DNA of 39,406 bases from a virus: positions 1-39,406 of the IMG/VR virus record IMGVR_UViG_3300032241_001542; one strand, written 5' to 3'. The translations under genes and the position numbers were made by a program. The first letter of the stretch is position 1, and the number at the start of each line of letters is the position of its first letter. Below are positions 1 to 39,406 of this stretch, piece after piece. Under the pieces are notes generated by a model that ran no database searches, was not told the origin of the DNA, and saw only the letters and a program-made list of their open reading frames with translations.

Positions 1-554
1 CCATTTGAGGCAGCCCCTACTGTTTGGGCATATGTATTAGAATAACCAAAAACAGTATTGGTCCAGGCATTTGAGCCTGCTGCTGAATTGAAAGCCAAAA
101 CATTGGCACTATTGGCCTTATCAAAAGCATTACCAGCATTTGTAGTTGCAGTATTAACAGCATCATAAACCAGATTAGCCTGAGCAAATGCTGTGTTAGC
201 CTGATCTCTAGCCGTATTGGCTTGTGTAAAAGCAGGACCAGGATCGCTTCCTGAAACTGTCGCAGAAAATATAATTTTGTTTGTAACAGCATCGCCAACA
301 ATTTGCATATTTGTTCCGGGAACAAAAGTCAAAGTATCACTAGGAGTGGCTGCTGTTATGATAGTTAGATTGGCATTGACTAGACCAAAAGAATTAGTCA
401 GAGGGCTGATGGTAATAATGTTACCATTTGTATTCTTGAAAAAGAGTTTGCCATCGGCATAGTTGATTGTCAACTCACCATTAGACAATCCGCCCGCAGA
501 AGGTACAACAGAAGGTGTTGCAGATTTTTTTAATACAATCTTTGTGTTAGACAT
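1..554 (-). CDS. tail-fibre-like protein, 3' end beyond window
   Basis: An open frame starts with ATG at 554 and stays open to base 1, so the 5' end is present and the C-terminus lies outside the window. The N-terminal part (about residues 1-60) resembles the start of the fibre at 1021-2361: both begin M-x-N-T-x-I and go on through a G-L or G-x-L stretch to KLF and N-T-x-G. After about residue 100 it enters heptads of the QANTA type with aromatic or Phe positions, as in the other fibre ORFs here. The start overlaps the stop of the upstream coiled-coil gene (TAATG), so translation is probably coupled. Likely role: distal or accessory tail fibre in host adhesion. The fibre call rests on composition and position, not on a named domain. 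Confidence 0.7.
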   Translation of the reverse strand, partial: MSNTKIVLKKSATPSVVPSAGGLSNGELTINYADGKLFFKNTNGNIITISPLTNSFGLVNANLTIITAATPSDTLTFVPGTNMQIVGDAVTNKIIFSATVSGSDPGPAFTQANTARDQANTAFAQANLVYDAVNTATTNAGNAFDKANSANVLAFNSAAGSNAWTNTVFGYSNTYAQTVGAASN

Positions 555-997
555 TAATTGAAGTCATCTAGTGTTTTATTGGTTGTTACAGTTTTGGGTT
601 CTTCTGTATTTATGACTTTTTTGTTCATGCGTAACACATGTTTTGGAGGAAGTTGTGAGTTTGAAAGTGTTTCTACTTTTTGTTTTAGTTCATCAATCTC
701 AGAATTTTTGGAAATAATCTGCTGCTTCATATCATTAACCTGATTTGTCAGAGCATCAACAAGCGAAGCTTTGTTGGTTAAAGCATTGGCTTGTTGTTCC
801 CAACGAGAAGCATTATCTCTCAATGTTTGGATTATTTGATTGTTGTTTTGACTTTCTACAAGTTGCTTTTTTACATCCTCTATGATTTCATTAGCGACAC
901 GTAGTTGGGCCTTGAGTTGCAATATCGTTGAGATATTCTCGTGCAAGGCTCCAACCGCTAAGTCAATATAGGCATTAATAAATCGCTGTTCACTCAT
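554..997 (-). CDS. small coiled-coil protein of the tail-fibre cluster
   Basis: 147 residues, unrecognised. Residues about 20-115 are strongly helical with heptad spacing of Leu/Ile/Val and many Gln, Asn and Lys, which predicts a long coiled coil. The tail (NTEEPKTVTTNKTLDDFN) is polar and probably disordered. No signal peptide or membrane segment. It lies between two fibre-like genes and its TAA overlaps the ATG of the next gene. It could be a minor structural protein, a fibre-assembly chaperone or a fibre linker; the sequence does not decide. Confidence 0.6.
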   Translation of the reverse strand: MSEQRFINAYIDLAVGALHENISTILQLKAQLRVANEIIEDVKKQLVESQNNNQIIQTLRDNASRWEQQANALTNKASLVDALTNQVNDMKQQIISKNSEIDELKQKVETLSNSQLPPKHVLRMNKKVINTEEPKTVTTNKTLDDFN

Positions 998-1020
998 AAT
1001 AAACTATCCTCTTCTAAAAA

Positions 1021-2361
1021 TTAGAAGGTGCCACCGTCAATGATATCAAATACAGGAACACCTAGGTTGTTGACTTGTAGAACTTGACCTTCCGTACCAG
1101 AAGTTGATGTGATACCACCAGTTCCATTTCCAATAAGAACAGCATTTGCTGTCAGAGTGTTGCGTCCAGTACCACCATAGTTGACTGCAAGAGTTCCTGA
1201 TGTGATGTTTGATGCGCTATTGGCAGAAGCCCAAGCAGCATTAGCCTGTGAATAAGCAGCATTAGCCTGTGCCCATGCAAGATTTGCAGAACCATATGCA
1301 CCTTGACCAGTGCTGAGTGCTGTATTAGCCTGCCCATAAACAAGATTAGCTTGAGCAAAGGCAGTATTAGCCTGTGACCAAGCAAGATTAGCCGCGCCAT
1401 AAGCACTTTGACCGGTGCTGAGTGCTGTATTGGCTTGATACCAACCGTTGTTGGCAGCGCCATATGCAGCCTGCACGGCGGACAATGCAGAGTTAGCTTG
1501 GTACCAACCGCTGTTGGCTGCGCCATATGCAGCTTGACCAATACTGACTCCGCTATTTGCTGTAGTATATGCATTAGCTATCCATGAGTAAGCATTGACA
1601 ATACCATTGAGAATAAGATTGCTGGTTCTCAGATTTGCGTTCAATACTGCAATGGTGAAGTTATTACCATTTATATCAATAGTATTGTTTTCAGGTTCTT
1701 TGTCATATCCTTGGAATACATAGTATTCTTTTGAACCTGCATCACGGAAGATACCAGTATGAATAGTTGTGCAAGCGCCGTTTGAATAGTTACCGATGAA
1801 ACCAATGTCTACTAAGTCTGATGAGTAGTTATTTGATGCAAGATAGATCAGAGGGTCTTGTACTGTATAAGTTGCGACATTTACAAAAGCAGTATTGCCT
1901 GTGATTGTCAGATTACCTGAAATGCTGACATCACCATTTATAGTTCCGCCATTTGCAGAGAACTTGCTGTTTGCTGTAGCCCAAGCAATATTAGCAGCAT
2001 TGAAAGCGCCTTGACCGGTGCTTAGTGCTGTATTAGCTTGTGTCCAAGCTAAATTAGTAGCACCATATACTGTGTTGGCTTGCGTATAGGCAGCGTTGGC
2101 TTGATCTCTTGCAGTATTAGCTTGTGCAAAAGCAGAGTTTACTGTTGAACTGTTACCTGCTGAATTGGCTGCATCGTATGCTGCCATAATTGTGTTAATC
2201 CAATAACCACCACCGACTTCAATATATCCATCGCCAGTTGTATTGCCGATAAAGAGTTTATCAGACGCATAAGAATATGCTGGCACACCTCTTCCTAAAG
2301 AGCCATTGGCAGGAGTATTAGTTCCTGTAGAAGTCTTGAATTTAATAATTGTATTTGCCAT
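1021..2361 (-). CDS. tail fibre protein with QAN heptad repeats
   Basis: 446 residues. It has a short N-terminal module (KLFIGNTTGDG), a first heptad block (about residues 75-130), a globular beta-rich insert (about 140-250), a second long heptad block (about 255-385), and a C-terminal Gly/Thr-rich module with NYGGTGR and IGNGTGG. In the heptad blocks, units such as AQANTAF, GQANTAL and AQANAAY recur with Ala, Asn and an aromatic in fixed positions, as expected for a trimeric fibre shaft. The C-terminal GGTGR module is common in phage fibres and probably forms a tip or joint. The last residues (IIDGGTF) resemble the end of the next gene (IVDGGEF). Likely a receptor-binding or connecting fibre. 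Confidence 0.78.
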   Translation of the reverse strand: MANTIIKFKTSTGTNTPANGSLGRGVPAYSYASDKLFIGNTTGDGYIEVGGGYWINTIMAAYDAANSAGNSSTVNSAFAQANTARDQANAAYTQANTVYGATNLAWTQANTALSTGQGAFNAANIAWATANSKFSANGGTINGDVSISGNLTITGNTAFVNVATYTVQDPLIYLASNNYSSDLVDIGFIGNYSNGACTTIHTGIFRDAGSKEYYVFQGYDKEPENNTIDINGNNFTIAVLNANLRTSNLILNGIVNAYSWIANAYTTANSGVSIGQAAYGAANSGWYQANSALSAVQAAYGAANNGWYQANTALSTGQSAYGAANLAWSQANTAFAQANLVYGQANTALSTGQGAYGSANLAWAQANAAYSQANAAWASANSASNITSGTLAVNYGGTGRNTLTANAVLIGNGTGGITSTSGTEGQVLQVNNLGVPVFDIIDGGTF

Positions 2362-2363
2362 TT

Positions 2364-2600
2364 TTAGAACTCTCCTCCGTCAACAATAGGCAATATTTCA
2401 ACTACATATTTTTCACTTGCTTCATCATATACTAATGTAGCCCCATCCACAGGATTGGATGCATCTACGTCTGTCAGACTTGCCAGTTTATTAACATTCT
2501 GATTAGGCGGTATTCCAACCGAACGAATCCTGCTCATGTTCGGTGTATTTATTGAAATTCGAGTTGTTGGAACTGAATTAACTGAAATCTTGATGCCCAT
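2364..2600 (-). CDS. small virion protein next to fibre genes
   Basis: 78 residues. The N-terminal half is beta-prone and polar (ISVNSVPTTRISINTP). The C-terminal half has the pattern LTDVDASNPVDGATLVYD ... IVDGGEF, which is widespread in fibre-associated proteins of T4-like marine phages (family knowledge from memory). Its last seven residues nearly copy the end of the 1021-2361 fibre, suggesting that both end in the same docking element. It is packed between neighbours with gaps of 1-2 bases. Function unknown; probably a minor tail-fibre component. Confidence 0.55.
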   Translation of the reverse strand: MGIKISVNSVPTTRISINTPNMSRIRSVGIPPNQNVNKLASLTDVDASNPVDGATLVYDEASEKYVVEILPIVDGGEF

Positions 2601-2601
2601 A

Positions 2602-2940
2602 TTAGCGAGTGACCTCTGGTGTTACTGTTATGATGCCTTCCATGGGGCGATTTACAATACCGAAAGGATCCTTTGTCACCAGGTCAAATAGATAGCGCCC
2701 AGCCTTGATGTTTGCAGTTGTGTTAGCATCCATAGTCAAAGTGATTTCACCGTTTGTCGGGTCAGTGATAGTGCAGACAAACGAAGCTGAAGCATTCTGA
2801 GAAGTATAAGAACGGCGCAACTGGCTGCTTACAATGTAGCCAGAGATGTTGATGTTAGCATTTGTTGTATCATCGGTCAGGTTGACAACATTACGGAATG
2901 ATGCTCCCTGATCCATATACAGTTCTACATATGCGCCCAA
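2602..2940 (-). CDS. beta-sandwich structural protein, TTG start
   Basis: 112 residues. The start is TTG at 2940 with AAGGA eight bases upstream; no in-frame ATG lies near the start. The protein reads as one beta-sandwich domain: an N-terminal MDQGASF strand, a central NISGYIVSSQLRR strand, and the end KAGRYLFDLVTKD ... EGIITVTPEVTR. This layout matches a short Ig-like/BppU-like structural protein common beside fibre genes in T4-like phages (from memory). It is probably a fibre attachment or baseplate decoration subunit. Length and ends look intact. Confidence 0.6.
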   Translation of the reverse strand: MGAYVELYMDQGASFRNVVNLTDDTTNANINISGYIVSSQLRRSYTSQNASASFVCTITDPTNGEITLTMDANTTANIKAGRYLFDLVTKDPFGIVNRPMEGIITVTPEVTR

Positions 2941-2955
2941 GATTTTAGTCCTTCT

Positions 2956-4371
2956 TTACAATAGATTTAGTATAGCATTAGCACCTGAAAGTATCAGGTT
3001 ACCTGTTATTGTCAGATTATTAATGACAAGAGTATATGCTGTTGTATTTGCCAAGGCGGCATTAGCCTTATCAAATGCCGCGGAACCGATAACAGATGCA
3101 CCATTACCGGTATTAGCAATAGAATAGGCAGCATTGGCTTGATCTCTTGCTGTATTAGCTTGAGACCATGTTAAATTGATATTGGTGTTGCTCAGATAGT
3201 TTATAACAAGCGTATTGGCAGACGAATAGATTGTATTTGTAACAGTTGTGTTAGACAAGATTGCATTAGACAACTGCCCTTGAGCAATCAACAAGCTGAT
3301 CGTTGTATTGACGAAAGCATTACTGAATACAACATTTGAAGCTGTAGCATTAGCGATTGTATTGGCATTATCATAGATAGTAGTCAATACTACTGTATTT
3401 GATAAAACAGAATTAGTAATGTTACTTGTTTGTTGAGTGATGAATACGCTAGTAATGGCATTTCTATATGCGGGTGAAGACACCAGATTATATGCACCGC
3501 TATTAGCTGAAATATTAGCAGAATCATTTAATAACTTGACAAGAACGGTATTATTAGCAACTGTATTAGCAACAGAACCATCGTTTATGATATAATTGCC
3601 AACGTCATTCTTGAAACTTGTTGTTGTTACATAGGCATAAGCATTGACATTGGCTGCGCTATTGGATGTGTCAGATAAAAGTTTGACAAGTACCGAGTTA
3701 TTAGCAACAGTATTGGCTACAGTACCATCAGTGATAATGTAGTTTCCTACATTAGTATTGAATGGTGATGATGTTACATATGCATAAGTATTTGCGTTTG
3801 CTCCAGCAGAAACAACAGAAGTTAAAACGGAATTATTAGCAACAGTATTGGCTACTGAGCCATCTGTAATTAAATAGGAACTTACGTTATTCTTAAACCC
3901 TGTTGTAGAAACATAAGCATAGGCATTGACGTTTGCAGAATTATTGGCTGTATCAGACAAAAGCTTGGTTACAACAGCATTATTAGCAACAGTATTGGCT
4001 ACTGAGCCATCAGAAACCATGGCATTGGATAGATTGCTGACATAGCCTGGACTATAAACAATAGTTGTTGTGGTTGTATTTGCATTGGTGTTTGAATTGT
4101 CATAGAACTGTTGCATCACCTGGGTATTTGCTATGACGTTGTTGGCAAGATTACCTGATGTCACAACAGCATTGATGATAACATTGTTGAACTGACTATT
4201 GGCAATCAACAGCCCAGATGCGATATTAGCCGCAGTAAATGACGCAGCATTCGTGGTGTTATAAGCACTTACAGCGAGAAAGTTAGTCTCGTCCGACTGT
4301 GCGATCAACTGATTGGTCTTGACCAACCACTGATAGAAGGTATCTGTTAGCGCAACATTTGCTATAGTCAT
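2956..4371 (-). CDS. tail fibre protein with tandem VANTVANN repeats
   Basis: 471 residues. The N-terminus (MTIANVALTDTFYQWLVKTNQ) matches the attachment end seen in many T4-like phage fibres, and the short helix that follows probably docks to the baseplate. Residues about 114-300 hold four tandem units of 45-49 residues, each starting near DG(S/T)VANTVANN. The C-terminal part has QANTARDQAN heptads and ends in a hydrophobic strand. Asn, Ala, Thr and Val make up most of the protein, which suits a fibrous beta/coil shaft. The ATG overlaps the stop of the upstream 66-residue gene (ATGA). Confidence 0.75.
   Translation of the reverse strand: MTIANVALTDTFYQWLVKTNQLIAQSDETNFLAVSAYNTTNAASFTAANIASGLLIANSQFNNVIINAVVTSGNLANNVIANTQVMQQFYDNSNTNANTTTTTIVYSPGYVSNLSNAMVSDGSVANTVANNAVVTKLLSDTANNSANVNAYAYVSTTGFKNNVSSYLITDGSVANTVANNSVLTSVVSAGANANTYAYVTSSPFNTNVGNYIITDGTVANTVANNSVLVKLLSDTSNSAANVNAYAYVTTTSFKNDVGNYIINDGSVANTVANNTVLVKLLNDSANISANSGAYNLVSSPAYRNAITSVFITQQTSNITNSVLSNTVVLTTIYDNANTIANATASNVVFSNAFVNTTISLLIAQGQLSNAILSNTTVTNTIYSSANTLVINYLSNTNINLTWSQANTARDQANAAYSIANTGNGASVIGSAAFDKANAALANTTAYTLVINNLTITGNLILSGANAILNLL
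3465..4032 (-). repeat. four tandem ~47-residue protein repeats in a fibre gene
   Basis: The units begin at residues about 121, 170, 215 and 264 of the 2956-4371 protein, each with the core DG(S/T)VANTVANN. Spacing is 49, 45 and 49 residues (roughly 140 bp). Units differ at the base level, so this is an old duplication rather than a recent perfect tandem repeat. Confidence 0.75.
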
Positions 4372-4568
4372 TTATTGAGTGCCTTTATTAGTAGTTCTTT
4401 TATTTCCGACATATCTTTTTTTAGTTGATCCACATCATCAAACAAAGCCTCAAGCTTTTTGGCCTTTGCTTTGCTTTGCTTATATAAAGCGAGGCCCTTA
4501 TTATTCTTATTTATAAGAGCGCCCTCGTTGTTTTTGTATAATCCTGGTACATCAGTTTTTATAAGCAT
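4368..4568 (-). CDS. conserved small virion-cluster protein
   Basis: 66 residues. The N-terminal MLIKTDVPGLYKN ... GALINKN motif is familiar from short proteins placed beside structural genes in T4-like phages. The C-terminal half (residues 30-66) is a Lys/Glu/Leu-rich amphipathic helix that should form a coiled coil. The stop overlaps the start of the fibre gene downstream (ATGA). Exact function unknown; a structural or assembly role is inferred from context. Confidence 0.6.
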   Translation of the reverse strand: MLIKTDVPGLYKNNEGALINKNNKGLALYKQSKAKAKKLEALFDDVDQLKKDMSEIKELLIKALNK

Positions 4569-4585
4569 GATGAAATCTTATCACT

Positions 4586-7500
4586 TTACATTTGTAGTGC
4601 TATTACACGTAAGTCCGCAACTCTAGGAATTACAGCACTGTTGTCCGCCAATAGACCAATCTTTACAGCAAAATACTTGAATCCTGTAAATGTTATGCCT
4701 TGACTGTTTACATACTGTACTTGCCCATCAGGACCTGTCATCAATGAATCAGGGAAATTAAAAACATATTCCTTGAAATCATTGATATCTGACAATGATG
4801 AGTAAACATCATTGCTGGTTGTTTGCAATTCAATCCAGGTTGCTTTGTCAATGGTATCTGAATCTTCACCATTTACTATCTTTACATAAACCTTTACGTC
4901 TGTTGTTGGAGGTCTATAAGAAGTCAAATATACATTGATATCTTCAGCATCTTGCCCAGTAGCAAGAGTAACTGTTTTAGAGATGTACTTGTTCAATAGA
5001 TAACCACCAGATGAAGCTGTTTCACCCTGAGTATTGCTGTTGACAATGTTATCAACAATAATAGAGTGTGTACGGCTCAAGTCTAGAATTGGCGAAACAA
5101 ATTCAGACGCAGTAAACATTGTGGCTTGCAACTGATTTGTTACGTTAGGAGTAGACATATCTGAAGCTGAGAATAATGCTCTTTCATCAACAAAAGTATG
5201 ATTTTCATTTGGCACAACGTCAAAGTATGGACCAGAGACACCTGTATTGGAATAAGATGACATACTGAAAGTTATATTAGATGACTGGAACTGTATAAAT
5301 GCTGGTTCCGGATCCACAACAGAATAACGATAACGTGTCAGAGCAGAAATCGTTGCGTAATCTCCTGTTGTAAAATTGAAGATATAATCTCCTACTGCAA
5401 AGTCGCCTGTAGAATAAGCAAATTCGCCGATAGCAGTATTTGTACCAGTCACATAACTTTTTAGAACTGCCTGGGAAGTTGTTATCGCAGAGATTGATGC
5501 ATTGATTGCAGTCAGATACCCATTGGCATTTCTCACAGAAATATATTCTGCTGTATTATATCCAATATTGGACATTGTGTAAACAGAACCATTGATTGTA
5601 ATAACAGAACTGTTTGCGTTTGATGTTTTTCCAATAATATAGTCACCAGTAGAGATAGAACCCCCACTGATGCCTGATAGTGTGAGTTTGTTACCTGATG
5701 TGAATGTTTCACCAATACGAGTCAAAGGTGAAGATACATTTGTCAAATAGAAACGCTCAAATGGCATGTTTCCTAGCGTAGCAACTCCTTGAGTATTTGT
5801 TACAAACGATGCACGATAGGCTGTGAATGTCAAGTCAACATCGATAAGTTCACTCCAATCAATACCATTGTTGGTAATAAACAGAGCGCCTGTACCAATT
5901 CTTGAAACAACTTGCTGGCCTGTATTGATGTCTTTGTCACCAATACGAGAACACCACCAATAATAGTATGGGTTTAATGCTTCTGGATGCAGAATAAGAG
6001 CATAAGACTTGTTATTCATCAAGAACACAGGAGCCTGGAACTCAACACGCAATGGGTTTGAACGACCATCCGGTGAGATTGGCACGTCTGCATTATTAAC
6101 CCAAACATAGCTGTATGGAACTGCGTTTTGTGTTATTTGTCCACCAGAATCAAGTTCTCTGATTTCAAACCAAGTAGAAAGCTGTGCTGGAGAAACGTCT
6201 TTAGCTGCGCAATATATATCAAATCCTGTGATGAACATACCGTCAGCATTAATCGGTGCATTTATCTTGAATGTATATGCCATGCAGGACATAGCCGGCG
6301 ATGAGCCTGGTGAATTGCCGTTATGGCTTTGTTGCGGCGGCTGCGGCACAGGAACATAATACGAAGTATTTGATGCGGTAGTAGCACCATAAGAAATTAC
6401 GTTGCGGACGTGTTCTGTAAATGTTGTTGTAGCCAAAATAGTATCTTGCAATTGCTCAAAGGTACCTTGTGCAAGATAATATGCTTGAGATACAGAAGTT
6501 GCAGAAAGTTGATTATTGTCAACAACGTCTATTGTAGTGATTGCCTTGTTGCCTACAGTAAACTTTGGTTCTGAAACACCGCTGGGGAAACGAAGCAGGT
6601 ATCTGACAACACCAGAAGAATCTGCAAATAGAGAGTCGCCTTCTTTGGCTTGTGTCGGATTTGGGGTCACTTGACCAACAGGTATGCTATTATATTCTGT
6701 TTCTGTTAGTGGAGTGACATAACCAGACATTGCAATGTTATCAACAAAAACATAATGCTGTGCGTAAGGTTTCAATCCATAGATAATAACCTTTATTACT
6801 TGAGGGCGCACATAAGTTGTTAGAGATACATTAACAACTTTGTCCCCAAGGTCAATAACACCAGATTGTGTTGTTGTATAGTTTTGCACGCCGGAGCGAA
6901 CCTGTTCAGTATCAGTTTCAATAGTTGCACCCAGTGTACCGGTGTAGCCCGAGTTATAATCTTTGTTTACAATGGAATTTGCATAATTTTGTGCGTCTTT
7001 TAATGTACCAAATGTTGAGACAGCGCCTGTTCTGGCGTCTTTGACTTTGTAACCGGTAACAATGGTTTGCCAAGCATTCCAAGTTGCGGCTATACCGCTA
7101 ATGACATTTGTTGCAGCATCATAAACTGTATTGGCATTAGTAAAGTTGATATTGCCTACGGTTTCTGGAGGTAGCTGTTGAACATCCACCCAGACATCAC
7201 TTGAAGGAACGATAGTTGCTTGCCCAACAAATCTCCAAGTTGTTCTTTCGGTATTTTGAGAGTAAGTAACATTGTTTTGGAAAAGATAAGGAACTTCGCT
7301 ATAGTTCAATGTAATTACATTGTTTCCGTCTAGCCCAGAAAATACCTTGACGTTTGTTCCGCCAACATAATCATAGTTGATAGAGTTCATATAATAGTAT
7401 GGGCGAATACTCTTTTCATCTTGATCGAAAACAATATGAAAATCTGGATTGTCTGTGGCAGCATTGTCCTGGTTTGTAAAAGTATCTACAAAGATACCGT

Positions 7501-10500
7501 TTTTGAAACGGTTTAATCCCTCCGCATTTAATATCTGTAAATCAAGAGCGTTCTTTTCTAGAAGGTTTAGAGAGGCATAATATTCAAGATTGTCAACTCT
7601 ATTCTTGAGTATTCCAATCTCTCTCATTGTTAATCTAACACTTGATGTTTTTTGTGTCGCGCAAGTTAGATCAGGTCGTCCAATAATAGAAGCATAGATT
7701 GAAGAAAGAGAAGGATATGGGCTGATAAACAACTTAGCCAGATTCATTAGATTTGGCGGTGTAGGAGGTGTGACTGGGTATTCTGATGGAACACCTCTGA
7801 GTACAGTCAGATTTCCGAGTTGATCGATAGCTATAACATCTCTTCTTCCCAAATAATAATCATAGTTGTAAATCAATGTGCTTCCTGCTGATGGTAAACG
7901 TAAACCACCTGAATCAAACACAAATGTAATATTAGATGATGGATTTGTACTGGCTCCAGCAACAGTTGTTGAGTCATTAGCAGTTCTTGTTGCTACTGGG
8001 CGGAAGTCCAGATAGTTTCTCAAATTATATTTTGCGCCAGAAGCAGGAGACTTGTAAATTGGTATATTTGCTGTTTTAATGTGGGTTGAATCAATCACAG
8101 AATCATTTACAGGATATGAATCGACTGTAAAGAATCCTTTACCAAGTGAGAAATCAGGATAGAAATAATCAAGACGAACAAGGATCTTATGGCTTGAAGT
8201 CAATGTTGTGGCTACAGTTGGTATAATTGAAGCGAAGCCATAGAAAGAGTCTCTTTGTCCCAGATCAACAATAAATCCATTTGTTACTGAAGCCCCATCA
8301 GTATTGCTTGTGAAACCAGTTGTAGAGATTCTGATATCCTTGACTTGATAGACATCAGGAAAACCAAGATTGAATGGTCCTGTTGTTCCTGCTGTTGAGC
8401 AATCAATGATAACGTATCTATCAGGGTACAATACTTTTTGAATCTGCTTTGCTGTTTCGGCAGCAACTTTATAAGACACTGTGGCAGAAATAGAACTTCC
8501 AGAACCTTCATTTAGAGCAAAACTGAGTTGTGTAGGTGTAGCAGAAACGGTTCTGGTTACACCGGTGTTTGCGCCAAGTGTAGTCAGATCAATAATATCA
8601 CCTTTTCTATAAACTTTAGTAATTGTGTTTCCACTTGCAGTAGCACTGAGAGGGCCTGCAACATTCATTAATAGATCATTGGCGATATCTGTGATATAAT
8701 AGACATCTGAAATTCCACCGATAGCTACTTTATCTCCAGGATTCAATCTGGTGAAATATGTTGATGAGCCGATGATTGAATTGCCTGTGTTTGACACCAC
8801 ACCTGACAATGTGATACTGACATCTTGATTTACACTGAGTAAGATTTCTTCTTTTTGTAAAGACGTAAGATTTTCTGTACCATAAGGGAATGAACTTGCA
8901 ATAGCAGGCAGTGACAAGCTAAAAGTACCGTCCGCACCAATACTTACAGAAGAAGTGGTTTTGAATGTATATGCTGTTTCTGATACTCCGCCAGACAACA
9001 ATGTTTTTGTATAGTCTGTTCCTACGTAGTATAGAAGCGGGCGCTGTGCAGTCTCTTGTAATACTGCATTACCGGATGTCAATACAATGTCAGCGCCGAC
9101 ATTTGCTGAACCTTGATTGATGAATACGCTTCTAACATTAGAGAAGCTATTACTTCCTAGCATATTGATGTTTGTCAGATAAATGTTCACCTGACCATTA
9201 GGGGTGCCCAAAACACCGCCATTATAATCAACCGTATTGATATTAGCGGAACCAATCTTGTTACCTGTCTGGGCGCCACTAGACCATTTTTTGCCAGAAA
9301 TTCTCTGTTGTGCTGTATCGTAAAGATCGACTGCAACGCCTTTATCAAGAGTTAGAGAACCAACATATTCGTTCGTTGTAACATATGAACCGATTGTTGC
9401 AACAGACAGTTGCTCATTTATGGTCTTAAAATCTGTAGACTTTTGTATTGCGGTGTAATCACTGACAAGCTTGTTTACTTCATATCCTTTGACGTATGCA
9501 GTACCAGGTGTTACTTGAACAACAAGCAACTGTGAATTACCGCCATTGGCTGCTGCAATAAAACCGCCGTTGGTGCCGTCATTAAGATGTTCATTCAAAA
9601 TGACCGTCAATCCTCTGACATAATAATCGCCTGCTTCATCAAAAGTTCTCTTAGCCAATTCATCTTGCAGAATGTTGTATTGTGAGCGTTCAAAAGTGGT
9701 TTGAATAATTCCGTCGTTGATTGTAAAGAGAGTGACAAAGTTATTGGCATCTGTGTTTTCGTTCAAATCTGCAACAGACAAAGTAGGAATCATTCTGAAT
9801 CTGTCTGAGCCTGGTGCTGAATAATTTGAAGATTCAAGGGCTGGGTCTAAAAGAGAAGAATCGCTTGATGCTGATATGATTTCTTCAAGGATAGTAAATC
9901 CGACTTTTGCTGTCGGTGATGTATTGTATCTATCAAGAATTACCGTTTCTTCAGGGAAAGCAATAAAGTGTTCTTTTGCAAATAAAACACCAGAAGAAAT
10001 TCTAAATGCAGATCCTTTACCAGTTGCAGTATTAGATGAAGAAACAACCAGATTACCTAGATTGGAAACCAGTGTTTCCCCTGATAGAAATGTCTTGATC
10101 GCAGCATTAGAACTAGATGCTGAAAGATAATCAACATATATTGTTTTAGTATTTGAGGTGGCTTCTGACCCATCTGCCACAATGCTAATGATAGCACTGA
10201 TATTTGATGTGGCTCCTGTAACAAGGGCATCTTGAAAATTATAGATGTTTACTACATTATTACTATCGTCATTGTCTCTAACTTTGACGTAGCTAACACC
10301 CCCGGAAGGTGTGTTAGCTATCATGTAGTTGAAGTTTCCTGGAAGAACAATGCTGCCTTCCTTGAATATGTTTTGCCCAAATCTCTTTATTTGTTGTTGA
10401 AGTGTGGTTTGTATCTGAGTCAGTTCTCTGGCCTGAACAGCATAACCAGGCTTGAACAGCAAGCGATAAAAGCCTTTGTTTTGATCATAGTCATCATAAT

Positions 10501-10552
10501 ATGGATAAACATTGAAGTTTGTTGTCAGTGTGCTGTTGGCGGTATTTGCCAT
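4586..10552 (-). CDS. giant DUF4815-type baseplate/tail-fibre network protein
   Basis: 1988 residues, the largest gene here. The N-terminal segment (about residues 15-70) with YRLLFKPGYAVQARELTQ and RFGQNIFKEGS is the DUF4815 signature, found in very large virion proteins of T4-like phages. The rest is mostly beta-rich with many Asn/Ser/Thr, no signal peptide, no membrane segment and no recognised enzyme motif. The start has AGAGGAT upstream. It follows gp6, the gp7-position gene and gp8, so it probably forms the outer baseplate or the fibre connector in place of T4 gp9-gp12. Its size alone suggests a multi-domain arm. The homology call covers only the N-terminal domain. Confidence 0.72.
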   Translation of the reverse strand: MANTANSTLTTNFNVYPYYDDYDQNKGFYRLLFKPGYAVQARELTQIQTTLQQQIKRFGQNIFKEGSIVLPGNFNYMIANTPSGGVSYVKVRDNDDSNNVVNIYNFQDALVTGATSNISAIISIVADGSEATSNTKTIYVDYLSASSSNAAIKTFLSGETLVSNLGNLVVSSSNTATGKGSAFRISSGVLFAKEHFIAFPEETVILDRYNTSPTAKVGFTILEEIISASSDSSLLDPALESSNYSAPGSDRFRMIPTLSVADLNENTDANNFVTLFTINDGIIQTTFERSQYNILQDELAKRTFDEAGDYYVRGLTVILNEHLNDGTNGGFIAAANGGNSQLLVVQVTPGTAYVKGYEVNKLVSDYTAIQKSTDFKTINEQLSVATIGSYVTTNEYVGSLTLDKGVAVDLYDTAQQRISGKKWSSGAQTGNKIGSANINTVDYNGGVLGTPNGQVNIYLTNINMLGSNSFSNVRSVFINQGSANVGADIVLTSGNAVLQETAQRPLLYYVGTDYTKTLLSGGVSETAYTFKTTSSVSIGADGTFSLSLPAIASSFPYGTENLTSLQKEEILLSVNQDVSITLSGVVSNTGNSIIGSSTYFTRLNPGDKVAIGGISDVYYITDIANDLLMNVAGPLSATASGNTITKVYRKGDIIDLTTLGANTGVTRTVSATPTQLSFALNEGSGSSISATVSYKVAAETAKQIQKVLYPDRYVIIDCSTAGTTGPFNLGFPDVYQVKDIRISTTGFTSNTDGASVTNGFIVDLGQRDSFYGFASIIPTVATTLTSSHKILVRLDYFYPDFSLGKGFFTVDSYPVNDSVIDSTHIKTANIPIYKSPASGAKYNLRNYLDFRPVATRTANDSTTVAGASTNPSSNITFVFDSGGLRLPSAGSTLIYNYDYYLGRRDVIAIDQLGNLTVLRGVPSEYPVTPPTPPNLMNLAKLFISPYPSLSSIYASIIGRPDLTCATQKTSSVRLTMREIGILKNRVDNLEYYASLNLLEKNALDLQILNAEGLNRFKNGIFVDTFTNQDNAATDNPDFHIVFDQDEKSIRPYYYMNSINYDYVGGTNVKVFSGLDGNNVITLNYSEVPYLFQNNVTYSQNTERTTWRFVGQATIVPSSDVWVDVQQLPPETVGNINFTNANTVYDAATNVISGIAATWNAWQTIVTGYKVKDARTGAVSTFGTLKDAQNYANSIVNKDYNSGYTGTLGATIETDTEQVRSGVQNYTTTQSGVIDLGDKVVNVSLTTYVRPQVIKVIIYGLKPYAQHYVFVDNIAMSGYVTPLTETEYNSIPVGQVTPNPTQAKEGDSLFADSSGVVRYLLRFPSGVSEPKFTVGNKAITTIDVVDNNQLSATSVSQAYYLAQGTFEQLQDTILATTTFTEHVRNVISYGATTASNTSYYVPVPQPPQQSHNGNSPGSSPAMSCMAYTFKINAPINADGMFITGFDIYCAAKDVSPAQLSTWFEIRELDSGGQITQNAVPYSYVWVNNADVPISPDGRSNPLRVEFQAPVFLMNNKSYALILHPEALNPYYYWWCSRIGDKDINTGQQVVSRIGTGALFITNNGIDWSELIDVDLTFTAYRASFVTNTQGVATLGNMPFERFYLTNVSSPLTRIGETFTSGNKLTLSGISGGSISTGDYIIGKTSNANSSVITINGSVYTMSNIGYNTAEYISVRNANGYLTAINASISAITTSQAVLKSYVTGTNTAIGEFAYSTGDFAVGDYIFNFTTGDYATISALTRYRYSVVDPEPAFIQFQSSNITFSMSSYSNTGVSGPYFDVVPNENHTFVDERALFSASDMSTPNVTNQLQATMFTASEFVSPILDLSRTHSIIVDNIVNSNTQGETASSGGYLLNKYISKTVTLATGQDAEDINVYLTSYRPPTTDVKVYVKIVNGEDSDTIDKATWIELQTTSNDVYSSLSDINDFKEYVFNFPDSLMTGPDGQVQYVNSQGITFTGFKYFAVKIGLLADNSAVIPRVADLRVIALQM

Positions 10553-10568
10553 TTTATACTATCCTCTT

Positions 10569-11906
10569 TTAGAACTGTAATACGAACTTGAAATCTTCCG
10601 TCTGGTCTGCTGCTCTTTGAATAGGCGGTATATAATCAATATATAGCAGATTGCCAGAATAAAGGTTCAGTTCTTTGTTTGTTACCGACTCAACATATCT
10701 TGAAGCGCCGCTGGTAATACCACTTAGAATATCAGATGTGATATTGCCTTCTGTGGTTGTCAATTCCAGATAGTTGTTTGCAGAATCCCATCTTGTAACC
10801 AAACCCGTAAACGTAGCAGATGCAAGAGAAGCGCCCTGATAAACTATTTCATCATCAACAAAGTCTATTGCTCCCGCGCTTGTTACCAGTCGCAATGTTT
10901 GTGAATAGACAGTATTTGCAGCAATATTACCTGTGGCGGATTCTATAGGATCCTGTATCAAAGCTATTTCTCTATATTGGTTATTTATGGAGATTTTTCC
11001 GCTTTCTGTGCTATTCAGTCTTGGATTTATGATCAAAAACGCCCCGCCCAGTTCATGCAATGGGTCTGAGCCATGGCCGCCTTGTGGGCTGATAATAGCC
11101 CTTGCCCCTGCACCAATGCCTCCAGCAAATGCTGTATCCGTAATTACAATATCAGCATAGGTATAGTTATGCCCTTTGCTTATCATAGCAATGGATGACA
11201 CTGTATTAGACTGAGTATTGACTGCTGCCTTTGCACTGGCCCCTACACCATCGCCTGTAATCGTGACTGTAATGGTGTTTTCGTTCATATAGCCTGAGCC
11301 ACCATTTGTGACTTGTATTACATCAAGTGAACCAGGTGTCGCATTTTCTTGAACTTGCCATTGTAATGAGTTATTATTGACAGTCAGAGTTCTTACAGGT
11401 ATATGTGTTGCTGTAACAAAGCGCAATTTTTCTTCATTTGTCAGGGTATACATATATTTCCAGATATATCCGTCTTGTTCTTGAACTGCTGAATCGGTGA
11501 TTGTCTGAGTAGGCATGACAATTGAATTAGCACCATTATTGTTATAGAGACATTTGTAAATGTTCCAATCAGTAGTCAAAACATAAAAAGGTGTGTTTGG
11601 CTGGAAGAGAATGAGTGAGCAGGTGCAATGGTCATATGCTGGATAAACGGTATTTGCTGACCAGTCATATCTGACTATACCATGACGCACATCGCTGCCT
11701 ACAATAAGTTTTGCAGCTTCCATATTTTTCCAAATATCGTTTGATGCACTGATAGAAGAGTTTGCTTGTGGTGGTGATGCTTCATTAGCCCATGCGTCAA
11801 TCTTACCAATAGTCAAATATACATTAGTTGGACCAGTCTCTATGATAGATTGTCTGAATTGTTCAGCGTTGTATATTCTTAGATTCTCAGAAATAACAGA
11901 TGCCAT
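10569..11906 (-). CDS. 8: baseplate wedge protein gp8
   Basis: 445 residues against about 334 in T4 gp8. Matches to the T4 protein are in order: an N-terminal IYNAEQFRQSI ... TNVYLTIGK segment, DIWKNM, DGYIWKYMYTL, the YREIALIQDPIE strand, and the C-terminus with IPPIQRAADQTEDFKFVLQF. The additional length sits mainly at residues about 185-285, where Gly-rich GGSGY/GAGA beta modules are inserted. gp8 is part of the (gp6)2-gp7-gp8 wedge and helps hold the outer baseplate. The start has AAGG upstream and a T4-type late box 36 bases before the ATG. Confidence 0.88.
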   Translation of the reverse strand: MASVISENLRIYNAEQFRQSIIETGPTNVYLTIGKIDAWANEASPPQANSSISASNDIWKNMEAAKLIVGSDVRHGIVRYDWSANTVYPAYDHCTCSLILFQPNTPFYVLTTDWNIYKCLYNNNGANSIVMPTQTITDSAVQEQDGYIWKYMYTLTNEEKLRFVTATHIPVRTLTVNNNSLQWQVQENATPGSLDVIQVTNGGSGYMNENTITVTITGDGVGASAKAAVNTQSNTVSSIAMISKGHNYTYADIVITDTAFAGGIGAGARAIISPQGGHGSDPLHELGGAFLIINPRLNSTESGKISINNQYREIALIQDPIESATGNIAANTVYSQTLRLVTSAGAIDFVDDEIVYQGASLASATFTGLVTRWDSANNYLELTTTEGNITSDILSGITSGASRYVESVTNKELNLYSGNLLYIDYIPPIQRAADQTEDFKFVLQF

Positions 11907-11941
11907 TACACTACCTTGTTTGCTTATAGTTCTTCATTTTG

Positions 11942-11949
11942 TATTTATA
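11942..11949 (-). promoter_or_regulatory. T4-type late promoter box for gp8
   Basis: TATAAATA on the minus strand in the short gap and stop region between the gp7-position gene and gp8. The predicted transcript start is about 30 bases before the gp8 ATG, the same spacing as the gp48 box at 21972. About five such octamers are expected by chance in a window this AT-rich, so support comes from its intergenic position. Confidence 0.6.
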
Positions 11950-14281
11950 CGCTGGTGAAATATATGTTGCCTGATGTATTGGTTGAATTTTGCAGTCTGT
12001 AATAGCTGTTGCCAGTCAATCCAGCTGGAAGTCTGGTTGTCACGCTCATACTGATGCTGTTATGTACTGCACCGACAAAGAACGTATTTGCTGCAAAGCC
12101 ATTTAGACGAATAGCATCACCAACATTAAGCAAGTCAAAGCGAGTATTAGCGCCTGTAAGAAGATTTGTATTTGCATTACTTGATACTGTTCCAGATTGT
12201 GTATTGGCCAGATAGATTGTGAATGCTGCGCTGTTGATTGTATTGACACCATAGATGCCATTAGTCAGGTTGATTGTATCTCCATCGACAAACTCAGTAT
12301 AGACATTGGCCGAAAGTGTCTGTACATTATAGTTCGGGCTGTATATCAGAACAAGCACACCGTTGGCATTAGACGTTGTGGCGTATGTAGCTGAGTGTGT
12401 TGAAGAAGTATTGATAACCTCTGTCATACCAACAAAACTTGAAACAATCGAAGTATCCTTGAACAGATATTCACCAAACAACTTCATACCTGCTGGGTGA
12501 ATAAGGTCCTTGAGTGCTTTTCTATACAACTCAATAGATTCTTTTGCTCGGACAACATATGAGAAGCTTTGATAGTAATCTCTGTCTTCCAAGAAGTTAT
12601 AGCTGGATAGATGACCATCATCATTCAAATAACGACCGGGATATGTAAATGATCCTGTGACAATAGTAACATCAGCTTGTGCTGTGCCATCACCAATGCT
12701 TGTCAGATTGAGTTTGGTATCTACATCATAACCAGAACCTTTATTGACAATAGATAGTTTGATGATGCCACCAAGAGTATCAGTACCAGCAATAATGCTA
12801 TCACCACCTCCTAGTATAGCTGTGACATTGACAATAGCACCATTACCTGTATTACTATTGACTGTCGCAACAGGAAGATTGGTTTGTGAATAACCAGAGC
12901 CACCTAGTATCTGCCCTGGTAACTGAACAAACTGAACCGCTGTTATTGATCCATTTGCATCAACAGACTTGACGTTTGCTGCTGCGCCCGTGCCATATCC
13001 GCCAATGACATTAGTGAATGATATGGTATCTCCTGCTACATAATATTGACCCCCATCAACAATATCCATCAATGCCAAAATGCCTAATGATTTTACTACA
13101 GCATTTGCTGTAGCTGAAATCGTAGGCAGAGAAAGATAACCAGAACCCTGGAATGAGATTGCTGCTGCTGAAATAGGACCTGTATTAGCGTAAGTAAAGA
13201 AAGCTGTTGCGTTTATCAGTGCTGTATTTGCGTTTGCTGAGTTCAAGTTTGAATAAACAGCATTTGCAATGACTGTGTTTGCTTCCAGATAGATCGCTGA
13301 AATTGGCAATGAATAGGTATTAGGATGAACAGAGCCGTCATCTTTTACCTTTGAAATATATCCAGCGGCTCCTACACCACCGCCGCCTGAAATTAGAATT
13401 TGGTTGTTTACCTGGAAACCAGCACCACCTGCTTGAACGCCTAGCGAGATAATGTTACCTGAAGTAGTTTCGGATATAACAACCAGTCCGCCTGTGCCTG
13501 TATGGCTATCAATAGGAACGGCTGTGCCAACCGTATAGCCTGTACCTGGCTTTATGACCTGTACGGTGTTGATGAAACCGGGGAAGAGATTAGCGGTGAT
13601 GCTATGCGTTCCACCTAGGCTGTCACTAAATGCTGCATAGATTTGTTCTCCAGATACAAATGTCTTATACTGATTGGAAATCTTGAGTTCCTTGATGAGA
13701 ACATCACTTTCAAAATATGTATCAATACGTTCCACTGTTGCATATGCGCCAGATGTATTACCAGTGATTCTGGTACTCTTGAAATTTTGCAAAGCATAGG
13801 TATCGTTGTTGGCTACGCCATCTACAGCAATATCTTGAATCTTGACCGACTTTTCTATATACCATTTTCCGTCCGATGCTTTTAGAACATCATTCTTGGG
13901 ATAATAAAACTCAGACGATTCTTCACCAAACAAAATACGCAACAGAAACTTGATAGACTTTTCTGTTCCTCGTGATGTATAGAAATCCTTGATGTGTTTG
14001 AGAAGCAATGTTTTGTCTGCCATAACATCTCGTGGTATCTGATTGATATAATTGTCATAGAACTTCTGAACAAATGCATCAATAGATGTGTCAATGTTGG
14101 CATTATCAAGAAGAGTTTTTGCTCTATTTACAGCTTTACCTTCAGCTAAAACATCAGTGAACTGTTCCAAGTATTCATAATAAGCTTCCAAAAATGCAAT
14201 AAAGGTTGGATGGTCATTTCTGACAAAGAAAGGAACCTGAGAAGAAACTATGCTTGATATTTTATTGTTTGCAAGAGTCAT
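11945..14281 (-). CDS. baseplate wedge protein in the gp7 position
   Basis: 778 residues. The N-terminal region (residues 1-130) is helical and carries VPFFVRNDHPTFIAFLEAYYEYLEQ and a DFYTSRGTEKSIKFLLR segment, a signature of large wedge proteins in T4-like marine phages. Residues about 240-580 hold repeated GTGY/GSGY beta modules. The C-terminal part (about 590-650) has a short helical LYRKALKDLIHPAGMKLFGEY segment. It lies between gp6 and gp8, exactly where T4 has gene 7, so it is the likely gp7 equivalent, although the T4 sequence itself (about 1030 residues) is not evidently similar. Role: wedge component bridging gp6 and gp8. Confidence 0.72.
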   Translation of the reverse strand: MTLANNKISSIVSSQVPFFVRNDHPTFIAFLEAYYEYLEQFTDVLAEGKAVNRAKTLLDNANIDTSIDAFVQKFYDNYINQIPRDVMADKTLLLKHIKDFYTSRGTEKSIKFLLRILFGEESSEFYYPKNDVLKASDGKWYIEKSVKIQDIAVDGVANNDTYALQNFKSTRITGNTSGAYATVERIDTYFESDVLIKELKISNQYKTFVSGEQIYAAFSDSLGGTHSITANLFPGFINTVQVIKPGTGYTVGTAVPIDSHTGTGGLVVISETTSGNIISLGVQAGGAGFQVNNQILISGGGGVGAAGYISKVKDDGSVHPNTYSLPISAIYLEANTVIANAVYSNLNSANANTALINATAFFTYANTGPISAAAISFQGSGYLSLPTISATANAVVKSLGILALMDIVDGGQYYVAGDTISFTNVIGGYGTGAAANVKSVDANGSITAVQFVQLPGQILGGSGYSQTNLPVATVNSNTGNGAIVNVTAILGGGDSIIAGTDTLGGIIKLSIVNKGSGYDVDTKLNLTSIGDGTAQADVTIVTGSFTYPGRYLNDDGHLSSYNFLEDRDYYQSFSYVVRAKESIELYRKALKDLIHPAGMKLFGEYLFKDTSIVSSFVGMTEVINTSSTHSATYATTSNANGVLVLIYSPNYNVQTLSANVYTEFVDGDTINLTNGIYGVNTINSAAFTIYLANTQSGTVSSNANTNLLTGANTRFDLLNVGDAIRLNGFAANTFFVGAVHNSISMSVTTRLPAGLTGNSYYRLQNSTNTSGNIYFTSV

Positions 14282-14290
14282 TCTATTTTT

Positions 14291-16363
14291 TTACGATTCT
14301 GCTTTGATGTCAATTTGAATTGCTCGACCGTCATTACCATCAATCGTCAAGATTCTGTTACGTAATGGAGTAATAACATCACTATCAATAGGAAGATTGA
14401 AAGTTAATACATCTGTATCATAGAAGCTATTCTGAGTCGAACCTGTGGTATACAAAGACGGTATCACGATTGAGCCTGCCAAATAATCTATTGTACCTAC
14501 GCTAGGATTGACGATGATTTTTTCACCTGTCGGCAAACTATAATACATTCTTAAAATACCGCGCTTTGATTCTAGGTTTGCAATAGCCACAGCGCCGGAC
14601 CCGACACCATCAATGACTACTGTTGCTTTTGTGTAGTTTGAACCTTTATTTGTCAGAGTGATAGATATAATCTTACCTCCTGCAACGGATGCTGTGGCAG
14701 TCGCACCCTGTCCATCACCTACGATTGTAATAGAAGGAGCGACAGCATAGTTGATACCTGGATTTGTTATGCTGATACTGTCAATACCAGTGAATGCTGA
14801 TGGCACTTCTTCAAACAAAACTGTACGTTCATTGTTAGATGAGTCTAAAACGCGAATAGTAGGATATGTATAAATCTGATTATTATAGTCACCTTTTTTG
14901 ATAGGGAAGTTTACGTTGATACTATATTGAGATGTGGTATAGCTATTCAGATAAACACGTTTTTGCAAATAAACTTTCAAATCTGATGCAGTAATAGACG
15001 GCTCACTTTGTTCAATATAATTTTGCAGTTTAGACTTTCTAAATGTAGAAGTAAATCCATTCAACTCATTGTTAGTATAGTCTGTGATAGCAGCATAAAC
15101 ATACTGCTTGATTTGTTCTGCTGAAAGGCTTGTCAAAGATGGATTATAATAAACAGAACCTTTGATAGTGATATAAGTATAGTCGGGGTCAATGATTTCA
15201 GGAATGACAGTTAGCACATTTCTATTGCTGATAAGGGTATTCTTGATGTTTTCTTTTTCAAGATTGGACAAGAAATAGTTTTGCTTTGTCTTGAGCGACA
15301 AGTAAACTTTGCCATAAACAGGTGGATCGTTGTCTTCACCACCCCAAACCGAGACTGCATCAATGTTATTAAAGTCTTTTTGAACGAGATATTGATAGTC
15401 ATCAATAGTAACAGCACGATTTTGTGCTGTATAACCATATTGAGCGTTCCATTTGATCTGGTCAATTGACTCTTTTTCAGTACCAGAATATGATGAGTTT
15501 GCTGCTGAGATTATGACATTATTAGTAAAGAGCGAGGCAACAGGGTCGACAAAACGATAATTATTGATCTTGTTAGCTACCGAACCAACGGTGTCTAGGT
15601 ATGTGCAGACAATAATACTGCCATTGTTAGGTTGAAGGCCAATAATATCATCTCCAAAATAGATAGAATAGTTTCCATTCTCATTTTCTTCAACAAAGTA
15701 AGCCGCAGTATTTCCAGTAATGTCCAGAATATTGTCTGCTCGATTATAAATGGTATATCTGGTGTCATAGACACCCTCTTGTACAGCCACTTTCAAAGTA
15801 TTGACATCAACATTTGCTGAAGGAATATCAAATCTGCGACTTGTGTTTGAAGGATCCATCGAGAATTGACGAGTAACCACATCACCTTGTTTGATTGTTA
15901 CATTGCTGAATGAGAATGTATTACCAGACTTGATCGCTGTATTTGTGTCCATGACAACAAATGGATAGTTGATGCCATCAATATCAGAACCAAGAAGCCT
16001 TGTATATTGGCTGAGTGTGATTATTGTTGTATTTTGATCTTCTGTTACAGAAGGTGTAACAAGAATATTGATCTTGTTTTCAGCACCGTGACGGCTTTCT
16101 GGAGTATACCCAATAAGCTTTGCGTGTGAGATGACTGACTGCCTGATCTGAGCAGTATCAAGGAACATTTCATTACCCACCATATTAAGGTAGAAGCCCA
16201 TATAGTGAGTGTTGTAAGCCAGAATGTCAAGCAAGACAGACATACCTGAGCCTTCAAAGTCATAGTCTTGAAACTCTGACTGGCTTCTTAGAAAGTTCTT
16301 AAGGTTTGTTTTGATCTGGTCAAAGTCAAGTTCGGTTATTTGTAGTGTGGTATTAGCAGTCAT
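14291..16363 (-). CDS. 6: baseplate wedge protein gp6
   Basis: 690 residues, close to T4 gp6 (about 660). The N-terminus is very similar: LDFDQIKTNLKNFLRSQ, then QDYDFEGSGMSVLLDILAYN, THYMGFYLN, NEMFLDTAQIRQSV, HAKLIGYTPESRHG. gp6 dimerises to form the ring that joins wedges around the hub and transmits the contraction signal. Residues about 535-600 hold two GxxY/GAxA beta modules that I do not recall from T4. The start ATG lies directly after the gp25 stop side of the operon (TAAATG). Order gp25-gp6 matches the T4 module. Confidence 0.93.
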   Translation of the reverse strand: MTANTTLQITELDFDQIKTNLKNFLRSQSEFQDYDFEGSGMSVLLDILAYNTHYMGFYLNMVGNEMFLDTAQIRQSVISHAKLIGYTPESRHGAENKINILVTPSVTEDQNTTIITLSQYTRLLGSDIDGINYPFVVMDTNTAIKSGNTFSFSNVTIKQGDVVTRQFSMDPSNTSRRFDIPSANVDVNTLKVAVQEGVYDTRYTIYNRADNILDITGNTAAYFVEENENGNYSIYFGDDIIGLQPNNGSIIVCTYLDTVGSVANKINNYRFVDPVASLFTNNVIISAANSSYSGTEKESIDQIKWNAQYGYTAQNRAVTIDDYQYLVQKDFNNIDAVSVWGGEDNDPPVYGKVYLSLKTKQNYFLSNLEKENIKNTLISNRNVLTVIPEIIDPDYTYITIKGSVYYNPSLTSLSAEQIKQYVYAAITDYTNNELNGFTSTFRKSKLQNYIEQSEPSITASDLKVYLQKRVYLNSYTTSQYSINVNFPIKKGDYNNQIYTYPTIRVLDSSNNERTVLFEEVPSAFTGIDSISITNPGINYAVAPSITIVGDGQGATATASVAGGKIISITLTNKGSNYTKATVVIDGVGSGAVAIANLESKRGILRMYYSLPTGEKIIVNPSVGTIDYLAGSIVIPSLYTTGSTQNSFYDTDVLTFNLPIDSDVITPLRNRILTIDGNDGRAIQIDIKAES

Positions 16364-16765
16364 TTATCGGATTCTCTCTAAAAAGAGGTTGATTGCCACA
16401 GGCTGGTTCTGATTTATGATAACATAAGACATTTGCACATTGAAACCATTGTTGTCTGGATCAAAGATAACATTGACAGTCAGCAGATTTACTCTAGGTT
16501 CATAGTTGGTAATGACTTCTTTGATAGCGTCTGTCAAAAACTTGCTAGTCAGCGGGTTGATGTTTTCAAAAAGAAGCTTCTGTGTATTAGAACCAATATA
16601 CGATCTAAATGGTCTATCGTAGAAATTTGTCAATATAAGATTGCGAACCGAACGCTTTATAGCATCCGGTCCTGTTTTCTTTACTATATCGCCTGTCGTT
16701 GGATTAGCTAAAAAGTCCAAGTCCAGGTCTGAGTAGTCGTATTTTCTTGCGGTTTCTATTGCCAT
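16364..16765 (-). CDS. 25: baseplate wedge protein gp25 (lysozyme-like fold)
   Basis: 133 residues, the usual size of gp25. Features seen are the N-terminal YDYSDLDLDFL, the central KRSVRNLILTNFYDRPFRSYIG segment (T4 has a KNSLLGIITTRKGSRPFDPEFG equivalent) and the acidic FENI turn. gp25 joins wedge and sheath and primes sheath polymerisation; related proteins are TssE in type VI secretion. No Shine-Dalgarno sequence precedes the ATG. AATAAATA ends six bases upstream, so the late transcript may start at the ATG itself. Confidence 0.92.
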   Translation of the reverse strand: MAIETARKYDYSDLDLDFLANPTTGDIVKKTGPDAIKRSVRNLILTNFYDRPFRSYIGSNTQKLLFENINPLTSKFLTDAIKEVITNYEPRVNLLTVNVIFDPDNNGFNVQMSYVIINQNQPVAINLFLERIR

Positions 16766-16770
16766 ATTTA

Positions 16771-16778
16771 TATTTATT
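16771..16778 (-). promoter_or_regulatory. late box predicting a leaderless gp25 transcript
   Basis: AATAAATA (NATAAATA class) on the minus strand, followed by five bases and the gp25 ATG. With the late box at -13 to -6, transcription would start at the A of the ATG. TATAAATA overlaps it at 16765-16772 but is too near the gene to serve it. No ribosome-binding site is visible. Confidence 0.4.
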
Positions 16779-16788
16779 CGCTAAATTA

Positions 16789-17604
16789 TTATGAGCGAGT
16801 TGAACCAGGAGGATTATTGAGAGTGACTGCTGCATCTGGTAGACCAGCGGCAGAAGCACCATCATTGATTTGAACCATTGGTGCGCCATCCATATTGATA
16901 GCACCTCCAGAACTTCTGAGTGATAGATTGCCGCCTTTTGCTTCAATCTGCGTATCAGCAGCAGAAGAAATCTGCACTTTATCTCCCTTTGATTGCATCA
17001 TCATGCCTCTGCCAGCCTTGATGCCAATGTCTTTTGCTGCACCAATAGCCACTGAATCGCTAGTCGAACCTAAAGCAAGACCACCATCAGACGATACGGT
17101 TGTCTTGTTGTGTGTGGAAATCTCGGTTGAACCAGTCATCTTCATTGTCAAGTCTCCATAAGACAAGTCAGATTTTCCAGTAACCAAGTGATTCATGTTC
17201 TTTGCCATAAGATTGACATCACCATGAACAGTGGTATTATGATTGCCCTTGACAGTAACATTATAGTCACCATCCACTTTCAAGCTGCCCCCACCATTGA
17301 CAGTCACATCATATGCACCTGTGATCATAACGCGGTTCTCACCAAATATGAGATTATACTGCCCATTATGAGACACAAACTGAATAGCGCCATCAGGCAT
17401 GAACTGTATCATTGCTCCGCTGCGGTGTTGTAGTGTCACATGCTCTGCATTTTGTGAATCGTCCATCATGAAGACATGGCCAGAGCGGGTCTTTTTTACA
17501 TAATAGTTTGGATATGTACCTGCCCCTTTGCCTTTTCTGGCATCGTTCGGACCACTCCATTGTGGTGGTGTTGTTGATTTTGGGTCGTTTGAAGTGTTTG
17601 TCAT
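16789..17604 (-). CDS. membrane-piercing spike needle (gp5 C-terminal part)
   Basis: 271 residues. After a polar N-terminus (about 1-55), residues about 55-250 form a run of short beta repeats: VTLQHRSGAMIQFMPDG, VTVNGGGSLKVDGDYNVTVKGN, HGDVNLMAK and GIKAGRGMM. This is the triple-stranded beta-helix of T4 gp5, VgrG and phage spike proteins. It corresponds to gp5C, which forms the needle under the hub. In T4 the needle is cleaved from the lysozyme part of one gp5 precursor; here it is a separate gene starting 11 bases after the stop of the OB-fold gene. No lysozyme motif is present. Confidence 0.88.
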   Translation of the reverse strand: MTNTSNDPKSTTPPQWSGPNDARKGKGAGTYPNYYVKKTRSGHVFMMDDSQNAEHVTLQHRSGAMIQFMPDGAIQFVSHNGQYNLIFGENRVMITGAYDVTVNGGGSLKVDGDYNVTVKGNHNTTVHGDVNLMAKNMNHLVTGKSDLSYGDLTMKMTGSTEISTHNKTTVSSDGGLALGSTSDSVAIGAAKDIGIKAGRGMMMQSKGDKVQISSAADTQIEAKGGNLSLRSSGGAINMDGAPMVQINDGASAAGLPDAAVTLNNPPGSTRS

Positions 17605-17615
17605 AATCTATTCCT

Positions 17616-18875
17616 TTATTGCCCAACGAACTTTTTTAAGACTTCTTCTGCTTGCTGCACAACTTTTTGCAGGTTATTCAAATTGTTTCTAGGTGAAGAA
17701 CCAGAAGCAATGCCTTGTTCGCACTGTTGCTTAGCCAAAGCTTGTAGTTCTGGAGGTAGTCTATTAATCATATCATTCATCACTTGAGATGATGATGAAA
17801 ACATATTCTGCAAGATGCTATTTGGAAAGCCAGCGCCGGAAGACATCAACGACAGGAATGTACTAAAGACTTGCATAGCTGTATTATCTTGTGCAACCTG
17901 CATTTGCCCATTTGATGTCAATGAAATACTTGTGTTGCCATAAGCTGTCTTTACGATTACTGTATTATTGGCCAGTTTGTCAAGCCCGAAAAGTGTGGTG
18001 TCAGTCTGCAATCTCTGCAAGACATTTATGATGTCAGTAACAGACCTGCATTGGCTTAAAAGTGCTATGGAATTTTCAATAAAGGTGACTTGATCTACTC
18101 GCCCTGATGTCATAAAGTTGCCAGACTCAGATGTTTCTGCTGCTGTTAGCAACTCTATGATGGAAGCAAGTGCTTGAGCAACATCTGTTGGCATATCCTT
18201 GTATAGTGTATTTGTCTGGGCTTGAGTTAGTGAACTCAAAAGGCTAGTCAATGGGAAGAATGAACCACCCAATCCAGATAGCATATCGCCCGTGATAATA
18301 CCAGCAAAGCTTTGAACTGCTGTAGAGATGTTAGTGACTTGAGGTAATGGTGTTCCTGCAAGAGAATAGATAGCACCGTGACTAGGAATGCCAGACAATA
18401 CAGAATGCTTATGCTTATCACCGTCTTTACGCACTCTGACATGGGCACCATCTATGACAGTATCTTTATACCCTTTGCTTCTAAGCACATCAATAAATGT
18501 TTGTATTGCCTCTGCCCAGTTTGGCAAGCTATTGAGACTGATGTTTCCTGGCTGCCCACCACCATTTTGTAGTTCTGGGAATGTGCCTAGAATATACAAG
18601 AGATTGCTACCAGGAGGGCCACCAGCATTATAGCAAAGTACAGCTTGCCCCGGATCAGGTACACCATTGAACTCTGTTGCTCCACCTTGATGTGGCGGCA
18701 TGACCATCTGACTGAAACCAAGATGTTCTTTATTTACATTGGCACCGTGAATGTCTGGTAGTAGAACTCTGGCTAGACCATTTTGACCTGGATCTGGATC
18801 TTTATCGTGCCCGCCGACAACTACTCCATAAACTAATCCAGCTTGCTGGTTTCTTTGAGACGCATGATATGACAT
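17616..18875 (-). CDS. 5: gp5-type OB-fold hub protein without lysozyme
   Basis: 419 residues from ATG 18875; the in-frame ATG at 18917 lies inside the gp27 gene and is less likely. Residues about 10-105 form the gp5 N-terminal OB domain: GVVVGGHDKDPDPG, ARVLLPDIHG, VMPPHQGG, DPGQAVLCYNAGG and YILGTFPEL. Residues 120-419 are mainly helical with Gln/Leu/Ser-rich stretches, and no T4-lysozyme catalytic pattern (Glu/Asp/Thr) is seen. The protein should sit under the gp27 trimer and carry the needle made by the next gene. The stop-to-start gap to the needle gene is 11 bases. Confidence 0.85.
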   Translation of the reverse strand: MSYHASQRNQQAGLVYGVVVGGHDKDPDPGQNGLARVLLPDIHGANVNKEHLGFSQMVMPPHQGGATEFNGVPDPGQAVLCYNAGGPPGSNLLYILGTFPELQNGGGQPGNISLNSLPNWAEAIQTFIDVLRSKGYKDTVIDGAHVRVRKDGDKHKHSVLSGIPSHGAIYSLAGTPLPQVTNISTAVQSFAGIITGDMLSGLGGSFFPLTSLLSSLTQAQTNTLYKDMPTDVAQALASIIELLTAAETSESGNFMTSGRVDQVTFIENSIALLSQCRSVTDIINVLQRLQTDTTLFGLDKLANNTVIVKTAYGNTSISLTSNGQMQVAQDNTAMQVFSTFLSLMSSGAGFPNSILQNMFSSSSQVMNDMINRLPPELQALAKQQCEQGIASGSSPRNNLNNLQKVVQQAEEVLKKFVGQ

Positions 18876-18880
18876 AACGA

Positions 18881-20122
18881 TTATACTACTCCCTGACCTG
18901 CGGTTTGTGCAACGCAATCCATTGTTGTCGTTGAATACCCACCGTTCTTTATATTATGTATGAGACTTGAAACAAGATACACACCAGAACCATAAAGAGG
19001 GTAGTCGGTACTCTCACCTTCTTTTCTGATAAGGTGTATGACAATAACACTGCCTGCATGTAGAATAGGGCTCCATGGAACTGTCAAACGTAAAGCAACC
19101 TTGTCTTGTTCAAGCAACCCCATTCTAGCTTGTCTCTTTTGTAGATACTGTTCAACATCAAAGCGGCATGAGTCTTGCTGTGATTCAGAACTCAGGTTTG
19201 TCTTTGAGACATAATAGTTGCCGCCGCCCAAGCCACATCCTAGGGCTTGATTACCAAACAAACTAACTTGTGAAGTGAGAGGATTTGTTGTCGTTACTGC
19301 ATTTATAACTTGACCATTCAAATCTACACCGTTGAGAATGTCAGATAGTAAATCAAAGTCGCAAGGGAAACTGTATGAGATGATACTGAGTGGATTGCCA
19401 TAACCTGTAATAGAACCGGTTTCTTGATATGTAAATGGTGTATCTCTTGAAATGACAGGCTCTTGACTTGTCAGGCTCTTCAACGAACGGAAATGATGAA
19501 TACCAGCACCGCCATTGATGTCATATGTCATGAAATGCAGAAAAGAAGGATCACTGCCACCAGCTAAAGCAGCGTTTGCTTGCTGTGTCACAACCTGAAA
19601 CGGATGGATGTTTTCAGCGATATAGTCCCTGATGGGCGTTGCCATCTCCGAAGCATCTATCTTTGATGCTCCTGCACAGTTGGCTAATACATCAGTCACA
19701 ATATAGGTTGGACCTGTGCATTTCCAAGACTTGCTGACAAGGTTTCTCGCATCATTCAATAGCGTATCATCACAGGCATGTAGTATGTATTCTTCGTTGT
19801 TATTGTTGATCAGCTTGCGATTGTCAAGTCTGTAAATGCGCTGTGTAGTCTTCAGTATAGAAGGTAAACCATATTTTTCCAGAATGTCTCTTTTGACTTC
19901 AATGTTTATGTTCTTGCCCTTGAACTGGTCCAGATTCTTGATTGGGCGATGAATATAGTTATGGAACTTCAATGATGTTTGCAAACCAGGTGTCAAAAGG
20001 CTTTCCGCAAGTGTTATTTCGCGGAGAGTCAACTCTTGAACTAAAGGTGTAGGAACACCATCGACGCTTACACTAGCTTCGGTAAGGGTTTCTTTTTCTG
20101 TAGGTATATTTGCATCAGACAT
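18881..20122 (-). CDS. 27: baseplate hub protein gp27
   Basis: 413 residues (T4 gp27 is about 390). The layout is that of gp27/GpD/VgrG hub proteins: an N-terminal beta domain (LTLREITLAESLLTPGL), a strand with RIYRLDNRK, a middle region with Cys/His residues, and a C-terminal LRLTVPWSPILHAGSVIVIHL barrel followed by GSGVYLVSSLIHNI. gp27 forms the trimeric hub ring joining tube and spike. It follows gp53 and precedes gp5, the expected neighbours. The stop lies 5 bases before the gp5 start. Confidence 0.88.
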   Translation of the reverse strand: MSDANIPTEKETLTEASVSVDGVPTPLVQELTLREITLAESLLTPGLQTSLKFHNYIHRPIKNLDQFKGKNINIEVKRDILEKYGLPSILKTTQRIYRLDNRKLINNNNEEYILHACDDTLLNDARNLVSKSWKCTGPTYIVTDVLANCAGASKIDASEMATPIRDYIAENIHPFQVVTQQANAALAGGSDPSFLHFMTYDINGGAGIHHFRSLKSLTSQEPVISRDTPFTYQETGSITGYGNPLSIISYSFPCDFDLLSDILNGVDLNGQVINAVTTTNPLTSQVSLFGNQALGCGLGGGNYYVSKTNLSSESQQDSCRFDVEQYLQKRQARMGLLEQDKVALRLTVPWSPILHAGSVIVIHLIRKEGESTDYPLYGSGVYLVSSLIHNIKNGGYSTTTMDCVAQTAGQGVV

Positions 20123-20137
20123 AATATGTGCTATTCA

Positions 20138-20881
20138 CTATGCGTTTAGATTTCTGATAAATGGAGGCTGAGGTGTCCCAACAAGATTCTTGAACTCCTG
20201 ATTGATTTGAGGATAATACTGTGCTTTGATGATCTTGATGTTGCGCTTGTTTTCATTGAGTTGGAACTCATAGTCATAATATGTTACTGCGTTTCTCTTG
20301 ACTATTTCTGTAATTGTCTGCCCATTGAAATTATATGTGGTATAGCTTTCTGTCTCAGGCAAGTTGACATATGTATCCATCTTATATTGTAGTTGTGTAG
20401 TATATAGAATGTCTTGAAAGTTGACTTCTGTTCTTTCTTCATAGATAATTTCTGACGCACTATTCTTGCGAGTCAAGACTTTTTCATAATGGTGGATGTT
20501 ATTGATATCTTGTGTCCATGCAATGATCTGATAATCTTTTAGCCCAGGACCAAGAAATCTTTCAGCCATGGAGCGGTACTTGTCAACCACAAAACGATTG
20601 AAGTTTGTTGCGTTCAATGGCCAGTCAAATTGAGGATCAACAATGTTATTTGCGTATAAAATTAGCCAGTGTGCTTCTGGGCTGCCATATACCTTCTCAG
20701 CTAGAATTTCAGGTGTGTCTCCATCTTTTACTGTGTATAACAGATAAGCAGATACATTACTCAAGACTTCTTTCAATATGCCGATGCGAAAAAGAATGTT
20801 CGTCACAGTCTTATAGTCGGGATATTGTGAATTTGACAGTGTGTATTGTGTAGTTGGAAACAGACCGAAGTAATTTGACAT
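20138..20881 (-). CDS. 53: baseplate wedge protein gp53
   Basis: 247 residues (T4 gp53 is about 196). The N-terminus FGLFPTTQYTL and the LysM-like block with VKDGDTPEILAEKVYGSPEAHWLILYAN (about residues 48-75) identify gp53, followed by DPQFDWPLNATNF. It binds the wedge and locks neighbouring wedges to the hub. The C-terminal part carries NENKRNIKIIKAQY and extends the T4 length. The ATG has AAGGG upstream, and gp48 ends 5 bases before it. Confidence 0.88.
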   Translation of the reverse strand: MSNYFGLFPTTQYTLSNSQYPDYKTVTNILFRIGILKEVLSNVSAYLLYTVKDGDTPEILAEKVYGSPEAHWLILYANNIVDPQFDWPLNATNFNRFVVDKYRSMAERFLGPGLKDYQIIAWTQDINNIHHYEKVLTRKNSASEIIYEERTEVNFQDILYTTQLQYKMDTYVNLPETESYTTYNFNGQTITEIVKRNAVTYYDYEFQLNENKRNIKIIKAQYYPQINQEFKNLVGTPQPPFIRNLNA

Positions 20882-20886
20882 TGTTA

Positions 20887-21936
20887 TTAGAACCCTTGCA
20901 ACACTCTAAGCTTGTGAACAACTTCAACTTCACGGAAACCTAGGCTCAATCTGACAGAGACAGGATAACCATTTCTAAATGTAGAATAGACACCAGACGG
21001 TGCATAGTCAACATCAACACGCTCCAATACACAAGTATTGATTCTTGGTATATGTGTGTTTTCAACACCTTTATCAAAGAATGTGATATCAAACTCAGCA
21101 GGAGGTATCCAAGTCCAGCCAGAAGTCAGAGTATCTAGTTCTGGTGCAGCATGAAATCTGAAAGTCTTGATTATGGTTTCCACAGCTTCAGATTCTTCTT
21201 CATTGCGAGGAGACATCAAAAACTCAAACACATACTGTCTCAAGTCTGTTGCAGCATATAGAACTTCAATACGAGGATTGATAGGGTATCCTGTCATGGT
21301 TGATGTGGTGCCTATTACAGAACCCAATGCGCCTGCTGCTGCATTGACAATGCTTGCACCTGTTGTACCGCCAAAGTATGCTCCGCCAAGTTCTGCGGCG
21401 CCAACGCCCAAACCACCAGCCAAAGCTGTTAGAGAAATATCCTGATACATGTTGCGAGAAGAGAATACAATCGGAGATGGCATATAGAGCGCAATTGATT
21501 CTTTGATTCTTTTGGTGAATCTAGGAAGAGATAAAGGTTCACCGCCTGTATAAGTTCCTGGTGCAGCGCCAGATACACTCACACTATTGTTTATACCAAA
21601 TCGCAGAACATCAACTTTAGAGTATTCTGCTGGACTTAATGGAGCAGAAGAAACGTATGGTACATTTACAAAGCTGGTTCTAGGACTACCTAATGAGTTT
21701 ACTGGAATATTGATATTGAATACGACATAATGACCAATATAGTCATTTGAGATATCAGATGGAAATACCTTGTATGTGAAATCATAAGCAGACTGTTCAA
21801 GTGTTGTATCTGAAATAAAATATGACCCAGCGCCAGAGTTGTCTGCTACAGTTTCTACTGATTTAGCTACTGCGTCCAATGCTGCTTCACCTGCGGTGAC
21901 TATAGGATTATTGTAGAGGACTGAAAATGATACCAT
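20887..21936 (-). CDS. 48: tail-tube cap/initiator gp48
   Basis: 349 residues (T4 gp48 about 364). The strongest matches are in the C-terminal half: YPINPRIEVLYAATDLRQYVFEFLMSPR, ETIIKTFRFHAAPEL, IPPAEFDITF, ENTHIPRINTCVLERVDVDYAPSG and FREVEVVHKLRVLQGF. A Gly/Ala-rich hydrophobic stretch at about residues 165-215 is an insertion or loop. gp48 sits on the hub and starts tube polymerisation with gp54. No gp54 is seen in the window. The gene is the first of the minus-strand baseplate operon and has a TATAAATA box 36 bases before the ATG. Confidence 0.9.
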   Translation of the reverse strand: MVSFSVLYNNPIVTAGEAALDAVAKSVETVADNSGAGSYFISDTTLEQSAYDFTYKVFPSDISNDYIGHYVVFNINIPVNSLGSPRTSFVNVPYVSSAPLSPAEYSKVDVLRFGINNSVSVSGAAPGTYTGGEPLSLPRFTKRIKESIALYMPSPIVFSSRNMYQDISLTALAGGLGVGAAELGGAYFGGTTGASIVNAAAGALGSVIGTTSTMTGYPINPRIEVLYAATDLRQYVFEFLMSPRNEEESEAVETIIKTFRFHAAPELDTLTSGWTWIPPAEFDITFFDKGVENTHIPRINTCVLERVDVDYAPSGVYSTFRNGYPVSVRLSLGFREVEVVHKLRVLQGF

Positions 21937-21971
21937 TGGCTGTTTGTTTCTTTTCCTTGGTTTTGTCTATA

Positions 21972-21979
21972 TATTTATA
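21972..21979 (-). promoter_or_regulatory. T4-type late promoter box for the baseplate operon
   Basis: TATAAATA on the minus strand in the 65-base divergent gap between gp48 and gp4. The predicted start lies about 30 bases before the gp48 ATG, as for gp8. No equally clear promoter is visible for the plus-strand operon in the same gap. Confidence 0.65.
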
Positions 21980-22001
21980 TCATATCCAAGAAAGGGCTAT
22001 A

Positions 22002-22451
22002 GTGGTAGAAAGAAAGTATAAGCAGGGGCGCTTCTCACCCAAAAACCCAAAAAAGTATGATGGTGATGCAAGTAACATTATCTATCGTAGCAGCTATGAA
22101 CTTAGGTTGTTTCAGCATCTTGACAGAAACGACAATGTAATCTCATGGTCAAGTGAAGAAATGTATATACCCTATATCTCACCCATAGACAATAGGCAGC
22201 ACAGGTATTTCCCAGATGTCATAGCAAAGCTGCGTTTACCAGACAAAACCATCAAAACCTTGATGATTGAGATCAAGCCTTTCACCCAGACACAAGAACC
22301 CAAGGTCCAATCACGCAGAACCAAAAGATATATCACAGAAGTCATGACTTGGGGGCAGAACCAAGCAAAGTGGAAAGCAGCGCAAGATTATTGCATTGAT
22401 AAGGGCTGGGAGTTCAAAATAATGACTGAGGCTGAACTGGGCATCAAATAA
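22002..22451 (+). CDS. 4: head completion protein gp4 (nuclease-fold)
   Basis: 149 residues from GTG at 22002, with AAAGGG five to six bases upstream; T4 gp4 is about 150. The longer frame from 21927 adds a spurious hydrophobic N-terminus and overlaps gp48. Motifs are YKQGRFSPKNPKKYDGD, IIYRSSYELRLF, the SSEEMYIPY strand, RYFPDVIAKL and IEIKP. The E ... D ... ExK arrangement (E of YELRLF, D of FPDV, E and K of IEIKP) matches the TnsA-like/PD-(D/E)XK nuclease fold assigned to gp4. It acts when DNA-filled heads are finished and joined to tails. Confidence 0.88.
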   Translation: MVERKYKQGRFSPKNPKKYDGDASNIIYRSSYELRLFQHLDRNDNVISWSSEEMYIPYISPIDNRQHRYFPDVIAKLRLPDKTIKTLMIEIKPFTQTQEPKVQSRRTKRYITEVMTWGQNQAKWKAAQDYCIDKGWEFKIMTEAELGIK

Positions 22452-22454
22452 ATA
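22447..22454 (+). promoter_or_regulatory. possible late box for a leaderless gene at 22460
   Basis: AATAAATA overlaps the gp4 stop codon and is followed by five bases and the ATG at 22460, the same arrangement as at gp25. No Shine-Dalgarno sequence lies before the ATG. Because the box includes a TAA stop codon, chance is a serious alternative. Confidence 0.3.
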
Positions 22455-22459
22455 GTATT

Positions 22460-22972
22460 ATGGCTATCAACAATAACAAGTATAATCAAAAACAACTGGC
22501 AGACTGGTTCACAGGCAAAGCGAAATCCTCAATGGGCTATCGCCGAGCAATCATGGCAACCAATGATAGAAGCAGAAGCAATGTTGCCATGGGGCGTATG
22601 TTTTTTTTCTACTATGATCCAAAACTCAAGAAAGTGCTTCCTGTCTATGATAGATTTCCAATGGTGTTTCCTTTGGAGCAATATGAAGATGGCTTTCTGG
22701 GTCTGAACCTTCATTATCTGAATAGGGATGAACGCTCCGCATTATTGGGGCAGCTAATGAAGTTCAGGTCAGATGACAGAATGGATGAAAGAACCAAGCT
22801 GCGTGTCTCATATGATCTGTTGAACAGCACAAGAAAGCTTGCCTCTGCCATGCGCCCCTGCATCAAAAGATATCTGTATGATCATGTTCGCAGTTCTTTC
22901 ATTGAAGTCACAGCAGATGAATGGGATAAGGCTATAGAACTGCCTGTAGAAATGTTCGTAACAAAGAGATAA
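22460..22972 (+). CDS. conserved T4-superfamily virion protein
   Basis: 170 residues. The N-terminus (NQKQLADWFTGKAK) is followed by the highly conserved-looking core FFYYDPKLKKVLPVYDRFPMVFPLE and YEDGFLGLNLHYLNRDERSALLGQLM, then a helical C-terminal half. I know this core from many T4-like phages next to gp4, but I am unsure of its T4 name; the DNA-end protector gp2 is one candidate because genes 2 and 4 are neighbours in T4. No enzyme motif is recognised. The ATG has no Shine-Dalgarno sequence. Confidence 0.65.
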   Translation: MAINNNKYNQKQLADWFTGKAKSSMGYRRAIMATNDRSRSNVAMGRMFFFYYDPKLKKVLPVYDRFPMVFPLEQYEDGFLGLNLHYLNRDERSALLGQLMKFRSDDRMDERTKLRVSYDLLNSTRKLASAMRPCIKRYLYDHVRSSFIEVTADEWDKAIELPVEMFVTKR

Positions 22973-22981
22973 CAAACCAAA

Positions 22982-23686
22982 ATGGCTTCATATCCAATAA
23001 GCAATCCACCACAGTATCTAAGCATGAATGATTTTCGTGCTGTCAACAACTACTATCAAGGACCAGCAAAGTCACATAGATATGCTATACGCATAACACC
23101 TTCAGGTACCACTAACTGGTTGAATGTGGTGGGTTATAGCGGTTTCATGAAAGATTTCACTTATCTTTGCGAAGCAGCAGAAATGCCAGGGCGTGGTTTT
23201 ATGAATGTGGACCAGAGATACTATGGTCCTAACTTCAAGGTTCCTTTTCAGACAAGCTATGAAGATGTAAACTTCACATTTATCTGCCGAGCAGAATCAT
23301 ATGAAAGACAGTTTTTTGATGACTGGATGGAAATAATCAATCCTACAACCACATTTGACTTCAACTATAGAGACGACTATTCAAGCAGAATTGACATCTA
23401 TCAATACGGTGAAATCGCAGAAAAAATGGGCGATACCGCACCCCAAGCATTCTATTCATGGACTTTGCATGATGCATATCCTGTCAACATCAGCCCGCAG
23501 CAGGTTACCTGGACAGACGAAAACTTTCAAAGACTATCTGTGACATTTACTTACACCAGATGGACTCGTGAAAATAGAGATATTCCACCTGGAACATATA
23601 GTCTTGTCAATGGCAAGAATGTCGTCATGAACGATACTCAACAGACAACAACGCCAGACCAGTCTTTCAACATATCACAAAAGTAA
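22982..23686 (+). CDS. 19: tail tube protein gp19
   Basis: 234 residues; T4 gp19 is 163. The gp19/gp54 signature is clear: DFTYLCEAAEMPGRGFMNVD, RYYGPNFKVPFQTSYEDV, ERQFFDDWMEIINP, FNYRDDY, DIYQYGE and YPVNISPQQVTWTD, then a strand ending LSVTFTYTRW. It forms stacked hexamers of the inner tube. The N-terminal 25 residues and the C-terminal Thr/Gln-rich tail extend beyond T4 gp19. A gp54-type tube initiator is the alternative; the tube call is favoured because the gene precedes gp26 and a long tail protein, as a major tail protein would. Confidence 0.82.
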   Translation: MASYPISNPPQYLSMNDFRAVNNYYQGPAKSHRYAIRITPSGTTNWLNVVGYSGFMKDFTYLCEAAEMPGRGFMNVDQRYYGPNFKVPFQTSYEDVNFTFICRAESYERQFFDDWMEIINPTTTFDFNYRDDYSSRIDIYQYGEIAEKMGDTAPQAFYSWTLHDAYPVNISPQQVTWTDENFQRLSVTFTYTRWTRENRDIPPGTYSLVNGKNVVMNDTQQTTTPDQSFNISQK

Positions 23687-23712
23687 ACGAATAAGGAGAC
23701 ACAAAGTATATT

Positions 23713-24456
23713 ATGAGTGAGACTTTAGTATTACCCAAGATAGATGTGCCAATTTATGATTTGACACTACCATCAACAGGAGAGACGGTTCGTTTCAGAC
23801 CGTTTCTCGTCAAGGAAGAAAAGCTTCTTCTTATAGCCGCAGAATCAAAAGAGACAGAAACGATTATCAAGACAACCAAGCAGGTAATCAACAACTGTCT
23901 AGTCGATTCTGGCGCTATAAATGTTGAGACTTTGCCTTTCTTTGACATCGACTATTTGATTATTGCACTGAGAGCCAAGTCTGTTGGTGAAAACATAGAC
24001 ATGGAATATGAATGCAACAATATGGTAGAAGGTGCAAGGTGTGGTGGCAAGTTCAAAACCGTGATAGACATTTCAAATTGTGTTATTGACAAGCCAGACA
24101 CAAGCATCACACCAGATGTCAAATTTTCTGATAAGATAACAGTGAAAATGAAATACCCAACTTATACCACGATGAAAGTCATCAATGGTAATGACAACAT
24201 CATGGACAAGAAGATCCATATCATCATGGGGTGCATTGAACGTATTGTCAATGGCGACAAGATTTATTCAACAAAAGACTTTTCAAAAGACGAACTGAAA
24301 GGATTTGTTGAAGGGCTGACTCATGAACAATATGAGAAACTGGAATACTTTGTTGACAATCTGCCTGGCTTTGCAGTTGAAACAGAAGGCAAGTGCCCCA
24401 AGTGTGGATTTGAACACAAACTAAAGTACAAGGACTTTACAAGTTTTTTTCGCTAA
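23713..24456 (+). CDS. 26: gp26-type tail assembly protein, frameshift upstream part
   Basis: 247 residues (T4 gp26 about 208). The VRFRPFLVKEEKLLLIAAES block and DIDYLIIALRAKSVGENI identify the T4 gp26 family (PF12322). Cys101/Cys110 and Cys228/Cys231 could bind zinc. The gene lies between the tube gene and a long tail gene, the position of tail assembly chaperones such as lambda gpG. Near the 3' end is T TTT TTT in frame, then CGC TAA; a -1 slip would fuse it to the next ORF, giving a product of about 317 residues. In T4, gp26 is described as a hub subunit; a chaperone role is inference. Confidence 0.82.
   Translation: MSETLVLPKIDVPIYDLTLPSTGETVRFRPFLVKEEKLLLIAAESKETETIIKTTKQVINNCLVDSGAINVETLPFFDIDYLIIALRAKSVGENIDMEYECNNMVEGARCGGKFKTVIDISNCVIDKPDTSITPDVKFSDKITVKMKYPTYTTMKVINGNDNIMDKKIHIIMGCIERIVNGDKIYSTKDFSKDELKGFVEGLTHEQYEKLEYFVDNLPGFAVETEGKCPKCGFEHKLKYKDFTSFFR
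24444..24450 (+). other. -1 frameshift slippery heptamer (T7)
   Basis: Seven T residues are read as (AG)T TTT TTT, a perfect X XXY YYZ site, three bases before the gp26 stop. Slipping back one base gives TCG CTA ATG and enters the next ORF without a stop. No clear downstream stimulatory hairpin was found. Confidence 0.65.
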
Positions 24457-24668
24457 TGCTTGGTTATGACAAACTGATGAATCACTACAAGACAAACTTC
24501 TCGCTGATGCAGCATCACAAATACAGTCTGCATGAGTTGGAGAGCATGATGCCTTGGGAACGATTCATCTATATTGATTTGTTGAAAGACTATATCAAGG
24601 AGCAAGAACAAAAGGCTCGTGATACCCAAGCGGCAAAAGTAAATGCAAGTAAAGCAGTAAGAAAGTAA
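24456..24668 (+). CDS. gp26 -1 frame extension (tail chaperone T-like part)
   Basis: 70 residues from ATG 24456, whose A is the last base of the gp26 stop (TAATG). Residues 10-50 carry FSLMQHHKYSLHELESMMPWERFIYIDLL and then KEQEQKARD, the helical pattern typical of the downstream part of frameshifted tail chaperones and of ORFs following gp26 in T4-like phages. It can be made as a -1 fusion to gp26 or by termination-reinitiation. T4 gp51 is a possible functional counterpart, but at about 250 residues it is longer. Role: inferred help in assembling the long tail protein or tube. Confidence 0.62.
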   Translation: MLGYDKLMNHYKTNFSLMQHHKYSLHELESMMPWERFIYIDLLKDYIKEQEQKARDTQAAKVNASKAVRK

Positions 24669-24669
24669 A

Positions 24670-27609
24670 ATGGCAAGAGATCCAAAATCACTGACGGTAG
24701 ACTACAAGACAATCCTAAAAATGCTACCAAGCGACAGGGCAACTTTGGCTTCAAGTGGTGCTTTAGACAACCTGATGTCCACTTTGACACCATCACAAAT
24801 GGCTGCTTTGTTCCCCAAGTATTATATGTATCGTTATGTAGATACTGGCAAAATCAACCAGTTTGATAATGCTTTGTCCGGTGGAGCCGCGGGCGGTGTT
24901 CAAGGCTCTGGGCAAAATCAACAGTATAGAGTCAAGTCTGGACCTGGTCTGCCTGGGTCTGATACCGCTGCTCCTGTATCTCCTTCTCAGGCTGCTATAA
25001 ATGCTGTTGCTGCAAAGTATGGGGTAACTCTAAAGGATCCCCGAACAGATATGTCCAATTCTCAAGCCACAGGTAGCTACAAAAAAATCTTAGACTATGT
25101 TGCCGATTCGGAAGGTGCAAATTATAATACTCAGTTTGGTTATCAAAAAACTACTGGTGGAAAAGCATTGACAGATATGACGATTGCTGAAGTTATGTCT
25201 ACTCAGACAAAACAGAGTGGATCTTCTGCTATCGGACGTTATCAATTCATGCATAGAACTTTGCAAGATTTAATCAACAAGGGAATAGTGAAGCCTGACG
25301 ATAAATTTAGCCCTGAAACTCAAGATAGAATGGCAACTTATCTGATTGATACAAAGCGCCACGGCGCTGCTTGGAGAGCCGGAAAAATAACAGATGCTCA
25401 ATTTGGAAAGTATCTATCACAAGAATTTGCCAGTATCCCAAATCCTGAAACTGGTAGAGGTTACTATGGCGGGCAAAGAGCAAAGTATGGAACAGACGTT
25501 CTTATGAATACACTTAACTCTGCAAAATCTACCAGCAATACTACTTCACCTGATTCAGGGCAACAAGTTGGTGGACTTGCATCAGCAACAGCTACGGGAG
25601 GTCCAGCAACACCCGGCAGCGCACAAACCAAAAAGACTGTTTTGATTTCCATGGGGTCAAACGACAAGGGCACAAACATAAACACATATGAAAACACACT
25701 CAATGCTATCAATGCAGCGAAGGCTAAAGGATACAATGTAGTCATTATTCCACCAAAAGACAGCGAACATCGCAGAGATGAAGTGTTGAAAGCAGCACAA
25801 GCAGCAGGTGCTGGGGTCACAGTAGAAACTGATTTAGAATACGGTGGATTTGGTGGATATCATCTGACAGATGATCAATATAAGAAACTTGCTGAAAAGT
25901 ATAAGGGAGCTGATGTTTTTGGAGACAGTCTGGGTGTAGGCATAAGGACAGGCGGCAACAATCTTGCTGTTCAAAGCCTGGACACCAATAAAATTTTACC
26001 ACAAACAAACGCTTTGGCAGATGTCTCAAATCAACCAGGTGCACCACCAGTAACAGGAACTCCTATTCCTTCTATTTCTCCTCAAGTTATGGAAGAGATT
26101 AAAAAAAATCCAGAACTTGCTAAGATAGTTTCTGAGCGACCTGAACTGGTAGCACAGTTGATTGGAACTATTGCTAAACAAAACAAGTTGGCACCAGACG
26201 ATCCTAAGGTAGCACAAGCACTTAGCTTTGAACTTGTTGACAAGCAAAAAAAATCCGGCGCTAACGCACCTACAGCAGCACCTGTAGAACAAAAAAAAGC
26301 AACTAAAGGATTTGAACAAAATGTAGCAATCAATGATGATGTTATGAAAGGTAAATCCCCCTTCATATCTGGGCACGACTTCGCCGTCCCTGTTTATACA
26401 AAAGGAACTGAAAAAAACCCATTTGATGAAAGTCTTAGTGGATTAACTCCTCAGGCGATTGAAAGACTAAAACAAGACGCAATCGCAGCAAAAGCTGCTG
26501 GCGTAGATCATTTGGTTATTACAGGCGCACAATCTATGACAGGTCATGCAAGTCATGGCGCAGGAACAGAGTTTGATATCAAAGGAGTGAATGCTGATGG
26601 CAGCACATGGACTAAAGACCAAAGGGCATTAACATCCCTTGGTGCAATAAAAATGGGCGGTCCTTCTGCTGCTGATAGGGCAGGATTTTATCCTGGGATG
26701 ACTTTGCATGAAGGTAAAACAAATGAAGTTCAAATGGGTCCAAGAGCCCCTGGAGCATGGGGTCCTGGTGAGCAAACTCAAGGTGTTCCTCTTGCCTCGT
26801 TCCAAACAGGTATGGAAAAAGACATTGCGGCGTATTTGAAAGGACAGGGACCTATGCCTAACAGCCCTGTTCTTGATGAGCATTTGAAAAGAATGAATGA
26901 GGCGATGAAAGAGTCGGACCAAAATTCATCTGACAAAAAAGCTGATGTCATCGCAGCAGGCGCCGCAGGGCAGCCTGTAGACCAATCAAGTAGTTTGGTT
27001 GCATCTAGTGCAAAGAATCCAAATAGTGCTACACCCGATTCTACCGCAAGTTCAGCATCACCTGTGCCTCCGGCAATACCAGCGGCAGGCGCAGATCAGA
27101 CAAATAATGATGCCAATACGCATATGCTTCATGTTGGTTCCAATGGGGAACGCCTCAGGGGTCTTGTTCCTAATGCAAAAGCTGATGCCGCGGCGGCAGT
27201 TGACGCTACCGTAGGCGATCTGACTGCGAATACTGGTACTACTGGTACTAGTGGAGATGTTCCTCAACTTGCAAAGGGTGGAACTGTCAAGACACGCGAA
27301 GATTTAGCAGCTATCAATATCAAAACAGGGCAGCCAGAGTTCATGTTCAATAGCGGCGAGACTGTCACAGTAACACCCGGCGAAGATCAGCGCAAGAATC
27401 CTCAGCAGGCTCAAGAAGCAAGCAATACTATTGAACTTATGAGAAACAAGAAGCAGATGAACCAGATACAGGCTACTAAAGAGCCCGAACTGTTTGAAAA
27501 GATTGCGATGGGTTATACCCCAACACCAGGCTCATTTGCAAGAGCAACCAACCGTGCAAAGCAATATGAAGAGACTAGCACACACTTTGTAAACGGTCAC
27601 TTTATGTAA
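24670..27609 (+). CDS. multi-domain tail protein with cell-wall hydrolase modules
   Basis: 979 residues, in the tape-measure position after tube and chaperone genes. In order: an N-terminal helical part (1-65); Gly/Ser linkers; residues about 138-285, a lambda-lysozyme-like GH104 domain (SEG with Glu148, then GRYQF, FSPETQD, a KR-HG turn, SIPNP and YYGGQ); residues about 322-435, an SGNH-like part with block order changed (GSND 329-332, His398, GDS 418-420); residues about 565-690, a metallopeptidase-like part with H629xxG..D636 (M15-like pattern). The C-terminal part has LAKGG and FNSGETVTVTP, common at tape-measure ends. It probably cuts peptidoglycan at DNA entry, replacing gp5 lysozyme. 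Domain calls are by motif only. Confidence 0.7.
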   Translation: MARDPKSLTVDYKTILKMLPSDRATLASSGALDNLMSTLTPSQMAALFPKYYMYRYVDTGKINQFDNALSGGAAGGVQGSGQNQQYRVKSGPGLPGSDTAAPVSPSQAAINAVAAKYGVTLKDPRTDMSNSQATGSYKKILDYVADSEGANYNTQFGYQKTTGGKALTDMTIAEVMSTQTKQSGSSAIGRYQFMHRTLQDLINKGIVKPDDKFSPETQDRMATYLIDTKRHGAAWRAGKITDAQFGKYLSQEFASIPNPETGRGYYGGQRAKYGTDVLMNTLNSAKSTSNTTSPDSGQQVGGLASATATGGPATPGSAQTKKTVLISMGSNDKGTNINTYENTLNAINAAKAKGYNVVIIPPKDSEHRRDEVLKAAQAAGAGVTVETDLEYGGFGGYHLTDDQYKKLAEKYKGADVFGDSLGVGIRTGGNNLAVQSLDTNKILPQTNALADVSNQPGAPPVTGTPIPSISPQVMEEIKKNPELAKIVSERPELVAQLIGTIAKQNKLAPDDPKVAQALSFELVDKQKKSGANAPTAAPVEQKKATKGFEQNVAINDDVMKGKSPFISGHDFAVPVYTKGTEKNPFDESLSGLTPQAIERLKQDAIAAKAAGVDHLVITGAQSMTGHASHGAGTEFDIKGVNADGSTWTKDQRALTSLGAIKMGGPSAADRAGFYPGMTLHEGKTNEVQMGPRAPGAWGPGEQTQGVPLASFQTGMEKDIAAYLKGQGPMPNSPVLDEHLKRMNEAMKESDQNSSDKKADVIAAGAAGQPVDQSSSLVASSAKNPNSATPDSTASSASPVPPAIPAAGADQTNNDANTHMLHVGSNGERLRGLVPNAKADAAAAVDATVGDLTANTGTTGTSGDVPQLAKGGTVKTREDLAAINIKTGQPEFMFNSGETVTVTPGEDQRKNPQQAQEASNTIELMRNKKQMNQIQATKEPELFEKIAMGYTPTPGSFARATNRAKQYEETSTHFVNGHFM

Positions 27610-27610
27610 T

Positions 27611-27644
27611 AAAAAAAGGGAACCCGAAGGTTCCCTTTACTTTT
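27611..27644. terminator. bidirectional terminator with UUCG tetraloop
   Basis: Stem 27615-27624 pairs with 27629-27638 (ten base pairs, AAAGGGAACC). The minus-strand RNA has a C(UUCG)G loop and is followed by seven U residues; the plus-strand RNA is followed by UUUACUUUU. It separates the convergent tail and gp32 genes and can stop both. Confidence 0.85.
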
Positions 27645-28509
27645 AGTTTGCCAGAGACTTGAAGTATTCAATATCTTCGAATACATCTTCTGTGGATTGT
27701 TCCTTGGCCTTAGGCTCAGACTGTTCAACAGCTTCACCAGGTCCACCATCACCAATGACTTCATAAAGACGCTTCTTGAGTTCATCATATGTCTTGAATG
27801 TCTTGGGGTCAATAAACTCCTTGAGAGAGTATTCAGACTTCCAAATCTTTTCAAGAGCAGCATCATCATTCAACAAAGGAGCAGCAGTCTCAAACATTGA
27901 CTGGTCATAGTTCAAATAGCCAGCGACATTGCGGGTGCGCAGCTTGAAGTTTGCGCCCTTCCACAGATCGCAAGGATTGATTGGCTGGTCACCTTCATAT
28001 TCTGGTTTAAGAGCAAGAGAAATCTTGTCAAAAATCTTCTTGCCAAACTTGAACAGAAAGACCTTGCCTTCGTTCTCAGGGTGCTTGGGATCGCTGACAA
28101 CATAGATGTTGGCAATGTAGTGCAGCCTACGCTTCTGGTCCCTGGCTTGCTTGCGCTGCCATGAGTTGTCATCCGCTGACTGATTCCACAGCTTTGAGTT
28201 ATATTCAGAGACGGGATCCTTTTGCCCAAGAGTTGTCAGAGACTTTTCAATATACCACTTGCCTGATGGTCCCTTGAAGCCATGGTCAAAGTAACGAACC
28301 CAAGGCAGTGCATCATCGCCATCAACAGCAGGACCAGGAAGAAAGCGGATTGTAGCAGAGCCGATACCAGCCTTGTCACGCTCAAGCTTCCAGAAGCGTG
28401 TATCTTCATTAGAGTTGGTTTGACCTTGGGGCTGATTGATCTTGTCAATCTCTTTGACGAGACGAAAGATATCGGTAGATGACTTTTTTAGTGTTGCGAA
28501 GTTTGACAT
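27643..28509 (-). CDS. 32: single-stranded DNA-binding protein gp32
   Basis: 288 residues from ATG 28509, which has AAGGAGA upstream; the 30 upstream in-frame codons lack such a site. Matches to gp32: LKKSSTDIFRL (basic LAST-like start), IRFLPGP, WVRYFDHGFKGPSGKWYIE, SLTTLGQKDPVSEYNSKLWN, QKRRLHYIANIYVVSDP, KVFLFKFGKKIFDKI, INPCDLWKGANFKL and an acidic C-terminal tail ending about KSLAN. gp32 coats ssDNA and coordinates polymerase, helicase loader and recombination. The T4 zinc-binding His-Cys3 set was not recognised. It has its own sigma70-like promoter and ends at the bidirectional terminator. Confidence 0.95.
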   Translation of the reverse strand: MSNFATLKKSSTDIFRLVKEIDKINQPQGQTNSNEDTRFWKLERDKAGIGSATIRFLPGPAVDGDDALPWVRYFDHGFKGPSGKWYIEKSLTTLGQKDPVSEYNSKLWNQSADDNSWQRKQARDQKRRLHYIANIYVVSDPKHPENEGKVFLFKFGKKIFDKISLALKPEYEGDQPINPCDLWKGANFKLRTRNVAGYLNYDQSMFETAAPLLNDDAALEKIWKSEYSLKEFIDPKTFKTYDELKKRLYEVIGDGGPGEAVEQSEPKAKEQSTEDVFEDIEYFKSLAN

Positions 28510-28549
28510 GAGTATTCTCCTTGTATGCCAGTGTATGATTGAGTATAAG

Positions 28550-28578
28550 AGTATAACGCATTTATTTGTCTGCGTCAA
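28550..28578 (-). promoter_or_regulatory. sigma70-like promoter for gp32
   Basis: TTGACG (28573-28578), 17-base spacer, TATACT (28550-28555), minus strand. It lies at the end of gp59 and before the AAGGAGA site of gp32. A second TATACT follows eight bases downstream. This would let gp32 be made apart from gp33-gp59. Confidence 0.6.
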
Positions 28579-29194
28579 TAGTATATATGTGCGATTCAAG
28601 CCTTTCTTTCAATATGGATGACAATTTTTTTCTGTCAAACTCAATGAAGGGGAAAAACTTCTTGCACTTCATTCTGACTTTGGGCCAGATGAAATCGTCA
28701 TTGACTTTACCATCACACTTGTCTATAAAGCCAATGAAGTGGTCGAGCAATGCAAAAGTATGGTCTGATACTGCATTCTGCATATACAGATCGCAGATGG
28801 CAGGCCATGTCTTACCCTTGCAAGCAAATAGGTCCTTTGGATTATCCACAGTTCTCAGTGCATATTCCAGTTCATCACCAAAAATATAGGTGAGGGATTC
28901 CTTGCGCTTCACATATTCATAATACCTGTCTTTTGCTTCTTCTTCAAGAAGCTGACCGACCCAGATGTTACTATCATACAGAAAGTTAGCGACAAGGAAA
29001 TCCCTCATCTCAGTTTCATCATATCTTTTACTAAGCTTCTGAAACTGAAACTTGTCTTTTCGTATTGCAAATGACTCCTTGCTCACACTGGACTTGCCAT
29101 TGTATTTGAAGAAGTCATAGGTCTTTTGATTGAAATGGTTCTTCAGAGCCAAGTAAAGACTGAAGGTGCCGTAATCAGAGAGTCGCAATTCCAT
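28562..29194 (-). CDS. 59: DNA helicase loader gp59
   Basis: 210 residues (T4 gp59 is 217). Matches to T4: SLYLALKNHFNQKTYDFFKYNG, RKDKFQFQKLSKRY, FLVANFLYDSNIWVGQL and FALLDHFIGFIDKCDG. gp59 binds fork DNA and gp32 and loads helicase gp41. It is mostly helical with no signal or membrane segment. The ATG follows GAGG with almost no spacer, and the gene overlaps the end of the upstream gene by 52 bases, so coupling is likely. Gene order 33-(x)-59-32 keeps the T4 cluster with one insertion. Confidence 0.9.
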   Translation of the reverse strand: MELRLSDYGTFSLYLALKNHFNQKTYDFFKYNGKSSVSKESFAIRKDKFQFQKLSKRYDETEMRDFLVANFLYDSNIWVGQLLEEEAKDRYYEYVKRKESLTYIFGDELEYALRTVDNPKDLFACKGKTWPAICDLYMQNAVSDHTFALLDHFIGFIDKCDGKVNDDFIWPKVRMKCKKFFPFIEFDRKKLSSILKERLESHIYTIDADK

Positions 29195-30018
29195 CCTCTT
29201 TTCTTGAACTTGTCAATACGCCATTGATCAACTTGACGGGTGCTTAGTTTGTTTTGCATTAGAATCTTCTTGCTCATACAATCAAAGGTCAGCTTGCTCA
29301 TGGACAAAGTATCACTATAGGGCGTATATGAAATACGGCAATGATTGAAATCAAAGTCATCAATTAGTTCAGATACAGACTTATATTTGGTTTCAATAAA
29401 TTGAACTTTCAATTTATTACCTGTACCAGGTAGAAAGAATGTGTTCACAGCTTCAATATTCTTGTTTTTCATATATGAAGTTTCACTCTTTTTTTCTTTA
29501 TTAGCAGAGTTTCTGTATTTAGGTAAAACGAAGTTTTTCAAGGACGAGCGAAAGGAAGCGCCGTTGTCAAGAATGTATACATCAAAGTCGTTAGGATTTT
29601 CACCATCATATATTGAAGTGAAACAGCCTCCAGCAATGACAAAAAATGGCGATGATTTTACAAACCCCAAAATTTCATTGTCCAAGAAAATCGTAGGGAG
29701 ATAGGACTGGATTTGTTTCTTCAACTTGTGTCCAGCTTCTTCAAACACAGAAGGTTTTACCTTGACACTGACATCAAGTTTCTGTGTTTGACTGTATGTT
29801 GTATTGTCTGATTGATAATCATAACCAGGTTGGGCGGGACCCGCCTGTGTCCATCCATCACCTAGTAGTTTTGTTTTATAATCGCCTAGTATGTTTGGAT
29901 ACAATTGCGACCAATCTGCATCTATAGGTTTTGACAATGTAGCCATTTTAGCTTTCTCATACTCTTCTTCAGATAATACTCTAACAGTATTCATATTTAC
30001 TATATGTCTGATGCTCAT
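29143..30018 (-). CDS. nucleotidyltransferase-fold protein
   Basis: 291 residues. Residues about 125-150 carry the polymerase-beta-type motif: FVIAGGCFTSIYDG followed by NDFDVYIL, where the two Asp of DFD would bind metal. The C-terminal part has HCRISYTPYSD and a helix with RIDKFKKRGW, as in phage proteins related to tRNA nucleotidyltransferase-like enzymes. Substrate unknown. Its ATG overlaps the gp33 stop (ATGA), so it is coupled to gp33. It sits inside the normally compact 33-59-32 cluster. Could act on tRNA, on other RNA or on a protein. Confidence 0.65.
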   Translation of the reverse strand: MSIRHIVNMNTVRVLSEEEYEKAKMATLSKPIDADWSQLYPNILGDYKTKLLGDGWTQAGPAQPGYDYQSDNTTYSQTQKLDVSVKVKPSVFEEAGHKLKKQIQSYLPTIFLDNEILGFVKSSPFFVIAGGCFTSIYDGENPNDFDVYILDNGASFRSSLKNFVLPKYRNSANKEKKSETSYMKNKNIEAVNTFFLPGTGNKLKVQFIETKYKSVSELIDDFDFNHCRISYTPYSDTLSMSKLTFDCMSKKILMQNKLSTRQVDQWRIDKFKKRGWNCDSLITAPSVFTWL

Positions 30019-30242
30019 ATAGGTAACTTAGCTGTATTTGACTTGGGCAGAAAATGTAGTTCTTCTGCTTCCATTTTCAGTTTGGCCTTGAGGGCGCCTG
30101 ATATCATCTTTGCGGCCAATTCTATCTCAAGCCCTGATGTTTCACAGTGCTGGATTATAGCTTCCATAAATGAGATTTCTTTGTTCTTGGCCAAGCTTTC
30201 AATCATCAGAGAGAAAGTTGCTATTTCATCTTTATTGGGCAT
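30015..30242 (-). CDS. 33: late transcription co-activator gp33
   Basis: 75 residues, close to the short gp33 of marine T4-like phages and shorter than T4 gp33 (112). Motifs are ATFSLMIESLAKNKEISFMEAI, CETSGLEIELAAKMISGALKAK and the C-terminal LPKSNTAKLPI. gp33 binds host RNA polymerase beta-flap and the sliding clamp and with gp55 directs transcription from TATAAATA promoters. The start has AAAGG upstream. It leads an operon with the nucleotidyltransferase and gp59. Its presence fits the late boxes found in the window. Confidence 0.85.
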   Translation of the reverse strand: MPNKDEIATFSLMIESLAKNKEISFMEAIIQHCETSGLEIELAAKMISGALKAKLKMEAEELHFLPKSNTAKLPI

Positions 30243-30259
30243 CTTATTCCTTTTGTAGT

Positions 30260-30288
30260 ATTATACAACAAAAATGGCCATTATGCAA
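30260..30288 (-). promoter_or_regulatory. possible sigma70-type promoter for gp33
   Basis: TATAAT at 30260-30265 with a weak TTGCAT 17 bases upstream (30283-30288), minus strand. The predicted start is about 11 bases before the gp33 ATG, leaving room for its AAAGG site. The -35 box matches consensus at only three positions. Confidence 0.45.
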
Positions 30289-31159
30289 ACAAATAATTGT
30301 TACCATCAGCGATTTGATTCAGCCAAGGTATAGGCACATATGTAAGCTGTGAGATATCCTTGTTGATAATCTGTGGAAAACGCTGTGAGAAATACGCTTC
30401 ATTGTCATATTCAAAGGCTTGCTTTTGATAAATCAGCAGATAGCTTGCATCCTTGAAGTAGGAGAAGATTTCATCCCTGTAAGAAGGAGGCGCTTCTGAA
30501 ATACTCCAAGTGCCGATGAACAGTGTTTTCTTGTTATTTGGAACCTGTGAATAATGAGTGATGCCTTCGGGCACATGGCCATTGTAATATGATGATACCT
30601 TCAAGACTTCTGGCAAGTCATAGAGATAATATGTGCCCCGAAAAGGGTCTATTTCCAAATCAGAGATAATACGGCAGGTCTCACCGATGCCTGGACCAAA
30701 CTCTACTATCTGTTCAAAGTCTGATAGCTTGACGCTCTTTTGGTGAACAAGATAAGACATAACATGGTGAGAAGATTTCAAAGCCCAAGGTGAAGTGACA
30801 GCAACACCTACATCTGTTGACATGCCCATTTCAACTTTAGCATAGGATTCTATTGTATGCCCCAAAAAAGGCTCTCTCAGCACATTCTTCCAGATCATTC
30901 TTTCATCATAGGAAAACTGAGGCAACATGCGAACAATATCTGCTCCATATTGTCCCTCAAACTGATTATCACTGTAAAGAGGAATACTACGGACGCTTGG
31001 CCATGCCTTGAAAGTTTTCAGATCAAGAGTTTCAAAATCTGTGGTAAAGCTTTTCTTAGCCTCAGACCAAAATGCGTTTTCATTACTGTTCATGATGTTT
31101 CTTTCATAAGATAGGTAAGCTGATAAGTCTGTCGTCCGTTTGAGAAGCGCGCCGAACAT
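30281..31159 (-). CDS. SAM-dependent methyltransferase (sugar O-methyltransferase-like)
   Basis: 292 residues from ATG 31159, which has AGAGGGG upstream; an inner ATG at 31093 has a weaker site, so the first 22 residues are uncertain. Motif I is IVEFGPGIGETCRI (about residues 168-181), followed by TYYLYDLPEVLKVSSYY, an acidic motif II typical of putative sugar O-methyltransferases, and TLFIGTWSISEAP. The fold is the Rossmann-type class I methyltransferase. Target unknown: a surface sugar, virion glycan or small molecule. It could alter host receptor glycans; that is inference. Confidence 0.68.
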   Translation of the reverse strand: MFGALLKRTTDLSAYLSYERNIMNSNENAFWSEAKKSFTTDFETLDLKTFKAWPSVRSIPLYSDNQFEGQYGADIVRMLPQFSYDERMIWKNVLREPFLGHTIESYAKVEMGMSTDVGVAVTSPWALKSSHHVMSYLVHQKSVKLSDFEQIVEFGPGIGETCRIISDLEIDPFRGTYYLYDLPEVLKVSSYYNGHVPEGITHYSQVPNNKKTLFIGTWSISEAPPSYRDEIFSYFKDASYLLIYQKQAFEYDNEAYFSQRFPQIINKDISQLTYVPIPWLNQIADGNNYLFA

Positions 31160-31388
31160 GGCTTCCCCTCTTCTAGCCTTTCATCTTCCTTAGCATCAGA
31201 AGAACATATCCCCTATTACGGGTGGCATCGATAAAGGGTGGAGGATCTCCCTTGACAGATAGGGTCTTGCCAGGCTTTCGCTCGGCTCACCAGCTTTGAA
31301 GATACACCTAGTCCATCCTTTAACGTCTAGCGGTACCACTAGCGGACATAACGAGTTATCAAGGTGTACCTACAGAGTAGGTGGTGGG
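31160..31388 (-). other. GC-richer structured non-coding stretch, candidate RNA
   Basis: 229 bases without a supported gene, between the exported-protein gene and the methyltransferase. On the minus strand it can fold into ACCTAC-TCT-GTAGGT, an eight-pair stem GTACACCT/AGGTGTAT enclosing about 55 bases with inner hairpins (ATAA-CTCG-TTAT; CTAGTGG/CCGCTAG; GTCC/GGAC), a GC-GAAA-GC hairpin and GGAG-ATC-CTCC. No tRNA, RNase P, SRP, hammerhead or group I core was recognised. It may be a leader RNA of the methyltransferase, an independent ncRNA or the remnant of an intron. Strand is a guess. Confidence 0.35.
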
Positions 31389-31739
31389 TCAAGTGTAGTA
31401 TTTCTTCTTCAAGAAGTTTGCATATTGCAACGCATCATTGAGCGATAAAAATGTTTTTTGATGCCCATCTAGAAAATCTGAAGATCTTTTTGTAGTAATG
31501 TAATATCTCTTATGAATTATAAAATAACTAAGAGTATTATTTTGATCATGATGATGATTATATACATCTAGAACTTCTAGAGTATCACTGCCTATTTTAG
31601 TAAAAAGATTAATACTAATTGATGTAGAGTTATTCAATATAGTTTCAAGAGTATCTTCTTGAGTTTCTGCTTTGGCTCCTGTAGCCATCAATGCAAAGCC
31701 TGAAGCCAAAGCTCCGGTAAAAAATCCACGTTTATTCAT
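31389..31739 (-). CDS. small exported protein of unknown function
   Basis: 116 residues from ATG 31739, which has GGAGG seven bases upstream; the ATG four codons earlier lies before that site. The N-terminus MNKRGFFTGALASGFALMATGAKA is a signal peptide with a KR n-region and probable cleavage after AKA. The mature part is about 90 residues, rich in Asn, Thr, Ser and His (YNHHHDQNN), with an amphipathic C-terminal helix DALQYANFLKKKYY. No domain recognised. It lies between the homing endonuclease/tmRNA locus and the methyltransferase. It probably acts in the periplasm, possibly in exclusion or lysis timing, but nothing in the sequence shows which. Confidence 0.6.
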   Translation of the reverse strand: MNKRGFFTGALASGFALMATGAKAETQEDTLETILNNSTSISINLFTKIGSDTLEVLDVYNHHHDQNNTLSYFIIHKRYYITTKRSSDFLDGHQKTFLSLNDALQYANFLKKKYYT

Positions 31740-31795
31740 AATAACCTCCATGATTAATCATATATAGTATTCATTACAACATTAAGCAAAATAAA

Positions 31796-32307
31796 ATGTC
31801 AAAAATTCTTCTGCAAAATTCAACAAATTATACTGGTTATGTTTATCTTTGGTTTGACACTAAAGCTAAACTATTTTATATAGGTGGCCATTTTGGCCGA
31901 GTAGAAGATTCTTATATTTGCTCAAATAAACCTATGAAAAGAGCATACAAATTAAGACCGGATACTTTTAAATTTAGAGTTCTAGAATATACTTTTGGAG
32001 ACACTAAAAATTTAAGACTCATCGAACAAAAATGGCTCAATCTAATAAAAGATACCGAATTACTCACTTCAATTAATGTTAAGAACAGTACTGCTAGATA
32101 TTACAATGTTAAAAAAATTTGGCCGGTGGTAATGGTGTTGGAACAAATAAAGGCAAATCAACTATAGGTGGTTGGAATAGAGGCCTTAAAGGTGTTCAAA
32201 CATATACTATAGAATCTCGTTTAAAAATGTCTTTAGCCAAAAAAGAATATTGGGCTAAGAAAAAGAGTGAGCCCGTTCTGTTTCGAGGTGGAGCTCATAC
32301 CCATTAA
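31796..32307 (+). pseudogene. GIY-YIG homing endonuclease, frameshifted
   Basis: Two overlapping frames encode one homing endonuclease. The first (31796-32167) has TGYVYLWFD and FYIGGHFG (the GIY and YIG motifs) and YICSNKPMKRAYK. The second, in the -1 frame, supplies GGNGVGTNKGKS and a NUMOD3-like WNRGLKG ... ESRLKMSLAKKEYW. The break is at seven A residues (32111-32117): one extra A would restore a single frame. It may be a real disruption, polymerase slippage or a sequencing error. It is on the plus strand, opposite its neighbours, and its last codons run antisense into the 3' end of the tmRNA. Probably a free-standing mobile endonuclease, about 170 residues when intact. Confidence 0.75.
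32257..32297 (-). terminator. hairpin and U-rich end of the tmRNA gene
   Basis: TGAGCTC (32297-32291) pairs with GGGCTCA (32274-32268), seven pairs including one G-T, followed by CTCTTTTTCTT. It is either the terminator or a 3' structural element of the coding piece. The antisense homing endonuclease ends inside it. Confidence 0.5.
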
Positions 32308-32309
32308 GG

Positions 32310-32354
32310 TTAGGCCGCTAGGGCAACCTTAAACGGAGCATTGTCATTTGCTGC
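32310..32354 (-). other. tmRNA tag reading frame AANDNAPFKVALAA
   Basis: Fourteen codons from GCA at 32354 to GCC, then TAA. The start AANDN is typical of alphaproteobacterial tags (Caulobacter: AANDNFAEEFAVAA), and the ALAA end is a degron for ClpXP-type proteases. The preceding bases CTAAAC form the resume site region. Confidence 0.92.
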
Positions 32355-32438
32355 GTTTAGTTTTCGCGCTGTTGAGTCAGTCGCCTCACTATTGTCTCCA
32401 GTTGCCTATTACACGCTTGTCGATCCTATTTCTGGCCC

Positions 32439-32537
32439 ATCAAAGACACTCCACAATGAAAGGTGCACCTTTCATCTAACCCGCGGAAAGAGTACCGGTA
32501 AGTCTCCGCATTTATGTATTAAGTGGCGGAATGTCTA
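32439..32537 (-). other. tmRNA intervening segment removed from precursor
   Basis: 99 bases between the acceptor CCA and the coding-piece 5' end. It holds a perfect palindrome (ATGAAAGGTG/CACCTTTCAT) and a GCGGA/TCCGC stem, which could guide processing. In known permuted tmRNAs this segment is excised; here that is inferred. Confidence 0.7.
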
Positions 32538-32606
32538 TGGTGGACCAGCTGGGTACTGCCCCCAGGTCCAATACGTCTTTCAACTTCCTTCTACGACAAT
32601 CTCTAT

Positions 32607-32635
32607 ATTATATCAAGTTATTTAGTGTTTGTCAA
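32607..32635 (-). promoter_or_regulatory. consensus sigma70 promoter of the tmRNA gene
   Basis: TTGACA (32630-32635), 17-base spacer, TATAAT (32607-32612), minus strand: a perfect match to consensus. The start would be near 32600, just before the acceptor piece. The -35 box overlaps the 3' end of the upstream membrane-protein gene. Confidence 0.85.
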
Positions 32636-32858
32636 CTGTTTTATTAGCACGGGTTGATCTTCTTTTGGGCTTGTTATTCCAAATGGTTCCTCTGGGAGCA
32701 ATCTCACCAGTCTCTCTATTGACAGTAATAACTCTCTCCTTTTCCAGAACACCAACAGTCACGGTAATTCCGTGCTTTGCGCCTCTTCTAAAACTGAAAA
32801 ACGCACAGATTGCATAAGACAAAATGATAGTTGCAATCATCCATGGTTCCATATACAT
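32622..32858 (-). CDS. small membrane protein
   Basis: 78 residues. Residues about 5-24 (EPWMIATIILSYAICAFFSF) form one transmembrane segment, followed by RRGAKHG and a cytoplasmic, basic domain ending KPKRRSTRANKT. The positive-inside pattern puts the C-terminal part in the cytoplasm. The start has GGAGAAT upstream. No family recognised. The stop lies within the tmRNA promoter region, so the two genes are close but probably transcribed separately. Confidence 0.6.
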   Translation of the reverse strand: MYMEPWMIATIILSYAICAFFSFRRGAKHGITVTVGVLEKERVITVNRETGEIAPRGTIWNNKPKRRSTRANKTVDKH

Positions 32859-32870
32859 TTGGTATTCTCC

Positions 32871-33101
32871 TTATTCTTCGTCTGCTGCACTAGAAGGTGA
32901 ACGCATTGGCAATACTTTCTTACCCTGAACATTACCATAACCACCTGTCATATACTTGACTGACTTTTTGAGTGGTATTGGTTCGCCTTCTCGCTTTTCA
33001 TTTACTGTATCCATAGCTTGCGCAATGTGTCGGTCCTTTTGAGGGTCCTTAGGATACTGCAATGCTTCCTTGACGAACTGCTTGAATGTTTTCTTTGTCA
33101 T
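32871..33101 (-). CDS. small hypothetical phage protein
   Basis: 76 residues. It starts MTKKTFKQFVKEA, a short helix found at the N-terminus of many small T4-like phage proteins, continues with a basic and Pro-rich middle and ends with an acidic tail SSAADEE. No motif or membrane segment. Its start lies 53 bases inside the upstream nucleotidyltransferase gene, which suggests coupled translation; GGGAGAA lies 11 bases upstream. Function unknown. Confidence 0.5.
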   Translation of the reverse strand: MTKKTFKQFVKEALQYPKDPQKDRHIAQAMDTVNEKREGEPIPLKKSVKYMTGGYGNVQGKKVLPMRSPSSAADEE

Positions 33102-33720
33102 TGGTTTTCTTATTCTCCCAATCTCTTAGAATCCAGGATGAACTGTTCATTTTGTTATCCCCACCAACACCAAACGCAAACTCGATGTTATGGTCTCCAC
33201 AAGACATCTCTGGAATGTTATCTTTAGTTCTATCACCACCATTGGCAAAGATGATCTTTGCTTTTGGAAACATACTGCGAGTCTGGTCTATTGCATCAAT
33301 GGCGGTACTATCTTTATCATCTATGACAACGACCCAGTCCACATGCTTCAATGCTGTTATTATAGCAACTCTTTCTTTCAAAGGCAAGAAGTATTTATCC
33401 TTCTTTCTCACCAACCAATCATCGCTGTTTACACCAACAACAAGGTAATCTCCCAGTTGCTTTGCAGCCTTGATATATTCCAAATGCCCCGAATGCAATG
33501 GATCAAATCCACCAGTGATGACAACGACCTTCATCATCTTGCTTACAGTTTCTTCAACTCTCATATTTTTCTTTTCCATCATCTCTTTGAACTCTCGCTT
33601 TGTTGCATTTGTCCAGCCCCACACACCAAACATACCGTTTGGTGGTGGATTAGCCTTGGTGCGCTGTTCTCTCAAATATTCATCTTCTAGTATTTTGTAT
33701 AGATCACTGCTGATGTTCAT
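33049..33720 (-). CDS. RfaE/HldE-like nucleotidyltransferase
   Basis: 223 residues. Residues about 64-165 form a cytidylyltransferase-like domain: VVVITGGFDPLHSGHLEYIKAAK with the HSGH nucleotide-binding motif (HxGH, residues 76-79), then LVVGVNSDDW, LPLKERVAIITALKHVDWVV and ANGGDRT. This is the adenylyltransferase half of the heptose-synthesis enzyme HldE and of related phage proteins; the kinase half is absent. A 60-residue helical N-terminal extension is unlike the bacterial enzyme. It probably makes an activated sugar or another NDP/ADP-linked compound; its substrate is not evident. AAAGG lies upstream of the ATG. Confidence 0.75.
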   Translation of the reverse strand: MNISSDLYKILEDEYLREQRTKANPPPNGMFGVWGWTNATKREFKEMMEKKNMRVEETVSKMMKVVVITGGFDPLHSGHLEYIKAAKQLGDYLVVGVNSDDWLVRKKDKYFLPLKERVAIITALKHVDWVVVIDDKDSTAIDAIDQTRSMFPKAKIIFANGGDRTKDNIPEMSCGDHNIEFAFGVGGDNKMNSSSWILRDWENKKTNDKENIQAVRQGSIAVS

Positions 33721-33736
33721 AATAATAACTTTCCTT

Positions 33737-34267
33737 TTAGGTTGTAAATCGTGCTGGTGCTTTTTTCTTGGATGGTCTCAATTCTGTCTGAAACGGTAAT
33801 TCTGGATTGTTGAACTTCAACTTGGAGCCAACGGGGTTAGACTTACCCATTCCAGGATTTCCTGTTTCATTTGTGCCTATCAATCGTGCTGTCTTGCCGT
33901 TATGATGCAATACTGAGTCTTGATTGAAATGCTCTCCAGCCTTGCGGCCAAACGCAACCAAATCAGCGCCAGCTTCTCGACCTGGTGCCTTGGCGTGTAT
34001 CACAAATGACTTCTCTTTGTTACCTTCATAGTGCCCTTCAGCTTTACGCACACCGAAGCCAGCATTTCGTGCCATACCAACAAGTTCCTTATCGCGTGAT
34101 GCTATCTCTTTCTTAGACAGGTTAGGTCTTGTTGTAGATAGTCCGATGAAGTGTCTACCTTCCTTTTCATGCTTCTGCATACGAGAAAGGGGATTACCTT
34201 CTTCAAGTTCTTGTCGCTTTTCTTTAAGCTTCTTATAGAACTTCTCTGTTATATTGTTATCTGCCAT
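33737..34267 (-). CDS. DUF3293-like hypothetical protein
   Basis: 176 residues. The N-terminal 50 residues are charged and helical. Residues about 50-130 have HFIGLSTTRPNLSKKE, HYEGNKEKSFVIHA and a FGRKAGEHFNQDSVLHHNGKTARLIGTN stretch; the E-x-S-F ... FxQ-S-V order resembles DUF3293. The C-terminus is basic and Pro/Lys-rich. No catalytic motif recognised. Start with AGAGGAT upstream; PhoH ends two bases before this ATG, so the two genes form an operon. Function unknown. Confidence 0.5.
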   Translation of the reverse strand: MADNNITEKFYKKLKEKRQELEEGNPLSRMQKHEKEGRHFIGLSTTRPNLSKKEIASRDKELVGMARNAGFGVRKAEGHYEGNKEKSFVIHAKAPGREAGADLVAFGRKAGEHFNQDSVLHHNGKTARLIGTNETGNPGMGKSNPVGSKLKFNNPELPFQTELRPSKKKAPARFTT

Positions 34268-34269
34268 TT

Positions 34270-34980
34270 TTATATCCTCTCTTCTTTGGCAATGATGTAT
34301 GATCTGACAAGCCCAGAACGGACAATATCCTCTTTCTCAAACTCAATGCTCTGGAAACTATTTATCTTGTTGGTGATTCTCATCAACTGAGTAATACCTT
34401 CCTTTTCATATGGCTTTGTCAAGTCAGTCTGTCTAAAGTCGCCGCAGACAATCAATCTGCTCACATCACCCATTCTGGTCATGACAGTATCGCATTCCTG
34501 AAATGTCAGATTTTGTGACTCGTCTAGTATAACGATTGCGTTGTTGAATGTCAAGCCCCTTAGAAAAGAAGTTGTGGTGAAAGTGATCAATCCTTTCAAC
34601 TTGAGGATTTCATATCCATCGCCACGCCCAAATAAATCATCACAGATTTCGCGGTATGGCTCTTCAAAGATTGCAGTTTTTTCCTTTATGCTGCCTGGAA
34701 GAAAGCCCAAGTCTCTGCCTGGAACTACTGAACGCACGATGATGATCTTGTTGTATGGTGATCTGCCCGACAAGATTTCCTCAAGGGCCAGATATAAAGC
34801 ACAGAATGTCTTGCCTGTGCCTGCGAAACCATGTAGCATCAGGTGCTTATTTCTGCGATAAGCTTCAAATGTTCGTTCTTGGTTTGCTGTCAGAGGCTTT
34901 ATTTGACGCAGTTCAAAATGCGCAGGGGTATTGTTATTCTGATTGTTGTTATTCTTTGCCTTATTCTTCTTCTTAGACAT
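34270..34980 (-). CDS. phoH: PhoH-like ATPase
   Basis: 236 residues from ATG 34980 with GGAG upstream; the upstream 39 codons cross a terminator. Walker A is GFAGTGKT (about residues 51-58), Walker B is AIVILDESQN, and GDFRQTD is the sensor motif of the PhoH family. The N-terminus is Lys/Asn-rich and disordered. PhoH proteins are common in T4-like phages of marine and alphaproteobacterial hosts; their role (RNA helicase/nuclease or phosphate-linked) is unsettled. It lies after a terminator and before the DUF3293-like gene. Confidence 0.9.
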   Translation of the reverse strand: MSKKKNKAKNNNNQNNNTPAHFELRQIKPLTANQERTFEAYRRNKHLMLHGFAGTGKTFCALYLALEEILSGRSPYNKIIIVRSVVPGRDLGFLPGSIKEKTAIFEEPYREICDDLFGRGDGYEILKLKGLITFTTTSFLRGLTFNNAIVILDESQNLTFQECDTVMTRMGDVSRLIVCGDFRQTDLTKPYEKEGITQLMRITNKINSFQSIEFEKEDIVRSGLVRSYIIAKEERI

Positions 34981-35003
34981 TGATACTCCTTTTGTAAACG
35001 CAA

Positions 35004-35041
35004 AAGAGAGCGACCCAGTTTTTGTGACTGTGCGCTCTCTT
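35004..35041 (-). terminator. intrinsic terminator upstream of phoH
   Basis: AAGAGAGCG (35004-35012) pairs with CGCTCTCTT (35033-35041), nine pairs, with an inner CAGT/ACTG stem. On the minus strand it is followed by TTTTGCGTTT. It ends the operon that includes the FmdB-like gene and the envelope cassette. Confidence 0.7.
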
Positions 35042-35072
35042 CTGTAATTTTGTGTTATGGATTTTATTTCTA

Positions 35073-35336
35073 CTACCACTCGCGTTTGGCACCCCATCTA
35101 CGATCAATAGCAGACGATGCAGCACCTGGTGCTTCTTTCACTCTACCTAAAACATATTTCTGAAAATCACTCGGAGGTTTAGTGACACCAATGCCGACCG
35201 GATCAACTACATTGATCTTTGTTAGAATCTGGCGAATATGCTTGTTCTTCTTGAGATACTTGTCGAGTTCGTCCATGGACATCTGCTCTTCAAACTCTTC
35301 GCCAGTGGTCTTGTTTTGAAATGAATAGATTGGCAT
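35073..35336 (-). CDS. FmdB-like small protein without zinc cysteines
   Basis: 87 residues. MPIYSFQNKTTGEEFEEQMSMDELDKYL has the layout of FmdB-type zinc ribbons (MPxYxFxCxxC), but the Cys residues are replaced, as in relatives carried by T4-like phages. The rest has KPPSDFQKYVLGRVKEAPG and a basic end. Role unknown; such proteins are often called regulatory. Start with AGGTG upstream, 11 bases after the stop of the HtrA-like gene, so it is probably the last gene of the envelope operon. Confidence 0.6.
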   Translation of the reverse strand: MPIYSFQNKTTGEEFEEQMSMDELDKYLKKNKHIRQILTKINVVDPVGIGVTKPPSDFQKYVLGRVKEAPGAASSAIDRRWGAKREW

Positions 35337-35347
35337 ACTACACCTAT

Positions 35348-36358
35348 TTATTGTTTTTCGCCGTTTGGCAGTGGTTGAAAATCATTGGAAGTCTTATATT
35401 TTGGTGTTACTACAATGTTCTTCTTCTGCCCATCCCTTTCAATTTCAAACACAATATTCTGTGTATAATCAGAGTTGGACACATCAATGACAACTTCTGT
35501 TGCTGATCTTGGCGTAAACTGGCCTTCGTTTGTCTTGACAGTAATGATCTTGTCATTTGCCTTCAAGCCAGCCTTTTCAGCGGGGCTATCTGCTGTGATA
35601 CTCTGAATGATCAAGTCTTCATTCAGATTGATACCAACTGAGGCAAAACGCACTTCATTGTATTTCTTGAGGTCGTGAATGACTTTGGTGACCATGCGAA
35701 CAGGAATGGTAAAGCCAAAACTGCCTCCATCTTGTGCTTCCATTCTTGCATTGATTCCCAGGACATCACCTTCTGAGTTGACCAAGGGTCCGCCTGAGTT
35801 GCCATTGAAGATATGAACATCTGATTGAATGAACCAGATAGGCAGGCTTTCAAAGCCGCGCTCTGTATAAGAGATGATGCCCTTGCTGATTGTCCAGTAA
35901 AGCCCCCAAGGATGCCCGATTGAATAGACCTCTTGAGTTTCCTTCAAGTCAAATCCGTCAGCAAAGTTCAAGACCTTATACTTGCGTGTCTTCTTGAACT
36001 TTTCCCAATCATCGATCTTGATGATTGCAATGTCAGTCAGCTTGTCAGCCACAACAACAGTGGCGGTAAAGTTCTCTTCACCAAACTGTGTTGCGACTTC
36101 AATCTTTGTTGACTCTTCAATAACGTGGTTGTTAGTCAGGATTTCATTATCAGCGATAAAGAACCCTGTGCCAAGTGCTTGTTGATGATTTCCCTTGTCA
36201 TCTGTCTTGCTGCTTGTGGACATGATAGCAACCACACCTTTTTCATCATTGATGACAAACTGGTTGTAGTCGCTGTTTGCACAAGCGGTAAGCAGAAACA
36301 GAGGAACCATTGTTACCGCAATGGCAATGTATTTCAGTTGATGATATATTGTATTCAT
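35348..36358 (-). CDS. HtrA/DegP-like serine protease lipoprotein
   Basis: 336 residues. The N-terminus has a hydrophobic signal and the lipobox LTAC (Cys26), followed by Ala-Asn, which favours outer-membrane sorting rather than Asp-dependent retention. The protease domain (about 40-225) has the full triad: His78 (NNHVI), Asp109 (LTDIAII) and Ser188 (GNSGGPL). A PDZ domain follows (about 235-325; DSPAEKAGLKANDKI). The enzyme should face the periplasm and degrade or process envelope proteins. Its start overlaps the stop of the membrane-protein gene (ATGA), so it is coupled to the ExbB/ExbD-like cassette. Lipid-anchored HtrA in a phage is unusual to me. Confidence 0.85.
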   Translation of the reverse strand: MNTIYHQLKYIAIAVTMVPLFLLTACANSDYNQFVINDEKGVVAIMSTSSKTDDKGNHQQALGTGFFIADNEILTNNHVIEESTKIEVATQFGEENFTATVVVADKLTDIAIIKIDDWEKFKKTRKYKVLNFADGFDLKETQEVYSIGHPWGLYWTISKGIISYTERGFESLPIWFIQSDVHIFNGNSGGPLVNSEGDVLGINARMEAQDGGSFGFTIPVRMVTKVIHDLKKYNEVRFASVGINLNEDLIIQSITADSPAEKAGLKANDKIITVKTNEGQFTPRSATEVVIDVSNSDYTQNIVFEIERDGQKKNIVVTPKYKTSNDFQPLPNGEKQ

Positions 36359-36933
36359 TGCTCTAATGACTTTCTTAGTAGTTGTTGGGGTAAAATAATC
36401 TGTAGATGTGGGACTGCATAATTTTCAACGTCACCACCATTGCCGTCTTTGTTTATGGATGAATCGGTGTTTGATTCATCGCCCTGCCCATTACTGGTGG
36501 TTTCTGTTCCATCAATCTGGACAATCATTCCCTGGTCAAGTTGTTTCTTCACTTCACTGAACAGCTTTGCATTCTTGTCAGTGTGAGGAAGATAATACGC
36601 TCTTGGCGCAGGTTGTGGATAGAACTGATAGTGAGTCAGTTTTTGCCATAGTGTTAGTTTGTTTGCCGTGTCATCAACGACCCAGAAGTAGATTCCACCT
36701 TTGCTTTCAGATGTTGGCTCTTCCATATAAACAGATACAATATAGCCAGTCTTAGCTGCTTGTATCGTGGGCCAGCCTTTATATGTCTCAAACGAGAAAT
36801 AGACAAGGCTTGACAAGACAAACATATATGTAATCAGCACCAGCTTGACAAGTATGCTTTTGCTGAAATAGAGTTGCAGCACATACAATAGTGTGAGTAT
36901 CAATAGTGCTATAACAAGGTTCATGCCGATCAT
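36355..36933 (-). CDS. membrane protein of the envelope cassette
   Basis: 192 residues. Two transmembrane segments near the N-terminus: residues about 5-24 (NLVIALLILTLLYVLQLYF) and 29-50 (LVKLVLITYMFVLSSLVYF). The soluble part (about 55-192) has YFWVVDD, YYLPHTDKNAKLFSEV and a Ser/Asp/Asn/Gly-rich low-complexity stretch, then PHLQIILPQQLL. No family recognised. Start and stop overlap the neighbouring genes by four bases on each side (ATGA), so it is made in fixed ratio with ExbD-like and HtrA-like proteins. It may be a complex partner of the energised channel. Confidence 0.7.
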   Translation of the reverse strand: MIGMNLVIALLILTLLYVLQLYFSKSILVKLVLITYMFVLSSLVYFSFETYKGWPTIQAAKTGYIVSVYMEEPTSESKGGIYFWVVDDTANKLTLWQKLTHYQFYPQPAPRAYYLPHTDKNAKLFSEVKKQLDQGMIVQIDGTETTSNGQGDESNTDSSINKDGNGGDVENYAVPHLQIILPQQLLRKSLEQ

Positions 36934-37601
36934 TGTGGCATGCCCCCACGCTTTGTACTGACCATTTGCTTGGGTATGTCTGTAATGCTTTCAACATTAC
37001 CAAACTCATTGATGGTGAAATTGAACACCGTCTGTTCTTCCCATACATGCTGCAATACAACGTCTTTATGTTGAATCAACTCAACATTCGGATTGACCTT
37101 AGTCAAGTCAACACTCACAGGGACTTCAACAGGCGTCTTGAGCAGCATCATCAATGCACCACCAATCGCTGTGTGGCAGCTATAGAGATGCAGATTGACA
37201 GTATACATTCCTGGAACTATTCCTCTCAACACCCAAGTTTCCCCATGATTAGGTACAGTATAGACTTTTCCTGTCAGCTTGTCAAATAGTATTGAGTTTT
37301 TTGAACCCAGGTCGTCACGCTCAAGGTGCATCAAACCAATATCCTTTTGCTGAAACCATGCGATGTTACCCAGAGGATCCTGAACCCATAAGTCAACGTC
37401 ACAGTCAACAGTATTACCCCATGTTGCAGTGACAATAAACTGTGCATCACGCTTGGGTCCTTCCTGATTGTTCTTCTTGACTGGTTGAATCATCAGGGTA
37501 GTCAGAATGAAAAGGAAAATGACGCCAGTTAGGACATTCAAAAGCAGATCAATATAAGCTGTGCGAAAATCAAACTTCTTATGTCTCAACATTGATGCCA
37601 T
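36930..37601 (-). CDS. ExbD/TolR-like anchor with YfaP/DUF2135-like domain
   Basis: 223 residues. One transmembrane segment (about 14-38; AYIDLLLNVLTGVIFLFIL) has Asp18 where ExbD/TolR/MotB carry the proton-binding Asp at the membrane edge. The periplasmic part is not the usual ExbD fold: residues about 50-150 contain VTATWGNTVDCDVDLWVQDPLGN, a run ending ERDDLGS, and GMYTVNLHLYS, like the DUF2135/YfaP beta-sandwich. A further strand-rich C-terminus follows. The gene overlaps the ExbB-like gene by 23 bases and the next by four. It should convert proton flow into motion acting on a periplasmic target. Confidence 0.72.
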   Translation of the reverse strand: MASMLRHKKFDFRTAYIDLLLNVLTGVIFLFILTTLMIQPVKKNNQEGPKRDAQFIVTATWGNTVDCDVDLWVQDPLGNIAWFQQKDIGLMHLERDDLGSKNSILFDKLTGKVYTVPNHGETWVLRGIVPGMYTVNLHLYSCHTAIGGALMMLLKTPVEVPVSVDLTKVNPNVELIQHKDVVLQHVWEEQTVFNFTINEFGNVESITDIPKQMVSTKRGGMPQ

Positions 37602-38076
37602 AACTCAAAATGTAAACTTGAACTTTCAATACAATGCTGGCGATTAGACCAACAGCATTAGTATATAGTGCAAGCCCCATTGAAGCCCACATATTAGACA
37701 GAAGTGTTTGCATAGCAGCATCGCCCGCGGTGCCAACGAAACTGTTAGCCAACATATGAATAAGCCCAATGACAGTTCCCAACATACCAAGAGCCATGAG
37801 TTGCTCTGATATGAACCAGATTGATTCAAACTTGTCAAGGAGAGTTTTGTGGTTGCGCAGAACATAATCATCGTCTGCGACCTGCAATGATAGTCGTGAT
37901 ATGCTGAAAATGTTTACAAAAAGAAAAATGCCTGCGATGATTGAGGTGATCATTGTCACATCGCTTGCCCAGATTTTTGATACCAGACCAAAGTAGTATG
38001 ACCAAAAAACTACGGTGAGCATCAAGAGGACTGATACCCACCAAGAAATAAACTTGAAATACTTTTTTATGTTCAT
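37579..38076 (-). CDS. ExbB/TolQ/MotA-like proton channel protein
   Basis: 165 residues from ATG 38076 with AAAGG six bases upstream; an upstream GTG at 38085 lies within that site. Four hydrophobic segments are at about 8-32, 37-60, 86-113 and 125-157. The last two hold LGMLGTVIGLI (Thr101) and GLALYTNAVGLIAS (Thr139), the paired Thr motifs of ExbB/TolQ. Length is short for ExbB (about 240) and the large cytoplasmic loop is missing. It probably forms a pentameric proton channel with the ExbD-like product of the next gene. Late-type box CATAAATA lies upstream. Confidence 0.75.
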   Translation of the reverse strand: MNIKKYFKFISWWVSVLLMLTVVFWSYYFGLVSKIWASDVTMITSIIAGIFLFVNIFSISRLSLQVADDDYVLRNHKTLLDKFESIWFISEQLMALGMLGTVIGLIHMLANSFVGTAGDAAMQTLLSNMWASMGLALYTNAVGLIASIVLKVQVYILSYGINVET

Positions 38077-38107
38077 CTCAAACACCTTTATGATTATACG
38101 ATAAAGG

Positions 38108-38115
38108 TATTTATG
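38108..38115 (-). promoter_or_regulatory. late-type box for the envelope cassette
   Basis: CATAAATA (NATAAATA class), minus strand, at the 3' end of the 182-residue gene. The start would be near 38102, about 26 bases before the ExbB-like ATG. Boxes of this looser type occur by chance many times in the window, so the position is the main support. Confidence 0.4.
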
Positions 38116-38659
38116 CAGCTACAATACTAAGCCAGTCAGGAGGAGGGCGTTTGGTATACTTATGCAGATGTGACTTGCCGTTCTGATAATATTTGCGATA
38201 TGATGCAACGCTATCGCCCGGCACTTTGTATTCATCAGCCATAGCCGGTGTCACAGGTGTCAAAGGACCAATAGGAATGTTATGAGGGCAGGACGCCAAA
38301 TCATATTTCAGCGCATCGCATTTATGCACCTTGCCATAACGATAGGTGTATTCATTCAGCAAGCCAAGAAAATGGCAGTAAAGCCAGTTGTAGTTGTTGT
38401 TGCTTGCCCTGCACCACACAGCAGAAGGATGTGAGACATGGGTTGCATTATACAATAACGTATCGCGCCCATCAGGCAAGACCCAACGAGAAACTTTTCG
38501 CCCAGACTTGGGTGAGACAGAATCGGTCTTGGTGCCGTCAAGGACGCGATGTGCTGTGGATAAAAGCTGGCAACTCTCTAAAATCATTTTCACGCAATGC
38601 CTATCTACAAGAGACTGTGCGGAAATAATGGGGTCGGTATGGACTGCAAATATGTTCAT
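38111..38659 (-). CDS. conserved phage protein of unknown function
   Basis: 182 residues. The N-terminus MNIFAVHTDPIISAQSLVDRHCVKMILES with CQLLSTAHRVLDG, then THVSHPSAVWCRASNNNYNWLY and NEYTYRYGKVHKC, is a conserved pattern in marine and T4-like phages (from memory) with several His and Cys residues that could bind metal. C-terminal MADEYKVPGDSVASYRKYY is also typical. No function is established as far as I know. The ATG has no Shine-Dalgarno sequence, and a sigma70-like promoter predicts the transcript to begin at the ATG. Confidence 0.65.
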   Translation of the reverse strand: MNIFAVHTDPIISAQSLVDRHCVKMILESCQLLSTAHRVLDGTKTDSVSPKSGRKVSRWVLPDGRDTLLYNATHVSHPSAVWCRASNNNYNWLYCHFLGLLNEYTYRYGKVHKCDALKYDLASCPHNIPIGPLTPVTPAMADEYKVPGDSVASYRKYYQNGKSHLHKYTKRPPPDWLSIVAA

Positions 38660-38665
38660 GATAGT

Positions 38666-38693
38666 ATTATAACAGATTCTACTGGAAAGTCAA
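38666..38693 (-). promoter_or_regulatory. sigma70-like promoter, leaderless gene
   Basis: TTGACT (38688-38693), 16-base spacer, TATAAT (38666-38671), minus strand. Seven bases downstream of the -10 box is the A of the 38659 ATG, so the mRNA should have little or no leader. Confidence 0.65.
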
Positions 38694-38884
38694 GCGTTAT
38701 TTTTCTTCTCCCATTTGACACCAAAACAAATCTCTTGCAATTTTCTTTGGAACCAGTTAGGTTCACAACCTTTTCTTGGATAAAAAGTTATGTTTTGTTG
38801 ATCTTGAGATAACACACAATACCAGTCATAAAATTCTGGGGGATTGTGTGCTATGTAATGTTTGTTATCTAAATTTTCATCCAT
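38690..38884 (-). CDS. small phage protein
   Basis: 64 residues from ATG 38884 with AGGAG about seven bases upstream; the longer in-frame extension has no comparable start signal and overlaps neighbouring genes. Features: NPPEFYDWYCVL, ITFYPRKGCEPNWFQRKLQEICFG and a basic end. The Trp/Cys-rich segment suggests a small folded domain. No family recognised. The previous gene overlaps it by 8 bases, so translation is probably coupled. Confidence 0.5.
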   Translation of the reverse strand: MDENLDNKHYIAHNPPEFYDWYCVLSQDQQNITFYPRKGCEPNWFQRKLQEICFGVKWEKKNNA

Positions 38885-39011
38885 TTGTTTTCTCCTGCTT
38901 CTTGAGATCGTCGAGTTCAACGCTGTAGGTATTTTCGCCAATTTCATGTCGCACAGTTTGCAGTGCAATCTCATCCGCCCAGTCAGACATGGGCTTCGTC
39001 TTGTCATCCAT
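38877..39011 (-). CDS. very small phage protein
   Basis: 44 residues from ATG 39011, which has AAGGAG upstream; the longer frame begins inside the previous gene without such a site. Charged and helical (WADEIALQTVRHEIG, VELDDLKKQEK), with no motif. It overlaps the gene before it by 8 bases and the one after it by 8. Probably real because of its strong ribosome-binding site, but function unknown. Confidence 0.45.
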   Translation of the reverse strand: MDDKTKPMSDWADEIALQTVRHEIGENTYSVELDDLKKQEKTNG

Positions 39012-39406
39012 TGGCTCTCTCCTTCTTGAGTGCGCGGATTGGGAGCCATTCGCGTTCAAAGCCACCGCATTCAAGGTCTTCAAAACCGCCGTTGCTGTCC
39101 ATCCAGCCTTCTTGGTAGCGCGTGTAATGCCCGTTGTCGGCCCAATGCACGGCGATGAAGCTGGGCGGCCATCCTGAACCCTCTGTATAGCGTTCTTTCA
39201 CCAGAATCCATGTGCCGTCTCTTGGTGCGTTGCCGATGTTTGGTCGCCAATCCCATTCCCGCGCTTCGGCTGCATCACGTTCAGCCTGTAGCTGGCGGAT
39301 GACGCGGGCGGCTTCCTGATAATCATTCGTCAAAGTTTCAATGACTAAACGCGTCACGTACCCCGGCACTACAACTTCCTTGTTTGCGACATCATCCAGC
39401 CGCTTC
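39004..39406 (-). CDS. DUF551-like protein, 5' end beyond window
   Basis: The frame is open to the window edge, so the start is outside or at an internal GTG (39369). At least 134 residues are visible. The first part is helical (RLVIETLTNDYQEAARVIRQLQAERDAAEAREW). The second has WRPNIGNAPRDGTWILVKERY and FIAVHWADNGH, the DUF551 pattern found in phages and prophages. Base composition is much more GC-rich than the rest of the window, which suggests recent acquisition. Function unknown. Confidence 0.6.
   Translation of the reverse strand, partial: KRLDDVANKEVVVPGYVTRLVIETLTNDYQEAARVIRQLQAERDAAEAREWDWRPNIGNAPRDGTWILVKERYTEGSGWPPSFIAVHWADNGHYTRYQEGWMDSNGGFEDLECGGFEREWLPIRALKKERANG

Follow-up and report, generated by a model that had tools for sequence, protein, structure and literature searches.

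The window, a single IMG/VR viral record of 39,406 bases, is a fragment of a T4-like myovirus, whose genes include those for a gp32-type single-strand binding protein, a helicase loader, baseplate wedge and hub proteins, a tail tube protein and PhoH. Adjoining phoH and a DNA-repair gene are three genes, B, D and M (hereafter the triad), followed by a fourth, H:

37579 to 38076, minus strand: B, 165 aa from its ATG; channel subunit of the MotA/TolQ/ExbB superfamily
37579 to 37601, minus strand: overlap of B and D, 23 bases, read directly from the sequence
36930 to 37601, minus strand: D, 223 aa; partner protein with a single transmembrane (TM) segment, the TM residue Asp18 and a predicted periplasmic all-beta domain (residues 55–207)
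36930 to 36933, minus strand: ATGA overlap of D and M, 4 bases, read directly from the sequence
36355 to 36933, minus strand: M, 192 aa; two-TM protein with a putatively periplasmic C-terminal domain
36355 to 36358, minus strand: ATGA overlap of M and H, 4 bases, read directly from the sequence
35348 to 36358, minus strand: H, 336 aa; lipoprotein serine protease of the HtrA/Deg type, a phage accessory outside the core

An earlier note on this DNA had described the locus as a cassette of four genes overlapping by 4–23 bases, which encode a channel with ExbB/MotA threonine motifs, an anchor with an ExbD-type aspartate, a two-TM protein and a lipid-anchored HtrA protease with a full set of catalytic residues and a PDZ domain. 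The overlaps, which measure 23, 4 and 4 bases with all genes on the minus strand, and the descriptions of the first, third and fourth proteins agree with our results, while the account of D and the extent of the cassette had to be revised.

B has four TM-like hydrophobic segments by hydropathy and matches the Pfam family MotA_ExbB (E = 7e-8; 32.7 bits against a cut-off of 22.9), as do 47 of the 51 B proteins collected. Its open reading frame has an alternative GTG opening at 38085, and its C-terminus falls just past the final TM-like segment; the cytoplasmic part is small. The threonines named in the note are present as Thr101, within a GTV motif, and Thr139. Across the family, Gly100 is invariant (51/51), Thr101 is kept as threonine in 48 of 51 proteins, and position 139 is threonine or serine in 49. 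B could be aligned with the TM2 and TM3 pore helices of Escherichia coli ExbB (E = 4e-5), and a profile built from the 51 proteins matched ZorA (1.6e-5), MotA (7.7e-5) and TolQ (0.003) among PDB chains. At the level of sequence, these comparisons show B to be a predicted channel of the MotA/TolQ/ExbB superfamily that carries the TM2/TM3 glycines and threonines. The only close relative of the window protein that was found, a B with 52% identity, is located at the edge of a contig.

The AlphaFold model of D (mean pLDDT 86.6) contains a TM helix at residues 12–38 and an all-beta domain at residues 55–207, which begins ~17 residues past the membrane. Five residues are invariant across 52 homologues: Asp18 (codon at 37550–37548), Trp61, Asp68, Asp70 and Glu121. 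The equally constant L93, R95, D96, D97, G99 and N102 were discounted, as this RDDxGxxN motif was demanded by the search pattern. The position of the gene, the single TM segment and the aspartate within it stand as the note had them; any wider relationship to ExbD does not, since a similarity to E. coli ExbD (probability 0.8%) or TolR (0.4%) could not be detected with the profile of 52 D proteins. The likeness of D to ExbD is therefore topological only. Neither D nor M has a meaningful match in Pfam, PHROGs, PADLOC or NCBIfam; specifically, no ZorB match to D was found in Pfam, PADLOC or NCBIfam, and a fold search with the D model returned no confident PDB match. DUF2135 (PF09906) matched 4 of 42 D proteins below its cut-off (best E = 0.081), which is a resemblance of motif only. 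The periplasmic beta-sandwich of D is unlike the corresponding domains of ExbD, TolR, MotB and ZorB. Because D has neither a peptidoglycan-binding domain nor a TonB-like arm, and its linker spans only ~17 residues, it could reach the outer membrane only through a further protein.

M was modelled (pLDDT 77) as a TM hairpin of helices 2–23 and 27–51 followed by a small mixed domain, for which no confident PDB match was found by fold search. Positively charged residues in the loop between the TM helices suggest that both termini lie outside, which would make the C-terminal domain periplasmic. A homologue of M immediately follows D in nearly all loci. In some phage loci, the gene directly after M encodes an SbmA/BacA-type peptide transporter, and in several alphaproteobacterial genomes M is adjoined by a gene for a predicted lipoprotein with weak resemblance to DUF3108, which makes this lipoprotein the first candidate for a periplasmic partner. 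No close relatives were found in searches for those of the window D, M and H.

Among 50,697 annotated phage records, tblastn with D retrieved 26 matches, all from Rhizobium or Sinorhizobium phages, ranging from 60-kb temperate phages such as 16-3 up to T4-like phages of 150–170 kb; the same search with B or M gave no match. In the neighbourhoods of these phages, D is preceded by a homologue of B and followed by one of M. A scan of IMG/VR with D yielded 80 loci. When a hidden Markov model of B, built from the first eight sequences, was applied to 90 loci, exactly one open reading frame matched in each; D was found in 89 of them and M, after iteration, in 86, and the gene order was B, D, M in every case. 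As 80 of these 90 loci had been fetched with D alone, the linkage to B and M was not imposed by the search, and chance is excluded. In total, the order B-D-M was found in 89 viral and 101 cellular stretches, with nearly all genes overlapping or abutting (gaps of at most 30 bases between B and D in 175 of 190 loci, and between D and M in 164 of 184). The viral carriers, some 90 contigs, have temperate siphoviruses at one end of their range and T4-like and jumbo phages at the other. In some phages homing endonucleases are inserted between the genes, and all three are retained in order. The spread of B-D-M is far wider than the earlier note guessed.

The conserved unit is thus B-D-M, and the four-gene unit was drawn too wide: the same gene order was indeed recovered in other phages for B, D and M, but an HtrA gene adjoins them only in some, in several arrangements, and in the majority of viral records with the triad no trypsin-like gene lies nearby. 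H itself is a protease of the HtrA/Deg type, with Trypsin_2 (E = 2e-27) and PDZ_2 (E = 7e-8) domains, a lipobox ending in Cys26 (LTAC26) and the catalytic residues His78, Asp109 (in a TDIAII motif) and Ser188. It matches the Do-family model TIGR02037 with E = 3e-56 but at 191 bits, under the 416-bit cut-off, and falls below the curated cut-offs of the named Deg subfamilies. Trypsin-like genes are present in 17 of 56 triad-bearing viral records. They are found close to the triad more often than expected, with 8 of 18 lying within ~2.5 kb of it compared with 1.6 expected (p ~3e-5), or 4 of 9 after lineages were collapsed (p ~0.004). The protease gene lies upstream of B in phages 16-3, NV1.1.1, TM3_3_14B and X2_25; in N3_13 and the window it is found downstream of M, and in P10VF and N34 more than 70 kb away from the triad. 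In 16-3 the protease is p036, and B, D and M are p038, p040 and p042. Genome-wide, trypsin-like proteases and the triad co-occur in rhizobial phages: among 19 named rhizobial phages with the triad, the protease gene was observed directly in 16 and was assumed for I3_11 and N3_19, which resemble N3_13; only in I1_18 did a test for the gene find none. Conversely, phiM9 and a few other phages have the protease and no triad. Chromosomal triads generally have no trypsin-like neighbour; in one genome (L231), trypsin-like genes lie upstream of the triad with one gene between. Given these varied arrangements and distances, the phages with a protease alone and the chromosomal copies generally without it, H is a recurrent phage accessory in several lineages and not a defining part of the triad.

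The triad is not phage-specific and is also carried by alphaproteobacterial chromosomes. A scan of ~85,000 prokaryote species identified 53 loci, nearly all alphaproteobacterial, with the arrangement B-D-M throughout, or B-D only at contig ends and in one further locus (L139). Among 385 sampled alphaproteobacterial genomes, 55 (~14%) contain strong D matches (profile, E < 1e-35), and a B-profile search of the same sample gave ~60 strong loci, ~58 of which, counted by eye, lie beside a D match. In samples from two other phyla, none of 625 genomes had the triad once the two seed genomes were set aside (Fisher p near 1e-25 against the Alphaproteobacteria). These seeds, two metagenome-assembled genomes from outside the Alphaproteobacteria (L090 and L091), have no obvious phage genes around their matches; since no other carrier was found in the sampled genomes of their phyla, we treat them as rare transfers or binning errors.

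Within the Alphaproteobacteria, the distribution is uneven. Of the 58 SAR116-family genomes, incomplete ones included, 45 (78%) contain the triad, and it is flanked there by ordinary chromosomal genes that are common to two divergent clades. The Skermanella family has it in 25 of 79 genomes, often in two copies. For the Rhizobium family, a chromosomal triad was found in only 3 of 200 genomes; most Rhizobiaceae thus have no chromosomal copy, and the phage copy does not simply reinforce one of the host. In the chromosomal neighbourhoods, genes differ between genera, and no conserved fourth gene was found.

Values of dN/dS are ~0.05–0.4 in most measurable phage pairs, and by this measure the triad is under purifying selection. 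For B, D and M, pairwise distances correlate with one another (r 0.56–0.77). A tree of B and D has two main clades. The first contains alphaproteobacterial chromosomes together with 16-3-like temperate phages; in the second, SAR116 and other alphaproteobacteria with small genomes are nested among marine, T4-like and jumbo phages. The window belongs to the second clade, on a long branch. The tree indicates exchange of the triad between cells and phages, which may have run in either direction.

With a superfamily channel, an invariant TM aspartate in D, strict linkage and purifying selection, the proposal that this phage carries an energised envelope system is supported. We propose that the triad encodes a small motor of the MotA/TolQ/ExbB superfamily, driven by ions, which is native to the Alphaproteobacteria and has passed between them and their phages; we hold this reading at a probability of about 0.5. 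By analogy with the superfamily, a pentamer of B would encircle the TM helices of two D subunits, and protons (or sodium ions) would pass the threonines of B and Asp18 of D, turning or tilting D. The periplasmic domain of D and M might then relay this movement to the periplasm or to the inner face of the outer membrane. More loosely, the job of the motor could be upkeep or remodelling of the envelope, for example in handling envelope proteins or lipoproteins, and phages may carry the triad so as to preserve or change the envelope of the cell that they infect. Where a periplasmic trypsin-like protease is co-expressed, as in the window and several further phages, it may act on substrates or envelope sites exposed by the motor. 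A bolder version, which we put forward tentatively, is that B-D-M is an unrecognised alphaproteobacterial envelope machine alongside Ton, Tol and flagella, with its own periplasmic effector domain and cargo, mobile in phages and in some lineages joined by a periplasmic protease of the phage, with which it would reprogram the infected cell at its envelope.

Envelope maintenance or remodelling is the most likely output of such a motor, and superinfection exclusion is its main rival. Here the motor, like ZorAB, would sense the perturbation of the envelope by an incoming phage and block it. Among solved structures, ZorA chains come closest to B in profile searches, and weak ZorA matches appear in PADLOC. 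Moreover, the triad is carried by rhizobial temperate phages, with the 16-3 copy beside the immX region and the TM3_3_14B copy just inside an annotated attachment site. Lysogenic-conversion genes are often found at such phage sites. Yet no ZorB-like peptidoglycan-binding domain, long ZorA tail or ZorC/D/E effector accompanies the triad, the neighbourhoods read contain no recognised defence genes, and the near-core presence in SAR116 at a fixed chromosomal place is unlike that of a patchy defence gene; we therefore consider exclusion or another form of anti-phage defence unlikely, if still a serious contender. A role as a TonB-like energiser of outer-membrane nutrient uptake during infection would fit the kinship of B with ExbB and the peptide transporter that follows M in some phage loci. 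It is quite unlikely in our view, because neither a TonB-like protein nor a gene for a receptor could be recognised in the neighbourhoods that were read, and D is not ExbD-like outside its TM segment.

Lysis or its timing, in which the channel would dissipate the proton-motive force or motor and protease together would break the outer membrane late in infection, is suggested by HtrA and cell-wall hydrolase genes near some copies and by one myovirus group in which the triad, as read by eye, lies between the tail sheath and tail tube genes, where late expression is expected. Other contexts speak against it: TM3_3_14B keeps genes for a lysozyme and for a putative endopeptidase near the triad, the triad of T4-like Pootjesviridae lies among replication and recombination genes, that of the window is beside phoH and a DNA-repair gene, and lysis of the host would make no sense for cellular copies. 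We regard this function as very unlikely. It is more improbable still that phage copies are mere passengers from their hosts with no selected role; the nesting of SAR116 among phage sequences in the B and D tree does attest to cell–phage exchange, but phage pairs are under purifying selection, the reverse of the dN/dS near 1 or frequent pseudogenes expected of passengers, and many phage lineages keep the three genes in order, even with homing endonucleases between them. Overall, the near-core status of the triad in SAR116 favours a housekeeping role in the envelope over defence, lysis or a phage weapon, with phages having borrowed or donated the genes.

To our knowledge, few families of ion-driven envelope motors are known, and each defined one underlies motility, uptake, division or defence. 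SAR116 are abundant, streamlined marine bacteria. A further motor family that is near-core in this group and present on ~90 viral contigs would offer a new handle on how alphaproteobacterial envelopes are energised, and would also inform what phages need from them. Tractable carriers exist in the temperate phage 16-3 with Sinorhizobium, and in Skermanella and Azospirillaceae. We found no description of B-D-M in the open-access literature, to which our survey was confined. Term searches found no mention of it in papers that include an overview of phages of Alphaproteobacteria, the publication of the AP-16-3 genome and two works on how motors evolved (PMC10783043, PMC10460002, PMC12505986, PMC12204202).

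Compared with known systems, B-D-M combines familiar and distinct features. It shares with Zorya ZorAB the superfamily channel, the best PDB profile match of B and the gene order of channel followed by anchor. In Zorya, a long tail of ZorA extends into the cytoplasm, and the domain by which ZorB binds peptidoglycan is essential (PMC11890865). By contrast, B comprises 165 aa and has no such tail, the beta-sandwich of D does not match ZorB, and M is an extra subunit; inspection by eye, and in part with Pfam, recognised no ZorC/D or ZorE effectors beside the window triad or the chromosomal copies. With ExbB–ExbD and TolQ–TolR, the triad has in common the TM2/TM3 motifs of the channel, a single-TM partner with an aspartate in the membrane and a short linker, but B is set apart by its four TM-like segments and small cytoplasmic part, D cannot be aligned with ExbD or TolR, and M is new; no TonB, TolA, TolB or Pal was recognised near the triad in the neighbourhoods read. 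MotA–MotB and PomA–PomB likewise have a four-TM channel with a threonine ring and an anchor aspartate. Unlike these flagellar stators, B does not contain a MotA-sized torque-generating cytoplasmic domain, D has no OmpA-like peptidoglycan domain, and a flagellar context is absent. The motor-coupled vWA families are an earlier case of superfamily motors that had gone unrecognised and whose partner in the periplasm is unusual (PMC12204202), from which B-D-M differs in that its partner domain is another beta-sandwich and its third gene, M, is distinct. The accessory H resembles HtrA, DegP and DegS in its trypsin fold, complete catalytic residues and PDZ domain; it differs in its lipobox, single PDZ domain and scores below the cut-offs of named subfamilies, and the 16-3-type phage proteases are shorter. 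Membership of B-D-M in the Zorya, Ton, Tol or MotAB systems was rejected, as the features tested that define these systems are missing from it. Since neither D nor M could be matched to a known family, and the beta-sandwich of D is unlike the known partners, B-D-M would constitute a new family of ion-driven envelope motors.

Several gene families adjoin or interrupt the B–D–M triad, which encodes a MotA/TolQ/ExbB-type channel (B), a single-TM protein with an Asp (D), and a two-TM protein (M).

Features in and around the triad and elsewhere in the window (L numbers denote fetched phage or cellular stretches, with positions within each)
L074:3185-4156, SbmA/BacA-family peptide transporter gene directly after M (Pfam E=3e-139)
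L033:4725-5027, gene for a ClpS adaptor closely following M in a single group of phages
L069:2621-3259, ClpP-type protease gene near B
L231:1-2815, three consecutive trypsin-like genes upstream of the triad, cellular genome
L007:5261-5998, L008:5225-5983 and L211:5550-6092, homing-endonuclease genes inside the triad
L217:7358-8068, L221:5084-5785 and L223:4923-5618, predicted lipoproteins adjoining M, weakly DUF3108-like
L091:8997-10725, B–D–M on a contig assigned to Candidatus Harrisonbacteria by binning
Window 33737-34267, gene of the S-adenosylmethionine lyase family (Pfam E=1e-9)
Window 24670-27609, 979-aa protein containing an internal segment that resembles endolysins (phrog_90, E=1.5e-20)

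The transporter gene immediately follows M in some phage loci (L074, L051, L055, L056, L058, and L059), and a related gene lies within 7.5 kb in 17 loci. Cytoplasmic protease components also adjoin the triad in phage loci, with the cluster that includes the ClpS gene represented in 9 loci and the one that includes the ClpP-type gene in 25. In L231, a single gene, assigned as aspS by visual inspection, separates the trypsin-like genes from the triad. The homing-endonuclease genes come from three temperate phages of rhizobia, where they interrupt either the B–D or the D–M junction and leave all three triad genes in place.

Within the window, the lyase-family gene possibly encodes an anti-restriction protein, and the 979-aa gene is positioned among late genes.

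Candidatus Harrisonbacteria presumably have no outer membrane. Since none of the 379 other genomes of its phylum carries B–D–M, the L091 triad reflects either an uncommon transfer event or a mistake in binning. In SAR116, many single-cell and metagenome contigs from independent assemblies share an end point ~50–150 bases upstream of B (L106, L108–L110, L114, L119, L122–L124, L127, L129, L131, and L135).

Finally, the DUF3108-like lipoprotein adjoins M in several alphaproteobacterial genomes, including L216 and L222, and is a candidate partner of the proposed motor.
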